Below, piece by piece: positions 1-64,000 of a DNA stretch of 64,000 nt. How positions within the stretch are numbered: the first letter of the stretch is position 1; each line of letters begins with the position of its first letter. The notes beneath the pieces are model-generated. The model saw only the letters and a list, made by a program, of their open reading frames with translations. It did no database searches and was not told where the DNA came from. The DNA comes from Ignavibacteria bacterium (GTDB lineage Bacteria; Bacteroidota; Ignavibacteria; Ignavibacteriales; Ignavibacteriaceae), in the NCBI GenBank assembly GCA_030684555.1, contig JAUXVN010000040.1:124001-188000 (forward strand). Reading direction: 5' to 3'. A program made the position numbers and the translations under genes.

Positions 1-1044
1 ACCAATTTGAAGTGGAACAGCGTTTCCATCAGGAAGACTTTTTCCGATTCTTCGCGAATAAAAAAGTTCAAGAGGTCTATAAAATCCCGAATTACGTTCA
101 CGTCCGGAAGCCATAAAAACTTCATTCCCTTCCGTGAAGAAAGGTCGTCTCTCAGAAAAATAATTTTCGTAACGGCTTAAATTGAAACTGTAAGGGTCTG
201 CTTCGATTTGTGCAAAATCTGGATTTGCGGTAAACTGAAGTGTAAGTTTTTGCGATGGATTATAGAATACATCAATGCCTGCTTCGGGATCTACTTTATA
301 TTTATTGTTGGAAGTTAATGTAACCTTCGAAATTGCTACAGGATAAATTTCTAAATTTAATCCTTTAACCGATGGCTTGAAATCATTAAAAATTAATTTC
401 CCGAATTTAGAAATTCTTTGTCCTTCATTTTCTTTGTAAGAACAGAGATAGATATCTTCATTTTTTGCGGGTATCCATCTATCAATATCTAAACCCCATT
501 CAAAAAGGTTTTCATCATATTGAATAGACTTATAAGGAATTTCAATTTCAATTACATAACCCCACTCATAGATTTTTGCTTGAGAAGACCAAATCCCGTC
601 CCAACTGTAGTCTCGATTTCTACCATCATCGAGTAAACGGGAATCCATTCGAACACCTGATGCACTCACAGCAAATTTATAAGCAGTTTTTTTATCTCCA
701 AAAGTGTCGAGCATTAATGAAATAACGTCACCGGTAAATTGATCATGAGTACCTCTATTAGCCTGAATTGGTGAAAATTGAGAGTAACAGATCATCAAAT
801 AATAGAGCGAATTTGAATTAGTTAAAATTTTTGCCACCGTTCTTTCTGATGGGGCTTCATTATTATACGGAGCGAATTGTATGAAAGAATCAACGGAATC
901 TGCTGAATTCCATATGTCATCAATAATACCGTCTATATTTACAGACTCATTTATGAACCGTGCATTTAGTACCTTTTCACTATTTTGAGAAAAGGATAAA
1001 GAAAAAGTTATAAAGAATAGCAGAATCAAGTAAAAATATTTCAT
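1..1044 (-). CDS. DUF5916-type outer-membrane protein with CBM9-like N-terminus (3' end cut by window)
   Basis: I translated this frame by hand. It is open for 348 codons from ATG at 1044 to the window edge with no stop, so the C-terminus is missing. Residues 1-19 form a signal peptide ending near FSFSQ. Residues about 25-220 resemble the carbohydrate-binding family 9-like domain that opens DUF5916 proteins (motifs NIDGIIDDIWNSAD and GDVISLMLDTFGD). The ERRPFFTEG and FYSRRIG stretches near the visible end are typical of the start of the DUF5916 beta-barrel. An in-frame ATG at 1074 would add ten residues that do not look like a signal peptide. Family members are predicted outer-membrane or secreted proteins; their substrate is not known. 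Fairly sure of the family, not of the role. Confidence 0.75.
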   Translation of the reverse strand, partial: MKYFYLILLFFITFSLSFSQNSEKVLNARFINESVNIDGIIDDIWNSADSVDSFIQFAPYNNEAPSERTVAKILTNSNSLYYLMICYSQFSPIQANRGTHDQFTGDVISLMLDTFGDKKTAYKFAVSASGVRMDSRLLDDGRNRDYSWDGIWSSQAKIYEWGYVIEIEIPYKSIQYDENLFEWGLDIDRWIPAKNEDIYLCSYKENEGQRISKFGKLIFNDFKPSVKGLNLEIYPVAISKVTLTSNNKYKVDPEAGIDVFYNPSQKLTLQFTANPDFAQIEADPYSFNLSRYENYFSERRPFFTEGNEVFMASGRERNSGFYRPLELFYSRRIGKSLPDGNAVPLQIG

Positions 1045-1237
1045 ACGCTCAAATGGTTGTGTTGAAAATTTCATTAATATTTATTTGCAAAATAATCAAT
1101 TAAATCCGAAGCATGACTAATTATGGATGAGCGGTTGTTTTTTGTAAGTGATGGGAAAATTGTGTGATGAAGGAGAGGTATAATTATTTCATTTATTGAA
1201 GTGAAATGTTCATTTATAAATTGTTATTCACTTTCAT

Positions 1238-2383
1238 TTATTTTTTATTCATAAAATATTTATCTAATTCATCCAGAAACCTTTCATCTGACACCCCTGT
1301 CCGATTAAACATTACTACACTGCCGATTCCAATTTCAGGATAAATTCTGATTTCGCAATAATAACCACCACCGCCCCCCGCGTGCGCAAAATATTGTTCG
1401 CCGTTCAATTTTCCATTAAACCAGGAAAAGCACATTCCGGTTTGCTTATTGTCATTTGTATAATTTTCTGTAAAAAGAATTTTTTTGTATTCGTCTGATA
1501 TTAGTTTACTGTTGGGTTGCAATAGTTCCTGAATGTATTTTACAAAGGCATTTGATGTCCCGATTAAACCACCATATGAAACCCCATTAACATAAAAAGG
1601 TTTAAACGAATTCCATTTCCCTTCAGTTATATCAACATATTTTCCCTTGTCAATAAGAAATCCCAAGATCAAATTTATAAAGCTTAATCGTTTTTGGTAA
1701 CCTTTTGCATGTTGTTCAATGTCGTTAATTTCAAAATCTAATTCGGTTGGGTCTAATTCTAAAGGCTTTAAAATATTTTCCCTAATGTAGTTTTCATAAC
1801 TTAAACCGGAAACTTTCTCTATGACCTGACCTAATAAAACGTAACCAAGATTTGAATAAGCATATTTTTCATTCGGTAATGAATTAGTTTTATTATTTTC
1901 AATGAAGATTTCGGCGAAAAAATTTCTACCGTCAAAAGAGTTGTGTTCATCTGCCAAATGAATCCAGCTTAAAGGAATCGGATTTGGAATGCCGGAAGAA
2001 TGTGTCATAAGCTGCCGAATTGTAATTTCTGACGGATATGGAAATCCCGGCAAATATTTTTTTACAGGTTGATCTATATTTAATTTACCCTTCTCGGCTA
2101 ATTGTAAAATTGATAATGCTGTAAAAGTCTTTGTCACGGAATATGCATTGTAAGTCGTGTTTTCAGAAACCCTTTTTTGATTTCTTATATCCGAGTATCC
2201 AAATTGAAATTTATGAATAATACTGTCTTTACTAAAAATAACATAATGAATCGAAGGTGTTTCATCCTCTTCGACTTGTTTAACCAAAAAGTTGTCAATT
2301 TCATTCATCGGATTTTTTGTTGTTTGCACGGTGGAACAGCTCAAAAAAGTAATTGATAAAAATAAAGTAATTATTGTTTTCAT
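1238..2383 (-). CDS. Serine hydrolase, beta-lactamase/class C-like, lipoprotein
   Basis: A 381-residue protein of the serine beta-lactamase/D-Ala-D-Ala peptidase superfamily. The N-terminus is a lipoprotein signal with lipobox FLSC (Cys16). The three catalytic motifs are present: S82-V-T-K85 (nucleophile Ser82), Y176-S-N178, and H334-A-G in the KTG-equivalent position, followed by five glycines. This suggests an envelope-anchored peptidase or esterase; sequence alone does not show beta-lactamase activity. It lies just downstream of a second hydrolase of the same superfamily (72-bp gap, same strand), so the two may be co-transcribed or arose by duplication. The start is ATG at the lipoprotein signal. 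Confidence 0.85.
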   Translation of the reverse strand: MKTIITLFLSITFLSCSTVQTTKNPMNEIDNFLVKQVEEDETPSIHYVIFSKDSIIHKFQFGYSDIRNQKRVSENTTYNAYSVTKTFTALSILQLAEKGKLNIDQPVKKYLPGFPYPSEITIRQLMTHSSGIPNPIPLSWIHLADEHNSFDGRNFFAEIFIENNKTNSLPNEKYAYSNLGYVLLGQVIEKVSGLSYENYIRENILKPLELDPTELDFEINDIEQHAKGYQKRLSFINLILGFLIDKGKYVDITEGKWNSFKPFYVNGVSYGGLIGTSNAFVKYIQELLQPNSKLISDEYKKILFTENYTNDNKQTGMCFSWFNGKLNGEQYFAHAGGGGGYYCEIRIYPEIGIGSVVMFNRTGVSDERFLDELDKYFMNKK

Positions 2384-2454
2384 AGATTGTCAGAAACATT
2401 AATTATACTTGACGCCCATGTGAATTCTAGTAATTTAATCATAACCAATTCTTT

Positions 2455-3771
2455 TCATTCTTTTGTAAAAGTGAATTGCCCGCCACCTTGTTTCAGAATC
2501 ATTTTATTTTCAGACGGATTAAACTCCAATACTACTCCCGCTTGATCAAACTTAAACTTATCTTTTTCGGTTGCTTCAAGTGGAAATGAGGGCTGCCCTG
2601 TTGCCTGTGCAATTAAAGTTTTCCCCTCTTTTGTAATTGTAATTTTTAAGGGGAGTTGTGAGGATGAATAAACTCCCAAATATTTGTCTAACTCTTCTGA
2701 AGTTACATTAAAAGTTATAAACTCCGGAATATCGTAAGGTTTGTTGAACACAGCACTTAAAACAGCAATTGAAATATCGTTGTTGTTAAAGTTTGTTCCG
2801 TTGGAGGTCATGGCATAAGAAACATTCCCATCTGCGAAGTAGGAAAATATTGATGTAAACCCATCAATACCTCCTGTATGTCCAAATGCTATTTTGTTAT
2901 AAAAAGGGATTTTAAAAAGTCCCATACCATAATTTTCTTTTATGGTTTTCATCTGTTCAAGACTTTCTTTTTTAATCAGTTTTCCGTTAAACAAAGCATC
3001 ACTGAATTTTACCAAATCAGTTGGAGTAGAAACTATTCCACCGGCTCCTAATGGTATTGAAATATCTGTTTCCGGTTCAAGTTTCCAATTATCTTTAAAG
3101 CTGTATGAATTACACTCATTTTTTTGTGAATTAATTTTCCCGCCGAGAAAAGTGTTTGGCAGACCGATTGGTTTTGTTATGTATTCTGATAGTAAATCTG
3201 CATAAGACTTCTTAAAACTTTTTTCAATTATATAAGTGAGTAGAACGTAATTTGAATTGCTGTATTCAGCTTTAGTGTCGGGTTCAAAATCACTTCCGGT
3301 TTTAGAGATGATTTCCACCATTTCTACTTCTGTTTTTGCTTTGGTATTCCATGTCAAATAAGCTTCGTCATTAGTGAAATTATGAATTCCGCTTCTGTGA
3401 TAAAGCAAATGATTAATAGTGATTTTATCGGCATTAATAATGGTTGGAAAGTATTTATCAATAGTATGAGTTAAATTAATTTTCCCTTCTTCAACTCCTT
3501 TGAAAATCAATACTGCGGTGAATGTTTTTGAGATTGAGCCGATTCTATATTTTGAATTTTCGTTCGCTTTAATTTTGTTTTCAACTTCAGCAAACCCGAC
3601 AGATTTTGTATAGATTACTTTTCCATTCTGAGAAACTGTTACACTCCCCATAAACTTGTTGTTCTTTTCGAGAGCATCGAAGTAGCTGTCTAATTTGGTT
3701 TTATCAAAATCTTGAGCAAAACCGATTTGGCATAAAAGACAAATTGTTAGTAGTGATGTTATTTTTTTCAT
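2455..3771 (-). CDS. Serine hydrolase, beta-lactamase-related, secreted
   Basis: A 438-residue protein with a Sec signal peptide ending FAQ (about residue 20). It has S79-I-S-K82, Y170-S-N172 and H298-T-G, the triad layout of the beta-lactamase/PBP class C superfamily. Residues about 350-438 form a C-terminal beta domain seen in many Bacteroidetes serine hydrolases. It is probably periplasmic or extracellular, acting on an ester or D-amino-acid peptide; the substrate is unknown. It shares the superfamily fold and strand with the next gene but is divergent in sequence, so the pair is probably an old duplication. Confidence 0.85.
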   Translation of the reverse strand: MKKITSLLTICLLCQIGFAQDFDKTKLDSYFDALEKNNKFMGSVTVSQNGKVIYTKSVGFAEVENKIKANENSKYRIGSISKTFTAVLIFKGVEEGKINLTHTIDKYFPTIINADKITINHLLYHRSGIHNFTNDEAYLTWNTKAKTEVEMVEIISKTGSDFEPDTKAEYSNSNYVLLTYIIEKSFKKSYADLLSEYITKPIGLPNTFLGGKINSQKNECNSYSFKDNWKLEPETDISIPLGAGGIVSTPTDLVKFSDALFNGKLIKKESLEQMKTIKENYGMGLFKIPFYNKIAFGHTGGIDGFTSIFSYFADGNVSYAMTSNGTNFNNNDISIAVLSAVFNKPYDIPEFITFNVTSEELDKYLGVYSSSQLPLKITITKEGKTLIAQATGQPSFPLEATEKDKFKFDQAGVVLEFNPSENKMILKQGGGQFTFTKE

Positions 3772-3885
3772 AGTAGCTGTTTTTTTTGTTGTTGGTTATA
3801 TAGTTAAAATTTCTATTAAAGGTCAATGGTATGATCATTAAGGAATTATGGAAAATTTTAAATCGAGTTCAATAATGTATTACGC

Positions 3886-4176
3886 TTAGACATATATTAA
3901 ATCTGAATCGATTGATTTTAAATATTTCTCTTTTACTCCGTTTTTTGAAACTAGATCAACTTTGAACCCAACAATATTTTCTAATTCTTCCGCCAGGTCA
4001 ATGAATCTAATTCCAATCTTATCTGAAAACTCTACTAAAATATCCAAGTCACTGGCATCATTTTCTTCGTTACGTGAATAAGAACCGAAAATCGCCATTG
4101 ACCTTATAGGATAATTATTGAATAATCTATTTTTATGATTACCCAATGTGCTTTTTATTTCTTGCAATGTTCTCAT
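3886..4176 (-). CDS. MNT-type nucleotidyltransferase, probable orphan antitoxin
   Basis: About 96 residues with the minimal nucleotidyltransferase signature: G31-S-Y-S-R, then the metal-binding pair D43-L-D45 followed by ILVEF. MNT proteins usually act as antitoxins that AMPylate a HEPN RNase partner. No HEPN gene is visible on either side: the next gene downstream is a hydrolase, and upstream lies a broken DUF4256 gene. It therefore looks like an orphan. I chose ATG at 4176, which has a GGA a few bases upstream; a TTG at 4191 would add the residues MYFWN. Confidence 0.75.
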   Translation of the reverse strand: MRTLQEIKSTLGNHKNRLFNNYPIRSMAIFGSYSRNEENDASDLDILVEFSDKIGIRFIDLAEELENIVGFKVDLVSKNGVKEKYLKSIDSDLIYV

Positions 4177-4213
4177 ATTCCAAAAATACAACTTTTAACT
4201 CAATCAAAAAATA

Positions 4214-4485
4214 TCACCGGGAATAACAATTTAGTATTTCTTCAGAGCAATCATAAAAAATGTATTCGTTCGTTCCTTTATCGTAACCGACAACATCAGG
4301 TTCACCACCGGTTTTTTCTATTTCGTTTAGCGGAACCAAAGTTTATTGTTTTGTTTCAACAATTTTGATTCCACGTTTGACCATTGAATATCTTGATGTC
4401 TTTGCATATTATCTTCAAAACGTGTTTTTAGGATATTGAGCAGTTCCTCGGTCCGGGGCTTTGGTAGTTTCATTTTACTTATCAT
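4214..4485 (-). pseudogene. DUF4256 family remnant, frameshifted and truncated
   Basis: Translating from ATG at 4485 (AAAAGGA ribosome-binding site seven bases upstream) gives the start of a DUF4256 protein, including the stretches RTEELLNILKTRFEDNM and LLKQNNKLW. A stop follows directly. The next DUF4256 block, LNEIEKTGGEPDVVGYDKG then YIFYDCSEE, continues in another frame and ends at TGA 4214-4216. Family members are about 180-190 residues, so roughly half the gene is gone as well as the frame being broken. The function of DUF4256 is unknown. The match rests on my recognition of the family motifs. Confidence 0.7.
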
Positions 4486-4749
4486 GGTTGTATCCTTTTA
4501 TTGCTGATTTATAAAGCAGATTGTTTTTTATCATCGTTTTGATTGTTGAACAGTTCATGCAATTATTGTTTTAAATGTTTCTTGTCAGTGAAGTTGTTTC
4601 TTGAACTCCGAAACCATTTTAGGGGACAGGGCTTCTGGCTAAAAAAATCTACAACTTCGTTGTCCTTTTCTTTACAATATTTTGCTCATTTAGATTTCGT
4701 TCATGTCTTTTATGAAGAAATGGATTCTCATTATCGTCTTTTGGGTTGC
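4486..4749. other. Non-coding stretch between DUF4256 remnant and attC-like palindrome
   Basis: I see no convincing coding sequence here. A plus-strand open frame (4543-4839) runs through the palindrome, has unusual composition, no ribosome-binding site and no recognisable domain. Minus-strand frames are short and broken. In cassette logic this would be the leader of the DUF4256 cassette, but it is longer than usual and could hold a fully eroded gene. Confidence 0.4.
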
Positions 4750-4881
4750 CGCATAACAGTTGAGTGTATGTGCCTTAAGGGGTTCTGTGTGATCACCAGT
4801 CAAGTTACAAGAAAAGTTGAAACAGGCTACAACAGTTGAATAACCTACTTCCCGGCATTTTTTTATACAGTGTGTTATGCG
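4750..4881 (-). repeat. attC-like imperfect palindrome
   Basis: The outer arms are a perfect 9-bp inverted repeat, CGCATAACA (4750-4758) and TGTTATGCG (4873-4881). Inside them the arms continue imperfectly: AGTGTAT then TGCC on the left, and the complement of ACTGTAT, seven A, TGCC on the right. Overall length is 132 bp. Integron attC sites are 57-141 bp imperfect palindromes whose outer boxes contain AAC and GTT, and they sit just after the cassette gene's stop. Here the site begins 17 bp after the original stop of the minus-strand membrane gene (TGA at 4898-4900). The core GTTATGC departs from the strict GTTRRRY consensus at one base. No integrase is visible. Confidence 0.4.
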
Positions 4882-4897
4882 TTCGTTATTCTTTTTT

Positions 4898-5308
4898 TCA
4901 TTTCCATTTCTTCAGTCCACCGATTAAAAACAATAACCCAATTCCCAATGCAATTAGTGAATATATTGTTTCAGACAACTGTGATGCTTCTTGTTACGAA
5001 ATATCAAATATCAATTCTCCAATTCCACGAAATATATAAATTCCGGCAATTGAAAATATTACCAATTTCAGGAATGGTAATTTTCTAAATTTTCCATCTG
5101 CTGAAAGTCCATAAAGTCCAAAAATAAAAAATAAAATCGCCACAAAAACTGTTAATAAATATGGAAATGAAGAGTGAATTTGTGCAAGTTCATTCATTTC
5201 TTTTCCAATTCCAGTTACTTCAAACATTTGCTCTGACCAAATCAATCCAATAAGATGCGCAACAGAAATTAATATGTTTATATATCCGCCAAGTCTCAAC
5301 AAAGTCAT
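4898..5308 (-). pseudogene. Small four-helix membrane protein interrupted by one nonsense codon
   Basis: The open part runs from ATG 5308 for 104 codons and encodes three hydrophobic helices, then stops at TAA (4994-4996). In the same frame 31 further codons follow, from QEASQLSETIYS through a fourth hydrophobic helix (LIALGIGLLFLIGG) to a charged end LKKWK and TGA at 4898-4900. The downstream part reads as a natural terminal helix, so the TAA is most simply a single point mutation. The ATG abuts the TAA of the upstream membrane gene, indicating translational coupling. The family is one I know only as hypothetical membrane proteins in Bacteroidetes. The 104-residue form could still be made, lacking the last helix. 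Confidence 0.7.
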
Positions 5309-5707
5309 TTAATTTAGCCCCCAATAAAGTAATCCACTTATTAGAAACAATAGAATCCATTGTCCTAATTTTAAATAGTTCTTTGGAAAACTTTTAGAAA
5401 TCGTAATCACAATTAACCATACAATTCCGTATCCAAGAAAATATATTGCTAATATTTGAAGCAACAGTTTTTCACTTTCAAAAAAGTCAGTAAAGTTTAT
5501 TATACCAAGCCCAATTGTGGCAAATAATAAATCTACAGAAATCCAATGCCAGCCACTTCTTACCATTGTCCATTTTTCTCGTTTCAAATACTTTTCGTCA
5601 TTTTCACTTTCAGGTTCAATTATTTTCAATTCTCTGTCACCCATAAATGTATGGATGAAGAAAGCTAATAAAGCCAGAATATTTGCGGATAAAATTGGTA
5701 TGTTCAT
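5309..5707 (-). CDS. Small four-helix membrane protein, unknown function
   Basis: 132 residues. Hydrophobic segments lie at about 5-22, 57-75, 83-103 and 114-130, with a charged stretch (GDREL to KREKWT) between the first two. Its stop abuts the start of the next membrane gene, so the two form a pair that probably acts together. I do not recognise a functional family; similar paired genes occur in Bacteroidetes as hypothetical proteins. The 31-bp gap to GrpB upstream contains AACGTACAACA, faintly like a cassette boundary but too short for a full attC. Confidence 0.6.
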   Translation of the reverse strand: MNIPILSANILALLAFFIHTFMGDRELKIIEPESENDEKYLKREKWTMVRSGWHWISVDLLFATIGLGIINFTDFFESEKLLLQILAIYFLGYGIVWLIVITISKSFPKNYLKLGQWILLFLISGLLYWGLN

Positions 5708-5738
5708 ATCGTTAGTTAGTTTGTTGTACGTTCGTGTT

Positions 5739-6362
5739 TTATTTTCGTGTTAATTTATTTACTTTTTGAATAAAATCCGTTTTTAAATCTGTATATTTTT
5801 CTCTCTCATTTTTGTATTTATCCGCAAGTTTCAATTTCAAAGATTCATACTCTTTTGCTATCTCTGTGTGATTAATTAAATAATCCCGGAATCGAATTTC
5901 ATCCCAATCACCTTTGTATCTGATATGTACATGAAATGCTTGTCCTTTAAATCCATGTGGAGAATAACCTTTTACAAAAGTCATGTGTGGGGGTGGCTTA
6001 TCTGGTCGTGTATTTAGTTGATATCCGATTGACTGAAAAACATTTATTAATTTTTGATTATCAATCTGTTCTGATATTTGCAATAGAATATCAACCGTTG
6101 GTTTAGCTTTTAATCCAGGAATTGCAGTACTGCCAATATGGTCAATACTTATTATTTCAGATGGCATAAACGCATTGGTAATTAATTGGCTTTCTGTTTG
6201 GTAATAATTAACCCATTTATCTGTATAATCCAAAATTATAATTGGGAATAATTGTCCAAGTTCCTTCGATGTTAAATCATGTAGAGATTTATTCGAGTCT
6301 GATAAAACTTCACTTTTCATTAATTCTTTTTCGGTCTCAGAAATTATTGTTTCTGTTTCCAT
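5739..6362 (-). CDS. GrpB family protein (UPF0157)
   Basis: 207 residues with the GrpB signature DHIGSTAIPGLKAKPTVDI in the first half and HVHIRYKGDWDEIRFRDYL in the second. The fold is related to nucleotidyltransferases; a link to dephospho-CoA metabolism has been suggested from fusions, but no activity is established. About 45 residues precede the core, longer than most GrpB proteins; an internal ATG (residue 15, MKSEV) is a possible alternative start. GrpB genes are frequent cargo of integrons and genomic islands, which fits this neighbourhood of small and broken genes. Confidence 0.8.
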   Translation of the reverse strand: METETIISETEKELMKSEVLSDSNKSLHDLTSKELGQLFPIIILDYTDKWVNYYQTESQLITNAFMPSEIISIDHIGSTAIPGLKAKPTVDILLQISEQIDNQKLINVFQSIGYQLNTRPDKPPPHMTFVKGYSPHGFKGQAFHVHIRYKGDWDEIRFRDYLINHTEIAKEYESLKLKLADKYKNEREKYTDLKTDFIQKVNKLTRK

Positions 6363-6402
6363 ATTTCACTTTACTATATTTTAATCTTGTTGAATGCGGT
6401 GT

Positions 6403-6480
6403 ACTTAACATAGGGCACAGCGGTTACGTGTATGAACCGTTGGGGATAGTCCCGAAAGCGAGGGGACGGTGAGTGTTTGA
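6403..6480. other. GC-rich structured island of unknown nature
   Basis: This intergenic stretch is far richer in G and C than its surroundings and folds on paper. On the plus strand CGGTT(acgtgtatg)AACCG is followed by GTCCC(gaaagcgag)GGGAC, and ACCGT/ACGGT enclose the second hairpin on the other strand. The left edge carries ACTTAAC, which on the minus strand is GTTAAGT, a perfect match to the integron core GTTRRRY. I cannot find the matching second half of an attC. It could be a decayed attC, a small structured RNA or a mobile-element remnant. Confidence 0.35.
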
Positions 6481-6484
6481 GTTA

Positions 6485-6760
6485 TCATACCGATTCCTCC
6501 ACAATTTTTATTTCCTCCTCGGTTAGCCCATACAACTCATAAACCATTTGGTCAATTTCTTCGTCGGTTTTTTCTATTTTTAGTTTTAATTTTTGGACTT
6601 CTAATTTTTTAGTTTCAAAAATATCCATCCAGTCCATTTTACTTGATTTGGAAAGTTTTTCTTGTCCCGATTTTTTTATTGAGGGATTAATTTCTTCAAT
6701 AAAATCAGAAAAATCAAGTGCATACCAATTTTGAAGTTTATTGTTTCTGAAACTTATCAA
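6485..6760 (-). pseudogene. 3' fragment of a type IIG restriction-modification enzyme
   Basis: The 91 residues match the extreme C-terminus of large Eco57I/type IIG enzymes and related N6-adenine methylases: WYALDFSDFIEEIN, a WMDIFETKK segment, then the conserved ending DEEIDQMVYELYGLTEEEI. Such proteins are usually about 1000 residues or more. The upstream frame closes within 15 codons (TAG near 6800) and a toxin-antitoxin pair reads the other way from 6866, so the rest is gone. There is no methylase motif and no credible start of its own. Confidence 0.75.
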
Positions 6761-6865
6761 AAGTAGTGGAAAAATAATACTTGTTTCAAGGCAGCATGGC
6801 TATCAGTGGCTAAATTGCATTAGGTAAAATGTTTTAGTAATTTTGAAATAAAAAGGAGTATGAAG

Positions 6866-7090
6866 ATGACGATTCAACATATCGAAAAACAAGCGTTAAA
6901 ATTAGATGTAAACTCGCGCGCTAAGTTGGCAAGCGCTCTCTTATCAAGTCTAGACGATCTATCTGAATCAGAAAATGAAAAGCTTTGGGCTGAAGAAGCT
7001 TTATTACGCCACAATGAGATGATAAAAGATAAAACAAAAGCAAAACCGGCAAAATTGGTTCTTAAGAACGCACGAGCTCGTATAAAATGA
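6866..7090 (+). CDS. Antitoxin, addiction module component (TIGR02574-like)
   Basis: 74 residues beginning MTIQHIEKQALKL and containing LDVNSRAKLASALLSSLDD, the pattern of the PF09720/TIGR02574 antitoxin family. I chose ATG 6866 rather than ATG 6860 because the AAAAGGAG ribosome-binding site ends at 6858, seven bases before 6866 but only one before 6860. The gene overlaps the toxin by four bases (ATGA). Such antitoxins bind and neutralise the ParE/RelE partner and usually repress the operon. Confidence 0.85.
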   Translation: MTIQHIEKQALKLDVNSRAKLASALLSSLDDLSESENEKLWAEEALLRHNEMIKDKTKAKPAKLVLKNARARIK

Positions 7091-7383
7091 TAATTGCTAT
7101 TTCGTTCAATGAATTTGCCGAAAAGGAATTAAATGAATCGGCAGACTATTATGAGTTTCAAGTAAAGGGGCTTGGAATTACTTTTCTTGCTGAAGTTGAG
7201 CGTTCTATCAAATTAATCCAGCAAAATCCCGAGTCATTTTCTCCAGTTTTAAAAGTTGTTCGCCGTAAAATACTTCGGCGTTTTCCGTATAGCATAATGT
7301 TTTCCTTTGTAGATAATTCAATTCGAATTTTAGCGATTGCAAATCACAAAAGACGCCCATATTATTGGCGGGGTAGAAATTAA
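7087..7383 (+). CDS. ParE/RelE superfamily toxin
   Basis: 98 residues of the ParE toxin fold: an N-terminal strand (ISFNEFAEKELNESADYYE), two helices, then strands with RRKILRRFPYSIMF and LAIANHKRRPYYWRGR. The RFPY..F and NHKRRPYYW motifs are typical of ParE-type toxins paired with TIGR02574 antitoxins. ParE toxins generally act on DNA gyrase and RelE toxins on translating ribosomes; sequence alone does not decide here. Translation is coupled to the antitoxin by the ATGA overlap. The pair appears intact amid decayed neighbours, as expected for an addiction module. Confidence 0.85.
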   Translation: MIIAISFNEFAEKELNESADYYEFQVKGLGITFLAEVERSIKLIQQNPESFSPVLKVVRRKILRRFPYSIMFSFVDNSIRILAIANHKRRPYYWRGRN

Positions 7384-7555
7384 CTTGCAGCTTCTAAGCT
7401 TATTTAAGATAGTACTAAAAACCTTTCGGTATAATGAAATAATTCGAATCTCCAAATATGAAAATCGGGTCGTTTGAGTGTTGAAAGTCAGAGATTTTTG
7501 TAAAATCTCTTCCGTATCGCATGCTAACTAATTTGGAATGTTTTCAAATAAGATT

Positions 7556-7917
7556 ATGAAAAAAGAATTTGCATTTCTCTTATAATTTATCACTCCCTTT
7601 GTTTCTCCAATACGCACGCCCAACAGCTTAATGGATTTGCTTCTGATGAACAGATGAGAAGTTTATCGGGTGGAAATATTCGTCTTAAGAATACCAATAC
7701 CGGTACAGTTGCAAATCTTGATGGTCGGTACATCATTAAATTAAACGAGGGTATAAATACCATAGTTTTCTGATTCATAGGATTAATCAGTGATACACTG
7801 AATTTAACTATTGGCAAAGGAGAGGATATGCTTCTGCATAAACAGAAGTGTGATCTGTTGAACGATAATGATTTAGATAATTTAATAAAACGAAAATACA
7901 AGAGAACAAAAAAGTAA
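7556..7917 (+). pseudogene. Secreted carboxypeptidase-regulatory-like protein, broken by frameshift and stop
   Basis: ATG 7556 is followed by six A and then reads MKKEFAFLL-stop. With one more A in that run the frame becomes MKKRICISLII followed by a signal peptide ending HAQQ. The chain then reads LNGFASDEQMRSLSGGNI, RLKNTNTGTVANLDGRYII and KLNEGINTIVF. This is the beta-sandwich pattern of CarboxypepD_reg-like domains that open TonB-dependent receptors and related proteins. A TGA follows at IVF-stop-FIG where the family has Ser or another residue. The frame then runs on to TAA 7915-7917. So there are two lesions: an A-run deletion and a nonsense codon. Confidence 0.65.
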
Positions 7918-8000
7918 AAACAACAAATAACCTTATAGACTAACAAACTAATTCTGATGTTAGCCTGTAGATTTACAAAATGTTGTTTTTAGAGATGCCC

Positions 8001-8082
8001 ATAAAATAATTACTATTAAATAATGGATTACTTAAATACTACCGTAAATATACTTCCACTTAAAAAATTATTCAAAAGCAAA
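8001..8082. repeat. Direct repeat copy A flanking lipoprotein gene
   Basis: An 82-bp segment that recurs at 8685-8765 at roughly 85% identity by eye. The best conserved blocks are ATACTACCGTAAATATAC and AAAAATTATTCAAAAGCAAA. This copy lies 28 bp beyond the 3' end of the DUF4440-like gene. No transposase or coding content is seen in it. Confidence 0.75.
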
Positions 8083-8109
8083 CAATAATTCATCGCCTCA
8101 ACTGCCCCA

Positions 8110-8547
8110 TTAATCCCAAACATACTTCCAACTATTATCCATCTGCCTTTTCCATACAGTGTGAAAGACACCCTTATATTCCACGATATTACCATCAATA
8201 TTTTTGATCTTCCAAATATATTTACCATATGTATATCCAAGATCCCCGGATTTAGAAACATCGATAAAGTCAGGTGTCCAGTTAACTATTGCATCTTTTA
8301 CACTTTTTTTCTCATAATAGATTTTAATATTCTCTTTACCTAAAATTAGTGTATCATTCTCCCTTTTTATGACTGCATTTTCATCTGCAAAATAGTAAAA
8401 GGCTTCCGCGATGCCCTTTTCAGATGTCATCTTCTCAAAAGCCTTCTCAGTCTGGAATATTTCATTTTTAATTTCTTCCTCGCTTTTAGAATGGTTGCAT
8501 CCAATGTAGAATAGAATTATTGGTATTAGAAGTAATACATGTTTCAT
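8110..8547 (-). CDS. DUF4440/SnoaL-like lipoprotein
   Basis: About 145 residues. The start chosen is MKHVLLLIP at 8547, because an upstream start at 8589 would bury the lipoprotein signal behind 14 charged residues. The lipobox is FYIGC (Cys at about 15). The rest follows the DUF4440/SnoaL-like pattern: an alpha helix with [32 protein letters not shown], then strands GDLGYTYGKYIWK and GVFHTVWKRQ..SWKYVWD. These cone-shaped NTF2-like proteins have varied functions; none can be assigned here. The gene sits between two copies of an 82-bp direct repeat. Confidence 0.65.
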   Translation of the reverse strand: MKHVLLLIPIILFYIGCNHSKSEEEIKNEIFQTEKAFEKMTSEKGIAEAFYYFADENAVIKRENDTLILGKENIKIYYEKKSVKDAIVNWTPDFIDVSKSGDLGYTYGKYIWKIKNIDGNIVEYKGVFHTVWKRQMDNSWKYVWD

Positions 8548-8684
8548 ATTTATTCTTGATGTAAATTTCGAAAATTTTCTGTCTTTCAAAAATCCTTTAT
8601 CAGGTTATATTAAACGCTGACATCTGTCTTTACGCAAACTCGCGCATATCCTACTTTAAATGATTTTTATTATTCGTGATAAAA

Positions 8685-8765
8685 ATAAAATTATAACTAT
8701 TGAATAATGGAGTGCTAAAATACTACCGTAAATATACCTCATCCGAAAAATTATTCAAAAGCAAA
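8685..8765. repeat. Direct repeat copy B flanking lipoprotein gene
   Basis: Second copy of the 82-bp repeat at 8001-8082, in the same orientation and one base shorter. It lies about 140 bp upstream of the lipoprotein start, inside the 8590-8934 gap before the type IX-secreted protein. Apart from this repeat I see nothing identifiable in that gap; no strong promoter match stands out. Confidence 0.75.
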
Positions 8766-8934
8766 TTCTCGAAAGCTTGACTCTGCATTAATTTTGCAAC
8801 GAGAGTAAGAATATTTTTTTACTTCCAATAATTCACTTGGTGTGGATTTTATTTTAGCTATTTTTGGAGAGTGCTTTAAATAATAAACGCACTGCTTTAC
8901 ATATGCTTACTATTTTAATACTTCAGGGGAAGAA

Positions 8935-11625
8935 ATGAACAGAATATTTTTAACTACAAGATATTTTATACTTATCTTTTTTATCAATTCAATATTTGTG
9001 TCGGCACAACCTATACCGAATAAAATAATGGATCAATTCGATGGCGAGGGGAATTACACCTTTTATGAAATTCAAAAAAAAATGAATGATTATTGGAAAT
9101 CTCAAAATGCCGAAAAGGGATACGTTTTAATAGATGGTCAAAAAAGTAAAGTCCCTGGTTGGAAAATATATAAACGCTGGGAATATTTTTGGGAAAGCCG
9201 CATCAATACTGAAACCGGTGAATTCCCCAAAACAAGGTCAATAACCGAATATCAAAAGTATTTTGATAAAAATAACTCTCTTATTAAAGAGAATTCTTTT
9301 AACGCAAACTGGGTAAACCTTGGTAGTAACTCAACCCCGGGGGGTTATGCAGGACTCGGAAGAATAAATTGTATTGCTTTTCATCCGTCAGATAATAATA
9401 CTTTTTGGGTCGGTAGTCCTTCCGGCGGTATTTGGAAAACCACTAACGGCGGGACTACATGGACTATATTGAATGATAATCAGCTGGTACTTGGTGTAAG
9501 TGATATTGCTGTTACCAATAATTATGCAACATCAAAAACTCTTTACATTGCAACCGGTGACCGTGATGCTGGAAGTATGTGGTCACTTTTAGGGGGACAA
9601 GTGGCAGATAACAATAGCATAGGTGTATTAAAATCTACCGATAGTGGTGTTACATGGAATACAACGGGATTAACCTTTCAGATAAAGGACAAAAAATTAA
9701 TTTACCGGCTCTTAATTCATCCAACAAACAATTCTATACTTATAGCATCTACTTCTTCCGGTATCTATAAAACAACAGATGCAGGGGCAACATGGGTTCT
9801 TAAAACAGCAAATCGTTGGATAGATATGGAGTTTAAACCGGGTAACCCTGATATTATAATTGCGTCAAGCATGGCAAATGCTTCCGCATTAATCAATAGA
9901 TCAACTAACAATGGAGAAACCTGGTCAAACTATATTGTTGAAGCCGGAGGTTATCGAAATGAATTAGCTGTTTCAGCAAATAATCCTAATATCGTCTATA
10001 TGTTAAGCTGCTTAAACACGAGCGGTTTAAAGGGGGTCTATAAAAGTACAAACAGCGGTGAATCATTTACACGTGTTGACGACGGAACGAAATCGATGCT
10101 TGGTTACTACAGTGATGGGTCAGGTGATAATGTTGGACAAGGCTGGTATGATCTAACCATTGCAGCTTCTCCCGCAGATGCCAATATCGTTTATATCGGC
10201 GGTGTAAATACATGGAAATCTACCAACGGTGGCGCAAATTGGGTAATTAATAATATGTGGACAAGCTATTCCGGGTATAATTTAAGTGGCGCCCCTGAAG
10301 TTCACGCCGATAAACACATCCTAACATTTCAAAATAATTCAACTCTGTTTGAAGGGAATGATGGTGGTATTTATAAAACAGTAAATGGGGGAATGTCATG
10401 GACGGATTTATCAAACGGATTAATGATTAACCAGATTTATAGAATTGGTGTGGCGCAAACAACAGCTTCGACTATTTTAACAGGATTACAGGATAATGGT
10501 ACAAAAATGTATAAGGCAGGTTTTTGGTCTGATGTAAAAGGTGGTGATGGAATGGAGTGTATTATCGACCATACTAATCCATCCTTTATGTATGCAACTT
10601 ATGTTGATGGACAGATTTCAAGAAGTACTAATGGAGGGGTCACATTTGCTACAAACATTTCAGCAAATATTCCCGGTGGTCAACCAACCGGGGCATGGGT
10701 AACTCCTTATATAATGGATCCATCTAACAGCGCAATTCTTTATGCCGGATATGATAAAGTATGGAAGACTACAGATAGAGGAAATAGTTGGATAAGTAAT
10801 TCTCAAGTATTAAGTGCTGAAGAAAAATTACGATCATTGGCAATCGCACCGTCTAATGTCAATGTAATCTATTGTGCAGATAGAAAAAATATTTGGAAAA
10901 CAACAAATGGTGGTGCTACAGATTGGACCTCAGTTACTCTTACCCCAACTTCAAACTTGATAACATACATTACGGTTAAGGATTCAGACCCAAACACTGT
11001 CTGGATTACATACGGTGGTTATACAGAAACTTTCAAGGTACTTCAAACAACTGACGGTGGAACAAACTGGACAAATATTACTTCGGGATTGCCAAATCTG
11101 CCTATAATGAGTATAGTTCAGCAACGAAGTTTTACAGATCGAAATGTTTTATTTGTCGGCACCGATGTCGGGGTTTATATGAAAGACGGAAATAATCCTT
11201 GGGTTTCCTTTAATAACGGTTTACCGAATGTAATTGTTACTGAAATTGAGATATTCTATGGAAGTCAACCTAACAGATTAAGAGCAGGTACCTATGGACG
11301 CGGATTATGGGAAACGGAGATAACCACGCCTGTATCAGTTGAAAATTCTACTTATCCGGTTTCAGATTATTTACTTGAACAAAATTATCCTAATCCTTTC
11401 AATCCAGTTACAAATATTTCATATCAATTGAAGGAAGAAGGATTGGTTCAGTTAAAAATTTATAATATGCTGGGACAGGAAGTAGCTCAGTTATTGAATG
11501 AAATTAAAAGTAGAGGCAACCACCGCTTATCTTTTGATGCAAAAGATTTACCGAGTGGGATGTATATTTATTCATTGAGAGTGAATGAGTTTGTTCAAAA
11601 CAACAAAATGACATTACTCAAATAG
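8935..11625 (+). CDS. Large secreted Asp-box (BNR) repeat protein with type IX sorting domain
   Basis: 896 residues. A Sec signal peptide (about 1-24) ends VSAQP. About ten Asp-box/BNR-like repeats with the pattern S/T-T-x-x-G-x-x-W (for example TTNGGTTW, STDSGVTW, TTDAGATW, STNGGANW, TTDGGTNW) span residues about 165-735, indicating one or two beta-propellers as in sortilin/VPS10 or sialidase-like proteins. The last 80 residues are a type IX secretion C-terminal domain: NYPNPFNPVTNISY, then LKIYNMLGQEV and LPSGMYIYSLRV. This predicts export and cell-surface attachment or release. Catalytic sialidase residues are not evident, so it may be a binding protein. AGGGG precedes the ATG. Confidence 0.85.
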   Translation: MNRIFLTTRYFILIFFINSIFVSAQPIPNKIMDQFDGEGNYTFYEIQKKMNDYWKSQNAEKGYVLIDGQKSKVPGWKIYKRWEYFWESRINTETGEFPKTRSITEYQKYFDKNNSLIKENSFNANWVNLGSNSTPGGYAGLGRINCIAFHPSDNNTFWVGSPSGGIWKTTNGGTTWTILNDNQLVLGVSDIAVTNNYATSKTLYIATGDRDAGSMWSLLGGQVADNNSIGVLKSTDSGVTWNTTGLTFQIKDKKLIYRLLIHPTNNSILIASTSSGIYKTTDAGATWVLKTANRWIDMEFKPGNPDIIIASSMANASALINRSTNNGETWSNYIVEAGGYRNELAVSANNPNIVYMLSCLNTSGLKGVYKSTNSGESFTRVDDGTKSMLGYYSDGSGDNVGQGWYDLTIAASPADANIVYIGGVNTWKSTNGGANWVINNMWTSYSGYNLSGAPEVHADKHILTFQNNSTLFEGNDGGIYKTVNGGMSWTDLSNGLMINQIYRIGVAQTTASTILTGLQDNGTKMYKAGFWSDVKGGDGMECIIDHTNPSFMYATYVDGQISRSTNGGVTFATNISANIPGGQPTGAWVTPYIMDPSNSAILYAGYDKVWKTTDRGNSWISNSQVLSAEEKLRSLAIAPSNVNVIYCADRKNIWKTTNGGATDWTSVTLTPTSNLITYITVKDSDPNTVWITYGGYTETFKVLQTTDGGTNWTNITSGLPNLPIMSIVQQRSFTDRNVLFVGTDVGVYMKDGNNPWVSFNNGLPNVIVTEIEIFYGSQPNRLRAGTYGRGLWETEITTPVSVENSTYPVSDYLLEQNYPNPFNPVTNISYQLKEEGLVQLKIYNMLGQEVAQLLNEIKSRGNHRLSFDAKDLPSGMYIYSLRVNEFVQNNKMTLLK

Positions 11626-11637
11626 AGAGTGAAAACA

Positions 11638-11726
11638 GGGGCTGTCTCAAAAGTTAGACATTGTAAATCGGCAAAAACGGTTGATTTATCGTTTATAGCC
11701 TGTTTTAACAATTTTGATACAGCCTC
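11638..11726. mobile_element. MITE-like element with terminal inverted repeats
   Basis: An 89-bp segment bounded by GGGGCTGTCTCAAAA on the left and, read on the other strand, GAGGCTGTATCAAAA on the right: 13 of 15 positions agree. Terminal repeats of this GGCTGT.TCAAAA type occur on several IS families. There is no room for a transposase and I see no target-site duplication. It lies 12 bp after the stop of the Asp-box protein and ends inside the following hairpin, so an imperfect native hairpin is an alternative. Confidence 0.45.
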
Positions 11727-11744
11727 GTTGAATATTCAAACGAG
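11724..11744 (+). terminator. Hairpin terminator after Asp-box protein gene
   Basis: CTCGTT and AACGAG enclose the self-complementary loop GAATATTCA and are followed by ATTGTTTT. The T tract is weak. The position, about 100 bp after the stop and before the tRNA promoter, fits a terminator. Confidence 0.45.
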
Positions 11745-11870
11745 ATTGTTTTAGCTAAATAAACTGCGGATTTAGGAAAATGTCCAATTAAGAATTTTAG
11801 AGAAGAAATAGTGATTTATTAACCTCGAGTAGTCTCTAAAAACCGCCTCTAAAAAATTTTTCAAATCATA

Positions 11871-11902
11871 TTTGCATATTTTATGAAAATAGTATATTTT
11901 TG
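11871..11902 (+). promoter_or_regulatory. Bacteroidetes-type promoter for the tRNA/rpmG/secE cluster
   Basis: TTTG at 11871-11874 and TATTTTTG at 11895-11902 match the Bacteroidetes -33 TTTG and -7 TAnnTTTG elements with 20 bases between them, ending 18 bases before tRNA-Tyr. The window's sigma factor is of the short FCB type that could use such a promoter. In an AT-rich region a chance match cannot be excluded. Confidence 0.4.
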
Positions 11903-11920
11903 GTGCTCGTTTCTAAAAAC

Positions 11921-12004
11921 GGGCGGACGCCGGAGTTGGAGAGCCGGGGCGGACTGTAAATCCGTTGGCAAACGCCTTTGGGGGTTCGAATCCCTCGCCG
12001 CCCA
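11921..12004 (+). tRNA. tRNA-Tyr (GTA)
   Basis: 84 nt. Acceptor GGGCGGA pairs with GCCGCCC except at the last pair (A7-G66). The anticodon loop CTGTAAA gives GTA. The long variable arm of class II tRNAs is present, the T arm is GGGGG-TTCGAAT-CCCTC, and the discriminator is A. CCA is not encoded. First gene of the cluster. Confidence 0.95.
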
Positions 12005-12030
12005 CAAAGTTCATTTTATTATGGTAGTAT

Positions 12031-12104
12031 GCGGGAGTAACTCAGTTGGCTAGAGTCACAGCCTTCCAAGCTGTTGGTCGCGGGTTCGAGTCCCGTCTCC
12101 CGCT
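12031..12104 (+). tRNA. tRNA-Gly (TCC)
   Basis: 74 nt. Acceptor GCGGGAG pairs perfectly with CTCCCGC. The anticodon loop CTTCCAA gives TCC. T arm CGGG-TTCGAGT-CCCG, discriminator T. It begins 26 bases after tRNA-Tyr, so the two are probably one transcript. Confidence 0.95.
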
Positions 12105-12135
12105 CAAAAAGTTCTTTACTGATATTATACTACTG

Positions 12136-12166
12136 ATTGAGCCTAAATTTTTGATAAATGCTCAAT
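12136..12166 (+). terminator. Possible hairpin between tRNA-Gly and tRNA-Thr
   Basis: ATTGAGC and GCTCAAT can pair across a 17-base loop. No immediate T tract follows, so it may be a processing or pausing structure rather than a terminator. The remainder of this 174-bp gap shows only a small GCTTC/GAAGC hairpin and a run of eight T before tRNA-Thr. Confidence 0.3.
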
Positions 12167-12278
12167 TAGTTGAAAATTGTTTTTTAATTAATTCGATTTC
12201 AACTGAAATATGATAGGACATAATCAGCGCTTCATGTTTAACGAAGCATAGTTGCTATCATTTTTTTTGTTTAAAAAT

Positions 12279-12351
12279 GCTGACGTAGCTCAGTTGGTAG
12301 AGCACATCCTTGGTAAGGATGAGGTCACCGGTTCAATCCCGGTCGTCAGCT
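12279..12351 (+). tRNA. tRNA-Thr (GGT)
   Basis: 73 nt. Acceptor GCTGACG pairs with CGTCAGC. The anticodon loop TTGGTAA gives GGT. T arm ACCGG-TTCAATC-CCGGT, discriminator T. An open frame reading through it into rpmG is an artefact; rpmG starts 26 bases after the tRNA. Confidence 0.95.
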
Positions 12352-12377
12352 CAACTAATAATCTTAAAAGATGTGAT

Positions 12378-12527
12378 ATGAGAGAAATAATAACCCTAGA
12401 ATGCACCGAGTGTAAAAGAAGAAATTACTCTACCACGAAGAATAAAAGACTTCATCCAGGCAGAGTTGAATTCAAAAAGTATTGCCGTTTTGATAGGAAA
12501 CATACAGTACACAAGGAAACTAAGTAA
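12378..12527 (+). CDS. rpmG: 50S ribosomal protein L33
   Basis: 49 residues, the usual L33 length, starting [12 protein letters not shown]. The first zinc-type pair C-T-E-C is kept; in the second pair only one Cys remains (KYCRFDRKH), a half-lost zinc ribbon. The C-terminus HTVHKETK is typical. ATG 12378 is the real start, because a longer frame upstream would run through tRNA-Thr. The gene sits between tRNA-Thr and tRNA-Trp, where many bacteria have tuf followed by rpmG; here tuf is absent. Confidence 0.92.
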
Positions 12528-12587
12528 TTTATTACGGTTTACCGGGAAAATTACAACAATAAATAAATAAATAATTTTTTAATAGCT

Positions 12588-12660
12588 ACGTCAGTGGCTC
12601 AATTGGTAGAGCAGCGGTCTCCAAAACCGCAGGTTGGGGGTTCGAGTCCCTCCTGACGTG
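12588..12660 (+). tRNA. tRNA-Trp (CCA)
   Basis: 73 nt. Acceptor ACGTCAG pairs with CTGACGT. The anticodon loop CTCCAAA gives CCA. T arm GGGGG-TTCGAGT-CCCTC, discriminator G as expected for Trp. secE starts 18 bases downstream, so secE translation must begin right after the tRNA is processed out. Confidence 0.95.
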
Positions 12661-12678
12661 CAAAAAATTGATAAAAAT

Positions 12679-12861
12679 ATGAAACAGAAGATAATAGATT
12701 TTTTTAATGACGTGGTACGGGAAATGAAAAAAGTTACCTGGCCAACCAAAAATGAATTGAAAGAATCAACTCAGATTGTGATCGTTGTTTGTCTTATTAT
12801 CTCAGCGTTTACTTACGCTATTGATATGGCAATTACTCAAATTTTCAAAGGAATCTTTTAG
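12679..12861 (+). CDS. secE: Preprotein translocase subunit SecE
   Basis: 60 residues starting MKQKIIDFFNDVVREMKKVTWPTKNELKES, the conserved SecE amphipathic helix with the KKVTWPT hinge, followed by a single transmembrane helix (about 33-53). It is the minimal bacterial form and clamps SecY in the inner membrane. The start is ATG 12679; an earlier in-frame start would lie inside tRNA-Trp. There is no strong ribosome-binding site. nusG follows after six bases, the usual order. Confidence 0.93.
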   Translation: MKQKIIDFFNDVVREMKKVTWPTKNELKESTQIVIVVCLIISAFTYAIDMAITQIFKGIF

Positions 12862-12867
12862 GTTGAT

Positions 12868-13407
12868 ATGTCCGATTTGAAGTGGTATGTGGTTAGAACC
12901 TTTTCCGGTCATGAAAACAAAGTTAAAAACTTAGTTGATGCCGAATTAAAGGATAATGAGAAGTTGCGTGCAAAAATTGAGCAAATCCTTGTTCCTATGG
13001 AAAAAGTTTTTGAAGTTCGTGACGGCAAAAAGAGAAGTAAAACTAAAAATTTCTTCCCCGGTTATGTCCTTTTACAAGCAGACCTCGATGCTTTGGTTAA
13101 AGATTTTATTCTTAATACACCATCCGTTATGGGTTTTCTTGGAACTAAAAACAACCCAAACCCGCTTCAGCCTGAAGAAGTTAAAAGAATAGTCGGTCGA
13201 ATTTTACAAGAAGACTCTGAGGAAAGAAGCGAAATAATTTTCCGGGCAGGTGATATTGTTAAAATTAATGAGGGACCATTTAACAACTTCTCCGGCACCG
13301 TTGAAGAAGTAAATGAAGAAAAGATGAAAATTAAAGTATTAGTTTCAATCTTTGGTCGTAAAACTCCTGTTGAAATAGATTTTGTTCAAGCTGAATTAGA
13401 AAAATAG
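12868..13407 (+). CDS. nusG: Transcription termination/antitermination factor NusG
   Basis: 179 residues. The N-terminal NGN domain begins LKWYVVRTFSGHENKV and contains KNFFPGYVLLQ. The C-terminal KOW domain spans about 125-179 (GDIVKINEGPFNNFSGTVEEV). The length is normal, with no inserted domain. NusG binds RNA polymerase and couples it to Rho or to ribosomal protein S10. The order secE-nusG-rplK is canonical. Confidence 0.95.
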   Translation: MSDLKWYVVRTFSGHENKVKNLVDAELKDNEKLRAKIEQILVPMEKVFEVRDGKKRSKTKNFFPGYVLLQADLDALVKDFILNTPSVMGFLGTKNNPNPLQPEEVKRIVGRILQEDSEERSEIIFRAGDIVKINEGPFNNFSGTVEEVNEEKMKIKVLVSIFGRKTPVEIDFVQAELEK

Positions 13408-13427
13408 TATTATAAAAGGTATATAAA

Positions 13428-13853
13428 ATGGCTAAGAAAATTACCGGATTTATTAAACTGCAAATTCCAGGCGGAAAAGCAAACCCATCACCACCTGTTG
13501 GTCCTGCATTAGGGCAAAAAGGTGTAAATATCATGGAGTTCTGTAAGCAATTTAATGCTAGAACTGCAGAAAAAGAAGGGTTGATTATTCCTGTTGTTAT
13601 TACAGTTTTTTCTGATAAATCATTCACGTTTATAACAAAAACTCCACCGGCAGCAGTTCTTTTGAAGAAAGCCGCAAAAGTTGAAAGAGGTTCACCAGAA
13701 CCGAATCGAAATAAAGTTGCTAAAGTAACTAATGCTCAAGTTGAAGAAATTGCAAAAATGAAAATGCCTGATCTTAACGCTTTCGATGTTGAGCACGCAA
13801 TGAGTATGGTTGCAGGAACTGCCCGAAGTATGGGCTTTACTGTAGAAGATTAA
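13428..13853 (+). CDS. rplK: 50S ribosomal protein L11
   Basis: 141 residues, standard for L11. It has the N-terminal [21 protein letters not shown] stretch that binds the GTPase-associated region and release/elongation factors, then the rRNA-binding C-terminal domain. It begins a stalk-protein operon with rplA, rplJ and rplL; spacing to rplA is 35 bases. Confidence 0.96.
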
Positions 13854-13888
13854 CATTTATTGATTAATAATAAAATAGTGGTTTTAAG

Positions 13889-14581
13889 ATGAAAACATCA
13901 AAAAGAGTGAAAGCTGTAGAAAGCTCTATTGATAAAAGCAAAGAATACGGGCTTCAAGAAGGAATTGATCTTCTTAAAGATTTATCGAAAGTTAAGTTTG
14001 TAGAGTCGTTAGATTGTTCTATCAGATTAGGCGTTGATCCCCGACATGCCGATCAAATGATTCGTGGAACAGTTGTACTTCCAAACGGTACCGGTAAAGA
14101 AGTTAAAGTACTTGTAATTGCAAAAGGTCCTAAAATTCAGGAAGCTCTTGATGCCGGTGCAGATTTTGCCGGTTTCGAAGAGTATCTTGAAAAAATTAAA
14201 GCCGGCTGGGCAGATATTGATGTAATTGTTGCAGCGCCTGACACAATGGCTGAATTAGGTAAGTTAGGTAAAATCCTTGGACCCAAAGGCTTAATGCCAA
14301 ATCCAAAGAGTGGTACTGTAACAATGGATGTTGCAAAAGCAGTGAAAGAAGTTAAAGCAGGTAAAGTTGAATTTCGTGTTGAAAAAGCTGGAATTATAAG
14401 CTTATCACTCGGAAAACTTTCTTTTGAAACAGAAAAATTAGTAGAAAATACAAGAGCATTTTTGAATACGATCATCAAATTGAAACCTTCATCCGCAAAA
14501 GGACAATATGTAAGAAGTCTTTTTATCTCATCTACGATGGGACCTGGTTTGAAGATAACAAAAGATGAAGTGGCTCAATAA
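13889..14581 (+). CDS. rplA: 50S ribosomal protein L1
   Basis: 230 residues, normal length. The LGPKGLMPNPKSGTV loop marks the L1 domain II hinge. L1 forms the mobile stalk at the ribosomal E site and, in well-studied bacteria, represses its own operon by binding the rplK leader. I cannot confirm an L1-binding mimic here. Confidence 0.96.
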   Translation: MKTSKRVKAVESSIDKSKEYGLQEGIDLLKDLSKVKFVESLDCSIRLGVDPRHADQMIRGTVVLPNGTGKEVKVLVIAKGPKIQEALDAGADFAGFEEYLEKIKAGWADIDVIVAAPDTMAELGKLGKILGPKGLMPNPKSGTVTMDVAKAVKEVKAGKVEFRVEKAGIISLSLGKLSFETEKLVENTRAFLNTIIKLKPSSAKGQYVRSLFISSTMGPGLKITKDEVAQ

Positions 14582-14653
14582 AAAAGTTTATTACGCACAA
14601 TAATAATGCTTCAAGCCCACGTAATCAAATCCATAATATAAATTGGGAGAACA

Positions 14654-15175
14654 ATGAAGAAAAGTGAAAAAACTGAAAGAATAGCCGACATAGTCGAGCT
14701 GTTGAAAGGTTCTTCTGCCGTATATGTGGCTGATTACAGCGGAATTAATGTCGAAAATATTAGTAACGTTCGAAATGAATTCCGAAAGAGCGGAGTAAAA
14801 TATAAGGTAATCAAAAACACCTTATTTGAAAGAGCAATTGAAGAATTAGGCGGATACGACCATCTGAAAAAACATTTAGTTGGTATGAATGGTTTCGCAT
14901 TTGCTTCTGAAGATCCTGTTGCTCCGGCTAAAATCATTAAGAAATTTAATGATGTTAGTCAAAAACTCCCTCTAAGAGCTTGCTATATCGAAAGTCAGTA
15001 CTTTGATGGTAGCAAGTTGTCTGAAATCGCCAATCTTCCGACAAAATCGGAAATTATTGCAGGAATTTTAGGAAGTATCGATGCTCCGGCTTCTGGAGTT
15101 GTTGGTGCAATCAATGCTGTTATGAGAGACCTCGTCAGTGTAATTGATGAAATCTCAAAAAAAGAAGCAGCATAA
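14654..15175 (+). CDS. rplJ: 50S ribosomal protein L10
   Basis: 173 residues. The N-terminal rRNA-binding domain contains SAVYVADYSGINVENISN and RKSGVKYKVIKNTL. The C-terminal helix that holds L7/L12 dimers ends LVSVIDEISKKEAA. GGGAG precedes the ATG. The 72-base gap after rplA is the place where L10 leaders usually lie; I see no certain L10-L12 binding structure. Confidence 0.95.
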   Translation: MKKSEKTERIADIVELLKGSSAVYVADYSGINVENISNVRNEFRKSGVKYKVIKNTLFERAIEELGGYDHLKKHLVGMNGFAFASEDPVAPAKIIKKFNDVSQKLPLRACYIESQYFDGSKLSEIANLPTKSEIIAGILGSIDAPASGVVGAINAVMRDLVSVIDEISKKEAA

Positions 15176-15213
15176 AAATAGTTTAATTATAATATTATTT
15201 AGGAGAAAATATA

Positions 15214-15591
15214 ATGTCAGAAAAAGTTGCAGAACTCGTCGAGAAAATAAAAGTTTTAACGCTTGTAGAAGCTGCTGAATTAAAAAAAGCACTTGAAGAT
15301 GAATTTGGTGTAACCGCTTCAGCCCCAATGGTTATGGGCGCAGCTCCTGCTGCCGCTGCCGCAGCTCCTGTTGAAGAACAAACCGAATTTGATGTAATTC
15401 TTGTTGCAGCCGGTGAAAAGAAAATCAACGTGATCAAAGTTGTTAGAGCTCATTCCGGTTTAGGATTAAAAGAAGCTAAAGATCTTGTTGACGGCGCACC
15501 AAAAACAGTTAAAGAAGCTGTCTCTAAAGATGAAGCAGAAAAACTTAGAAAAGAATTTGAAGAAGCTGGTGCTACAGTTCAAGTAAAATAA
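15214..15591 (+). CDS. rplL: 50S ribosomal protein L7/L12
   Basis: 125 residues. The N-terminal dimerisation helix ([24 protein letters not shown]) is followed by an Ala/Pro-rich hinge (about 38-54) and the factor-binding C-terminal domain, with KIKVIKVVR-type and [15 protein letters not shown] motifs. AGGAG lies ten bases before the ATG. A hairpin follows before rpoB, so expression can be set apart from polymerase. Confidence 0.96.
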
Positions 15592-15631
15592 GTTTTTTTG
15601 TACATGCCTTTGTTATCTGTGTCCTTTTTTT

Positions 15632-15671
15632 AAAGTGATAAGCGGAGTATTCCGTCTTATCACTTTTCTAT
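15632..15671 (+). terminator. rplL-rpoB attenuator/terminator hairpin
   Basis: AAAGTGATAAG pairs with CTTATCACTTT (11 bp), with an inner CGGA/TCCG stem and GTAT loop, followed by TTC rather than a clean T tract. A partial terminator at this place is known in other bacteria to lower polymerase expression relative to L7/L12. The weak T tract fits partial rather than full termination. Confidence 0.65.
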
Positions 15672-15747
15672 TGTTAATATGTTTTAAGTTAAGTACTAAG
15701 TTAAGTTCGTTTGAAAAGTTTTAGATTATTAAATTGGAGGTTGCCCC

Positions 15748-18700
15748 TTGGAGAATAAGAGAATTTCCTTCGGCAAAATTAAACCGGTATTAGATATTCC
15801 ACACTTGTTAGATATTCAAAAAGAATCTTTTGAAGAATTTCTTCAATTGCATGTGCATCCGCTTCAACGTGAAAATAAGGGATTACAAGCTGTTTTCTCT
15901 TCTAACTTCCCGATTTTTGATAATAAAGAAAATTATAGATTAGATTTTCTTCAATATCATATCGAAAAAGCCCGCTATTCAATTTTTGAATGTTTGGAAA
16001 GAGGATTAACATACGCTGCTCCTCTTAAAGCAAAATTATTGCTTTCCACAAAAGATCCCGATACAGAAGAATTTGTTAACTCTGTTGAACAAGAAGTTTA
16101 TCTCGGAAACCTGCCTTTCATGAGTGAAAGAGCAACATTTGTTATCAATGGCGCTGAACGTGTTGTAGTTACCCAACTCCATCGTTCACCCGGCGTAGCG
16201 TTTTCACAAACAACCCACCCTAACGGAACCGCTTTATATTCTGCGAGAATTATTCCGTTAAAAGGTTCATGGGTTGAATTTGCTACTGATATTAATCATG
16301 TTTTGTATGTTTATATAGATAGACGTAAAAAATTCCCCTCAACTACTCTGTTAAGAGCTCTCGGTTATCAATCAGATGAAGAAATATTAGAATTATTCAA
16401 TTTATTTGAAACGGTTGAAGTCGGAAAAGTAAAAATTGAAAATTACATCGGCAGAACGATTGCAAGTGATGTTTTTGATATGGCAACCGGAGAAATCTTC
16501 TTAACACGCGAAAGTGTTTTATCTGAAGAAGATGTTGAGAGATTAAATGAAGCGGAAGTTGATACAATCAAATTTATCAGAACCGATACCTCAATTGAAC
16601 AAAACTTAATTTTAAATACTCTCAAAAAAGATTCTTCCCATACAAAAGAGGAAGCTTTATTTGCTATATATCGTCAATTAAGAACCGGTGAAGCTCCCGA
16701 TTTGGAAACTGCTCACGGATTAATTGAAAAATTATTCTTTAATGATAAGCGATATGATTTAGGTGAAGTCGGACGTCACAGAATGAACGACAAGTTAAAA
16801 CTTGATATCAAAGAAACCACTACAGTTTTAACAACCGTAGATATTATTGAAATCATAAAATATATGATTCGTCTTAAAGACGGAAACGAAAGTTTTGATG
16901 ATATTGATCACTTAGGTAATAGACGCGTTAGAACTGTCGGTGAACAATTACAGCAACAGTTTAATGTTGGTATTGCAAGAATGTCACGTACAATTAAAGA
17001 ACGTATGAACATTCGCGATGCAGAAAGTTTTACTCCTCAGGAATTGGTAAATGCACGCACAATAAGCAGTGTTATTAATGCCTTCTTCGGAACAAACCAG
17101 TTATCTCAATTTATGGATCAAACTAATCCGCTTGCAGAACTGACACATAAGAGAAGAATGTCTGCATTAGGACCGGGCGGTTTAACCAGAGAACGTGCAG
17201 GATTTGAAGTTCGTGACGTTCACTATACACATTATGGACGTTTATGCCCGATTGAAACTCCGGAAGGTCCAAATATCGGACTTATTTCTTCACTAACTAT
17301 TTATTCAAAAGTTAATAAGTATGGCTTTTTAGAAGCGCCATATCGAAAAGTAGTTGATGGAAAAGTTACAGATGAAGTAGTTTATCTAACAGCAGAGCAA
17401 GAAGATCACTTCACAATTGCTCAGGCAAATGCTCCTATAAAAGATAATGGAGAATTTGTTAATGCAAGAGTAAAAGCCCGCTTTAAGGGTGAATTTCCAA
17501 TTGTACATCCACATGAACTTCAGTTTATGGATGTTGCCCCTGCACAGATTGTAAGTGCAGCAGCTGCACTTATTCCTTTCTTGGAACATGATGATGCTAA
17601 CCGTGCGCTCATGGGTTCAAACATGCAGCGTCAAGCAGTTCCACTATTACATCCTGAAGCCCCTCTTGTAGGAACAGGTTTAGAAGGAAAAGTTGCACGG
17701 GATACCGGAGCAGTAGTTGTTGCAGAAGATAACGGTGTTATCGATTATGTTGATGCAGAAAAAATTATTGTTAAATATGACATCAGTCCAAACTCAATTG
17801 AGGCGATCACCAGTTTTAGTGATATTCGACTTGTTACTTATAAACTAATAAAGTTCTCAGGTACAAACCAGGAAACCTCTATTAATCAAAAACCGATTGT
17901 AAAAGCGGGACAGAAAATTAAAAAAGGGGAAGTCCTTGCAGATGGCTGTGCGACAGATGGCGGCGAATTAGCATTAGGAAGAAATGTTCTTGTAGCATTC
18001 ATGCCCTGGAGAGGTTATAACTTTGAAGATGCAATTGTAATTAGTGAAAAAGTTGTAAGCGAAGATGTGTTTACCTCAATCCATATTGAAGAATTTGAAC
18101 TTCAAGTTCGTGAAACAAAACGTGGTGAGGAAGAGTTAACACGTGAAATTCCGAATGTCAGTGAAGAAGCTGTCCGCAATCTTGATGATGACGGAATCAT
18201 ACGTGAAGGTGCCGAAGTAAGAGAAAATGATATTCTCATCGGAAAAATAACTCCTAAAGGTGAAACCGATCCTACTCCGGAAGAGAAATTACTTAGAGCT
18301 ATATTCGGAGATAAAGCCGGTGATGTTAAAGATGCTTCATTAAAAGCACCTCCCGGACTTAAAGGAACAGTAATTAAATCAAGACTTTTCAGCAGAAAGA
18401 AAAAAGATAACGATGCTAAAAAACTTGAGAAAAAACAATTTGATACTTTGGAATCAACACATAAACAGAGAGTTTCTTCGCATTATCAAAAATTAATTGA
18501 TAAATTGAATCAAGTTTCAGCAGGTTTAACCACTACCGGAATAAGAGATCTTGACGGCTCAATAGTACTTCGAAACGGAGTCGCTATTAAAGAGACTACA
18601 TTCTCCGGCTTAGACGATGTAACAAAACTTGATTACACTACTGATTGGTTCGAATCAAAGAAAAACAATCATCTAATTAAAACAATTTTCAGAAATTATT

Positions 18701-19506
18701 TTGATGCACTTTCTGATCTTGAAGAAGATTACAAACGTGAAAAAATAAAAATACAATCCGGTGACGAACTACCTCCTGGAATAGTTCAACTTGCCAAAGT
18801 TTATGTTGCTAAAAAACGTAAACTCTCGGTAGGTGATAAAATGGCAGGTCGTCACGGTAATAAAGGCGTTGTTGCTAAGATTGTACCGATTGAAGATATG
18901 CCGTTCCTTGATGATGGAACCCCTGTTGATATAGTTCTAAATCCGCTGGGTGTGCCTTCTCGTATGAACCTTGGTCAATTGTATGAAACAGCACTCGGCT
19001 GGGTAGGTAAAAAACTTGGAGTAAAATTTGCAACTCCAATTTTTGATGGTGCAAAAGTAACTGATGTTGATGAATGGTTGACAAAAGCCGGTTTAGCCCC
19101 CGGAAGTAAAACTGATTTATTCGACGGCAGAACCGGTGAAAAATTCCATCAACAAGTAACCTGTGGATATATTTACATGCTTAAACTTGGTCACCTGGTG
19201 GATGATAAAATTCACTCAAGGTCAATTGGACCATACTCACTAATTACTCAACAACCATTGGGTGGTAAAGCTCAATTCGGTGGTCAGAGATTTGGAGAAA
19301 TGGAAGTTTGGGCACTTGAAGGTTACGGTGCAGCCCATATTCTACAGGAAATCTTAACAATTAAAAGTGATGATGTTGCCGGTAGGTCAAAGGCTTACGA
19401 AGCAATAGTTAAGGGTGAGAATTTACAGGAACCAAATATTCCTGAATCTTTCAATGTTTTAATCAAAGAATTACAAGGCTTAGGTCTTGATATGAAGATT
19501 AGTTAA
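15748..19506 (+). CDS. rpoB: RNA polymerase beta subunit
   Basis: 1252 residues. The start is TTG at 15748, seven bases after GGAGG (15736-15740); no ATG fits. The rifampicin-pocket block (about 446-470) reads [23 protein letters not shown], followed by [14 protein letters not shown], with wild-type-like residues. The C-terminal part holds [12 protein letters not shown] (catalytic cleft) and [20 protein letters not shown]. The protein is the core polymerase subunit that forms the active centre with RpoC. It is 45 bp upstream of rpoC, in one transcription unit. Confidence 0.97.
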
Positions 19507-19551
19507 TGTTGAAAAAATGTTTATTTCACCAAGAAATTAGGAGTTTTATAA

Positions 19552-22500
19552 ATGTCATATAGAAATCAAGAAAACGTGTTAAAAGATATTAACAATATTA
19601 CTATAACATTAGCTAGTCCCGATGATATACTTGCCCGTTCACACGGAGAAGTGACTAAACCTGAGACGATAAATTATCGCTCATTCAGACCTGAAAAAGA
19701 TGGTTTGTTCTGCGAAAAAATATTCGGACCAACTCGTGACTGGGAATGTTATTGCGGTAAATATAAAAGAATTAGATACAAAGGTATTATTTGCGATCGT
19801 TGCGGTGTTGAAGTAACTCAAAAAAGTGTAAGACGTGAAAGAATGGGACACATTGCTTTAGCAGTTCCGGTTGTTCACATCTGGTTTTTCAGATCTCTAC
19901 CTTCAAAAATCGGTAATATTTTAGGATTCACTACAAAAGAGTTAGAAAGAATCATCTATTATGAATCTTATGTGGTATTAAATCCTGGTCCAACCGGTTT
20001 AAACAGAAAAGATTTAATTTCTGAAGATCAATATTTTGAAGTATTAAACTCACTTCCTCCGGGAAATGAAAAATTAGCTGATTCTGATCCAAATAAATTT
20101 TATGCTAAAATCGGCGGTGATGCAATTAAAGAATTGCTTAGACAAACCGAAGTTGAGAACTTGTTCCAGGCTTTACGCGAACAAGTTAAAGTTGAAACTT
20201 CTCAACAGAAAAAAGATGAAATCTTAAAAAGATTAAAAGTATTAGAAGCGTTCAGAGAAAAAGAATTTAAACCAATGAACAAACCTGAATGGATGGTTTT
20301 AAGTTACATCCCTGTAATTCCACCTGAACTAAGACCCTTAGTTCCATTAGAAGGCGGGCGCTTTGCAACAAGTGATTTGAATGATCTTTACAGAAGAGTA
20401 ATTATCAGAAATAACCGATTAAAAAGATTAATCGACATTAAAGCTCCTGAAGTAATTCTTCGTAACGAAAAAAGAATGTTGCAAGAATCAGTCGATGCTT
20501 TATTTGATAATTCACGCCGTGGAAGTGCTGTAAGAAGTGATAATAATCGTCCGTTGAAATCATTAAGTGATATGCTTAAAGGTAAACAAGGACGTTTCCG
20601 TCAAAACTTACTCGGTAAACGTGTTGACTACTCAGGTCGTTCTGTAATCGTTGTGGGTCCGGAATTAAAATTACATCAATGCGGACTTCCAAAAGATATG
20701 GCTGTTGAATTATTCAAACCTTTTATCATAAGAAAATTAATTGATAGAGGACATAATAAAACCGTTAAAAGTGCCAAGAAGGTTGTTGAAAGAAAAGACC
20801 CAATTATTTGGGAAATTCTTGAAAAGATTATTGTCGGGCACCCGGTTCTTCTAAACCGTGCACCAACGCTTCACAGACTCGGAATTCAAGCTTTCCAACC
20901 GCTATTGATAGATGAAAAAGCTATTCGATTACACCCGATGGTTTGTACTGCATTTAATGCGGATTTTGACGGTGATCAAATGGCTGTTCACTTACCTCTT
21001 TCATTTGAAGCACAACTTGAAGCTTCATTATTGATGCTTAGCAGCCACAATATCCTTTCGCCTCAAAACGGCAGTCCTATTGTTGTTCCAACTCAAGATA
21101 TAGTTTTGGGTTGTTACTATGTCACCAAGAAAAGAGATGGTGACCTGGGCGAAGGAATGAGTTTTAGTTCACCTGATGAAGTAATCATTGCTTATAACTC
21201 GAGAGTAATCGGTTTGCATGCTTTAATTAAAGTTAGAATTGACGGTAAGCCAATTGAAACTACTACAGGTAGAGTTATATTTAATCAGATTGTTCCAAAA
21301 GAAATGGGATTTTTTAACCAGTTATTGATTAAGAAAACATTCGGTGGATTCATCGGTCAAATGTTTTTGAAACTTGGCAATAAAGTTACAGCTAAGTTTT
21401 TAGATGATTTAAAAGATTTAGGTTTCAGATATTCAACTGCTGCGGGCATTTCGATTTCATATAGCGATATGATTATTCCTGAACAAAAAGTAAATCTCAT
21501 TACGAGTGCTAACAAAAAAGTAGAACAAGTATTAAATGAACACGAGCAAGGCGTTATTACTGATGCAGAACGATATAATAAAATTATCGATATCTGGACT
21601 CATACAACAAATGATGTCGCAAAAGTGTTGATGGAAAAATTAAAAGTGCATCAACAAGGGTTCAATTCACTACACATGATGGTTGATTCCGGAGCGAGAG
21701 GTTCTAACGAACAAGTTCGTCAGCTTGGCGGTATGAGAGGTTTGATGATGAAACCTCAAAAATCACTAACCGGTCAAGCAGGTGAAATCATCGAAAACCC
21801 TATCGTTGCTAACTTCAAAGAAGGTTTATCAGTACTTGAATATTTCATCTCTACACATGGTGCTCGTAAGGGTCTTGCGGATACAGCGCTTAAAACAGCA
21901 GATGCAGGTTATTTAACAAGAAGATTAGTTGACGTATCTCAAGACGTAATTATTAGTGAAGATGATTGTGGAACAATTCTCGGTATTCATGTTACCGCAT
22001 TGAAAGATGTTGAAGAAGAAAGAGAACCATTAGCAGAAAGAATCACTGGACGTGTTTGTCAGGAAGATATCTACGATCCAAGAACGGATGAATTAATAAT
22101 TTCATCAGGTGATATTATTACCGAAACTTTGGCTACTGCAATCGAAGATGCAAACATTGATTCAGTTTACATAAGAACCGTATTGACGTGCGAATCAAAG
22201 CAAGGTGTTTGTGCCAAATGTTATGGAAGAAACCTGACAAATGGTAAAATCGTTGAAATTGGTGAAGCGGTTGGTGTTGTTGCGGCTCAATCAATCGGTG
22301 AACCCGGTACACAGCTTACACTTCGTACTTTCCACCTTGGTGGTACATCATCACGTATTGCCGCTCAATCTCAAATTGAATCCGCAGTAGAAGGTATTGT
22401 TAGATTTAACAGAGTTGTTTCTGTTAAGAAAGTAACTGGAACTCATGCCGTCACGGGTAGACGTGGTTCACTTGAAATTCTAGACAATAATGATGTTGTA

Positions 22501-23778
22501 ATTAAAAAATATGATATTCCTTACGGTTCAGAAATAATTGTGGAAGATGGACAAAAAGTAACTAAAAAAATGCCGTTGTTTAATCACGATCCTTATAACT
22601 CAGTTATCTTAACTGATATTCAGGGTGTGGTAAAATTTGTCGACTTAGTTGATTCAGTTACACTTCAACAAATTACTGATGATCAAACTGGTCACGTTCA
22701 AAAGAAGGTTATTGAATCTAAAGACAAAAACTTGACTGCAAGTATGATAATAGAATCACCCGACGGTAATTCGAAGTCATTTAACTTACCAACAGGCGCA
22801 TTCCTCGCTGTTGAAGAAGGTGATACGATACTTCCCGGTACAATTTTAGCAAAAATTTCAAAGCAAGCCTCTAAGACACGTGATATTACCGGCGGTCTTC
22901 CGAGAGTAACCGAACTATTTGAAGCAAGAAGCCCTCAAGAGCCTTCAATCGTTTCTGAAATTGAAGGTATTGTTAAATTCGGTGCACGTAAAAAAGGTTC
23001 AAGAGAAATAATTGTTACGGCAATTGACGATTCGGATCAGAAGAAATACAACGTCTCTGTAAGTAAACATATTCTTGTTCAAGAAGGGGATGAAATACCA
23101 GCCGGTGAAAAAATAACCGATGGTCCAATCAATCCTCATGATATCCTTAAAATAAAAGGAACAAATGCAGTTCAAGAATATCTTGTAAATGAAATTCAGG
23201 ACGTTTATCGCTTGCAAGGTGTTAAAATTAATGATAAACATATCGAAGTAATCGTTAGACAAATGTTGCAGAAGATTAAAATTGTTTCTGCCGGTGATAC
23301 AAGATTCCTCGAAGAAGATATCGTTGATCGTTATGAATTCTTTGAAGAAAATCAACGTGCAATGAACTCTGTAACAGTTGAAGACCGTGGAGATTCAAAA
23401 TTAAAAGAAGGACAATTAGTTTCGAAAAGTAAAATTCGAGAGATTAATGCCGATTTAAAACGTAAGAGTAAAGACCTTGTTGAATATCGCGATGCTGAGC
23501 CGGCAACTTTTGAACATATATTATTAGGTATCACACACGCAGCGTTATCAACCGAAAGTTTTATTTCTGCTGCTTCATTCCAGGAAACCACAAAAGTATT
23601 AACTAATGCAGCAATTGCAGCAAAGAAGGATATTTTAAAAGGACTGAAGGAAAATGTTGTGATGGGTCATTTAATTCCGGCTGGTTCCGGTTTGAAAAAA
23701 TATCGTGCAATTCAGGTAAAATCTGAGCAGCTCGAGGTCGAAAAAGAGAAAACTTTAGAAAATAAAGTAGTTGGATAA
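19552..23778 (+). CDS. rpoC: RNA polymerase beta' subunit
   Basis: 1408 residues. An N-terminal zinc finger (C-Y-C-G and C-D-R-C, about 65-86) is followed by the catalytic NADFDGDQM loop (about 468-476) that holds the Mg ion. The second zinc site has [13 protein letters not shown] (about 880-893). The trigger-loop/bridge-helix region contains [25 protein letters not shown]-type sequence (here [20 protein letters not shown]). Length is typical of the FCB group. A hairpin terminator follows the stop. Confidence 0.97.
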
Positions 23779-23787
23779 GAAAAATTG

Positions 23788-23828
23788 GTCTCTTGGAATA
23801 AAAAAACTTTAATTTCAAGAGACTTTTT
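23788..23828 (+). terminator. rho-independent terminator after rpoC
   Basis: GTCTCTTG (23788-23795) pairs with CAAGAGAC (23816-23823), with a long A/T loop that can pair further, followed by TTTTT. It lies ten bases after the rpoC stop and ends just before the rpsL promoter. Confidence 0.8.
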
Positions 23829-23829
23829 C

Positions 23830-23860
23830 TTGACAAAAATTAGCAATAGTCATATATTAT
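23830..23860 (+). promoter_or_regulatory. sigma70-like promoter of the str operon
   Basis: TTGACA (23830-23835) is followed after 17 bases by TATATT (23853-23858), overlapping TATTAT. It sits directly after the rpoC terminator and about 45 bases before the rpsL start, so the str operon has its own promoter. This is the best canonical promoter match in the window. Confidence 0.7.
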
Positions 23861-23903
23861 AAGTCTGAAATTTTTTTTCTTTGTGAAAGATTGGGAGTAA
23901 ATA

Positions 23904-24281
23904 GTGCCGACGATAAATCAGTTAGTTAGAAAAAGTCGCCAAGTAATTTTAGCAAAAAATAAAGCACCGGCTTTAGATGCATGTCCACAGAAACGTGGAG
24001 TATGTACAAGAGTATATACAACAACTCCTAAAAAGCCAAATTCAGCTTTAAGAAAAGTTGCGAGAGTTCGTTTAACAAATAATATTGAAGTTACAGCTTA
24101 CATTCCGGGTGAAGGTCATAATTTACAGGAACACTCAATCGTCCTTATTAGAGGCGGAAGAGTTAAAGATCTCCCCGGTGTACGTTACCACATCATCAGA
24201 GGAACACTTGATGCAAGTGGTGTTGAAGATAGAAGACAGAGTCGTTCTAAATACGGCGCTAAAAAACCAAAATCGAAATAG
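23904..24281 (+). CDS. rpsL: 30S ribosomal protein S12
   Basis: 125 residues. The start is GTG at 23904 with GGGAG upstream. The decoding-site loop [15 protein letters not shown] carries the wild-type lysine, so no streptomycin-resistance change is seen. First gene of the str operon (rpsL, rpsG, fusA, tuf). Confidence 0.96.
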
Positions 24282-24287
24282 TAGAAT

Positions 24288-24755
24288 ATGAGAAAGAAAA
24301 GAGCAGAAAAAAGATACGTAAAGCCAGACCCTAAGTTTAATGATATCGTTGTATCAAAATTTATAAACAATATCATGCTCGAAGGTAAAAAAGCAACAGC
24401 TCGTACAATTATTTACGATGCCTTCAATATTATTGAAGAGCGTACTAAGAAACCCGGACTTGAAGTCTTTAAAAAAGCCATCTCAAATACTCAACCTCTA
24501 ATTGAGGTAAGAAGCAGAAGAGTTGGTGGTGCTACTTATCAAGTTCCTATGGAAGTTCGACCTGAGCGACGTTTAGCTCTCGCAATGAGATGGATTAAAA
24601 CCTATACTCGTAAAAGAGGTGAGAAAACGATGGCTTTGAAGTTAGCTTCGGAATTGATGGCTGCTGCTAATGGTGAAGGTTCAGCAGTAAAGAAAAAAGA
24701 AGAAACACATAAAATGGCTGAAGCAAATAAGGCTTTTGCTCATTTTAAGTGGTAA
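24288..24755 (+). CDS. rpsG: 30S ribosomal protein S7
   Basis: 155 residues, standard length, beginning MRKKRAEKRYVKPDPKF. It contains the S7 motifs KPGLEVFKKAISNTQPLIEVRSRRVGG and YQVPMEVRPERR. S7 nucleates the head of the 30S subunit. It follows rpsL by six bases and precedes fusA by 30. Confidence 0.96.
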   Translation: MRKKRAEKRYVKPDPKFNDIVVSKFINNIMLEGKKATARTIIYDAFNIIEERTKKPGLEVFKKAISNTQPLIEVRSRRVGGATYQVPMEVRPERRLALAMRWIKTYTRKRGEKTMALKLASELMAAANGEGSAVKKKEETHKMAEANKAFAHFKW

Positions 24756-24785
24756 AATAGTGCATTATTGATGAAATTGGATTAA

Positions 24786-26876
24786 ATGATTAATAAGTTT
24801 TCTATAAATAAGGTTCGTAATATTGGGATTATGGCGCACATTGACGCCGGGAAAACCACTACGACCGAAAGAATTTTATATTATACCGGAAAGCTCCATA
24901 GACTTGGTGAAGTACATGATGGTGCGGCTACGATGGATTGGATGGAGCAAGAAAAAGAACGTGGTATCACTATAACAAGTGCTGCTACTACATGTTTTTG
25001 GAAAGATCACCAGATTAATATTATTGATACTCCCGGACACGTTGATTTTACAGTTGAAGTTGAAAGATCGCTTAGAATACTTGATGGAGCTGTAGCTTTA
25101 TTTTGCGCTGTTGGCGGTGTTGAACCTCAATCTGAAACAGTATGGAGACAAGCGGACAAGTATAATATACCTCGGTTAGCTTTTATCAATAAAATGGATC
25201 GTATTGGAGCTGATTTTTATAATGCGGTTGGAATGATAAGAGAAAGATTAGGAGCAAATGCCATTCCTGTAACCCTTCCCATTGGTGAAGGAGACCTGTT
25301 TACGGGGATAGTTGATCTTATTTCATTTAAAGCTCGAATGTATCATGAAGATACAATGGGAAGTACATATGATGAAATTCCTATTCCAAAAGATTTGATT
25401 GAATTAGCAAATAAATATAGAACAGAAATGCTTGAAGCAGTTTCTGATGTTGACGATACCTTACTTGAAAAATATTTGGATGGACAAGAAATTACTCCGG
25501 AAGAAATTATACGAGTATTAAGAGAAGCTACAATTCAATCAAAGATTATTCCAGTACTTTGTGGTTCATCTTTTAAGAACAAAGGTGTTCAGAGACTTTT
25601 AGATGCGGTTGTTGATTTTCTACCATCACCATTTGACACAGGTGATGTCGAAGCTCATCACATTGGAATGAATGATTTAGTTAAACGTAAAGTTGAAGAA
25701 AAAGAAAAATTTACTGCATTAGCTTTCAAAATTATGAATGATTCATTTGTAGGTAAATTAACATTCTTTAGAGTTTATACAGGCAAGTTAGAATCAGGCT
25801 CATACATTTTTAACTCAATTAGTGGTAAAAAAGAAAGAATCAGTCGATTACTTCAAATGCATGCAAACCACCGTGAAGAAATTTCTTCAGTTAGAGCTGG
25901 TGATATTGCTGCTGCAGTTGGATTAAAAAATACGAGAACCGGTGATACTCTTTGCTCAGAAGATGATCCAGTGGTAATGGAAAAAATTATTTTCCCTGAG
26001 CCGGTTATTCAAATCGCTATTGAACCAAAAACAAAAGCTGATCAAGATAAATTGTCAGAAGCGCTTTCAAAACTTTCTGATGAAGATCCGACATTTAGAG
26101 TAAAATCTGATGAGGAGACCGGCCAAACTTTAATAAGTGGTATGGGAGAACTTCATCTTGAAATTATTGTTGACAGAATGAAACGTGAATTTAAGGTTGA
26201 AGCTAATATCGGTAAACCGCAAGTTGCGTATAGAGAGACAATCTCTCAATCTGTTGAAGTTGAAGGAAAGTTTATAAAGCAATCGGGTGGACGTGGAAAA
26301 TTTGGACATGTTTGGTTGGAGTTAATGCCGAATGAACCCGGTAAAGGTTATGAATTTATTAATGGAATTGTTGGTGGAGTTGTTCCTAAAGAATATATCC
26401 CTGCTGTTTCTACCGGCATTCAAGAAGCAATGAAAAATGGTGTTATTGCAGGTTTCCCTGTAGTAGATATTAAAGTTAGATTGTTTGACGGTTCTTATCA
26501 TGATGTGGATTCAGATGAGTTGTCTTTCAAAGTTGCCGGTTCAATCGGTTTCAAAGAAGGCGCTCGAAAAGCAAGACCAATATTATTAGAACCAATAATG
26601 TCGGTTGAAGTTGTTACTCCTGAAGATTATTTGGGAGATGTAATGGGAGATATTAACTCAAGAAGAGGACGAATTGAAGGTTTTGCCGCTCGTAAAGATG
26701 CCCAGGTCATTCAATCTAAAGTTCCACTTTCAGAAATGTTTGGATATGCAACTATATTACGATCAATGACGCAAGGTAGAGCGATTTACTCTATGCAGTT
26801 TGATCATTATTCGGAAGTGCCAAAGTTAATCGCAGATGAGATCTCCGAAAAATCTGCCGGTAAAAAATCAGCTTAG
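24786..26876 (+). CDS. fusA: Elongation factor G
   Basis: 696 residues. The GTPase motifs are [12 protein letters not shown] (P loop), DTPGHVDF (G3) and NKMDRIGAD (G4). Domains II to V follow, with [11 protein letters not shown] and SRRGRIEGF in the C-terminal half. The length is that of canonical EF-G1, which drives translocation and, with RRF, ribosome recycling. A lone gene in the str operon is expected to be the housekeeping copy. Confidence 0.96.
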
Positions 26877-26915
26877 TAAAATATTAAAAGAAAAATTATC
26901 TTAAAGGAGAAATAG

Positions 26916-28121
26916 ATGGCTAAGGAAAAATTTGACAGAAGTAAACCTCACGTAAATGTTGGTACAATCGGACACGTGGATCATGGAAAGACAACATTAA
27001 CCGCTGCTATTACAATGGCTTTGGCTCGTAAAGGTCTTTCTCAAATTAGAACATTTGATAGTATTGATAATGCTCCTGAAGAAAGAGAAAGAGGTATTAC
27101 CATTGCTACAGCTCACGTTGAGTACTCAACTGCAAATCGTCACTATGCTCACGTAGATTGCCCCGGTCACGCCGATTATGTAAAGAACATGATCACCGGT
27201 GCTGCTCAAATGGACGGTGCCATTCTTGTAGTCGCTGCTACAGATGGTCCCATGCCTCAAACTCGTGAACACATCCTTTTAGCTCGCCAGGTTGGTGTTC
27301 CTAAAATGGTTGTTTTTATGAATAAAGTTGATATGGTTGATGACCCTGAATTATTAGAATTAGTTGAAGTTGAATTAAGAGAACTCTTGACAAAATATGA
27401 ATTCCCCGGAGACGATATTCCGATTATACAAGGATCTGCTCTTCGTGCATTAGAAGCCGGTAGTAATAATGCAGAAATTACTGACGAACGTTATAATTGT
27501 ATCTGGGAATTAATGGATGCAGTTGACTCTTATATACCAATTCCTGAAAGAAGTGTTGACAAACCTTTCTTAATGCCTGTGGAAGACGTATTCTCAATTA
27601 CAGGTCGTGGTACCGTAGCTACAGGCAGAGTTGAAAGAGGACAAGTTAAGATTCAAGAAGAAGTTGAACTTATCGGACTTGGTTTACACAAAAAGACAGT
27701 TGTTACCGGTATTGAAATGTTCAGAAAAGAATTAGATTTTGCTCAAGCTGGTGATAATGCCGGAATTCTTTTACGTGGTGTCGATAAAAATGAAATCGAA
27801 AGAGGAATGGTTCTTGCTAAAACAGGTTCTATCACTCCTCATAAAAAATATGAAGGTGAAGTTTACGTCTTATCAAAAGAAGAAGGTGGAAGACATACAC
27901 CATTCTTTAATGGTTATCGTCCACAGTTCTATTTCAGAACAACTGACGTTACCGGAGTAGCAACTTTACCTGAAGGTGTTGAAATGGTTATGCCTGGTGA
28001 TAGCGTAAGATTATCAATTGATTTGATAACTCCAATTGCTATGGAAGAAGGACTTCGCTTCGCTATTCGTGAAGGTGGCCGTACTGTAGGCGCCGGTGTT
28101 GTAACTAAAATTATTGAATAA
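26916..28121 (+). CDS. tuf: Elongation factor Tu
   Basis: 401 residues, slightly longer than the usual 393-396. P loop [22 protein letters not shown] (G3) and NKVDMVDD (G4). EF-Tu delivers aminoacyl-tRNA. AAGGAG precedes the ATG. It is the only tuf in the window: the second position common in bacteria, between tRNA-Thr and tRNA-Trp, lacks one. A strong terminator follows. Confidence 0.96.
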
Positions 28122-28142
28122 ACTAAATAGTATACTCGATTG

Positions 28143-28167
28143 AAAAGGGAGTTATGTCTCCCTTTTT
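28143..28167 (+). terminator. rho-independent terminator between tuf and rpsJ
   Basis: AAAAGGGAG pairs with CTCCCTTTT across the loop TTATGT, with a T tract of five. It separates the str operon from the S10 operon, though the 74-bp gap leaves little room for an independent promoter and some read-through is likely. Confidence 0.85.
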
Positions 28168-28195
28168 CTATCTCTAAAAATCAAGGAGTTCTTAA

Positions 28196-28504
28196 GTGGC
28201 TGGACAGAAGATACGAATTAAATTAAAATCATACGATCATATATTAATTGATAAGTCCACAGAGAAAATTATTAAAACTGTTAGAAGCACAGGGGCGGTT
28301 GTTTCTGGACCAATTCCTTTGCCGACCAAGAAAACTATTTATACCGTTTTAAGATCTCCGCATGTTGATAAAAAATCGAGAGAACAATTTGAAACCCGCT
28401 CTCATAAAAGAATCATTGATATTCACAATTCCTCATCAAAAACTATCGATTCTTTGAGTAAGTTAGATATTCCGGCGGGTGTTGATATTGAGATTAAGCT
28501 TTAA
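28196..28504 (+). CDS. rpsJ: 30S ribosomal protein S10
   Basis: 102 residues. The start is GTG at 28196 with AAGGAG upstream. The C-terminal [29 protein letters not shown] is diagnostic. S10 belongs to the 30S head and, as NusE, to the antitermination complex with NusG. First gene of the S10 operon. Confidence 0.95.
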
Positions 28505-28518
28505 TGTTTGGAGAAAAA

Positions 28519-29142
28519 ATGGCTGGATTATTAGGTAAAAAATTAGGAATGTCAAATATTTTCACTGCTGATGGGAATAGAATTCCTGTTACCATGATTG
28601 AAGTTGGTCCTTGTAAAGTTACAAATGTAAGAACTGTTGAGAGAGACGGTTACACAGCAATTCAATTAGGTTATGGTGAAAAAAAAGAATCAAAAACAAT
28701 TAAACCTGTTTTAGGATACTTTAAAAAACATAATTTGACTATTTCACGAACACTTAAAGAATTTAGAATTGATGATGTTTCACCTTACAAAATCGGTGAT
28801 GAACTTAACACCTCTTTCTTTGCCGAAGGTGAATTTATTAAAGTGCGTGGATTAAGTAAAGGTAAAGGTTTTCAAGGTGTTATGAAAAGACACGGTTTTA
28901 GTGGTGTCGGCGGAACTACTCACGGACAAAGTGATAGACTAAGAGCACCCGGTTCAATTGGTTCAAGTTCTTATCCGTCTAGAGTTTTTAAGGGTCAAAG
29001 AATGGCCGGTAGACAAGGATATGAAAGTGTTACAGTTCAGAATCTAAAAATTGTAAAGATAGTACCTGAAAAAAATATAATTTTAGTAAAAGGTGCAGTG
29101 CCCGGATCAATTAATTCAATCATAGAATTGCATAAAAAGTAG
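28519..29142 (+). CDS. rplC: 50S ribosomal protein L3
   Basis: 207 residues from ATG 28519 (MAGLLGKKLGM). An ATG at 28504 overlaps the rpsJ stop, but the GGAG ribosome-binding site lies between the two, five bases before 28519, so the later start is preferred. The RVRGLSKGKGFQGVMKRHGF-type region and HGQSDRLRAPGSIG are typical of L3. Confidence 0.93.
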   Translation: MAGLLGKKLGMSNIFTADGNRIPVTMIEVGPCKVTNVRTVERDGYTAIQLGYGEKKESKTIKPVLGYFKKHNLTISRTLKEFRIDDVSPYKIGDELNTSFFAEGEFIKVRGLSKGKGFQGVMKRHGFSGVGGTTHGQSDRLRAPGSIGSSSYPSRVFKGQRMAGRQGYESVTVQNLKIVKIVPEKNIILVKGAVPGSINSIIELHKK

Positions 29143-29154
29143 TTTGGTATAAAA

Positions 29155-29802
29155 ATGTTATTAGATATTTATAAAAAAGATGGTTCTCTTAGCGCTGAAA
29201 AAGCGAATCTTGAAGATTTTGTTTTTTCTATTGAGCCTAATGATCACACTATCTATTTAGCCGTAAAATCATATTTGGCTAATCAAAGACAGGGTACAAG
29301 CAAAACTAAAGAGCGCGCCGAAGTTCGTGGCGGAGGTAAAAAACCCTGGAAACAAAAAGGTCGTGGTGGCGCAAGAGCTGGTACATCAAGATCTCCTTTG
29401 TGGGTTGGTGGTGGAACCATTTTTGGTCCTAAACCGAGAAATTATAGAGAAGATTTGAACAAAAAAGTTAAAAGTTTGGCAAGAAAGTCTGCTCTTTCTT
29501 ATAAAGTTAAAGATAATCAATTAGTTGTTGTCGAAGACTTTAATTTTGAAAAGCCATCAACAAAAGAATTCTCGACAGTACTTAAAGCATTGAAAATCGA
29601 TGGTAAAAAAGTATTATTACTAACCCACGAAAATCTTGAGAATGTTTGGAAATCAGGAAGAAATATTCCAAAAGTTAAAATTTTAGAATGTAGTTCAGCT
29701 TCCACTTATGATTTAGTAAATAATCAAGTTTTGGTTATGCAAAAGAGCAGTGTTGATTACTTTAACAATCTTTATTCAGATAAAAAAGTAGGGATGAATT
29801 AA
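29155..29802 (+). CDS. rplD: 50S ribosomal protein L4
   Basis: 215 residues. The extended loop that lines the exit tunnel is seen as RGGGKKPWKQKGRGGARAG followed by SPLWVGGG. The rest matches the Rossmann-like L4 fold. In enterobacteria L4 represses the S10 operon; no leader evidence is seen here. rplW follows after one base. Confidence 0.95.
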   Translation: MLLDIYKKDGSLSAEKANLEDFVFSIEPNDHTIYLAVKSYLANQRQGTSKTKERAEVRGGGKKPWKQKGRGGARAGTSRSPLWVGGGTIFGPKPRNYREDLNKKVKSLARKSALSYKVKDNQLVVVEDFNFEKPSTKEFSTVLKALKIDGKKVLLLTHENLENVWKSGRNIPKVKILECSSASTYDLVNNQVLVMQKSSVDYFNNLYSDKKVGMN

Positions 29803-29803
29803 A

Positions 29804-30097
29804 ATGCGAAGTGTATTAATTAAACCTCTATTGACAGAAAAGATGACCCATTTAAGTACTGCAACAGGTAAATATGGTTTTCTTGTCGCTCTATCTGCAA
29901 ACAAGATTGAAATTGCAAAAGCAATTGAGAAAAAATTTAATGTTGAAGTTATCAACGTAAATACAATTAATATTAAGGGTAAAACCAAAACACAATTTAC
30001 TAAAAAAGGTCGATTTGTTGGAAAAACTAATGATGTGAAAAAAGCACTCGTTACGTTAAAAAAAGATCAAAAAATCGATTTATTCGAACAAGTTTAG
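29804..30097 (+). CDS. rplW: 50S ribosomal protein L23
   Basis: 97 residues, starting MRSVLIKPLLTEKMTHL, with VEVINVNTINIKGKTK in the rRNA-binding part. L23 sits at the tunnel exit and is the docking point for trigger factor and SRP. Start spacing indicates coupling with rplD. Confidence 0.95.
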   Translation: MRSVLIKPLLTEKMTHLSTATGKYGFLVALSANKIEIAKAIEKKFNVEVINVNTINIKGKTKTQFTKKGRFVGKTNDVKKALVTLKKDQKIDLFEQV

Positions 30098-30127
30098 TAA
30101 ATGATGAAGGATTTGGAGTTAAATTAA

Positions 30128-30952
<825 letters not shown>

Positions 30953-30964
30953 TAGAGAGCTAAT

Positions 30965-31252
30965 ATGCCGCGTTCAGTTAAAAAAGGTCCTTTTATTGAT
31001 TATAAACTTTTAGCTAAAGTTCAAAAATTAAATGAAACAAGCCAAAAGAAAATAGTTAAAACATGGTCTCGTGCTTCTACAATTTCACCTGAATTTGTCG
31101 GACATACAATTGCTGTTCACAATGGTAATAAAATGATTCCGATTTATATAACCGAAAATATGGTCGGTCATAAATTAGGTGAGTTTTCTCCTACAAGAAT
31201 TTTTAGAGGACATCCCGGGACAAAAGCTGAAAAAGCGTCCAAGGCTAAATAG
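30965..31252 (+). CDS. rpsS: 30S ribosomal protein S19
   Basis: 95 residues, beginning [15 protein letters not shown], with [22 protein letters not shown] and [10 protein letters not shown]19 lies in the 30S head next to S13. The order rplB-rpsS-rplV is canonical. Confidence 0.96.
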
Positions 31253-31270
31253 TAAAGGGAATTGAATAGA

Positions 31271-31615
31271 ATGGAAGCAAAAGCTATATATAGATTTATT
31301 GGTTCATCACCAAGAAAAATGAGATTGGTTATCGATCTCATTAGAGGCATGTCGGTCGATAAAGCTTTGGAAGTGTTGCACTTTCAACCAAAACATGCGT
31401 CAAACGATGCTTTAAAAGTTCTTCGTTCGGCTGTAGCAAATTTAATTAATAAAGATGATGCAGTTAAAGTTGAACCAGGTGATCTTTTTGTTAAAGAAGT
31501 ATTTGTTAATCAGGGTCCTACTGTGAAGCGTATTTCACCGGCTCCAATGGGTAGGGCATACAGAGTTAGAAAACGTTCATGCCATTTAACAGTTGTTGTG
31601 GCAACAAAAAATTAA
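31271..31615 (+). CDS. rplV: 50S ribosomal protein L22
   Basis: 114 residues from ATG 31271. A TTG at 31262 is in frame, but AAAGGGA ends one base before it, so the ATG ten bases downstream is better placed. RFIGSSPRKMRLVIDLIRG and ISPAPMGRAYRVRKRSCHLTV are L22 motifs; the latter hairpin lines the exit tunnel. Confidence 0.93.
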   Translation: MEAKAIYRFIGSSPRKMRLVIDLIRGMSVDKALEVLHFQPKHASNDALKVLRSAVANLINKDDAVKVEPGDLFVKEVFVNQGPTVKRISPAPMGRAYRVRKRSCHLTVVVATKN

Positions 31616-31630
31616 TTCAGGAGGAATTGT

Positions 31631-32272
31631 TTGGGACAAAAAGTTAACCCAATCGGTTTTAGAGTAGGTATTATAAAAGGCTGGGAGTCTAATTGGTTTG
31701 AAAGCAGAGGATTTGCTGCTAAACTTAAAGAAGATGACAAGTTAAGAGGTTATATTCGAAATCGTCTTAAAAAAGCTGGTATTTCGAAAATTATTATTGA
31801 TAGAACTTCTAAAAATATTATTCTAACTATACATACATCACGCCCCGGCGTTGTTATAGGTAAAAGCGGTAAAGAGATTACTCAGCTTGAACAAGAATTA
31901 AAGCAATTAACCGATAAAGAAGTTAAAATTCAAATCAATGAAATAAAAAGACCTGAATTAGATGCTTATCTCGTTGCTGAAAATATTGCTAATCAAATTG
32001 AAGGAAGAATTTCTTTCAGAAGAGCAATGAAATCTGCTATCAGTTCAACAATGAGAATGGGTGCTGAAGGTATAAGAATTATGTGCGCCGGACGTTTAGG
32101 CGGTGCTGAAATGGCACGAACTGAACAGTATAAAGAAGGAAGAATTCCTCTTCATACAATTCGTGCAGATATAGATTATGCAAATGGTAGAGCAGAGACG
32201 ATTTATGGTTCCATCGGAATTAAAGTTTGGATCTGTCGTGGTGAAATTTTAGGTAAACGTTTATCAGATTAA
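31631..32272 (+). CDS. rpsC: 30S ribosomal protein S3
   Basis: 213 residues. The start is TTG at 31631, six bases after AGGAGG (31619-31624). It begins [18 protein letters not shown]. The KH domain has [14 protein letters not shown]3 lies at the mRNA entry channel with helicase-like activity. The length is near the usual 210-230. Confidence 0.95.
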
Positions 32273-32290
32273 TTCCTCGGAGTTTGTTTT

Positions 32291-32707
32291 ATGTTAATGC
32301 CAAAAAGGGTAAAATTTAGAAAGTCACAGCGCGGAAGAATGAAAGGTAAAGCTTATAGAGGCTCTACTGTAGCGTTTGGAGATTTTGGGTTGAAAGCTTT
32401 GGAACCACAATGGATCACAAGCCGACAAATCGAAGCTTGCCGTGTTGCCCTTTCAAGAAAAATGAAAAGAGATGGTAAAGTTTGGATTAGAATATTTCCA
32501 GATAAACCGGTTTCTAAAAAACCTCTTGAAACAAGAATGGGTAAAGGTAAAGGAGCACCCGAATTTTGGGTAGCTGTAGTAAAACCCGGTAGAATAATGT
32601 TTGAAGTTGCCGGTGTTTCAAAAGAAATTGCAAATGAAGCATTAAAAACATGCTCATATAAATTACCAATTAAAACTAAGGTCGTTGCTCGACCTGATTT
32701 TGAATAA
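32291..32707 (+). CDS. rplP: 50S ribosomal protein L16
   Basis: 138 residues starting [17 protein letters not shown], the normal L16 start; an ATG six bases later is less likely. [21 protein letters not shown] is diagnostic. L16 organises the A site of the 50S subunit. Confidence 0.96.
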
Positions 32708-32724
32708 TTATTGGGTCAATAAGA

Positions 32725-32949
32725 ATGAAAATTCAAGAAATAAAAGAACTTACTGTCGAAGAACTATCCAAAAGAATAGTTGAAGAAGAAAATAATTTAG
32801 TCGATTTACGTTTTGCTCACGAGTTAAAACAATTAACTAATACAGCAAAATTAAATACAATTAAAAAAGATATTGCAAAGATGAAAACAGTTCTTCGTCA
32901 AAGAGAATTAGAGGCTCAAAAGGCTGACAAAAAAGGAGCTAAAGTATAA
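32725..32949 (+). CDS. rpmC: 50S ribosomal protein L29
   Basis: 74 residues, two long helices: [22 protein letters not shown] and the [32 protein letters not shown] segment. Slightly longer than the common 63-70, with a charged tail. It lies next to L23 at the tunnel exit. Confidence 0.94.
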
Positions 32950-32951
32950 TT

Positions 32952-33209
32952 ATGGAACAAAGAGCCCTCAGAAAAACTAGAGTTGGTGTTGTGGTTAGTA
33001 ATAAAATGGATAAAACCGTTACTGTATCTATTGAAAGAAAAGTACCGCATCCGATCTACAGAAAGTATTTTAAGAAAACTAAAAAAATGCAAGCTCACGA
33101 TGAGTTAAATGCATGCGGAATCGGTGATGTTGTTAAAATTATGGAAACTCGACCGCTTAGTAAGACAAAAAGATGGCGTTTAGTTGAAATTGTTGAAAAA
33201 GCCAAATAG
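32952..33209 (+). CDS. rpsQ: 30S ribosomal protein S17
   Basis: 85 residues, OB fold: [40 protein letters not shown], then [26 protein letters not shown]. It begins two bases after the rpmC stop, so the genes are coupled. Confidence 0.95.
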
Positions 33210-33227
33210 CGAACAAGGAGTTTACTA

Positions 33228-33596
33228 ATGATTCAAGAAGAAAGTAATTTAATTGTAGCAGATAACTCCGGAGCAAAAAAGGTTCGTTGTATACGAGTCC
33301 TTGGCGGCAGCGGAAGAAAATATGCAAGTGTGGGTGACCTGATTGTTGTTGCTGTTAAATCGGCTACACCAAACGGTACAGTAAAAAAAGGTGAAGTATC
33401 AAAAGCTGTCATCGTTAGAACAAAAAAAGAAGTCAGACGAAAAGATGGTTCTTATATTAGATTTGATGAAAATGCAGCTGTTTTAATTAATGCGCAAAAT
33501 GAACCTAAAGGTACACGTATTTTTGGACCGGTAGCTCGTGAATTGCGTGAAAAGCAATTTATGAAAATTGTTTCATTAGCTCCTGAAGTTTTATAA
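33228..33596 (+). CDS. rplN: 50S ribosomal protein L14
   Basis: 122 residues, the exact usual length. [27 protein letters not shown] and the ending [12 protein letters not shown] are diagnostic. AAGGAG precedes the ATG. L14 is at the subunit interface and is the docking site of the RsfS silencing factor. Confidence 0.96.
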
Positions 33597-33611
33597 GGAT
33601 GAAAAATTAGA

Positions 33612-33938
33612 ATGAAGATACGTAAAAATGATAGTGTAATGGTAATCTCCGGAAATGATAATGGGAAAACAGGAAAAGTATTAAAAGTTTTTCCAAAAGA
33701 TTTAAGGATCATCATTGAAGGTGTTAATATCAGAAAAAGACATACTAAACCATCACAAAAGAATCAACAGGGCGGTATTATTGAAAAAGAAGCCCCAATT
33801 CATGTTTCTAATGTCATGATTTTAGATCCCAAAACAAACAAACCTACTCGCGTTGGATCTCAGATAATTTTAGATGAAAAAACAGGCAAAAAGAAAATTG
33901 CCCGTATAAGCAGAGTTTCCGGTGAGATGTTTCAATAA
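33612..33938 (+). CDS. rplX: 50S ribosomal protein L24
   Basis: 108 residues with an N-terminal KOW motif ([24 protein letters not shown]) and [21 protein letters not shown]24 initiates 50S assembly. Position between rplN and rplE is canonical. Confidence 0.95.
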
Positions 33939-33966
33939 ATAAATACTTTTGAGGTTTTAAGTTAAA

Positions 33967-34635
33967 ATGGCTGAAAAAAAAGCAAAACAACCGGCTCCAG
34001 TAGTCGGTAAAAAAGATAAAAAAGGAAAAGAAGCTACGGCAACTGCTCCTGATTCAAAGAAAAATATTGAAGAAGTTAGAGTTAAATGCCGTCTTTTTGA
34101 TGTTTATAAAAATGATATTATTTCTACTTTAATGAAAAAATATAGTTACAAAAGTGTTATGCAAGTTCCTAAACTTCATAAAATTGTAATTAATATGGGT
34201 GTGGGTGATGCAGTTACCGATCCAAAAATTATAGAAGAAGCAGTAAGAGATTTGGAAACTATTGCCGGGCAAAAGCCAAGTATTCGTAAAGCTAAAAAAG
34301 CTATCTCTAACTTTAAACTTAGAGAAGGTATGAATATCGGGACAATGGTTACTTTAAGAAAAGAAAGAATGTTCGAATTTCTTGATAGATTTATCAACGT
34401 TGCTTTACCACGTGTTCGTGATTTTAGAGGTTTATCTGATAAATCATTTGACGGTAGAGGTAATTATACAATAGGGATTAAAGAACAGATTATTTTCCCT
34501 GAAATTAATGTCGATAAAGTTACAAAAATTCTTGGAATGGATATTACATTTGTAACTACATCAAAAACAGATGCTGAAGCATATGATTTATTAGCTGCAT
34601 TCGGTATTCCATTTAGAAAAAAAGAAGTTAAATAA
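33967..34635 (+). CDS. rplE: 50S ribosomal protein L5 with N-terminal extension
   Basis: 222 residues, about 40 more than the usual L5. The extra part (residues 1-38) is Lys/Ala/Pro-rich and low in complexity: [20 protein letters not shown] and on. The L5 core begins near [11 protein letters not shown], with [16 protein letters not shown] and [26 protein letters not shown]. No good alternative start lies at the core, and the ATG follows AGGTTTTAAGTTAAA. L5 contacts 5S rRNA and the P-site tRNA. The tail may add rRNA contacts. Confidence 0.94.
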
Positions 34636-34653
34636 GCGGATCGAGGGATTTTA

Positions 34654-34923
34654 ATGGCAAGAAAAAGTTTAATTGCTCGCGAAGAAAAAAGGCGTAAACT
34701 GGTTGAACAATATCATAAAATCAGAGAAGAGTTAAAGGCTAAAGGTGATTTTGAAGGGCTACAAAAGTTGCCTAAAAATTCATCTCCGGTCAGACTGCAT
34801 AATCGCTGTATGATTACTGGTAGAGCAAGAAGTTATTATAGAAAATTCGGGATTTCAAGATTAGTTTTTAGAGAAAAAGCTCTTCGTGGTGAAATTCCCG
34901 GTGTAAAAAAGTCGAGTTGGTAA
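34654..34923 (+). CDS. rpsN: 30S ribosomal protein S14, long zinc-free form
   Basis: 89 residues. It starts [19 protein letters not shown] and ends [17 protein letters not shown]. The C-x2-C pairs of the short zinc form are absent, so this is the zinc-independent type. [23 protein letters not shown] is the conserved core. Confidence 0.95.
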
Positions 34924-34935
34924 AAGGAGAAAAGC

Positions 34936-35331
34936 ATGGCAGTTACGGATCCTATTGCGGATTTATTAACAAGAGTTAGAAATGCTGTAAAAGCAAATAA
35001 AAGAAAAGTAGATATTCCTAATTCAAATATGAAAAAAGGAATCGCTCAAATTCTTAAAGATCAAAGGTTTATTAATGATTTTGAAGTTATAGAAGATAAT
35101 AAACAAGGAATCTTAAGAATAGCATTAAAATATACTAATGGTGTTTCTGCAATTTCCGGTTTAGAGCGCGTAAGTAAACCGGGATTAAGAATTTATTCTG
35201 CAGCTGAAACTCTTCCGCGAGTATTAAATGGGTATGGAATCTGTGTAGTCTCTACTTCTAAAGGGTTAGTAACCAATAAACAAGCAAGAAGAGATTCCAT
35301 AGGCGGCGAAGTTATTTGTAAAATTTGGTAA
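34936..35331 (+). CDS. rpsH: 30S ribosomal protein S8
   Basis: 131 residues: MAVTDPIADLLTRVRNA at the start, and VVSTSKGLVTNKQARRDSIGGEVICKIW at the end. AAAGGAG precedes the ATG. In enterobacteria S8 is the spc operon repressor. Confidence 0.96.
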   Translation: MAVTDPIADLLTRVRNAVKANKRKVDIPNSNMKKGIAQILKDQRFINDFEVIEDNKQGILRIALKYTNGVSAISGLERVSKPGLRIYSAAETLPRVLNGYGICVVSTSKGLVTNKQARRDSIGGEVICKIW

Positions 35332-35350
35332 TTTTAGTACGGAGTTTAAA

Positions 35351-35890
35351 TTGTCACGTATAGGTAAAAAACCGGTTTCTATTCCAGATAATGTAACTGT
35401 TACATTAACCGGAGATATGATTAATGTAAAAGGTCCTAAGGGTGAATTAACAACATCCTTAAATCCTGCCATCGGAGTTGTAAAAGAAGGTAACGAAGTT
35501 ATCTGTACACGCTCTGATGATGCTCCAAAAAACAGAGCATTACATGGTTTAACAAGAGCATTAATTCAGAACATGATCACCGGCGTTTCTGATGGTTATA
35601 AAAAAGTATTAGATATTGTTGGTGTTGGTTATAGAGCGGAAGCAAAAGGTGAAAATCTTTTAATTAATATTGGATATTCACACCCTATTTATTTTATGCC
35701 TCCCGCTGAAATAAATATTCAGACACCTACTCAAACGCAAATTGTAGTTACTGGAATTGATAAACAATTGGTTGGTTTAGTAGCAGCTAAAATACGTTCT
35801 TTCAGAAAACCTGAACCTTACAAAGGAAAAGGGATTAAATATTCTGACGAACAAATTAGAAGAAAAGCCGGTAAGACAGCTGGTAAATAA
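35351..35890 (+). CDS. rplF: 50S ribosomal protein L6
   Basis: 179 residues. The start is TTG at 35351 with CGGAG upstream; the resulting N-terminus MSRIGKKPVSIPDNV is the exact L6 pattern. The C-terminal GIDKQLVGLVAAKIRSFRKPEPYKGKGIKY is diagnostic. L6 lies near the sarcin-ricin loop. Confidence 0.95.
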   Translation: MSRIGKKPVSIPDNVTVTLTGDMINVKGPKGELTTSLNPAIGVVKEGNEVICTRSDDAPKNRALHGLTRALIQNMITGVSDGYKKVLDIVGVGYRAEAKGENLLINIGYSHPIYFMPPAEINIQTPTQTQIVVTGIDKQLVGLVAAKIRSFRKPEPYKGKGIKYSDEQIRRKAGKTAGK

Positions 35891-35908
35891 AAATTGGAGT
35901 TTATTTAA

Positions 35909-36274
35909 ATGATTAATCGTAAATCAAATAGCAGATTAAGATCTAAAACTAAGATCAGAAAAAAAACTTTTGGAACAAGTGAAAAACCAAGATTAACTGT
36001 TTACCGAAGTCTTAACAATATGTATGCTCAGTTAATTGACGATGTAAATGGTGTAACCTTAGCAGCAGCTTCTTCTCTTAATAAAGAAATAGAAGTCGAA
36101 TTAAAAGAAGCTAAAGGTAAAACCTCGAGAAGTAAATTAGTCGGATCATTACTTGCAAAAAAAGCAAATGAAAAAAATATAACTGCAGCTATCTTTGACC
36201 GTAACGGTTATAGATATCATGGAAGAGTAAAATCTTTGGCAGATGGTGCTCGCGAAGGCGGGTTGAAGTTTTAA
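35909..36274 (+). CDS. rplR: 50S ribosomal protein L18
   Basis: 121 residues, starting MINRKSNSRLRSKTKIRKK and ending DRNGYRYHGRVKSLADGAREGGLKF. L18 binds 5S rRNA with L5. Its stop lies only six bases before tRNA-Gln, so the mRNA must be cut here when the tRNA is processed. Confidence 0.95.
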   Translation: MINRKSNSRLRSKTKIRKKTFGTSEKPRLTVYRSLNNMYAQLIDDVNGVTLAAASSLNKEIEVELKEAKGKTSRSKLVGSLLAKKANEKNITAAIFDRNGYRYHGRVKSLADGAREGGLKF

Positions 36275-36279
36275 TGAAT

Positions 36280-36350
36280 TGCCGAGTCGTCTAAGGGTAG
36301 GACAGCGGCCTTTGGAGCCGTATGTAGAGGTTCGAATCCTCTCTCGGCAG
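36280..36350 (+). tRNA. tRNA-Gln (TTG) embedded in the spc operon
   Basis: 71 nt. Acceptor TGCCGAG pairs with CTCGGCA. The anticodon stem GCGGC/GCCGT holds loop CTTTGGA, giving TTG. T arm AGAGG-TTCGAAT-CCTCT, discriminator G as usual for Gln. CCA is not encoded. It lies between rplR and rpsE in the same orientation, with 36 bases to the rpsE start. Confidence 0.95.
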
Positions 36351-36386
36351 CAAAGATTTAATAAATTGTTTTGAACGGAGAATCAA

Positions 36387-36893
36387 TTGAGAACATCAAA
36401 ATCAGCTGAAGCTGATGGATTAAAAGAAAAAGTAGTTCACATAAATCGTGTAGCTAAAGTTGTTAAAGGTGGGCGCAGATTTAGTTTTAATGCTATCGTG
36501 GTTGTTGGTAACGGAGCCGGCACGGTTGGTATTGGATTAGGTAAAGCTAACGAAGTTACTGATGCAATCTCCAAAGGTATTGATGATGCAAAGAAAAATT
36601 TATTTAAAGTTCCGATTCACAAAAATACTATCCCGCATGAGATTATTGGGAAATTTGGTGCCGGTAAAGTTTTATTGAAACCAGCTTCTCCCGGTACAGG
36701 TCTTATTGCAGGTGGCGGTGTTCGTGCGGTTCTTGAATCTGCAGGTATTCAAGATGTTTTGACAAAATCCTTGGGGTCAAGTAATCCTCATAATCAAGTA
36801 AAAGCAACCTTGAACGCACTAATTAATCTTATCGATGCAAAATCGATGGCTCACAGAAGAGGGATGACTCTTCCGGAATTATTTAATTCGTAA
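36387..36893 (+). CDS. rpsE: 30S ribosomal protein S5
   Basis: 168 residues. The start is TTG at 36387, six bases after [36 protein letters not shown] and the C-terminal [11 protein letters not shown]-type end mark S5. The preceding gene is tRNA-Gln rather than rplR, so its ribosome-binding site lies in the short tRNA trailer. Confidence 0.95.
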
Positions 36894-36904
36894 TTGAGGA
36901 AATA

Positions 36905-37093
36905 ATGGCTAAGAAATTAAAAGTAACTCAAACTAGAAGTATTATCGACAGACCAATTGACCAGAAACGTACAATTGAAGCACTTGGTTTAGGTCGACCA
37001 CATTATGAGAAATTACACAACGATACTCCTCAAATAAGAGGGATGATCAGAAAAGTTACTCATCTTGTTAAAGTTGAAGAAATAAACGAATAG
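36905..37093 (+). CDS. rpmD: 50S ribosomal protein L30
   Basis: 62 residues: [32 protein letters not shown] and [16 protein letters not shown] are the complete L30 pattern. Present in normal place between rpsE and rplO; some bacteria lack it. Confidence 0.94.
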
Positions 37094-37108
37094 AAGAGGA
37101 ATTTATAA

Positions 37109-37567
37109 ATGGATATTTTAAGTAATTTACGTTATGCAAAAGGTTCGCGTAAACCCAGAAAAAGAGTTGGACGCGGTGAAGGTTCAGGACATGGCGGAAC
37201 TTCTACTCGTGGTATGAATGGTCAAATGTCGCGTTCAGGTGCTAATCACAGAAGTTGGTTTGAAGGTGGTCAAATGCCGCTTCAAAGAAGAATTCCAAAA
37301 TTCGGATTTACAAATATATTTAAAGTTTATTCTCAGGTAATCAATGTTGCTGATTTTCAAAAATTAGCTGATGCCAATAAACTTCCTGTTGACACACTTG
37401 ATGCTGTCACCTTAGTTGAACTTGGTTTAGTTTCTTCTGTTAAGAAACCAATTAAAATTCTCGGTAATGGCGAATTAAAAACAAAAATTAATGTAGTAGC
37501 TAATGCTTTTAGCAAATCAGCAATTGAAAAGATTGAAGCTGCTGGCGGATCAATTAAAAAGATTTAA
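37109..37567 (+). CDS. rplO: 50S ribosomal protein L15
   Basis: 152 residues. The Gly/Arg-rich N-terminus contains KRVGRGEGSGHGGTSTRGMNGQ and FEGGQMPLQRRIPKFGF. The C-terminal half is the globular domain ending SAIEKIEAAGGSIKKI. Twelve bases before secY. Confidence 0.95.
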   Translation: MDILSNLRYAKGSRKPRKRVGRGEGSGHGGTSTRGMNGQMSRSGANHRSWFEGGQMPLQRRIPKFGFTNIFKVYSQVINVADFQKLADANKLPVDTLDAVTLVELGLVSSVKKPIKILGNGELKTKINVVANAFSKSAIEKIEAAGGSIKKI

Positions 37568-37578
37568 CACGGATATAA

Positions 37579-38913
37579 ATGTCAAAGTTTACTGATAGTT
37601 TCCGAAACATATTTAAAATCCACGAACTACGTCAAAGAATTTTATATACTTTGGCACTATTAGTTATAGTTCGAATTGGTGCCCATATAACTCTACCCGG
37701 CATTGATGCCGCAATTCTTACAAAAGCAATGGAAAATAGTACTTCCGATAATTTATTCGGATTGTATGATTTGTTTGTAGGAGGGGCATTCTCTAATGCT
37801 GCGATTTTTGCTCTGGGTATTATGCCATATATCAGTGCATCAATTATAATTCAGTTGATGGGTGCAGTTGTTCCCTATTTTCAAAAACTTCAACAAGAAG
37901 GAGAAGAAGGTAGGAAAAAAATTACTCAACTTACTCGTTACGGTACAGTTCTTATTTCTGCTATGCAATCATGGGGTGTTACAGTAAGGTTGAATAATAT
38001 TAATGTTCAAGGTGTAAGTATAATTCCAGAGTCTGTTCAAGGATTTAGTTGGGTACTTTCTACAATTGTAATATTGACTGCCGGTACGGTATTTATGATG
38101 TGGCTCGGTGAACAGATTACCGAAAAAGGAATTGGTAACGGAATTTCGATGATAATTTTTATCGGAATTATAGATCGTTTCCCTTATGCCATGCTTGATG
38201 AATATAGATTAATTTCATCAGGAGCGAGAAGTTTAGTGATTGAAATTGTTATTGTTGCTTTTATGGTGCTCATTATAGCTGGTGTAATTTTAGTTACTCA
38301 AGGGACAAGGAGAATTCCTGTTCAATACGCTAAAAGAGTTGTTGGTCGAAAAGTTTATGGCGGAGTAACTCAGTATATTCCATTAAGAGTTAATACAGCC
38401 GGAGTTATGCCGATTATCTTTGCTCAATCAATAATGTTTATTCCAAATACTGTGTTATCGTTTTTTCCTGATAATGATTTTTTACAAACTCTTTCAGGAT
38501 ACTTTGTTTATACATCGCCGGTTTATTCTTTTATTTATGCTTTGATGATTATTTTCTTCACCTATTTCTACACAGCAATTGCTTTTAATCCAAAAGAGGT
38601 TGCTGATAATATGAAGAAACAGGGTGGATTTATTCCCGGTATCAGACCCGGAAAACATACATCAGAATTTATTGATAATATCCTTACGAGAATAACATTA
38701 CCCGGATCTTTCTTTCTAGCAATTGTTGCAATTTTACCTGCATTTGTTGCTCAATTTGGAGTTTCAGGTCAGTTCTCACAGTTTTTTGGTGGAACCAGTT
38801 TATTGATTATCGTTGGTGTTGCTTTAGATACTTTGCAACAAATCGAATCTCACTTACTCATGCGCCATTATGATGGATTTATGAAATCGGGTAAAATGAA
38901 GGGTAGACGTTAG
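37579..38913 (+). CDS. secY: Preprotein translocase subunit SecY
   Basis: 444 residues with ten predicted transmembrane helices. The N-terminal RILYTLALLVIVRIGAHITLPGID helix and the plug region, the GIGNGISMIIFIGI helix and the cytosolic loop QGTRRIPVQYAKRVVGRKVYGG are conserved. SecY forms the protein-conducting channel with SecE (encoded at 12679) in the inner membrane. It closes the spc operon. Confidence 0.96.
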   Translation: MSKFTDSFRNIFKIHELRQRILYTLALLVIVRIGAHITLPGIDAAILTKAMENSTSDNLFGLYDLFVGGAFSNAAIFALGIMPYISASIIIQLMGAVVPYFQKLQQEGEEGRKKITQLTRYGTVLISAMQSWGVTVRLNNINVQGVSIIPESVQGFSWVLSTIVILTAGTVFMMWLGEQITEKGIGNGISMIIFIGIIDRFPYAMLDEYRLISSGARSLVIEIVIVAFMVLIIAGVILVTQGTRRIPVQYAKRVVGRKVYGGVTQYIPLRVNTAGVMPIIFAQSIMFIPNTVLSFFPDNDFLQTLSGYFVYTSPVYSFIYALMIIFFTYFYTAIAFNPKEVADNMKKQGGFIPGIRPGKHTSEFIDNILTRITLPGSFFLAIVAILPAFVAQFGVSGQFSQFFGGTSLLIIVGVALDTLQQIESHLLMRHYDGFMKSGKMKGRR

Positions 38914-38922
38914 TCGGTATTT

Positions 38923-39684
38923 GTGATTTTAATTAAGACAAATAAAGAGATTGATTTTATTAGAGAAAGTTGTAGAATTGTCGGAGAGACTTTACAACTT
39001 GTCAAAAAAAACATTAGACCGGGTGTTTCGACAAAAGAATTAGATATTATTGCTGAGGAATTTATCCTTTCACAAAATGGTATACCTGCTTTCAAAGGTT
39101 ATTCTCAGGCGGGTAGTTTTGATTTTCCCGGTTCAATTTGTTCTTCTATTGATGATGAGGTTGTGCACGGAATTCCAAGCAGCAGAAAACTGAAGGATGG
39201 AGAAATAATCGCGATTGATGTCGGGGTTATTAAAAATGGTTTTTTTGGAGATGCAGCAATATCAGTTCCGGTTGGTGAAATATCAGAACAGAAACAACTT
39301 TTACTTGATGTAACTGAAAATTCACTTTATCTTGGAATTGAAGAAGCAACATCCAATAACAAGTTATTTGATATTTCTTTTGCAATTCAACACCATGTTG
39401 AGAAACACGGTTTTTCTATTGTCAGAGATTTATGCGGTCATGGAGTCGGTAAATATTTACATGAAGATCCTCAAATTCCTAATTATGGAAGAAAAGGAAC
39501 CGGCCCGAAATTAAAGAATGGAATGACACTTGCAATTGAACCGATGGTTAATTTAGGCAAGTATCAAGTAGTAGTTGCTCAAGACGGTTGGACGGTTCTA
39601 ACAAAAGATGGGACTCCTTCAGCACATTTTGAACATACAATTTTAGTTAATAATGGTAATCCGGAAATTCTTACAAAAGTATAA
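38923..39684 (+). CDS. map: Methionine aminopeptidase type I
   Basis: 253 residues from GTG 38923. The five metal ligands of the family are visible: two Asp in [19 protein letters not shown], His in [16 protein letters not shown], Glu in LAIEPMV and Glu in [10 protein letters not shown]. It removes the initiator methionine co-translationally. No N-terminal zinc finger is present, so it is type Ia. Its stop overlaps the infA start (TAATG). Confidence 0.95.
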
Positions 39685-39902
39685 TGGCTAAACAAGGTCC
39701 AATAAAAGTTGATGGTATTGTAACAGAAACTTTACCAAATGCTCATTTCAAAGTTAAACTTGATAATGGACATGAAATTCTGGCACATATTTCCGGTAAA
39801 ATGAGAATGCACTTTATCAAAATATTAGTTGGAGATAAAGTATCAATAGAATTATCCCCTTACGATCTTACAAAGGGGAGAATTACATACAGATATAAAT
39901 AA
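39684..39902 (+). CDS. infA: Translation initiation factor IF-1
   Basis: 72 residues, the exact family length, an S1-like OB fold: [37 protein letters not shown] then [21 protein letters not shown]. It overlaps the map stop by one base. Binds the 30S A site during initiation. Confidence 0.96.
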
Positions 39903-39913
39903 CGGAGTTCGTA

Positions 39914-40027
39914 ATGAAAGTGAGATCATCTGTAAAGAAAATTTGTGATAACTGCAAAGTAATAAAACGCAAAGGCGTTGTGCGGGTTATTTGTAAAAAT
40001 CCCAAACATAAGCAACGTCAAGGTTAA
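39914..40027 (+). CDS. rpmJ: 50S ribosomal protein L36
   Basis: 37 residues, read by hand because it is short: [20 protein letters not shown] and on, ending HKQRQG. Zinc ligands C11, C14, C27 and H32 are kept, so this is the zinc-binding form. CGGAG lies eight bases before the ATG. Position between infA and rpsM is canonical. Confidence 0.95.
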
Positions 40028-40047
40028 AAAAAGAAGGAGAATAATAA

Positions 40048-40431
40048 TTGGCTCGTATAGCTGGTGTTGACTTACCAAAAAATAAGAAAGTACTCTATGG
40101 TTTGCAATATATCTTTGGGCTCGGTCATAAATCCGCCCAAGATATTTTAGCAAAAGCAAAAATTGATGCTGATAAAAGAGTCTCTAATTTAACTGAAGAC
40201 GAAGTAGCCGAAATTCGATCTGTGATTACTGCAGAATATAAAGTTGAAGGTGCACTTCGTTCAGAAGTACAACAAAATATTAAACGTTTAATGGATGTTG
40301 GAGCTTATAGAGGCTTACGTCATAGAAGAAGTTTACCCGCACGCGGTCAAAGAACTCGAACAAATTCGAGAACCCGTAAAGGTAAACGTAAAACTGTTGC
40401 TGGTAAGAAAAAAGCTCCTTCTAAGAAATAG
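40048..40431 (+). CDS. rpsM: 30S ribosomal protein S13
   Basis: 127 residues. The start is TTG at 40048 with AAGGAGA upstream, giving [14 protein letters not shown]. The ending carries [30 protein letters not shown]13 contacts the P-site tRNA and the 50S bridge B1a. Confidence 0.95.
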
Positions 40432-40453
40432 TTGATAATCGGAGGATTATAAA

Positions 40454-40840
40454 TTGGCTAAAACCACAAAAAAAACTAAAAAGAAATCTGTAGTTGATGC
40501 ACATGGTGTTGCTCATATTAAGGCATCTTTTAACAATGTACTTGTAACTCTTACCGATATTTATGGCAATACTATCTCTTGGTCTACTGCCGGTAAGAAT
40601 AGTTTCAAAGGATCAAGAAAAAATACACCTTTTGCTGCTCAAGTAACTGCTGAAGCTGCTGGCAAAGAAGCTTTTGATGCCGGTTTACGCAAAGTTGATG
40701 TATTTGTAAAAGGACCAGGTTCCGGTCGGGAATCAGCTATTAGAGCTTTGAATACTGCCGGTCTTGAGATTATTTCAATAAAAGACGTAACACCGATTCC
40801 TCATAATGGTTGCAGACCACCTAAGAGGAGAAGAGTATAA
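40454..40840 (+). CDS. rpsK: 30S ribosomal protein S11
   Basis: 128 residues. The start is TTG at 40454 with GGAGG ten bases upstream. [28 protein letters not shown] and the ending [18 protein letters not shown] are diagnostic. Confidence 0.95.
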
Positions 40841-40855
40841 TAATGGAGAATTTTA

Positions 40856-41482
40856 ATGGCTAGATATACAGACGCAGTATGTAAATTATGTAGAAGAGAA
40901 AAAACCAAGTTGTTTCTCAAAGGACAAAAATGTTTATCTGATAGATGTCCTATTGAACAAAGAAATTATCCACCCGGACAACATGGTCTTTCTCGTAGAA
41001 CTAAAGTTTCTGAGTACGGTGTTCAGTTACGTGAAAAACAAAAAATCAAAAGACAATATGGTTTATTAGAAACTCAATTCAGAAATTATTTTGAAAAAGC
41101 TAATCGCCAAAAAGGTATTACCGGTGATAACTTAATTAAAATTCTTGAAAGTCGATTGGATAATGTTGTTTATCGTTTGGGATTAGCTCCTTCACGTAAA
41201 TCCTCACGTCAATTGATTGGTCATCGTCACATCATTGTAAATGATCACCTTGTTGACATTCCAAGTTATATTCTATCGCCGGGTGATGTAATTAAAATTA
41301 AAGATAAAAGTAAAAAATTAGACATTATTCACAGTTCTTTGAAAAGAACAAAAGATAGTCAGTATTCATGGTTATCAATCGATAAAGCTTCGCTGACCGG
41401 TTCATTTTTACAAGTTCCGGAAAGAGTCGACATACCTCTAAATGCAAATGAGCAGTTAGTAGTCGAACTTTACTCGAAATAG
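40856..41482 (+). CDS. rpsD: 30S ribosomal protein S4, zinc form
   Basis: 208 residues. The N-terminal zinc ligands C9, C12, C26 and C31 are present. The S4 RNA-binding domain follows with RLDNVVYRLGLAPSRKSSRQLIGHRHIIVND. S4 nucleates 30S assembly and in enterobacteria represses the alpha operon. Confidence 0.95.
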   Translation: MARYTDAVCKLCRREKTKLFLKGQKCLSDRCPIEQRNYPPGQHGLSRRTKVSEYGVQLREKQKIKRQYGLLETQFRNYFEKANRQKGITGDNLIKILESRLDNVVYRLGLAPSRKSSRQLIGHRHIIVNDHLVDIPSYILSPGDVIKIKDKSKKLDIIHSSLKRTKDSQYSWLSIDKASLTGSFLQVPERVDIPLNANEQLVVELYSK

Positions 41483-41517
41483 TATCTAGTTTTCGTAATT
41501 ATAAGAGGATTAAAGAA

Positions 41518-42513
41518 ATGAGTGTTTCATATCTAAAGATGCCAGAGGCTGTTGTTTTAGATGAGAGTAGTTATTCAAATACGTACGGAAAATTTCAATT
41601 ACAACCGCTTGAAAGAGGTTTCGGAGTTACGCTTGGAAATTCGTTAAGAAGAGTTTTGCTATCATCTCTTCCGGGTGCTGCAGTAGTTGCAGTAAAATTT
41701 AGTGATGTCCTTCATGAATTTACTACAATCCCCGGTGTAGTGGAAGATGTTGCAGAAATCATTTTGAATTTGAAACAAGTTCGATTAAAGTTATTGAACA
41801 AAAAACCAAACAAAATTGATCTCTCCTTCTCTGGTGAAGGTTTATTTAAAGCAAGCGATATTCAAAAAAGCAGCGTTGATGTTGAGATATTAAATCCGGA
41901 TTTACACATCGCAACTTTAAATAAAAATGCAAAATTTGATATTGAGATTAGAGTCGGTAAAGGCGTTGGTTATGTGCCTTCAACAGAGAATAAATCTCCT
42001 GATTATACTTTAGGATTTATTCCAATGGACGCGATTTTTACACCAATCAAAAATGTACGATATGATGTAGAGAATGTTCGTATAGGTGATAAAAACGATT
42101 ATGAAAAATTGAATCTTGAGGTATGGTCAGACGGTTCAATTACGCCTGATGATGCATTAACTCAAGCTTCAAAAATATTAAAAGATCATATTCAATTATT
42201 TATTAATCTTGATCTTGAACCGGAAGAAACTCCGGCTGAAACTCAAAAAGATACGGAAAAAGAAAGAATTAAAAAGCTTCTATTAACTAATGTTGATGAT
42301 CTCGAGTTGAGTGTTCGAGCACATAATTGCTTAAAAGCTGCAACTATTAAAAATTTAGCTGAATTAGTTAAAAGAGATGAAGCTGAGATGCTTAAATTCC
42401 GAAATTTCGGAAGGAAATCTTTATCAGAATTAACCGAAATTGTTGAAAATTTGGGGCTTGAATTCGGTATGGATGTTGAAAAGTATATTAAAGAAGATAA
42501 TGAATCCAATTAA
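41518..42513 (+). CDS. rpoA: RNA polymerase alpha subunit
   Basis: 331 residues. The N-terminal assembly domain has ERGFGVTLGNSLRRVLLSSLPGAAV. The C-terminal DNA-contacting domain (about 250-331) has LELSVRAHNCLKAATIKNLAELV and NFGRKSLSELTEIVENLGL. The length and residues are normal, so UP-element and activator contacts should be kept. Confidence 0.96.
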   Translation: MSVSYLKMPEAVVLDESSYSNTYGKFQLQPLERGFGVTLGNSLRRVLLSSLPGAAVVAVKFSDVLHEFTTIPGVVEDVAEIILNLKQVRLKLLNKKPNKIDLSFSGEGLFKASDIQKSSVDVEILNPDLHIATLNKNAKFDIEIRVGKGVGYVPSTENKSPDYTLGFIPMDAIFTPIKNVRYDVENVRIGDKNDYEKLNLEVWSDGSITPDDALTQASKILKDHIQLFINLDLEPEETPAETQKDTEKERIKKLLLTNVDDLELSVRAHNCLKAATIKNLAELVKRDEAEMLKFRNFGRKSLSELTEIVENLGLEFGMDVEKYIKEDNESN

Positions 42514-42530
42514 ACTGGTAAAGGTTTGAA

Positions 42531-43007
42531 ATGAGACATAGAGTAAGAGGACGTAAATTAAAAAGAACTGCAAGCCATAGAGCTGCGCTTCTTAAAAACT
42601 TATCGGCTGCGTTAATCAAAGCAAAAAGAATTAAAACAACTTTAGCAAAAGCAAAAGAATTGCGAACATTTGTTGAACCGTTAATTACTAAAGCACGTGT
42701 AGGTGATCTTCATTCACATAAGCAGATTATGGATTTGATTAAAGATAAAGATACTGTTAAAGAATTGATGTCTAATGTAATTCCTACTGTAGGAGACAGA
42801 CCCGGTGGATACACTCGAGTAGTTAAATTAGGTAGAAGATTAGGTGATGCTGCTGAAATGGCGATGATTGAATTAGTTGACTTTAATGAAGTTGCTAATG
42901 CTAAAGCTGCTGCTAATAAAGAAAAAAAATCTGCAAAAGCTGAATCTAAAAAGAAGAAAAACGAAGTTGAAGATGCAAATGTAGTTGAAGAAACTACATC
43001 TAAATAA
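42531..43007 (+). CDS. rplQ: 50S ribosomal protein L17 with C-terminal extension
   Basis: 158 residues; the L17 core (MRHRVRGRKLKRTASHRAALLKNL to about residue 122) is followed by a Lys/Ala/Glu-rich tail of about 35 residues ending VEETTSK. Such tails occur in the FCB group. L17 lies near the tunnel exit. A strong terminator follows, ending the ribosomal superlocus. Confidence 0.94.
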   Translation: MRHRVRGRKLKRTASHRAALLKNLSAALIKAKRIKTTLAKAKELRTFVEPLITKARVGDLHSHKQIMDLIKDKDTVKELMSNVIPTVGDRPGGYTRVVKLGRRLGDAAEMAMIELVDFNEVANAKAAANKEKKSAKAESKKKKNEVEDANVVEETTSK

Positions 43008-43028
43008 AGGATGTAAAATCTATTATTG

Positions 43029-43063
43029 AAGAGTAATCGGATTACCGGTTACTCTTTTTTTTT
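43029..43063 (+). terminator. Strong rho-independent terminator after rplQ
   Basis: AAGAGTAATCGG pairs with CCGGTTACTCTT over 12 bp (one G-U pair), loop ATTA, followed by a run of seven T before TCC. It ends the ribosomal-protein superlocus and runs to within a few bases of the ysxC start. Confidence 0.9.
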
Positions 43064-43066
43064 CCT

Positions 43067-43648
43067 ATGAATGATGAAATAGTTTTCTACCGTGAAATAA
43101 CAGATATTAAAAATCTTCCTAAGGAAGATTTGCCGCATATCGTTTTCAGCGGAAGATCTAATGTGGGAAAATCGTCAGTTATAAATACTCTTTACAAAAA
43201 AAAGAATTTAGCAAAAACAAGCTCTACTCCGGGTAAAACACGTGCACTAAATTTTTATAATGTAAATAATAAATACTATCTTGTTGATCTTCCCGGTTTC
43301 GGTTATGCAAAAGCTAGTAAAACCGAACAAGAAAAATGGAAAAAATTAATTTCGAACTATTTCAGCAGTTGTCAACATATTCGTTCGGTAGTTCAGATAA
43401 TTGACAGCAGACATGAACCATCTGTATTAGATTTGCAAATGTTCGATTTTGTAAAGCATTATAATGTAACACACATTCTTCTGCTTAATAAAGTTGATAA
43501 GCTTAAACAATCACAAATGGCACATGCGAAAAAAATGTTTGCTGCTCATTTTACGGATTTTGTATTTGAAGAAAACATATTTTTCTTTTCTGCAATAGAT
43601 GGAACCGGTTCAAAAAATTTAATGAAAATAATTAGAGAACTTATATAA
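43067..43648 (+). CDS. ysxC: Ribosome biogenesis GTPase YsxC/EngB
   Basis: 193 residues. GTPase motifs: P loop GRSNVGKSSVINTL, switch STPGKTRALNFY, G3 DLPGFGYAKA and G4 NKVDK. It helps late 50S assembly, fitting its place next to the ribosomal genes. The only ATG compatible with the family N-terminus is at 43067, three bases after the T tract of the rplQ terminator, with no Shine-Dalgarno sequence; a stop (TAA at 43034) closes the frame upstream. It may be translated from a leaderless or read-through mRNA. Confidence 0.92.
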   Translation: MNDEIVFYREITDIKNLPKEDLPHIVFSGRSNVGKSSVINTLYKKKNLAKTSSTPGKTRALNFYNVNNKYYLVDLPGFGYAKASKTEQEKWKKLISNYFSSCQHIRSVVQIIDSRHEPSVLDLQMFDFVKHYNVTHILLLNKVDKLKQSQMAHAKKMFAAHFTDFVFEENIFFFSAIDGTGSKNLMKIIRELI

Positions 43649-43740
43649 TTAGTTATCCGTTATTTATATTTGTTGATTATAGGTTCGTACCAAATTATAT
43701 TGAATACATAATTTTAAGTATTAATACGGAATTCCCTTAG

Positions 43741-45597
43741 ATGGAACCAAGGCAAAAAAAAAGAATTATTATATTTCTTATTTTCCCGCTCCTTATCTCA
43801 ATTCAATTTCTTACGGATGATTTAGTTTTTAGAATAATTGGAGGTCTACTCACCTTAATTTATGTTGGTTTTTTAATTTTTTTACGCGATTCATTAAGAA
43901 AAGAATATCATTTCCCGAAATCGGATGATGCTATCTCAAATGATAACTTAGATTCTTTCGCTGAGCCTTCTCATGGAGATGAATCTTTTGAAATTATTTC
44001 AAAAACTACAAATACTGATTTAATAACGGATGCAGATTTCTTCAAAACAGGAAAAAAAGAGCGCGTCCTTCTAATTCCACCCGATTTAAAATTATTATAT
44101 AATGATATTGTAAATGAAGAGATGCCTAAAGGTGTTGGGCATAACGATCAATTTACTTTTGTTTTAGAAAAACTCTTAATGGTAATCAAAGAATCATTTT
44201 CAGCATATACTGCAGTGTTTTTTTGGTATAATAAAAAACATGAGAAATTGTCAATAGAAAAATATGTTTCAAGTTCAACGGCAATTACAAATCAAAAATT
44301 AAATTTAGAAGATGATGTTCTAAGTAACATTGTAAAAAAAGAAGAACCGGAATTATTATCAAATATTCCGATTACATCAGAGCTTGATGTTATTAGGTAT
44401 TATACATCTTCTCAAGGTATACGTAGTTTCGTTGGAGTGCCGCTTTTCTTTGATAAAAATTTAATCGGTTTACTTGCGATTGATTCAAAACAAGAAGATG
44501 AGTTTGGAATAGAAACAATTTTTGCAATGGGAAGATTTGTTAGAGTTATTACAATTCTAATAAGTATGTTCGAACAAAATTATTCTGAATTTATTGCCCA
44601 AAAAAGATTGAGTGGATTATTAACTCTTGTCGGGCCCAATTCAAAATTTGAGGATGAAAAAGATTTAAGTGCTTCGATTGAGAGATTAGTGCAAAATCTG
44701 ATTGAGTGGGATGCTTTTTGTTATGTTCAATACAATCCTTTTGAGAAAAACTTTAAAACTAAAAAAGTGATCAATAAACGATCATTAAAATTTGTTGGCG
44801 AAAACTTGGAGGTCGATCTTCAGGGAACTTTGGTTGGTCGCTGCATTTTAACCGGTACTTCAGTAAAAATTGATGATACTTCTGCCGCTGAATATAAACG
44901 ATTTTCTAAGATTGAAGATGTCAGCTTTGACGGTTCATTTCTTGCGATACCACTTGTTTATCAGGAACAAAATTTTGGTGTTCTTTGTTTTGAAAGTTTA
45001 AAGAAGAATGCTTATACAAAAGCCGATGCGGAGTTTTTAAAAAACTCGACAGGAATAATTTCATTCATGATTTATTCAATAATGACCCAAAACATGCTGA
45101 AGAGTTTTCTTGCTTTAGATGTTGAAACAAAAGCATTAAATTCAAGAACATTCAGAAGTCGATTAGCATCTGATTTAGTAAAATCTCAATTGTTGAAAGT
45201 CCCCGGTTCGATTGCACTATTAAAAATAGATGATTTTTTGGAACAAGAATCTCTTTTCGGAGAAAATCCATATAAGATGATTATCACCACAGTGGCTGAT
45301 ATCATTTCTTCTGAAATGACACCACTTACATTATTCGGGAGATTAGACGAAAGATTGTTTGCCATCTATTTCTTTAATTCTTTCTCGAAAGATGTTTTCC
45401 TTTGGGCTGAAAAATTACGGGTAAGAATCGCCCGGCAAACAATTGCAGTTGTGTCTAAGCAATCCACTTTTACAGTTTCGATTGGGGTTGCCTCAACTTC
45501 TGATAAAACAGATGTTGAAGAAGTAATTCATAATGCCGATTTAGCTTTGCAAAAAGCTCTCGAGAGCGGCGGTAATAAAGTCAGAAATATTAATTAG
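43741..45597 (+). CDS. Membrane-anchored double-GAF protein with degenerate GGDEF domain
   Basis: 618 residues. Two hydrophobic helices (about 9-27 and 32-50) form an N-terminal anchor, then an acidic linker. Two GAF-like regions follow (about 135-280, with RSFVGVPLFFDKNLIGLLAID; about 300-450, with FLAIPLVYQEQNFGVLCFE). The last 160 residues have a GGDEF fold (ALNSRTFRSRLASDL, then LFGRLDERLFAIYF), but the signature is GRLDE instead of GGDEF. The last part, FTVSIGVAS and NADLALQKALESGGNKV, is preserved. It is probably catalytically dead or GTP-sensing rather than a c-di-GMP synthase. Ligand unknown. Confidence 0.75.
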   Translation: MEPRQKKRIIIFLIFPLLISIQFLTDDLVFRIIGGLLTLIYVGFLIFLRDSLRKEYHFPKSDDAISNDNLDSFAEPSHGDESFEIISKTTNTDLITDADFFKTGKKERVLLIPPDLKLLYNDIVNEEMPKGVGHNDQFTFVLEKLLMVIKESFSAYTAVFFWYNKKHEKLSIEKYVSSSTAITNQKLNLEDDVLSNIVKKEEPELLSNIPITSELDVIRYYTSSQGIRSFVGVPLFFDKNLIGLLAIDSKQEDEFGIETIFAMGRFVRVITILISMFEQNYSEFIAQKRLSGLLTLVGPNSKFEDEKDLSASIERLVQNLIEWDAFCYVQYNPFEKNFKTKKVINKRSLKFVGENLEVDLQGTLVGRCILTGTSVKIDDTSAAEYKRFSKIEDVSFDGSFLAIPLVYQEQNFGVLCFESLKKNAYTKADAEFLKNSTGIISFMIYSIMTQNMLKSFLALDVETKALNSRTFRSRLASDLVKSQLLKVPGSIALLKIDDFLEQESLFGENPYKMIITTVADIISSEMTPLTLFGRLDERLFAIYFFNSFSKDVFLWAEKLRVRIARQTIAVVSKQSTFTVSIGVASTSDKTDVEEVIHNADLALQKALESGGNKVRNIN

Positions 45598-45605
45598 AGG
45601 TTAAT

Positions 45606-46769
45606 ATTAATAATTGTTTTCTTGTTGTGTTGGATGGAGTTGGTGTAGGTGAGTTACCAGATGCAAATCTTTATGGAGATGCCGGCAGCAATACTCTTGC
45701 AAATATAGCAGCAACAATCGGAGGATTAAATTTACCCAATTTAGAAAAATTGGGGTTGGGTAATATTATTGATATATCAGGAATCTTAAAAGTGCCATCA
45801 CCGTCAGCAGCATTCGGTAAATTGGCAGAGATATCTAAAGGAAAGGATTCAACTACAGGTCACTGGGAATTAGCCGGATTACCAGTTGATTTTGATTTTT
45901 CTTATTATCCAAACGGATTTCCAAAACATTTAACTGACTTGTTCCTTGTTAAAACAGGGTGTGAAGGATTTTTGGGTAATAAACCTGCTTCAGGTACCGA
46001 GATAATTAAAGAATTAGGAGATGAGCACTGTAGAACCGGATTTCCAATTATTTATACTTCTGCTGATTCAGTTTTTCAGATAGCCGCCCATGAAGATGTA
46101 ATTCCCCTTGATAGATTAGATGTGATTTGTAAAATAACAAGGAATGAAGTATTAAAATTTCCGGAAGTTGTTGGGAGAGTGATTTCTCGTCCATTTATTG
46201 GGACAAGTGGAAATTATACACGCACGACCAATAGACATGACTATTCAATTGATCCACACGGTAAAACAATTTTTAATTTTCTTCAAGAAAATTCAATCAC
46301 AACAATAAGTATTGGTAAAGTGAGTGATCTTTTTAATCATCAAGGAATTGATTTGAAATTTCCAACAAAATCGAATAAAGAAGGTTGTGACAAACTTATT
46401 TCAGTATCGTCTAATTATAGTAACACCTTTGTTTTTACTAATCTTGTTGATTTTGATGTCTACTACGGTCATCGCAATGATCCAATCGGTTTTGCAAATG
46501 CGCTGAAACAATTTGATGAATTTTTACCAGGTTTTATTTCAAAATTAGATGAAAGTGATTTGTTAATTCTAACGGCAGATCACGGAAACGATCCTACAAC
46601 TCCAAGTACGGATCATAGCAGGGAATATATACCGCTGATTGTTTATGGTGAAATGGTTGATAGGAAGGATTTGGGTGTTCGTGAAACTTTTGCCGATGTT
46701 GGTAAATCTATCGGTGACTTTTTCAATATTAAAAATTCACTAACCGGGAAAAGTTTTCTTAATGAATAA
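45606..46769 (+). CDS. deoB: Phosphopentomutase, probable ATT start
   Basis: A DeoB-type alkaline-phosphatase-superfamily mutase that interconverts (deoxy)ribose 1- and 5-phosphates. Motifs: metal Asp in VVLDGVGVGELPDA, phosphorylated Thr in GKDSTTGHWE, metal ligands in DFDVYYGHR, ADHGND and TDHSRE. The first ATG-like codon is GTG at 45627, but that would leave only one residue before the metal Asp and delete the first beta strand. No ATG, GTG or TTG lies further upstream in frame. ATT at 45606 follows AGAGG by five bases and gives MNNCFLVVLDGVG, which fits the family. The gene precedes two microcompartment vertex genes. Confidence 0.85.
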   Translation: MNNCFLVVLDGVGVGELPDANLYGDAGSNTLANIAATIGGLNLPNLEKLGLGNIIDISGILKVPSPSAAFGKLAEISKGKDSTTGHWELAGLPVDFDFSYYPNGFPKHLTDLFLVKTGCEGFLGNKPASGTEIIKELGDEHCRTGFPIIYTSADSVFQIAAHEDVIPLDRLDVICKITRNEVLKFPEVVGRVISRPFIGTSGNYTRTTNRHDYSIDPHGKTIFNFLQENSITTISIGKVSDLFNHQGIDLKFPTKSNKEGCDKLISVSSNYSNTFVFTNLVDFDVYYGHRNDPIGFANALKQFDEFLPGFISKLDESDLLILTADHGNDPTTPSTDHSREYIPLIVYGEMVDRKDLGVRETFADVGKSIGDFFNIKNSLTGKSFLNE

Positions 46770-46822
46770 AAATTTTGAAATTGCGTACGATAATATTTTA
46801 TTAAAGGATTTGAGGTACTAAA

Positions 46823-47101
46823 ATGATTTTAGGGAAAGTAATAGGGACTGTTTGGTCAACAAGAAAAGATGAAAATTTAGTCGGTTCAAAGTTTTTAATA
46901 GTAAGGCAACTGGACTTAAAATTTAATGAGAAAGATAATTTTGTTATCGCAGTAGATAGTGTCGGTGCCGGAGAAGGTGAAATCGTCTTAGTTGCAACTG
47001 GTAGTTCTGCACGTCAAACAAGTATTACCAAAAACAAACCGATAGATGCAGTTATAATGGCTATAGTTGATAAACTCGACACCCCAAATCTTAGTAATTA
47101 A
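46823..47101 (+). CDS. Bacterial microcompartment vertex protein (EutN/CcmL, BMC-P) 1
   Basis: 92 residues covering one complete EutN_CcmL domain: MILGKVIGTVWSTRKDENLVG at the start, LIVRQLDL, then AVDSVGAGEGEIVLVATGSSAR and PIDAVIMAIVDKLD. Such proteins form pentamers that cap the vertices of icosahedral protein shells. It lies 53 bp after the phosphopentomutase, so co-transcription is likely. The hexameric shell proteins (BMC-H, BMC-T) that any shell needs are not in this window. Confidence 0.9.
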   Translation: MILGKVIGTVWSTRKDENLVGSKFLIVRQLDLKFNEKDNFVIAVDSVGAGEGEIVLVATGSSARQTSITKNKPIDAVIMAIVDKLDTPNLSN

Positions 47102-47118
47102 TAATTAAACCCAAAAAT

Positions 47119-47202
47119 ATGGAATTGAATAAAGAACAAATTTTCATTAACTTTCCACGCTTAAATGTTTTATCAGAAACGATTAGATATTTATGTATTT
47201 AG
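47119..47202 (+). CDS. Short ORF overlapping the second BMC-P gene
   Basis: 27 codons, MELNKEQIFINFPRLNVLSE then TIRYLCI, ending at TAG 47200-47202, inside the start of the next gene (ATG 47193). It has no clear ribosome-binding site. It could be a translational coupler for the second vertex gene, or chance. Low confidence that it is translated. Confidence 0.25.
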   Translation: MELNKEQIFINFPRLNVLSETIRYLCI

Positions 47203-47462
47203 GCAAAGTAATCGGAAACATCTGGGCAACAAAAAAATATCCGGCTGTCCATAGTCTTAAAATGATGTTAATACAGCCGTTAGATGCAGAACAAAATAAT
47301 TCTGGCGAACCTTTAATTGCAATTGATACTGTCGGTTCAGGACCAGGGGAGATAGTTTTCTACATAACAGCTTCTGAAGCGGTTATTCCTTTACCGGTAG
47401 ATTTTGCCCCTGTTGATGCATCGATAGTCGGGATAGTTGATAGTATAAATATTGAAAATTAA
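47193..47462 (+). CDS. Bacterial microcompartment vertex protein (EutN/CcmL, BMC-P) 2
   Basis: 89 residues, again a single EutN_CcmL domain: MYLGKVIGNIWATKKYP, MLIQPLDAEQ, AIDTVGSGPGEIVFYITASEA and PVDASIVGIVD. It differs substantially from the first copy, so this is an old duplication or two specialised vertex types, as seen in many microcompartment loci. It lacks a strong ribosome-binding site, and a 27-codon ORF overlaps its start. rpoD follows 19 bp later. Confidence 0.9.
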   Translation: MYLGKVIGNIWATKKYPAVHSLKMMLIQPLDAEQNNSGEPLIAIDTVGSGPGEIVFYITASEAVIPLPVDFAPVDASIVGIVDSINIEN

Positions 47463-47481
47463 AATAAATGAGGTAGTGTAA

Positions 47482-48336
47482 GTGAGAATAACTAAGCAAT
47501 ATACCAATCGGGAGAGTCAATCTCTTGATAAATATTTGCAGGAAATAGGTAAAGTTGATCTGTTAACCCCGGAGCAGGAAATTGAGTTAGCAATTAGGAT
47601 CAAAAAAGGGGATCAGTTAGCTCTTGAGGGATTAACGAAAGCGAATTTAAGATTCGTTGTGAGTGTTGCAAAACAATATCAAAACCAGGGACTTTCACTT
47701 GGTGACTTGATTAATGAAGGCAACTTAGGTTTGATTAAAGCCGCAAAAAGATTTGATGAAACTCGCGGTTTTAAATTTATTTCATATGCTGTTTGGTGGA
47801 TTCGCCAGTCAATTCTACAAGCGTTGGCTGAACAATCACGAATTGTCCGATTACCTCTAAATAGAGTTGGAGCTTTAAATAAAATCGGGAAAGCATACAG
47901 CAACCTCGAACAAGAATTTGAACGTGAACCTAGTGCTGCAGAATTAGCAACCGAATTAGAAATGGATGTTAATGAAGTAGCCGATACATTGAAAATTTCT
48001 GGGAGACACGTTTCAATGGATGCTCCTTTTGCTCAGGGTGAAGACAATAGACTGCTTGATGTTTTACAGAATGACCAGCAACCTTCTCCCGATTCAATTT
48101 TAATGACAGAATCTTTAAAACAAGAAATTGAAAGAGCACTTTCGACACTAACAGAAAGAGAAGCTGAAGTAATAAAACTTTATTTTGGTTTAAACAAAGA
48201 ACATTCATTAACTCTTGAAGAAATTGGTGAGCGTTTTAATCTTACTCGTGAAAGAGTTCGCCAAATAAAAGAAAAAGCGATTAGAAGATTAAGACATGCT
48301 TCACGCAGTAAGAATTTAAGAGCTTATCTCGGATGA
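47482..48336 (+). CDS. rpoD: Primary RNA polymerase sigma factor, short FCB type
   Basis: 284 residues from GTG 47482. Region 1.2 begins [20 protein letters not shown]. Region 2 has [20 protein letters not shown] and [16 protein letters not shown] (-10 recognition). Region 4 has [15 protein letters not shown] and [20 protein letters not shown] (-35 helix-turn-helix). The N-terminal region 1.1 is absent, as in the Bacteroidetes/Chlorobi group, and the length matches that group's housekeeping sigma. It overlaps the next gene by four bases (ATGA). Confidence 0.93.
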
Positions 48337-49040
48337 TCAACAAAAAGTTAATCATATCTCTTTTGATTTCTGCAGCCGGACTACTTATTCACTCCGGCTG
48401 TTCTGCATCTTCCACATCAGAGCGATATGGTAAAAACTCTCAAAATAATGAATCAAAAGCTGATGAATTGCGCTATTCAACTAATAAGGAATCATCATTA
48501 AGTTCAACAGCAGATTCACTAAGTTATGATGCATCTTTAGATGAAGAAGAATTTGATGAAGAACCAACTGAAGAGTTAACAATTGACTATGCTGAAGTTC
48601 TCAAAAGAATTTCACCATCATCTGAAAATCTTAATGCCGATTTAGGAAATATTCGCGAAAAAATGGTAATGGAAGTTATCAAATATCTGAATACTCCTTA
48701 TAAATATGGTGGGAATACAAAAAAAGGAATTGACTGTTCGGCATTTACAAAAGCTGTTTATGAAAGTAGTCTTTCACTTCCATTGGATAGATCAGCTCGA
48801 GAGCAGTTTAACCAGGGCTTGGCAGTCAATGATCGTTCAGATTTGAAATTTGGTGATTTAGTTTTTTTTAATACTACACGAAGAGTGCGTCCGGGGCATG
48901 TAGGTATTTATTTGGGTGAAAACTTATTTGCACACGCCAGTAGAAAATTAGGAGTAACAATTTCTTCCTTAGAAGAAAATTATTACCATAAGCGTTATAT
49001 GGGCGGTAGAAGATTAGACTCAGTATTCGAGACTGAGTAA
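48333..49040 (+). CDS. NlpC/P60 family lipoprotein (peptidoglycan endopeptidase)
   Basis: 235 residues. Lipobox HSGC with Cys23. A Ser/Glu/Asp-rich linker (about 24-105) is followed by the NlpC/P60 domain: catalytic Cys in KKGIDCSAF, then FGDLVFFN, catalytic His in [10 protein letters not shown], and FAHAS. These enzymes cut gamma-D-Glu-diamino acid bonds in cell-wall peptides, here probably anchored in the outer membrane. Its ATG overlaps the rpoD stop, so it is translationally coupled. A bidirectional terminator follows. Confidence 0.9.
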
Positions 49041-49065
49041 TATAGATAATCTATTTTTATGTAAA

Positions 49066-49094
49066 AAAACCGGGCATTAAACCCGGTTTTCCTT
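49066..49094. terminator. Bidirectional terminator between NlpC/P60 and RNR genes
   Basis: AAAACCGGG pairs with CCCGGTTTT across the loop CATTAAA. The A run before it and T run after it allow termination in both directions, matching the convergent genes on either side. Confidence 0.9.
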
Positions 49095-49109
49095 TTTAAT
49101 TTAGTATTA

Positions 49110-52100
49110 CTAACTACATCCTGAAGTAGACCCGCAAGTCATACATTTTAAACATGTCCCATTTCTCACCATCGTCATACTTTGGCATTCTGTACAGACA
49201 TCACCTGTATAACCACGTTCAATGGCTTGCTTTACTTTATTCTTTAAAGATGAAGAATCTTCATTCATGTGAAGAGTTTTTTCCGTTGCATCAATAGTAG
49301 ACAATTGATAGTTATAAGAATTAGCTGAATCACGATCAAGTTCAATTACTCTTTCACTAACGATTTCTTCACTCTCAAAATCCGGTACAACAAATTTCTT
49401 CACGATATTTTTAGTAGAAATTGGAACTTCATTTGGATCAGCATGTGCCAGATCATTTCTACCAAGATAAGTTACTGCTAATTCGCGGAATATATAATCA
49501 ATAACTGAAGTTGCCATTTTAATTTTTGAGTTCCCCGTAACCATTCCGCTGGGATCAAATCTTGTGAATACGAAAGCATCCACAAATTCTTCTAAAGGTA
49601 CACCGTGTTGTAAACCTAATGAAATCGAGATTGCGAATACGTTCAAGAGACTTCTTACTGTAGCACCTTCTCTGTGCATATCTATAAAAATTTCACCGAG
49701 TTGACCGTTGTCATATTCACCAGTACGAATGTAAACAGATTGTCCGTTGATTTTGGCTTTTTGTGTATAACCAGTTCTTCTATCCGGTAATCGTCTTCGC
49801 TTTGCAATGTATCTGTGAATAATTTTCTCTGCAACTTTAACAATATCATTCTTTTCTTTATCCTCAATGAGTGCTTCAAAATCCTCATCCGCAACTGAAT
49901 TAAGAGGTTGCGATAATTTTGAGCCATCCCGATACAGTGCGTTTGCTTTGCAACCCAATTTCCATGATTGCAAATAAGCATCTTTAATATCTTCAACTGT
50001 TGCATGATTAGGTAGATTTATAGTTTTAGAAATCGCTCCTGAAATAAAAGGTTGAGCTGCAGCCATCATTTTTATATGAGCTAATGCCCTGATAAATCTA
50101 GTCCCTTTTTTCCCACATTTGTTAGCGGTATCAAAGATGGGGTAATGTTCATGCTTGAGATATGGTGCGCCTTCAACTGTCATAGTTCCGCAAACATAAT
50201 CATTAGCAGAGGCAATTTCTTGTTTAGAAAAACCGAGTAATCTAAGTAAATCAAAATCGTAAGAATTGAAAATATCCTCGGAGAAACCTAATTGTTTAAT
50301 CAGGAATTCATTTCCCAAAGTATATTTGTTGAATGCAAAACTAAGCTCAAACACAGTGGGTAATATTTTTTCAAGCTTCGAAATAACTTCGTTTGTAAAC
50401 CCTTTTGCCAATAATGATTCGTGATTGATATAAGGGCATCCAACAAGAGTTCCTGCACCTTTAGCATATTTCACAATTTCATTTATTTGGTCTTTATTGT
50501 AACCAAGCCGTTCCAATGCCGGAGGAATGGATTGGTTAATTATTTTAAAGTAACCGCCACCTGCAAGTTTCTTAAATTTTACTAATGCAAAATCAGGTTC
50601 GACTCCAGTTGTGTCACAATCCATAACTAGACCAATTGTACCGGTTGGAGCTATAACTGTAACCTGTGCATTTTTAAATCCATATTTTTCGCCGAGTTCA
50701 AGAGCCTTGTCTGAATCTTCACGAGCGGCCTGGAGTAGATCGGATGGGCAATATTTCGGATCTATACCCATCGGGATTACACTTAGTTCCTCGTATTCTT
50801 CTTTAGGAACATTGTATGCTGCTCTTCGGTGATTTCGAATTACTCGAAGCATTTCCTTGCTGTTTTCATCATATTTAGAAAAGGGTTGTTTTTCTTTTGC
50901 CAATTCAGCCGATGTTGCATATGATGTCATGTGCATTACTGCGGTAATAGCGCCGCAAATTGCAAAACCTTCCTTGCTATCATATGGAATTCCTTGTAAC
51001 ATTAAAAGTGATCCAAGATTTGCATAACCGAGTCCAAGTGTTCTAAAGTTATAACTCAATTCCGCAATTTCTTTACTCGGGAATTGTGCCATCAGTACGC
51101 TTATTTCAAGAACTATTGTCCATAATCTGGAAGCATGTCGATAAGCATCTATATTAAATTTTTGATTAACCTGATCATAAAACTTTACAAGATTTAATGA
51201 TGCAAGATTACATGCAGTATCGTCAAGGAACATATATTCGCTGCAAGGATTTGAGGCTTTAATCTCGCCGCTTTTTGGAGATGTATGCCATTCATTTATT
51301 GTAGTATGAAATTGAATTCCTGGATCAGCGCTTGACCAGGCGGCAAATGCTACTTCATCCCATAAATTGCGAGCCTTCATTGTTTTGCAAGGCTTCGGAT
51401 TTCGATTTTCCTTCTTGGCTTTTTTCTTCTCATTTCTCCAAAATAAATTCCATTCATCATCATCAATAACAGCCTGCATAAATTGATTAGTGACGCGAAT
51501 CGAATTATTCGAGTTCTGACCTGAAACAGATGAATACGCTTCTGATGTCCAATCTACATCATACTCCGGGAATTCAATTGACTTGAAGCCAAGTTTTGCA
51601 AGTTGTATAACTCTTTCAATATAGTTGTTGGGTATTTGAGCTTTGCGGGCTTCAATAATTGCTTTTTGCAACTTAAGATTTAATTTTTTGTTGAACCGGT
51701 CATTTTCAGGATGTTCATCATAACAAGCTTTCATTATGCCGTTGAGATGATGATTGCATAACTTCGAGCCTGCAACAAGTGAAGCTACTTTTTGTTCTTC
51801 AATTACTTTCCAATTAATAAAATCTTCAATATCAGGATGGTCCATATCAAGACAAACCATTTTTGCTGCTCTGCGAGTTGTTCCACCGGATTTTATTGCA
51901 CCAGCAGATCTGTCCCCAATTTTTAAGAATGACATTAATCCGGAAGATTTTCCGCCTCCGCTCAAAGGTTCCTCTTCACCACGAATATCAGAGAAATTTG
52001 TTCCGGTGCCCGAACCATATTTGAATAGACGGGCTTCTCTTACCCATAAATCCATTATACCGCCTTCATTAACAAGGTCATCCTTTACTGATTGTATAAA

Positions 52101-52697
52101 ACACGCATGGGGTTGTGGATGTGTATAAGCATCTGATGAGGCAGTCAATTCGCCGGTTTGAAAATCGACAAAATGATGTCCTTGTGAAGGACCTGTAATT
52201 CCGTATGCCCAATTTAGTCCGGTATTAAACCATTGCGGGCTGTTTGGTGCAGCCATTTGGTTAGCAAACATAAAGAGTAGTTCATCATAGAAAGCTTTTG
52301 CATCTTCATCGGAATCAAAATAATCGGCTTTATAACCCCAATAAGTCCAACAGCCTGCAAGACGATGGAATACAATTCTTGCATCTTTTTCTGCACCGTA
52401 TCTTTCCTTTTCAGATAACTTGTTCAGGTTATCATGGTCGGGTACAGAAGCTTGTAACCAATCGGGAATTCCCTCCTCTTCAACTTTTTTTAGTAATTTG
52501 GGAACACCAGCTCTCCTAAAATATTTTTGTGCAATAATATCAGTAGCAACTTGTGACCAAGATGATGGGACTAAAACATCTTCCATTCTAAAGACAATTG
52601 AACCGTCCGGATTTCTGATTTCTGAAACTCGTTTTTCAAATTCTATATTAGCATATGCATCAGAGCCGCTATTGGTAAAGTGTCTAAGTATTTTCAT
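49110..52697 (-). CDS. nrdJ: Class II (adenosylcobalamin-dependent) ribonucleotide reductase
   Basis: 1195 residues. The N-terminal part contains [17 protein letters not shown] and [12 protein letters not shown], followed by [14 protein letters not shown]. The thiyl-radical site [21 protein letters not shown] has its Cys at about residue 485. [32 protein letters not shown] is typical of the NrdJ family. The tail is Cys-rich ([16 protein letters not shown]), a swinging-thiol or zinc element. It makes deoxynucleotides without oxygen, using B12. No ATP cone or intein is apparent. An NrdR-like box lies upstream at 52885. Confidence 0.94.
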
Positions 52698-52884
52698 AAA
52701 ATTCCTTTATTAGAATAAAAATTTATTTTCGTATGTAAAAACATTTTTTCTCGAATAGTTTAATCACTTGTGGTGTGTTTGAAGAAAACTCTTTATCAAA
52801 CGTAAAAAGAATCAACTAAAAAGCAAAATTAAATTTTGTAATTTGAAAAAGTTCTTTAAAGTCAAGTGAATACAAATAAATATT

Positions 52885-52900
52885 TCACTATTTTTAGTGG
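52885..52900. promoter_or_regulatory. NrdR-box-like palindrome upstream of nrdJ
   Basis: TCACTATTTTTAGTGG contains the perfect inverted repeat CACTA-TTTT-TAGTG. It agrees with the NrdR consensus ACACTATATATAGTGT at 12 of 16 positions. It lies about 190 bases upstream of nrdJ in the gap shared with the divergent LiaF-like gene. NrdR sites usually come in pairs about three helical turns apart; I do not see a clear second box. The rest of the 294-bp gap shows no cobalamin riboswitch. Confidence 0.45.
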
Positions 52901-52991
52901 CATTTTATAAAAAGAGATTTTTTTAATTACTTCATTATCAACTATTTTGTAATTTAGAAGAATTAAATTGCAATTACTAAGGAGGGTCACG

Positions 52992-53693
52992 ATGTCTTCA
53001 ACAAGAAATTCAACTGCAAGATTACTAACGGGATTGATTCTGATAATAATTGGTTCACTTTACCTTTTGAAAAATTTCGGTTGGTTGGAGTTCGATATCC
53101 TTGAACATATTATTTCCTTCCCTTCATTACTTCTTTTCATCGGAATTGTAATCACAATAAATGCATCAAAAAAAGGATTTGGAATTATTCTGATCATTGT
53201 AGGATCACTATGGCATTACGCACGGATTACTGATTCAATAGATTTCGGAAAGTTGATTATCCCATTGATTTTACTGGGCTTGGGACTATACATTATTTTC
53301 AGACAAAGGAAATTCGGTAGTACTATTGACGCAGGTAAAAACTATTCTAACGATACACTTGAAGACATTGCAATCTTTGGAGGCGGGAATAAAACTATCA
53401 TTAGTAACAACTTCAAAGGGGGTACAATAACTTCGATTTTTGGCGGTTCCGAAATCGATTTAACAAGATGTCAACTTGCTGATGGTGATCAAATTATAGA
53501 TGTATTGGCTGTTTTCGGCGGAAGCACTTTTTTGGTTCCTTCCGACTGGAATGTGATTGTTGATGTACTCCCAATTTTTGGCGGGTTTTCGAATAAAACA
53601 AATAAACATTTTAGAGACGAAATTAATACCAATAAAACATTAATTATTAAGGGACTCGTAATATTTGGTGGTGGAGAAATAAAAAGATATTAA
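52992..53693 (+). CDS. LiaF/DUF5668-like membrane protein
   Basis: 233 residues from ATG 52992, eight codons inside a longer frame, because AAGGAGGGT lies just before it. About four hydrophobic helices span residues 10-105 (LLTGLILIIIGSLYLLKNFGW is the DUF5668 pattern). The C-terminal half is a beta-rich domain of repeated IFGG turns (AIFGGGNKTI, SIFGGSEIDL, VFGGSTFLVP, PIFGGFSNKT, IFGGGEI), the LiaF-like cell-wall-active antibiotic response fold. In Firmicutes LiaF senses envelope stress with LiaRS; no two-component genes are adjacent here. Confidence 0.75.
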   Translation: MSSTRNSTARLLTGLILIIIGSLYLLKNFGWLEFDILEHIISFPSLLLFIGIVITINASKKGFGIILIIVGSLWHYARITDSIDFGKLIIPLILLGLGLYIIFRQRKFGSTIDAGKNYSNDTLEDIAIFGGGNKTIISNNFKGGTITSIFGGSEIDLTRCQLADGDQIIDVLAVFGGSTFLVPSDWNVIVDVLPIFGGFSNKTNKHFRDEINTNKTLIIKGLVIFGGGEIKRY

Positions 53694-53747
53694 GAATTTT
53701 GGTTCTACCTAAACATTTCCATTTGATGATAGTTATATCATAAAAAA

Positions 53748-54221
53748 ATGAAAAGTTACATATTAGTTTTCTTTCTTATTTCCTTTGTTTTTTCTGATGT
53801 CTCAATAACACAATCGAAAGAGATGTTTGAAAAATTTAATCAATCTATTGGAGTTTGGGTGTCTGAATCTCCTACTCAAACAATAATTGAAAAATGGGAT
53901 CGAATAGCATCAGCAAAATTTGAAGCATTGAGCTTTAAGGTTGTGGGAACTGATACTATATTAATAGAAGTGATTGAATTGTTACTTCAAAACGATTCAA
54001 TTTTTTATAACCCCCGTGTATTAGACCAAAACAAAGGTGAAGTTATCTCTTTTAAGATGTGTGATGAAGAAAATAAATTTAGGTTTGTAAATTTGTCCCA
54101 TGATTTTCCAAATGAAATTATTTATAATTTTATTAACGAGAATCAATTAGTGGTACAACTCAAAAGTTCAACGGAGAATTCTAAAGAAATCAATTTTTAC
54201 TTTAAAAGGTTAAATCAGTAA
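53748..54221 (+). CDS. Secreted DUF6265-like protein
   Basis: 157 residues. A signal peptide of about 18 residues (FFLISFVFSDVS) is followed by a small beta-barrel-like domain: IGVWVSESPTQTIIEKW, then FRFVNLSHDFPNEIIYNF, the H-D-F-P motif typical of DUF6265. Function unknown. It is followed after 42 bases by the aldehyde dehydrogenase, but no functional link is evident. Confidence 0.6.
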   Translation: MKSYILVFFLISFVFSDVSITQSKEMFEKFNQSIGVWVSESPTQTIIEKWDRIASAKFEALSFKVVGTDTILIEVIELLLQNDSIFYNPRVLDQNKGEVISFKMCDEENKFRFVNLSHDFPNEIIYNFINENQLVVQLKSSTENSKEINFYFKRLNQ

Positions 54222-54263
54222 TTTACTTATTACATTGTAAAACGATTAAAAGCAGAGATTAAT

Positions 54264-55835
54264 ATGAAATTAGACAAAGATCTTTTATCAATCCAGGAAG
54301 CAAGAGATTTAGCAAAAGCCGCAAAGGATGCTCAACTTGAGTTTAAACATTTTAGTCAGGAGCAAGTTGACAAAATAGTCAAGGCAATGGCTGAGGCAGG
54401 TTATTCTGAAGCCGAACGGCTGGCTAAATTTGCTGCAGATGAAAGTGGTTTTGGAAGATGGCAGGATAAGGTTATTAAAAATCAATTCGGGACAAAAAAT
54501 GTTTATGAATCAATCAAAGATTTAAAAACAGTAGGTGTTATTGATAGTCAAGCGAATGGAAAGATTTTAAAAATAGCAGAACCTATGGGAGTTGTGTGTG
54601 CACTTGTACCTTCTACAAATCCAACTTCAACCGCGATGTTTAAAGCGCTTATTTCTGTTAAATGTAGAAATGGAATGGTTGCAAGTCCTCATCCCCGGAC
54701 TGTTAATTCAACGGTAGAAGCGATTCGAGTATTATCAAATGCCGCAGAAAAAGCAGGTGCTCCAAAGGGTTTGTTGCAATGTATGTCAATTCCAACAATA
54801 GAGGGAACAGAAGCTCTAATGCGTGATAAAAATATTGCAGTTATTTTGGCAACGGGGAGTAATCCTATGGTTAAAGCTGCATATAGTTCAGGTAAACCTG
54901 CATACGGAGTTGGTTCAGGAAATGTTCCTGCATTTATTGAGAGAACTGCAAATTATAAAAAAGCTGTTGCCGATATTATTTATGGAACAACTTTCGATAA
55001 TGGAACGCTCTGCTCCTCGGAACAAGCTATGATTGTCGATCGCTCATTAAAAGAAAAAGTTATATCCGAAGCAAAAAAACAAGGCGGCTATTTTTTAAAT
55101 GAAGACGAGAAGAAAAAATTAGCGAATACAATTATTCTAAATAAGGGGGGTTTGAACCCTGAAATTGTTGGAAAGTCAGCAAGATGGATTGCTGATTATG
55201 CGGGTTTTTCTGTTGATGAAAACACTCGGGTCTTAATTGCATTTTGTGAAGAGGTCGGTAGGCACGAACCACTTTCTGTTGAAAAACTATCACCTATTTT
55301 AGCGTTTTATACAGTAGATGGGTGGTTAGAAGGATGTCATAAATGTCTCGACTTACTTAACTTCGGCGGGGTGGGACATACTATGGTAATCCACTCAAAC
55401 GATTCTGAAATAATTATGAAATTTGCTCTTGAAAAACCTGCATTTAGAATCTTAGTTAATACAGTATCATCAATAGGAGCTGTAGGTTATACAACCGCAT
55501 TAGCGCCATCATTAACTTTAGGTTCGGGTACATGGGGTGGTTCAATTATTAGTGAAAATGTTACTGCAAAACACCTAATGAATATTAAGTATCTTGCATA
55601 CGAAACAAATCCAGTTAATGAGTCTTTTGGAATAACTTCAACTGTCGGTGAAACGAATTCGAAAAATTTTTTGTTCGAAATAGAGGAGCGATTAAAAGCA
55701 AGAGCTGGGAATCCTATTTACAAAAATGAAATTAAATCAAACTCAAATTTAAATAGTGATGGTGATAAAAAATTTGGAACTGGATTATCAGAAGTGGAAT
55801 TAAATAAATTGATTAATGAATTTAAAAAACGATAG
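54264..55835 (+). CDS. CoA-acylating aldehyde dehydrogenase with C-terminal encapsulation-type tail
   Basis: 523 residues of the EutE/PduP group: aldehyde + CoA + NAD to acyl-CoA + NADH. Conserved parts include [17 protein letters not shown] (coenzyme site), [12 protein letters not shown], catalytic Cys250 in [11 protein letters not shown], and GSGTWGGS near residue 420. The core ends near GNPIYKNE (about 489). A flexible Asn/Ser/Asp/Gly linker (490-507) is followed by a short amphipathic helix [16 protein letters not shown] (508-523) with hydrophobic residues spaced i, i+3, i+4. That is the layout of microcompartment encapsulation peptides. The two BMC-P shell genes lie 7 kb away. Confidence 0.88.
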
Positions 55836-55849
55836 CATTATAATTTTTG

Positions 55850-55924
55850 TCGGGGTGGGGAGATTCGAACTCCCGACCTCTTCGTCCCGAACGAAGCGCG
55901 CTAACCGGGCTGCGCTACACCCCG
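55850..55924 (-). tRNA. tRNA-Pro (CGG)
   Basis: 75 nt on the minus strand. Acceptor CGGGGTG pairs with CACCCCG. The anticodon stem CTTCG/CGAAG holds loop TTCGGGA, giving CGG. T arm GGGAG-TTCGAAT-CTCCC, discriminator A. It is convergent with the aldehyde dehydrogenase, 14 bases after its stop. A plus-strand frame reading through it is not a gene. Confidence 0.95.
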
Positions 55925-56187
55925 AAAAATTGAATGCAAATATAAGCAGATTTTTTCAAATAAAAATAGTTCAGAAACTTGGAAGTATAAGTATGATTAA
56001 TTATACTTCAGGGAATTAATTGTAATGTCAATAAATAAATATTGCCATCTTTTCTAACTTAATTGCATGTGTTTGCTTAAACTTGTTTGTAAAAATAAAC
56101 CTTCAATAATGGATAGATAAACTTTTTGATACAATATGCGAATCACTACCCACAATCATAACATCATTAAATACATTTTTAAACAAA

Positions 56188-56513
56188 ATGAAATAAACAT
56201 TAATACCAATTATAAGTTTATTACTTATTCTGTTAATTACAAATTGTGCTAGTGATAAGAAACCGTCAAAACGTGTGTTTAACAAATCATCGGAGAATGT
56301 AAGTTCTAAAATTCAGACTCCGGGAGAATCAGACGTGATAATAAATGATATAGCCCCAGTTTTTTAACCGAATATACTACTTCACTGGTCGGAGATGCAC
56401 CTGCAACCGCAATTGTTCAGAATCAATCAGTATCGTTTAGTACAATCATGAATAATAATTATACTATAACTTATAGCGATACAAAACCTCTCGCAGTTCT
56501 TATTGAACAATAG
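56188..56513 (+). pseudogene. Small lipoprotein gene with nonsense and frameshift lesions
   Basis: ATG AAA is followed by TAA, where AAA would give a normal lipoprotein signal: MK-stop-TLIPIISLLLILLITNC, with lipobox LITNC. The frame continues ASDKKPSKRVFNKSSENVSS to DIAPVF and stops at TAA 56365. One more T in the six-T run at 56360-56365 would restore the frame. It would then read LTEYTTSLVGDAPATAIVQN through YTITYSDTKPLAVLIEQ to TAG 56511-56513. Restored, it encodes about 109 residues. The family is unknown to me. The upstream gap (55925-56187) holds nothing recognisable. Confidence 0.6.
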
Positions 56514-56867
56514 GGGGCGTCGTTTACAAAGAAAGAGTTTTAAGAACTATTGGAACTTTTGCCATTTAAAGATGTAGTTCCTTTTTCATCCTTTTGAACT
56601 ATTTTTATATAAACTGATTTGGGATATGTTATAGTAGGTTTAAACTACAATTGTTATCATGTAATTATGTGATGAACTATCAAACAGAAAATGAAAAGAT
56701 ATGTCAGCATCGGAATGAAACAGTTTTTATTTTTTTTTATAGGAAGTTTGCAAATAATTTTATTACATTATATATTATGATCGTTTATATAAAGATTTTC
56801 TTACAAACTATGAACTTAGCGCTTTTTTTTAATTACTTGATTACTTAACTACTTCCGAGGGAATTTT
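56514..56867 (+). other. Upstream region of OmpA-family gene
   Basis: 354 bp without a supported gene. A weak hairpin, GGAACT/AGTTCC with an 18-base loop followed by TTTTT (about 56550-56584), may be the terminator of the decayed lipoprotein gene. A 65-codon plus-strand frame (56651-56848) is Phe/Ile/Tyr-rich without a recognisable domain and is probably not a gene. The OmpA promoter must lie here but I cannot pick one out. Confidence 0.35.
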
Positions 56868-57995
56868 ATGAAAAAATTATTATTAATCCTTATTGTGTTT
56901 GCTTTTGCGGTTTCGTCAATAAATGCGCAAGCATCCAAAGATGGATGGGCAGTTGGCCTTGATTTCGTTTCCCCTAGATTATTCAGCGATATGGGTGCTG
57001 AAAACATGGATTATGGCGGACGTTTTATTCTTCAAAAAAATCTCACCGAGCAAGCAGTTATGAGATTTAGTGTTGATTATTTGATGTTTACTGGACAGAA
57101 TACAGCGGCACCAACCGAATTCACAAATAACACTATTAAATTTGGAATTGGAGCTATTTACAATTTCTTACCATGTGAAATTGTTAATCCTTATATTGGT
57201 GTCGGCGGGGGTATGCTTTATTATACGTTGAAAAATGCTGAGGGACCTGGAACTAAAGATGGTTCCTATTTTGGAGAACTGACTGCTGATTTGTACTTTG
57301 GTGGAACCTATAGTTTTGCTGATGATTGGTTTTTGAAAGTTGAATTATCTCAAAATACAGTTTCTACAGATAAATTTGACGGAAAAAAAGTCGCTGGTCA
57401 AGGTGGTTTATTCGGCGGTACTCTTGATTCTTATACATCATTAGGTATTGGACTGCTTTACTATATTGATAGAGGAACGCCTTCAACCTATTGTGAAGAT
57501 TTGGCAAAAGGCATTTCAGCTAATATAGATTATGCAAAGATTGAAGAAATTGTTCGCAAGTATACAACAACTCCTACTGACGTAGATTACAACAAAATTG
57601 AAGATATCGTTAAAAAACACGCCGGTAAAACTACTATCCAACATACTGATGGCGAGAAAAACTGGGTATTAATTGGTGTTAATTTTGAATTTGCTAAATC
57701 TACTTTATCACCAGAATCTTATCCAATATTATATGATGCTGCTAAAGTATTGATGAGTAATCCTTCAATGAAAGTTGAAATTCAAGGACATACAGATAAT
57801 ATCGGTTCTGCAAACTCAAACCAAAAACTTTCAATTGCCAGAGCTGAAACGGTTAAAAGTTTCTTACTTTCAAAAGGTGTTGAAGCTTCCAGATTATCAA
57901 CAGCTGGTTTCGGTTATACAAAACCAATCTCTGATAACAAAACTGCTCAAGGTAGAACATTCAACAGAAGAATTGAATTCAAGATTCTTAAATAA
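56868..57995 (+). CDS. OmpA-family outer-membrane protein
   Basis: 375 residues. Signal peptide ends INAQA (about 22). Residues about 23-205 look like an eight-stranded beta barrel (GLLYYID near its end). A linker holds two similar segments, DYAKIEEIVRKY and DYNKIEDIVKKH. The C-terminal OmpA domain (about 265-375) contains NFEFAKSTLSPES, GHTDNIGSANSNQKLSIARAE and GRTFNRRIEFKIL, with the Asp and Arg that bind diaminopimelate. It ties the outer membrane to peptidoglycan. GAGGGA precedes the ATG, and a very strong terminator follows. Confidence 0.93.
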   Translation: MKKLLLILIVFAFAVSSINAQASKDGWAVGLDFVSPRLFSDMGAENMDYGGRFILQKNLTEQAVMRFSVDYLMFTGQNTAAPTEFTNNTIKFGIGAIYNFLPCEIVNPYIGVGGGMLYYTLKNAEGPGTKDGSYFGELTADLYFGGTYSFADDWFLKVELSQNTVSTDKFDGKKVAGQGGLFGGTLDSYTSLGIGLLYYIDRGTPSTYCEDLAKGISANIDYAKIEEIVRKYTTTPTDVDYNKIEDIVKKHAGKTTIQHTDGEKNWVLIGVNFEFAKSTLSPESYPILYDAAKVLMSNPSMKVEIQGHTDNIGSANSNQKLSIARAETVKSFLLSKGVEASRLSTAGFGYTKPISDNKTAQGRTFNRRIEFKILK

Positions 57996-58014
57996 ATTTA
58001 AGTTATAGTTTTAT

Positions 58015-58049
58015 AAAAAAAGGGATGCAAATTGCATCCCTTTTTTTTT
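58015..58049. terminator. Strong terminator between OmpA and SpmAB genes
   Basis: Seven A plus GGGATGC pair with GCATCCC plus a run of nine T; loop AAATT. The symmetric A and T runs make it usable from both sides, as needed for the convergent SpmA-SpmB gene. Confidence 0.92.
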
Positions 58050-58077
58050 GCGGTCTTCAAATACAGTGAACATTTTG

Positions 58078-59706
58078 CTATCCAAATAAAAGTGTTACAA
58101 TAAAAACTGCTGCGAGTATACCAACTATATCAGCAGCAACACCGGCTACTACAGCGTGCCTGATTCTTTTAATTCCGACTGATCCAAAGTAAACTGCTAA
58201 AACATAGAATGTTGTTTCAGTACTTCCAAAAAAAGTTGATACCAAAATTCCGATAAAAGAATCAGGTCCGTGAACAGAAATAATTTCAGCCATTATTCCA
58301 AGTGAGCCGCTTCCGGATAAAGGTCTCATAAGAGCCATAGGTAAAGCTTCTGCAGGCATTCCAACGAAATTTGTTATTGGTTGTAATATGTAAATTAACC
58401 ATTCCATTGCCCCGCCGGTTCTAAAAATTCCAATAGCCATAAGCATTGCAACCAGGTAAGGAATTATTCTGACAGCGACATTAAACCCTTCTTTTGCTCC
58501 TTCAACAAACACTTCATAAACTTTAACTTTTTTGTAAGCCCCAAACCCTACAAAAATTGCAATTAGTAATGGGATGGCTAATATGGAAACTACTTGTATA
58601 ATATTTTTTATCAGCTCTGGATTTAGGAATGAGAAAAACGATGATATTGTTGATCCCATTCCGGTCAGTAGAATTAATGAAATGACGATTCCTATTGAGA
58701 AAATTGAAATAAGAAACTTTTTGCTATCGTTTAACCATTTTCCAAATTCAGAAAATTTTATTGGAAATTTCTCCATAATCTTTGCAACTGTAATTCCAGT
58801 TATAGTAGCACATGTTGAAGCAAAAAGGGCAGTGCCAATAATAACTGCAGGTTCGGAACTGCCGGCAGATGCTCTTACGGCTATCGCTGTTGCCGGTATT
58901 AGAGTCATTCCTGCTGTATTGACGGCTAAAAATGTACACATCGCATTTGTTGCTGTTCCTTTATTCGGATTTAACTTATCAAGTTCCTCCATAGCCTTCA
59001 GTCCGAAAGGGGTAGCCGCATTTCCGAGTCCGAGAAAATTGGCAGAAATATTCATAATCATTGCTCCCATTGCAGGATGTTCAGCAGGAACTTCAGGAAA
59101 AAGAAACTTTGTAACTGGTTTCAATGCAAGAGCAATATAAGTTATCAATCCTGCTTCTTCTGCAATTTTCATAACTCCAAGCCATAGTGCCATTACACCA
59201 ATAAGTCCGAGTGCGATATTTACAGCGGTTTCCGCGTAGCTTAAAGCAGAATTGGTTACTTCCTTCAATCCAAGAAAAGAAACTTCTTCAAAAATAATAC
59301 TACCGGTTACTTCACCTTGATTTGTAAAATTTGACTTAATAGAAATTACACCCGTTAGATCATTCTCTTTGCCGCTCACTTTTGCCATCTTTTGAAAGAC
59401 CTCCGGAAAGCCCTTTTCTATGATCGTAAAAAAGGAAGCTTCAGTTTTATTTTTATCGACTGAGATTTTCGCATCAAAAATTAAATCATTCTCTGCTTTT
59501 GTGTAATAGTACTTATACAAATTTCCCTTTGAAATTATAAGTTTAGTTTCGAAAGGTTTTGAATGATCAATTGTGCTATCGATTGAAAAAGAAATCGGAA
59601 TTGGTATACCGGATTGATATTTATTGCTGACTTTATCTTGAAGATCGGTAGATAGAGCAGCTGCTAATCCAAGTATAACCAAACCTAACCAGATGTAATT
59701 TAGCAT
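58078..59706 (-). CDS. SpmA-SpmB fusion (nucleoside-recognition domain membrane protein)
   Basis: 542 residues. After a first membrane helix comes an unusual domain of about 110 residues (25-140), beta-rich and probably outside the membrane. The SpmA-like half follows (ALWLGVMKIAEEAGL, NISANFLGLGNAATPFGLKAM, TFLAVNTAGMTLIP). The SpmB-like half is at about 370-542 (GAKEGFNVAVRIIPYLVAMLMAIGIFR, MRPLSGSGSLG, FFGSTETTFYVLAVYFGS). In spore formers SpmA and SpmB are separate and affect spore core dehydration; in non-spore-formers fused forms are common with unknown transport role. The gene is followed by the amidase upstream (13-base gap). Confidence 0.85.
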   Translation of the reverse strand: MLNYIWLGLVILGLAAALSTDLQDKVSNKYQSGIPIPISFSIDSTIDHSKPFETKLIISKGNLYKYYYTKAENDLIFDAKISVDKNKTEASFFTIIEKGFPEVFQKMAKVSGKENDLTGVISIKSNFTNQGEVTGSIIFEEVSFLGLKEVTNSALSYAETAVNIALGLIGVMALWLGVMKIAEEAGLITYIALALKPVTKFLFPEVPAEHPAMGAMIMNISANFLGLGNAATPFGLKAMEELDKLNPNKGTATNAMCTFLAVNTAGMTLIPATAIAVRASAGSSEPAVIIGTALFASTCATITGITVAKIMEKFPIKFSEFGKWLNDSKKFLISIFSIGIVISLILLTGMGSTISSFFSFLNPELIKNIIQVVSILAIPLLIAIFVGFGAYKKVKVYEVFVEGAKEGFNVAVRIIPYLVAMLMAIGIFRTGGAMEWLIYILQPITNFVGMPAEALPMALMRPLSGSGSLGIMAEIISVHGPDSFIGILVSTFFGSTETTFYVLAVYFGSVGIKRIRHAVVAGVAADIVGILAAVFIVTLLFG

Positions 59707-59719
59707 GTTTTCCCCTATG

Positions 59720-60766
59720 TTATTTTTTTGAAGTTATGAGAAATAGTTTATCACGGAATGGATGAGTATGATTCCCGTAAATATTGGCAGCTATTATTCG
59801 AATTTCAATATCACTCTTTAATTCTCTGTCAATATTAATTTGCAAAATCGATTGAGTTGAATCGAATGAATATGTTTTTATTTCAAGAGAGTCAATAAAA
59901 ACTCTGATTGATTTCTCATCTATTCCTGAACTATCATTTAATTTGTAGAAGAGTTGATAATATTTATTATCAGAAGTTTCTTTTTCAACAAATTTAATTT
60001 CAGGATAACCGGTTCGATAATATCTATATAAACCTCGGAAAATTCCCCAAGCCTGAATTTTATTAAATTCATCAATTATTAATCGTTGTTCCTCAACCGG
60101 GTGAGAATGGAATGAACATTCTACCAACACAGACGGAATTTCTGTATTTCGAAGAACTGCAAATCCTTTTTTAGGATAGATAAAATAGTCAGAATAAGTT
60201 CCATCGAAAGACCCTAAGCCGCCGGAATTTCTCATAGCATATGCCATATCACGCTGTATAAATCTGGCAACATCCTTCTCCATCGGTTCATATTCATAAT
60301 CAGCTTCTTTAGCGTGATAATATGTAGATGTATAATTAGTATTCGGATCGCCACTTGCTCCCGGGCTATTGTGATGAATACTGATAAATAAATCTGCCCG
60401 GCTGTTATTTGCCATTATAGAACGATCTATTAAAGCAACTGTTGTATCTTTTTCTCGAGACATAATTACAATAGCACCGGCTTCAGTTAAAAAGTTACGA
60501 AGATTTAATGCGACTCTTAAATTTACATCAGCCTCAATGGCTAATTCTTTAGGTCCTTTATTTACGCGATCACTTCCACCATGACCCGGGTCAATAAAGA
60601 ATCTTTTGCCAGCTAAATAATTTTTACTTGTATTGATTAATTTTTGATAAACGAGGGTATCTTTAAACTCAACCGGAGTGTCATAGCTGATTGTGTAGTA
60701 ATTGACCGTTGTGCAACCGGTTAAGTAGAAAATTAAGGAAACTAGAACAGCATAAAGAATTTTCAA
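59720..60766 (-). CDS. N-acetylmuramoyl-L-alanine amidase (Amidase_3), lipoprotein
   Basis: 348 residues. Lipobox YLTGC with Cys18. The Amidase_3 zinc site is seen as FIDPGHGGSD (His), E in KELAIEADVN, SIHHNSPG (His) and the catalytic Glu in SVLVECSFHSHP. It cleaves the amide between MurNAc and the peptide stem. An inserted region (TYSDYFIYPKKG) and a C-terminal beta domain (about 260-348), Ig-like in appearance, follow the catalytic domain. Its stop lies 13 bases from the SpmA-SpmB start, suggesting one transcript. Confidence 0.9.
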   Translation of the reverse strand: MKILYAVLVSLIFYLTGCTTVNYYTISYDTPVEFKDTLVYQKLINTSKNYLAGKRFFIDPGHGGSDRVNKGPKELAIEADVNLRVALNLRNFLTEAGAIVIMSREKDTTVALIDRSIMANNSRADLFISIHHNSPGASGDPNTNYTSTYYHAKEADYEYEPMEKDVARFIQRDMAYAMRNSGGLGSFDGTYSDYFIYPKKGFAVLRNTEIPSVLVECSFHSHPVEEQRLIIDEFNKIQAWGIFRGLYRYYRTGYPEIKFVEKETSDNKYYQLFYKLNDSSGIDEKSIRVFIDSLEIKTYSFDSTQSILQINIDRELKSDIEIRIIAANIYGNHTHPFRDKLFLITSKK

Positions 60767-60866
60767 AACTACCTCAGTGAAAATCGAACGATAATTTATT
60801 ATAGATTAAAAATCTAATACATAAAATAAGAACTTATTTCGAAGTGTAGAAGTAAATATGCTCAAA

Positions 60867-63800
60867 CTAATCATTTTTCATAACGCAATTTTTTTTATCG
60901 ATGCTATAGAGGCAATTTTTACAGTGAGAATAGTTCGGGTTAAATTTTTTGGTTCTGATTTTATCAACAATAATTAATAATTGATTTCGAAAAATTTTGA
61001 TCTCATCAATATTCAAAACTTTATTGAAGGAAAATTCCGGATGTTTTGTAAAAACCAGATGCAATTCAAAATCTTTAATTAAGTTGAACTTAATCGAAAT
61101 AAGAAAAGCATAAAAAGTAAGTTGCGGAATATAGGTTTTCACTTTCTCATCAATTTCTTTTGGGAGAAAATCATCAGTTTTGAAATCGATAATAATTATT
61201 TTTTCATCTGTTATTATTAATCTATCGATAATCCCATAAAGGAAAAAATCGTTCACTTTTGCATAAAGTTCATACTCATTAAAGTAGTTATTGTATGAAG
61301 ATAAATGTTTATAAATATTTGAACTATAAAACTTAGTAAGATCAGCAAGAATAATATCCGAGTATGACTCTGATTCAGAAACATCAACTTTCTCATCTTC
61401 CAAAAATTTACTAATAAAAATTGACAATTCATTTTCTGCAATGTTTTGCTCCATAATCCGGTGAATTATCCGTCCCTTCAAATCAGCAGCAATATCAGTA
61501 TGTCTATCATCCCGGAACTCTTCATCGCTTACAAATTCAATTATTTCAGACTGCGAGTGGTTTCTTTTATGGCTCTTTCTTTCAATTATTTTTCTTTGTA
61601 AGGATGCAAACCCATATTCATAAGTAAGTAAATACTTTACAGGACATTGTGAAAAGATTGAAATCTTGGTCGCTGAAATAACTTCTTCACTGATTATACT
61701 TGGAATATTATCAATATTGAATATTAATTTTTCGGGGACAGAATCAAATGTTGTAGAATGAATACTCTCATCATCGATAAAATTAATAATTGGAATTGTT
61801 TGTGATATGGTTTCGATTTTATTTTCAAAAACACCGTTAACTTGTTTTAGAAAAGTAAGATTTGTGTCTAATGGAATCTCACTTCTATCATTTAGATCAG
61901 GGAATACATCTTTCAGAAATGAGAAGAAAGATTCACTGTTAGTTTTTTTATTCAAATCTGCCGAAAGAAATAAATAATTCTTTGCTCTCGTAATTGCCAC
62001 ATAAAATAACCGCTTCGCTTCTGCTAAATTTTTTCTTTTGTTAATAATGTTGAAGACGTTAACTATTGGAGCACTGATATAATCATCAAATAAATTTTGA
62101 GGGTTGGGAGTTTTACCCAAAATTCCGAGTGATTTATCAACATAGATTTTTTTCGCCTTAATTGTTGATGTCTCGGAATAATCTTGTAATGCAAATATAA
62201 AGACAGCTTTATACTCTAATCCTTTTGACTGATGAATAGTCATTATTTTGACAGAATTTTTATCATCAATTAATGCTGCTTGTCCTTCATCTGAATAATG
62301 ATTAATAGCTTGTTTTAAATAAGCTGTATAATCATATAAGTTTCTAAAACCTTGTTTAAAGAAGGAATCAGTTATATGAATTAATTTCTCGAAATTTATA
62401 AGGTCTTGTTCGCCATCTTCATTTGACGACAAAACAGAGACATAACCGGTTTCCGAAATAATTTTTCTGAGTAGATAAATAATATCAGTATTGTTTGCAA
62501 GTCGATTATTCTCCTCAAGCAGTTCCACGATTTGTTTATATCTATTATTACCCTGTACAGAGTTAACAAATTTGTCCCAAAAGCTTTCTCCGTAACTCAA
62601 AGAAATTTTAAATATTTCAGTATCGGTGAGGAAGAAAAAAGGAGAACGAAGAATTGCAACCAGCGCAGTATCATCACGGGAGTTTAACAAAAATGAAAAA
62701 TAATAATAAATGTCGTACACAATCTGACGCTGATAAAAACCGGTTCCTCCAACAATTGAAAATGGAATCTTATATTTTTTAAAAGTAGTTTCAAGTTCTT
62801 TGAATGATTTTCGCTTACGACAGAGTATTGCAATATCATTCAGATTTAATTGTTCTTTTGAGTCATTGCTCTTTATTAATTTCAAGATTCTTCGGGCAAC
62901 CAATTCACTCTCGCTCAAGGAAGTAGTTTCATCTTCCTCAATCATCTCATCATTTATTGAAAATAAAAATTCAACCGATCCATATAAATCTTCACTCTTT
63001 GCACAAGTGATTTCATTTGGTGAAACTTCATTGAAGATGGGATTTGGGTTTGCAAAAAGTTGTGCAAATAAATAATTAGTGAACGAACAAATAACCGGTG
63101 ACATTCTGAAACTATCCGGTAAAGAGAGAATTTTTCCATGCTCATTAACAGTGCGGATGTCATTATTTGTTTTTCTAAAGACTTCTAATTCAGCATCACG
63201 AAATCGATAAATACTTTGCTTTTCATCCCCAACAACAAAAAGATTACCTGTACGAAGTTCATTGAGAATAGGAAGGAAGATATTATACTGCAACTCATTT
63301 GTATCTTGATATTCATCAATCATAATAAATTTGAATTTTGAAGATAAGCTCTTTTTAACCTCTTCATGCGAAATAATTTCCATTGTTTTGATTAGAATAT
63401 CTTCAAAATCAAGATAGGCGTAGTTGTCTTTTCTATTTTCATAAGCCTTCAATGAGGCATTAAACAATTCAATGAAAATAAAACCTAATTCAGCAAGTGA
63501 CTTTTCAGAAGTGAATGAATTGTCATCCGGTTTTAATTGATTTGCGAGTTGAAAGAATTTCTCAACTTCTGAAATCTCGGTTGTATAATTATCACGGTTT
63601 TTTCTTAGATATTTTATTTTTTTTAGTTTAAGTTCATTTGTAAATGCTTCGGAATATAAATTAGTTTTGGAAAGGAAATTCTTAATTGATAAAGCTGATA
63701 AATCATCTTCAATTAATAAACCGATTCTTTCAGCAATCTCAGAACCCTCAACTTTTGCAGCATCATTAACTGTTTTAAAGTTTTGCAAAAACTCCAGATA

Positions 63801-64000
63801 AGTTGGGGAAAGAATTTCATTTACAAACAATTCATAGTATTTCTGAAAGTGCAATACAACGTCATCTATAGTTTTTGAATACAAGTTGTCGACAAGTTTT
63901 ATTACATTTTTGCGGTTTTTGATTAGAGAGATAATTTCCTTTCTAACGTTTGATGCTGAATCAAATATTCTAATCAATTTTTTTATCGACGAATCACTCG
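60867..64000 (-). CDS. UvrD-type helicase with Fe-S PD-(D/E)XK nuclease (5' end outside window)
   Basis: The frame stays open to the window edge past residue 1 of the visible 1036, so the start and the Walker A motif lie outside; the TTG at 63977 is not a real start. Visible helicase motifs: IMIDEYQDTNE (II), VVGDEKQSIYRFR (III), MTIHQSKGLEYKAV (V) and LFYVAITRAKNYLF (VI). The C-terminal nuclease has GRIIHRIME, a GIIDRLI and IIDFKTDD pair. The Cys pattern SQCPVKYL plus CKNCLYSIDKKNC suggests an iron-sulphur-braced RecB-type nuclease. It is AddAB-like in role: end resection for recombination. A partner AddB gene would be expected upstream. Confidence 0.88.
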   Translation of the reverse strand, partial: SDSSIKKLIRIFDSASNVRKEIISLIKNRKNVIKLVDNLYSKTIDDVVLHFQKYYELFVNEILSPTYLEFLQNFKTVNDAAKVEGSEIAERIGLLIEDDLSALSIKNFLSKTNLYSEAFTNELKLKKIKYLRKNRDNYTTEISEVEKFFQLANQLKPDDNSFTSEKSLAELGFIFIELFNASLKAYENRKDNYAYLDFEDILIKTMEIISHEEVKKSLSSKFKFIMIDEYQDTNELQYNIFLPILNELRTGNLFVVGDEKQSIYRFRDAELEVFRKTNNDIRTVNEHGKILSLPDSFRMSPVICSFTNYLFAQLFANPNPIFNEVSPNEITCAKSEDLYGSVEFLFSINDEMIEEDETTSLSESELVARRILKLIKSNDSKEQLNLNDIAILCRKRKSFKELETTFKKYKIPFSIVGGTGFYQRQIVYDIYYYFSFLLNSRDDTALVAILRSPFFFLTDTEIFKISLSYGESFWDKFVNSVQGNNRYKQIVELLEENNRLANNTDIIYLLRKIISETGYVSVLSSNEDGEQDLINFEKLIHITDSFFKQGFRNLYDYTAYLKQAINHYSDEGQAALIDDKNSVKIMTIHQSKGLEYKAVFIFALQDYSETSTIKAKKIYVDKSLGILGKTPNPQNLFDDYISAPIVNVFNIINKRKNLAEAKRLFYVAITRAKNYLFLSADLNKKTNSESFFSFLKDVFPDLNDRSEIPLDTNLTFLKQVNGVFENKIETISQTIPIINFIDDESIHSTTFDSVPEKLIFNIDNIPSIISEEVISATKISIFSQCPVKYLLTYEYGFASLQRKIIERKSHKRNHSQSEIIEFVSDEEFRDDRHTDIAADLKGRIIHRIMEQNIAENELSIFISKFLEDEKVDVSESESYSDIILADLTKFYSSNIYKHLSSYNNYFNEYELYAKVNDFFLYGIIDRLIITDEKIIIIDFKTDDFLPKEIDEKVKTYIPQLTFYAFLISIKFNLIKDFELHLVFTKHPEFSFNKVLNIDEIKIFRNQLLIIVDKIRTKKFNPNYSHCKNCLYSIDKKNCVMKND

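What the first reader, a model, noticed from the sequence alone, without database searches (positions are those of the whole stretch)
45606..47462. Phosphopentomutase next to two microcompartment vertex proteins without any hexameric shell gene
Two different EutN/CcmL (BMC-P) genes sit in tandem directly after a DeoB phosphopentomutase, and rpoD follows. Seen: complete domains and close spacing. Known: BMC-P pentamers cap shells made of BMC-H/BMC-T proteins, and some metabolosomes are built round deoxyribose-phosphate aldolase, which yields acetaldehyde. Inference: this is a satellite part of a shell locus, with DeoB feeding deoxyribose 5-phosphate from nucleosides. A shell locus split across the genome, with vertex proteins locked beside the housekeeping sigma factor, is unusual.
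Basis: partly seen in the sequence, partly recalled or inferred. Interest (0 to 1): 0.8.

Follow-up and report, generated by a model that had tools for sequence, protein, structure and literature searches.

The report
Scattered deoxyribose-processing bacterial microcompartment
The two shell-corner genes beside deoB and rpoD are one piece of a protein organelle whose genes are scattered through the chromosome of Ignavibacteria, and an enzyme encoded elsewhere (deoxyribose-phosphate aldolase) carries an extra front piece only in species that still have the shell, so this organelle of unknown function probably processes the sugar of DNA.

Summary
In detail: deoB (45606-46769, AUU start), two tandem BMC-P genes and rpoD. 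The shell is complete but scattered. The same genome has two BMC-H, one tandem BMC-T and a third BMC-P on three other contigs. In two closed relatives the parts lie far apart on one chromosome. This is the FRAG microcompartment type catalogued in 2021 for Ignavibacteriae, with no signature enzyme named and function unknown. The model behind it gains independent support. A CoA-acylating acetaldehyde dehydrogenase (54264-55835) follows the shell (30/32 versus 0/9 genomes) and has a conserved C-terminal encapsulation-peptide-like tail. True DeoC, at one syntenic housekeeping locus in shell+ and shell- genomes, carries a conserved ~67-residue N-terminal extension only with the shell (56/56 genomes agree; about 9 coincident changes on a tree, 6 well supported). 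An RnfC-like protein tracks BMC-T exactly; PduL is absent. Best reading: a dispersed deoxyribose-5-phosphate/acetaldehyde metabolosome. Encapsulation and flux direction are untested.

The parts
45606..46769 (+). deoB, phosphopentomutase (AUU start); positional neighbour, possible cytosolic supplier of deoxyribose 5-phosphate, not shell-specific
   Evidence: TIGR01696/NF003766 over cut-off; present in 40 of 41 genomes irrespective of the shell; start codon conservation
46823..47101 (+). BMC-P1, EutN/CcmL shell vertex protein
   Evidence: PF03319 109 bits; closest solved relative is the Haliangium ochraceum shell pentamer 5v74; 75-90% identical in most of the 30 relatives listed as loci
47193..47462 (+). 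BMC-P2, second EutN/CcmL shell vertex protein
   Evidence: PF03319 91 bits; kept beside P1 in 29/30 loci
47482..48336 (+). rpoD, short primary-sigma-type factor; conserved downstream neighbour of P1-P2
   Evidence: best NCBIfam hits RpoD (below the full-length equivalog cut-offs); P1-P2-rpoD also kept in Kryptonia, where deoB is not beside it
54264..55835 (+). AldDH, CoA-acylating acetaldehyde dehydrogenase, probable cargo
   Evidence: TIGR02518 626.5 bits, cut-off 620.1; closest solved 3k9d and 5j78 over residues 4-448; tracks the shell 30/32 vs 0/9
55773..55832 (+). C-terminal encapsulation-peptide-like tail of AldDH (last 20 residues, [20 protein letters not shown]) after a variable linker
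   Evidence: conserved GxGISExEIxKIIxEF motif in nearly all of 29 orthologues after a linker of variable length and sequence

Best explanation
The BMC-P pair supplies vertices for one microcompartment whose parts are encoded at about six separate places: P1-P2 (deoB-rpoD), P3 (dprA), H1-H2 (relA-ruvX-ybbR-tmk), RnfC-like plus BMC-T, AldDH and DeoC (folD-aroA). Proposed working: deoxynucleosides give deoxyribose 1-phosphate; cytosolic DeoB makes deoxyribose 5-phosphate; this enters the shell; [quoted passage not shown] AldDH, held by its C-terminal tail, turns the acetaldehyde into acetyl-CoA with NADH; the RnfC/PduS-like flavo-Fe-S protein next to the PduT-like trimer may reoxidise NADH and pass electrons through the shell. 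Shown: the genes, their scatter, the conserved order, and co-inheritance of shell with AldDH, of shell with the DeoC extension, and of RnfC-like with BMC-T. Inferred: encapsulation, direction of flux, electron route, housekeeping co-expression.
For: Shell parts elsewhere in the genome. In single-contig genomes G002 and G008 the parts are about 100 kb or more apart. AldDH orthologue in 30/32 P1+ and 0/9 P1- genomes, with a conserved tail. DeoC is TIGR00126 at 285 bits; residues 1 to about 64 lie outside all solved DeoC and are conserved in all 30 panel shell+ genomes with DeoC, absent or decayed in shell- ones at the same folD-deoC-trmH-aroA locus. Extension-HMM scores are 110-137 versus 30 or less, including 110-128 for five genomes not used to build it. 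On a tree of four marker proteins shell and extension agree in 56/56 genomes, 9 changes each; 6 independent pairs on well-supported branches all agree, sign test p=0.031. Wider order: 88/94 extension+ genomes have a second (P1-type) match versus 5/25 extension-. RnfC-like in 27/27 BMC-T+ and 0/5 P1+ BMC-T- genomes; PduT-like ICSGK cysteine in BMC-T.
Against: No experiment shows a compartment or cargo. G032 (98% complete) and a few fragmented MAGs have P1 but no DeoC hit; four extension+ MAGs have no P1 hit. G003 has a shell but no AldDH hit. PduL is absent and Fe-ADH does not follow the shell, so CoA recycling is unexplained. The extension is a conserved ~60-residue segment rather than a classic 15-20-residue peptide plus linker; its helix is not more amphipathic than shuffles, and the AldDH fold attempt failed (pLDDT 34). 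Shell status of most non-panel genomes rests on P1 match counts only.
Confidence: 0.78

Rival explanations
1. Class II aldolase organelle: the Aldolase_II gene 4 kb from BMC-P3 is the signature enzyme and the shell handles lactaldehyde from fuculose or rhamnulose phosphate, as in PVM compartments.
For: The gene is a conserved neighbour of P3 and is homologous to the aldolase inside the compact PVM-like locus of G004/G034.
Against: Its orthologue is present in every shell-less relative tested and missing from several shell+ ones; it sits in a ddl-centred housekeeping run.
Confidence: 0.06
2. Same cargo, opposite direction: AldDH reduces acetyl-CoA to acetaldehyde and DeoC condenses it with glyceraldehyde 3-phosphate, so the shell is an NADH sink or carbon store, as proposed for Atribacteria.
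For: Published proposal for DeoC-bearing Atribacteria compartments (PMC6281690); the same genes fit both directions.
Against: The linked RnfC-like/PduT-like pair suggests NADH removal from the lumen (inference); no alcohol dehydrogenase tracks the shell.
Confidence: 0.12
3. The BMC-P genes are relics or have a non-compartment role, kept only by their operon with rpoD.
For: P1-P2 to rpoD spacing is short and rpoD adjacency is the most widely kept link.
Against: P1 is 75-90% identical across most relatives, and shell, AldDH and DeoC extension are co-retained or co-lost repeatedly.
Confidence: 0.04

Closest known systems
FRAG microcompartments (Sutter et al. 2021, PMC8217296)
   Same: Shell genes in up to six places, BMC-P triplet, AldDH mostly remote, found in Ignavibacteriae; this is almost certainly one.
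   Different: The catalogue reports no signature enzyme and no function; here an unlinked DeoC with a shell-linked extension is proposed, and an RnfC-like/BMC-T module is shown to be co-inherited.
SPU (sugar-phosphate utilisation) microcompartments
   Same: DeoC makes acetaldehyde and AldDH turns it into acetyl-CoA; DNA-sugar catabolism.
   Different: SPU has DeoC and RpiB in a compact shell locus; here DeoC sits in a housekeeping locus and RpiB was not searched.
HO microcompartment of Haliangium ochraceum
   Same: Closest solved BMC-P (5v74); PMC8217296 notes unlinked PF01791 enzymes with an N-terminal EP-like extension in some HO genomes.
   Different: HO has a main shell locus; here there is none.
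PduS/PduT of propanediol compartments
   Same: RnfC-like flavo-Fe-S protein next to a PduT-like tandem BMC-T with a conserved cysteine.
   Different: No PduL found; no diol dehydratase was searched for.

Membership tests
BMC-P (EutN/CcmL, PF03319) | Full-length PF03319 domain over the gathering score | tested here: met
   109.2 and 91.1 bits against 25; P3 79.9 bits
BMC-P (EutN/CcmL, PF03319) | Pentamer at shell vertices | not testable with these tools
   homology to solved pentamers only
FRAG microcompartment | Shell genes dispersed over several places with no main locus | tested here: met
   closed relatives G002 and G008
FRAG microcompartment | Three BMC-P genes (triplet) | tested here: met
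   exactly three PF03319 genes
FRAG microcompartment | Shell-protein HMM types assigned to FRAG1-7 | not tested
   those HMMs are not available here
SPU microcompartment | DeoC-type aldolase associated with the shell | tested here: met
   by co-inheritance of the extension, not by locus
SPU microcompartment | DeoC and RpiB encoded inside the shell locus | tested here: not met
   DeoC is at folD-deoC-trmH-aroA, not among shell genes; genome-wide RpiB not searched
PVM / PVM-like microcompartment | Class II aldolase as signature enzyme | tested here: not met
   the aldolase does not follow the shell; PduL, usual in such loci, is absent
Encapsulation peptide (AldDH tail, DeoC extension) | Amphipathic helix of about 15-20 residues joined by a flexible linker, at a terminus | tested here: inconclusive
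   AldDH tail fits by linker and motif, hydrophobic moment not significant; DeoC extension is longer and conserved throughout

The most novel reading that the evidence does not exclude
A growth-coupled metabolosome broken into single genes embedded in housekeeping operons (rpoD, relA-tmk, dprA, folD-aroA), salvaging DNA sugar; DeoC carries a new ~60-residue encapsulation domain (Cys-x-Gly-Trp-Glu-x-Asn-Val ... Gly-Ala-x-Arg-Ile-x-Ala-Gly), and NADH is reoxidised by an RnfC-like protein through an Fe-S cluster in the shell in place of alcohol dehydrogenase.
Probability: 0.4. Interest if true: 0.78.

Novelty: new variant of a known kind. Interest (0 to 1): 0.62.

Why it matters
FRAG microcompartments were listed in 2021 as having no signature enzyme and no known function. 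Finding an unlinked enzyme whose added terminus is lost each time the shell is lost names a substrate (deoxyribose 5-phosphate) and gives a testable tag. It also offers a general method for compartments whose genes are dispersed: look for termini that co-vary with the shell instead of for neighbours.

Tried and rejected
DeoC by Pfam alone misled: the strong PF01791 hits are class I fructose-bisphosphate aldolase (recognised from the alignment); the real DeoC are the weak hits (TIGR00126). I first took those FBA hits to mean that six shell+ genomes lack DeoC, and dropped that. Class II aldolase, PduL, Fe-ADH and deoB itself do not follow the shell. A scan of the loci fetched by then with an HMM of the AldDH tail found no other convincing tagged cargo. 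Single-sequence AlphaFold of AldDH failed (pLDDT 34). Promoter and terminator scans were at chance level.

Full report
What is there. The ATG/GTG/TTG ORF finder starts DeoB at 45627, but the true start is most likely the ATT at 45606: across 95 sequences this position is ATG in 49, TTG in 20, ATT in 14, GTG in 8, ATC in 3 and ATA in 1. The genome (4.34 Mb, 152 contigs, 99.97% complete) belongs with Ignavibacteria, judging by the closest named loci.

The shell is complete but scattered. BMC-H1 and BMC-H2 are at C75:179581-179862 and C75:178523-179575. Tandem BMC-T is at C26:45529-46083 beside an RnfC/PduS-like protein at 46251-47564. BMC-P3 is at C127:161137-161418. AldDH lies in the window 6.8 kb after BMC-P2. 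In the single-contig genomes G002 and G008 the parts are about 100 kb or more apart (for example G002: BMC-T 1.41, AldDH 2.08, P3 2.19, P1-P2 2.70, H 3.09 Mb), so the scatter is not an assembly effect. Most pieces have a fixed address among housekeeping genes: relA-ruvX-H1-H2-ybbR-tmk, P3-dprA, P1-P2-rpoD, while RnfC-like and BMC-T stay together. Gene names here are from sequence by eye except where a family search is cited.

Is deoB part of it? deoB-P1-P2-rpoD is kept in 29/30 panel loci and 72/80 named loci. Two controls weaken the link. In shell-less relatives G006, G012, G018, G019, G022 and G026, deoB and rpoD are neighbours with no BMC-P between them. In Candidatus Kryptonia, Kryptonium and UWPOB_BACT1 loci (L201, L205, L220), P1-P2-rpoD stands without deoB beside it. 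DeoB occurs in 40 of 41 genomes with no systematic difference in frame length. The more widely kept bond is P1-P2 with rpoD.

Finding the cargo. The first searches for a signature enzyme were negative: class II aldolase, PduL and Fe-ADH do not follow the shell. AldDH does: an orthologue is in 30 of 32 P1+ genomes (one a fragment at a contig end) and 0 of 9 P1- genomes. Its last ~75 residues lie beyond the region shared with solved homologues and consist of a variable linker followed by a conserved GxGISExEIxKIIxEF motif, the layout of an encapsulation peptide. The PF01791 search was misleading: its strong hits are class I FBA. The weak hits are genuine DeoC (TIGR00126 285 bits, cut-off 117; residues 68-288 aligned to 6d33). 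In this genome DeoC is at C152:31903-32769 on the minus strand (L241 5904-6770).

The key test. DeoC sits at the same folD-deoC-trmH-aroA locus in shell+ and shell- genomes, so the same gene can be compared. In all 30 panel shell+ genomes with DeoC it has ~67 extra N-terminal residues with the pattern EKxLxDFYC...CxGWExNVxxQPxAVxNI...GAxRIxAGxGxG. In shell- genomes the extension is absent or decayed; G018 and G013 (partial shell) keep remnants, and G022 has a different DeoC. An HMM of the extension scores 110-137 bits in shell+ and at most 30 elsewhere; five shell+ genomes not used to build it score 110-128. On a tree of YmdB-like, FolD, TrmH and AroA, shell and extension agree in 56 of 56 genomes, each with nine changes, six forced by well-supported branches; six independent pairs all agree (sign test p=0.031). 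G013, G048 and G058 were left out as ambiguous. Both states occur inside one genus code (g4). Order-wide, 88 of 94 extension+ genomes have a second match, P1 in the rows shown for most, against 5 of 25 extension- ones: G013 with a decaying P1, G004 and G034 with PVM-like shells, and G048 and G058, whose second matches are a DeoC paralogue or unlisted. These Fisher counts are not corrected for kinship; the tree test is. Exceptions are G032 and six more genomes with a P1-type match but no DeoC row, mostly fragmented MAGs, and G074, G092, G094, G130 (extension without a P1 hit).

Electron module. The RnfC-like protein is present in 27 of 27 BMC-T+ genomes and absent from the five P1+ genomes lacking BMC-T (G013, G014, G015, G017, G020). 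BMC-T matches PduT-type structures (3nwg, 3pac, 3n79) and keeps the cysteine of the ICxGK loop, the position known from PduT to bind an Fe-S cluster (own knowledge, not tested).

Comparison with the literature. PMC8217296 describes FRAG: shell genes in up to six places, a BMC-P triplet, in Ignavibacteriae among others, no obvious aldehyde-producing enzyme, function still to be revealed. PMC4207490 had noted seven BMC-P genes over five loci in Melioribacter roseus and a PVM-like locus there. DeoC with an N-terminal extension in a shell cluster is noted for an Atribacteria isolate (PMC7736352), and an unlinked PF01791 enzyme with EP-like extensions for HO genomes (PMC8217296). I found no paper linking DeoC to FRAG, within an open-access library only.

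Verdict. It is a FRAG-type shell; it works like an SPU compartment but does not have SPU's locus. The new element is the proposed DeoC signature enzyme with its co-inherited extension.

Noticed in passing
window 45606: deoB starts with AUU here and in 14 of 95 sequences (ATC in 3, ATA in 1), a rare start codon recurring at one gene.
   Followed up: partly
L008 8524-9576: BMC-H2 carries a long variable acidic linker and a conserved C-terminal module (NVHQLRKLAR..FPIQGREISKANR..LL..F); no Pfam match at E<=1. By eye it resembles a SAP/Rho-N domain.
   Followed up: partly
L051, L052, L053, L054: G012, G018, G019 keep a BMC-H pair (G022 one BMC-H) with the H2 tail at the ancestral address although no BMC-P, BMC-T or this AldDH was found: hexamers without vertices.
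   Followed up: partly
L081 between deoB and P1: A PIN-domain gene lies between deoB and P1 in over a third of the 80 named loci and between deoB and rpoD in some shell-less genomes.
   Followed up: partly
L056 and L057: G004 and G034 have instead a compact PVM-like locus with PduL, class II aldolase, AldDH, RnfC-like and BMC-T, and their DeoC lacks the extension.
   Followed up: partly
L061-L068, upstream of AldDH: In most f2/f3 relatives a LiaF-like protein, a LytS-type kinase and a LytTR regulator directly precede AldDH; a LiaF-like gene also lies at window 52968-53693.
   Followed up: no
L250-L253, L270-L272, L275, L277: In many f2/f3 relatives DeoC lies 8-15 kb from the BMC-H pair, unlike in f1, perhaps a trace of an older, tighter cluster.
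   Followed up: partly
L008 1928-4804 and L123-L135: A GlcD/GlcF-like FAD and Fe-S oxidase, fused in G000 and G001, recurs near the BMC-H genes in about half of f1, also in G022.
   Followed up: no

Follow-up and report, generated by a model that had tools for sequence, protein, structure and literature searches.

A tailed aldehyde dehydrogenase and a tagged deoxyribose-phosphate aldolase suggest a substrate for dispersed microcompartment shells of Ignavibacteria

Introduction

What might a microcompartment shell enclose when its genes are scattered and the enzymes that it would hold are mostly encoded elsewhere? The question is raised by a gene for an aldehyde dehydrogenase (ALDH) in a 64,000-nucleotide stretch of DNA from an Ignavibacteria bacterium, the whole of which is referred to here as the window. 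A preliminary description of this DNA had proposed that the enzyme forms acetyl-CoA and that a C-terminal linker and helix target it to a shell whose vertex genes lie about 7 kb away. A tail of this kind on the AldDh of a metabolosome is by itself an expected feature. Sutter et al. (2021) listed FRAG1-7 among the microcompartment types lacking an obvious signature enzyme; the traits of these types are scattered shell genes, a BMC-P triplet, Ignavibacteriae hosts and an AldDh that is mostly remote from the shell genes (PMC8217296). We therefore ask whether the tail of this ALDH is likely to be a shell-targeting signal and which enzyme would supply the aldehyde.

Results

The ALDH gene (54264..55835, forward strand) is an intact open reading frame of 523 codons for amino acids, and its product is predicted to be an acylating acetaldehyde dehydrogenase. 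The protein matches PF00171 and also TIGR02518, acetaldehyde dehydrogenase (acetylating), the latter with a whole-protein score of 626.5 bits that exceeds the cut-off of 620.1 by a narrow margin. Its closest matches are Ignavibacteria MAGs, at 59-79% identity, which marks the genome as Ignavibacteriaceae-like, and the enzyme is also encoded in a cultured relative, Stygiobacter electus (L063). A putative catalytic cysteine, Cys250, lies within the motif NGTLCSSEQ and is invariant in 50 homologues. The solved acylating ALDHs of Listeria (3k9d) and Geobacillus (5j78/5j7i) have the same fold, with 50-53% identity in the core. The earlier assignment of an acetyl-CoA-forming, acylating activity is thus supported by family membership, although TIGR02518 clears its cut-off only barely.

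The alignment with 3k9d and 5j78 spans residues ~3-448 of the window ALDH and stops at 445-450, so that the linker and helix of the tail have no counterpart in these structures. Beyond the solved core there is a conserved segment (residues 473-483; 55680..55712, forward strand), which overlaps a helix modelled at 469-481 and ends in an AGN triplet (481-483) that is invariant in the homologues. This is followed by a flexible linker of variable length (residues 484-503; 55713..55772, forward strand) and by an encapsulation-peptide-like helix at the C-terminus (residues 504-523; 55773..55832, forward strand). Eighty related loci from named assemblies were collected, two of which were cut at contig ends, and 77 of the 78 complete proteins, the exception being that of L082, retain the helix, with the motif xGxGISExEIxKIIKEFK closing the chain after a variable linker. 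The mean majority frequency was 0.82 in the core, fell to 0.30 in the linker and rose again to 0.71 in the tail helix (504-521), where the most conserved positions were F520 (99%), G505 (95%) and position 516 (92%). The tail was also seen in nearly all ALDH orthologues read from genomes of the class. In a shuffle test of amphipathicity, a consensus-like tail was weakly significant (p ~0.02) and the tail of the window ALDH was within chance (p ~0.39); hence, the argument for the tail rests on its conservation and not on a helical wheel. What goes beyond chance, as read from the alignment, is a predicted helix that is conserved and is preceded by a linker that is not.

An AlphaFold2 model, built on an alignment of 50 rows, agrees with this profile: residues 479-503 have a pLDDT below 50, while residues 510-522 form a helix with a pLDDT of ~60-79. 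The linker-helix architecture of the preliminary description is therefore borne out by both the conservation profile and the model. Its division between linker and helix was also essentially right, but the end of the core had been placed at residue 489, which is about 5 residues too late. Packing of the tail into the core, which would have spoken against a targeting role, is not what the model predicts; to judge from the pLDDT, a disordered linker probably separates the core from the helix. The N-terminal encapsulation peptide of PduP is likewise a short helix with a flexible linker, located at the opposite terminus. In that peptide hydrophobic residues are found at positions i, i+3, i+4 and i+7.

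Two shell vertex genes are indeed present in the window, both encoding BMC-P proteins (EutN_CcmL) on the forward strand (46823..47101, PF03319 109 bits; 47193..47462, PF03319 91 bits), at a distance of 6.8 kb from the ALDH gene. The genome as a whole has three BMC-P genes, two BMC-H genes and one tandem BMC-T gene, and these are scattered over four contigs (C9, C26, C75 and C127). The BMC-P triplet is split, with two genes on C9 and the third on C127; both BMC-H genes are on C75, and the tandem BMC-T gene adjoins a gene for a PduS-like protein on C26. As a consequence of this scatter, the distance between the ALDH and BMC-P genes is weak evidence. The reported spacing of 7 kb was accurate, but its use as an argument for targeting does not hold up well, because L016, the nearest of the 80 homologues, is alone in sharing the arrangement, and synteny was dropped as a main argument. 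In 13 other listed genomes the ALDH and BMC-P genes are separated by 72 bp to 36 kb, and in three more by at least 180 kb; in several families the separation is 11-36 kb. Proximity of the ALDH gene to shell genes is suggestive at most. In many relatives, L030, L044, L057 and L164 among them, the ALDH gene is preceded by LiaF-like genes and by genes for a LytS-like kinase and for a regulator of LytTR-like type, and is followed by an ABC ATPase gene.

A groove in PduA that is lined by the motifs AMVKAA and AATDAGAAAA has been proposed as the binding site of encapsulation peptides (PMC11157265), and both motifs are found in the short BMC-H protein of this genome. The second BMC-H protein (L008:8524-9576) is extended at its C-terminus by a long acidic stretch whose last residues are LNVHQLRKLARQTPNFPIQGREISKANRTTLLDLFNKLV, and long BMC-H frames of about 165-366 amino acids occur beside short ones across the class.

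A survey of 159 genomes of the class, with an orthologue threshold of E <1e-140, linked the ALDH to shell genes. ALDH orthologues were present in 57 genomes, every one of which also has BMC-P and BMC-H genes, while BMC-P genes were found in 62 genomes overall. This association is highly significant by Fisher's exact test (p ~1e-37), a value that ignores shared ancestry, of which the co-occurrence is partly a product. Five genomes have BMC-P genes but not the orthologue: three (G119, G065 and G096) have BMC loci of other kinds, in which the ALDH is a different one, and two (G035 and G045) are incomplete bins. There is also a contrast within one family, where G130 has neither ALDH nor BMC-P and G119, with its different BMC locus, has no ALDH. 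The only ALDH match in a genome without BMC-P genes (G042) is 44% identical and lacks the tail motif; indeed, all three paralogues at 42-44% identity (G042, G069 and G158) lack it. An equal occurrence of the tail in relatives without microcompartments, which would have undermined the targeting proposal, is thus not observed. A more distant relative, in G085, is 50% identical and has a different yet canonical-looking tail, SPQEIERVVRQVVNEIL; in this genome the genes for RpiB, DeoC, BMC-P, ALDH and BMC-H are adjacent, forming an SPU-type cluster, and RpiB, DeoC and ALDH all have helix-like terminal extensions. Targeting of the ALDH to the shell via its tail is supported by these comparisons of sequences.

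The poor synteny directed the search for a source of acetaldehyde to the rest of the genome. The deoxyribose-phosphate aldolase of this genome (DeoC; PF01791, contig C152) has a 67-residue N-terminal extension starting MNSSNIQKVVSQVFMEKAL. Some DeoC start codons are uncertain, and 55 N-termini could be read from the 57 genomes with a tailed ALDH; all 55 have the extension. A hydrophobic pattern typical of encapsulation peptides, I..VV..VL, fits 51 of these 55, with G004, G085, G125 and G135 not conforming strictly. Alignments with DeoC proteins from genomes without BMC-P genes begin only at about residue 57-69, leaving the extension without a counterpart, and DeoC also lacks the extension in G119 and G065, which have other shell types. 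The exceptions among genomes without a shell are G139, a 78% complete bin with a tagged DeoC and no shell hits, and G042, which is ambiguous. In 15 listed genomes, 3.6-17 kb separate the DeoC gene from a shell gene. A tree of the DeoC core has many poorly supported forks. In it the untagged protein of G119 falls among those of the Ignavibacteriaceae, and this position suggests, although not firmly, that the extension was lost. Within the extension there is a segment containing cysteines (L177 and related loci), which reads CKDGICxDGLC in many relatives and CQGDSCKGW here.

A profile built on the ALDH tail was used to look for further cargo in this genome and gave only a chance match in Ffh; the helix matched in L097 is GSGTSIQEVNKLIKQF, in the M-domain of Ffh (SRP54), and calls for caution in motif searches. 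As the profile misses DeoC, it is the pattern of the DeoC helix that makes it encapsulation-peptide-like; homology with the tail of the ALDH is not detectable. RpiB was rejected as a tagged partner here, having no such helix and, in its place, an N-terminal ITEADI..ITPLAADRIKILGL segment. PduL (PF06130) has no match in this genome, is present in only 4 of the 159 genomes of the class and was ruled out as a partner enzyme by its absence. The class II aldolase of this genome is untagged and was likewise set aside as a partner.

Directly upstream of the BMC-P pair in the window is deoB, encoding phosphopentomutase (45627..46769, forward strand, with an uncertain start codon; TIGR01696, 458.8 bits against a cut-off of 341). 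Its product would supply deoxyribose 5-phosphate to the shell pathway. The order deoB, BMC-P, BMC-P, rpoD, followed by an NlpC/P60 gene (window positions 45627-48336), recurs in L016, L166 and L167 and partly in L162.

Discussion

From the enzyme families, the tail and its conservation, the set of shell genes, their co-occurrence with the ALDH and the tagged DeoC, all of which were read in the sequences, we infer how a shell might be loaded, what its substrate would be and how flux would run through it. The reading that we regard as probable is a dispersed, FRAG-type metabolosome for deoxyribose phosphate with the ALDH as its core enzyme. Deoxyribose 1-phosphate derived from nucleosides would be converted to deoxyribose 5-phosphate by DeoB and then cleaved to acetaldehyde by DeoC, which bears its own encapsulation-peptide-like helix at the N-terminus. 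The tailed ALDH would convert acetaldehyde, NAD+ and CoA to acetyl-CoA, as expected from its family, with the aldehyde kept inside the shell. The C-terminal helix, on its disordered linker, would act as an encapsulation peptide and dock the enzyme to the BMC-H tiles on their inward-facing side. The presence of a tagged DeoC in a genome with this ALDH is a new observation and, on the evidence of its N-terminus, suggests a purpose for the dispersed shell. In the literature searched, which was mostly outside subscription journals, we found no assignment of DeoC or of a substrate to FRAG shells.

The main rival to the deoxyribose-phosphate pathway accepts the ALDH as shell cargo but has it act on lactaldehyde, or another aldehyde, released by a class II aldolase from fuculose or rhamnulose 1-phosphate, as in PVM-like systems. 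Orthologues of this aldolase have an encapsulation-peptide-like C-terminal tail in families f4, f6, f13, f18, f19, f22 and f23, the gene sits between those for ALDH and BMC-P in Melioribacteraceae (L164), and the locus of Melioribacter roseus was called PVM-like by Axen et al. in 2014 (PMC4207490). We nevertheless consider this explanation unlikely for the window ALDH, as the aldolase has no tail in its own genome or in families f1, f2, f12 and f17, is often found in genomes lacking BMC-P genes as well and would be paired with an enzyme that falls in the acetaldehyde family TIGR02518. Moreover, where some relatives (L158, L159 and L268) have PVM-like loci, these encode a distinct ALDH of their own that bears a helix at the N-terminus. 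The tailed aldolases of the outer families do indicate that acetaldehyde may not be the sole or main substrate. An example of these tails, found in L247-L266 and missing in the window genome and the nearer families, is FTESDVYEILKRVLQRLNEK. The separate PVM-like loci of L158, L159 and L268 also contain PduL and a class II aldolase.

It is quite improbable that the tail serves instead to condense the ALDH with DeoC by peptide-peptide interaction and not to dock on a shell. Encapsulation peptides alone are able to drive condensation of cargo (PMC12339742), and the helices on the ALDH and DeoC are similar in pattern; however, condensation alone would leave the strict co-occurrence with shell genes unexplained, and the two roles are compatible. 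Least probable of all is that the enzyme is cytosolic and that the tail, unrelated to any shell, serves the structure or oligomerisation of this ALDH lineage. The tail does track the lineage, and none of the 159 genomes yielded a shell-less orthologue that would break the association. Against this reading, relatives of known structure fold with no tail of this type, the linker is predicted to be disordered, the gene occurs with a shell in 57 of 57 genomes and, inside a BMC cluster, the relative in G085 bears another helix in the equivalent position.

More tentatively, and with appreciably less confidence than for the deoxyribose-phosphate metabolosome of this genome, the FRAG shells of Ignavibacteria may in general be acetaldehyde organelles of a dispersed kind. 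They would scavenge deoxyribose phosphate (together with a second sugar phosphate in those outer families whose class II aldolase is tagged), operate without PduL and have their genes among housekeeping operons. Should the apparent meaning of the tail and of the DeoC tag prove correct, FRAG shells would gain a substrate open to testing, namely deoxyribose derived from DNA, and comparison of terminal peptides across genomes could reveal cargo whose genes are not clustered. The main interest lies in the proposal of a substrate for a shell type that previously had none.

Comparison with known microcompartments places this system closest to types with scattered genes. The canonical metabolosome core includes the phosphotransacylase PduL, which the window genome lacks. 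PVM-like systems have a tagged aldolase, whereas the class II aldolase here, whose gene and one for BMC-P are about 4 kb apart on C127, is without a tail. The sugar phosphate utilization (SPU) type is alike in its acetaldehyde chemistry of DeoC and AldDh, and the G085 relative is found in such a cluster; it differs in that the genes here are unclustered (DeoC on C152, RpiB on C34, and the ALDH with two BMC-P genes on C9), RpiB is untagged and there is no PduL. The likeness to the FRAG types extends to the scatter of the shell genes, the BMC-P triplet, the Ignavibacteriae host and the remote AldDh, and it is by these features that the likeness is drawn. Where FRAG1-7 had no obvious signature enzyme, we propose the tagged DeoC as a candidate for that role.
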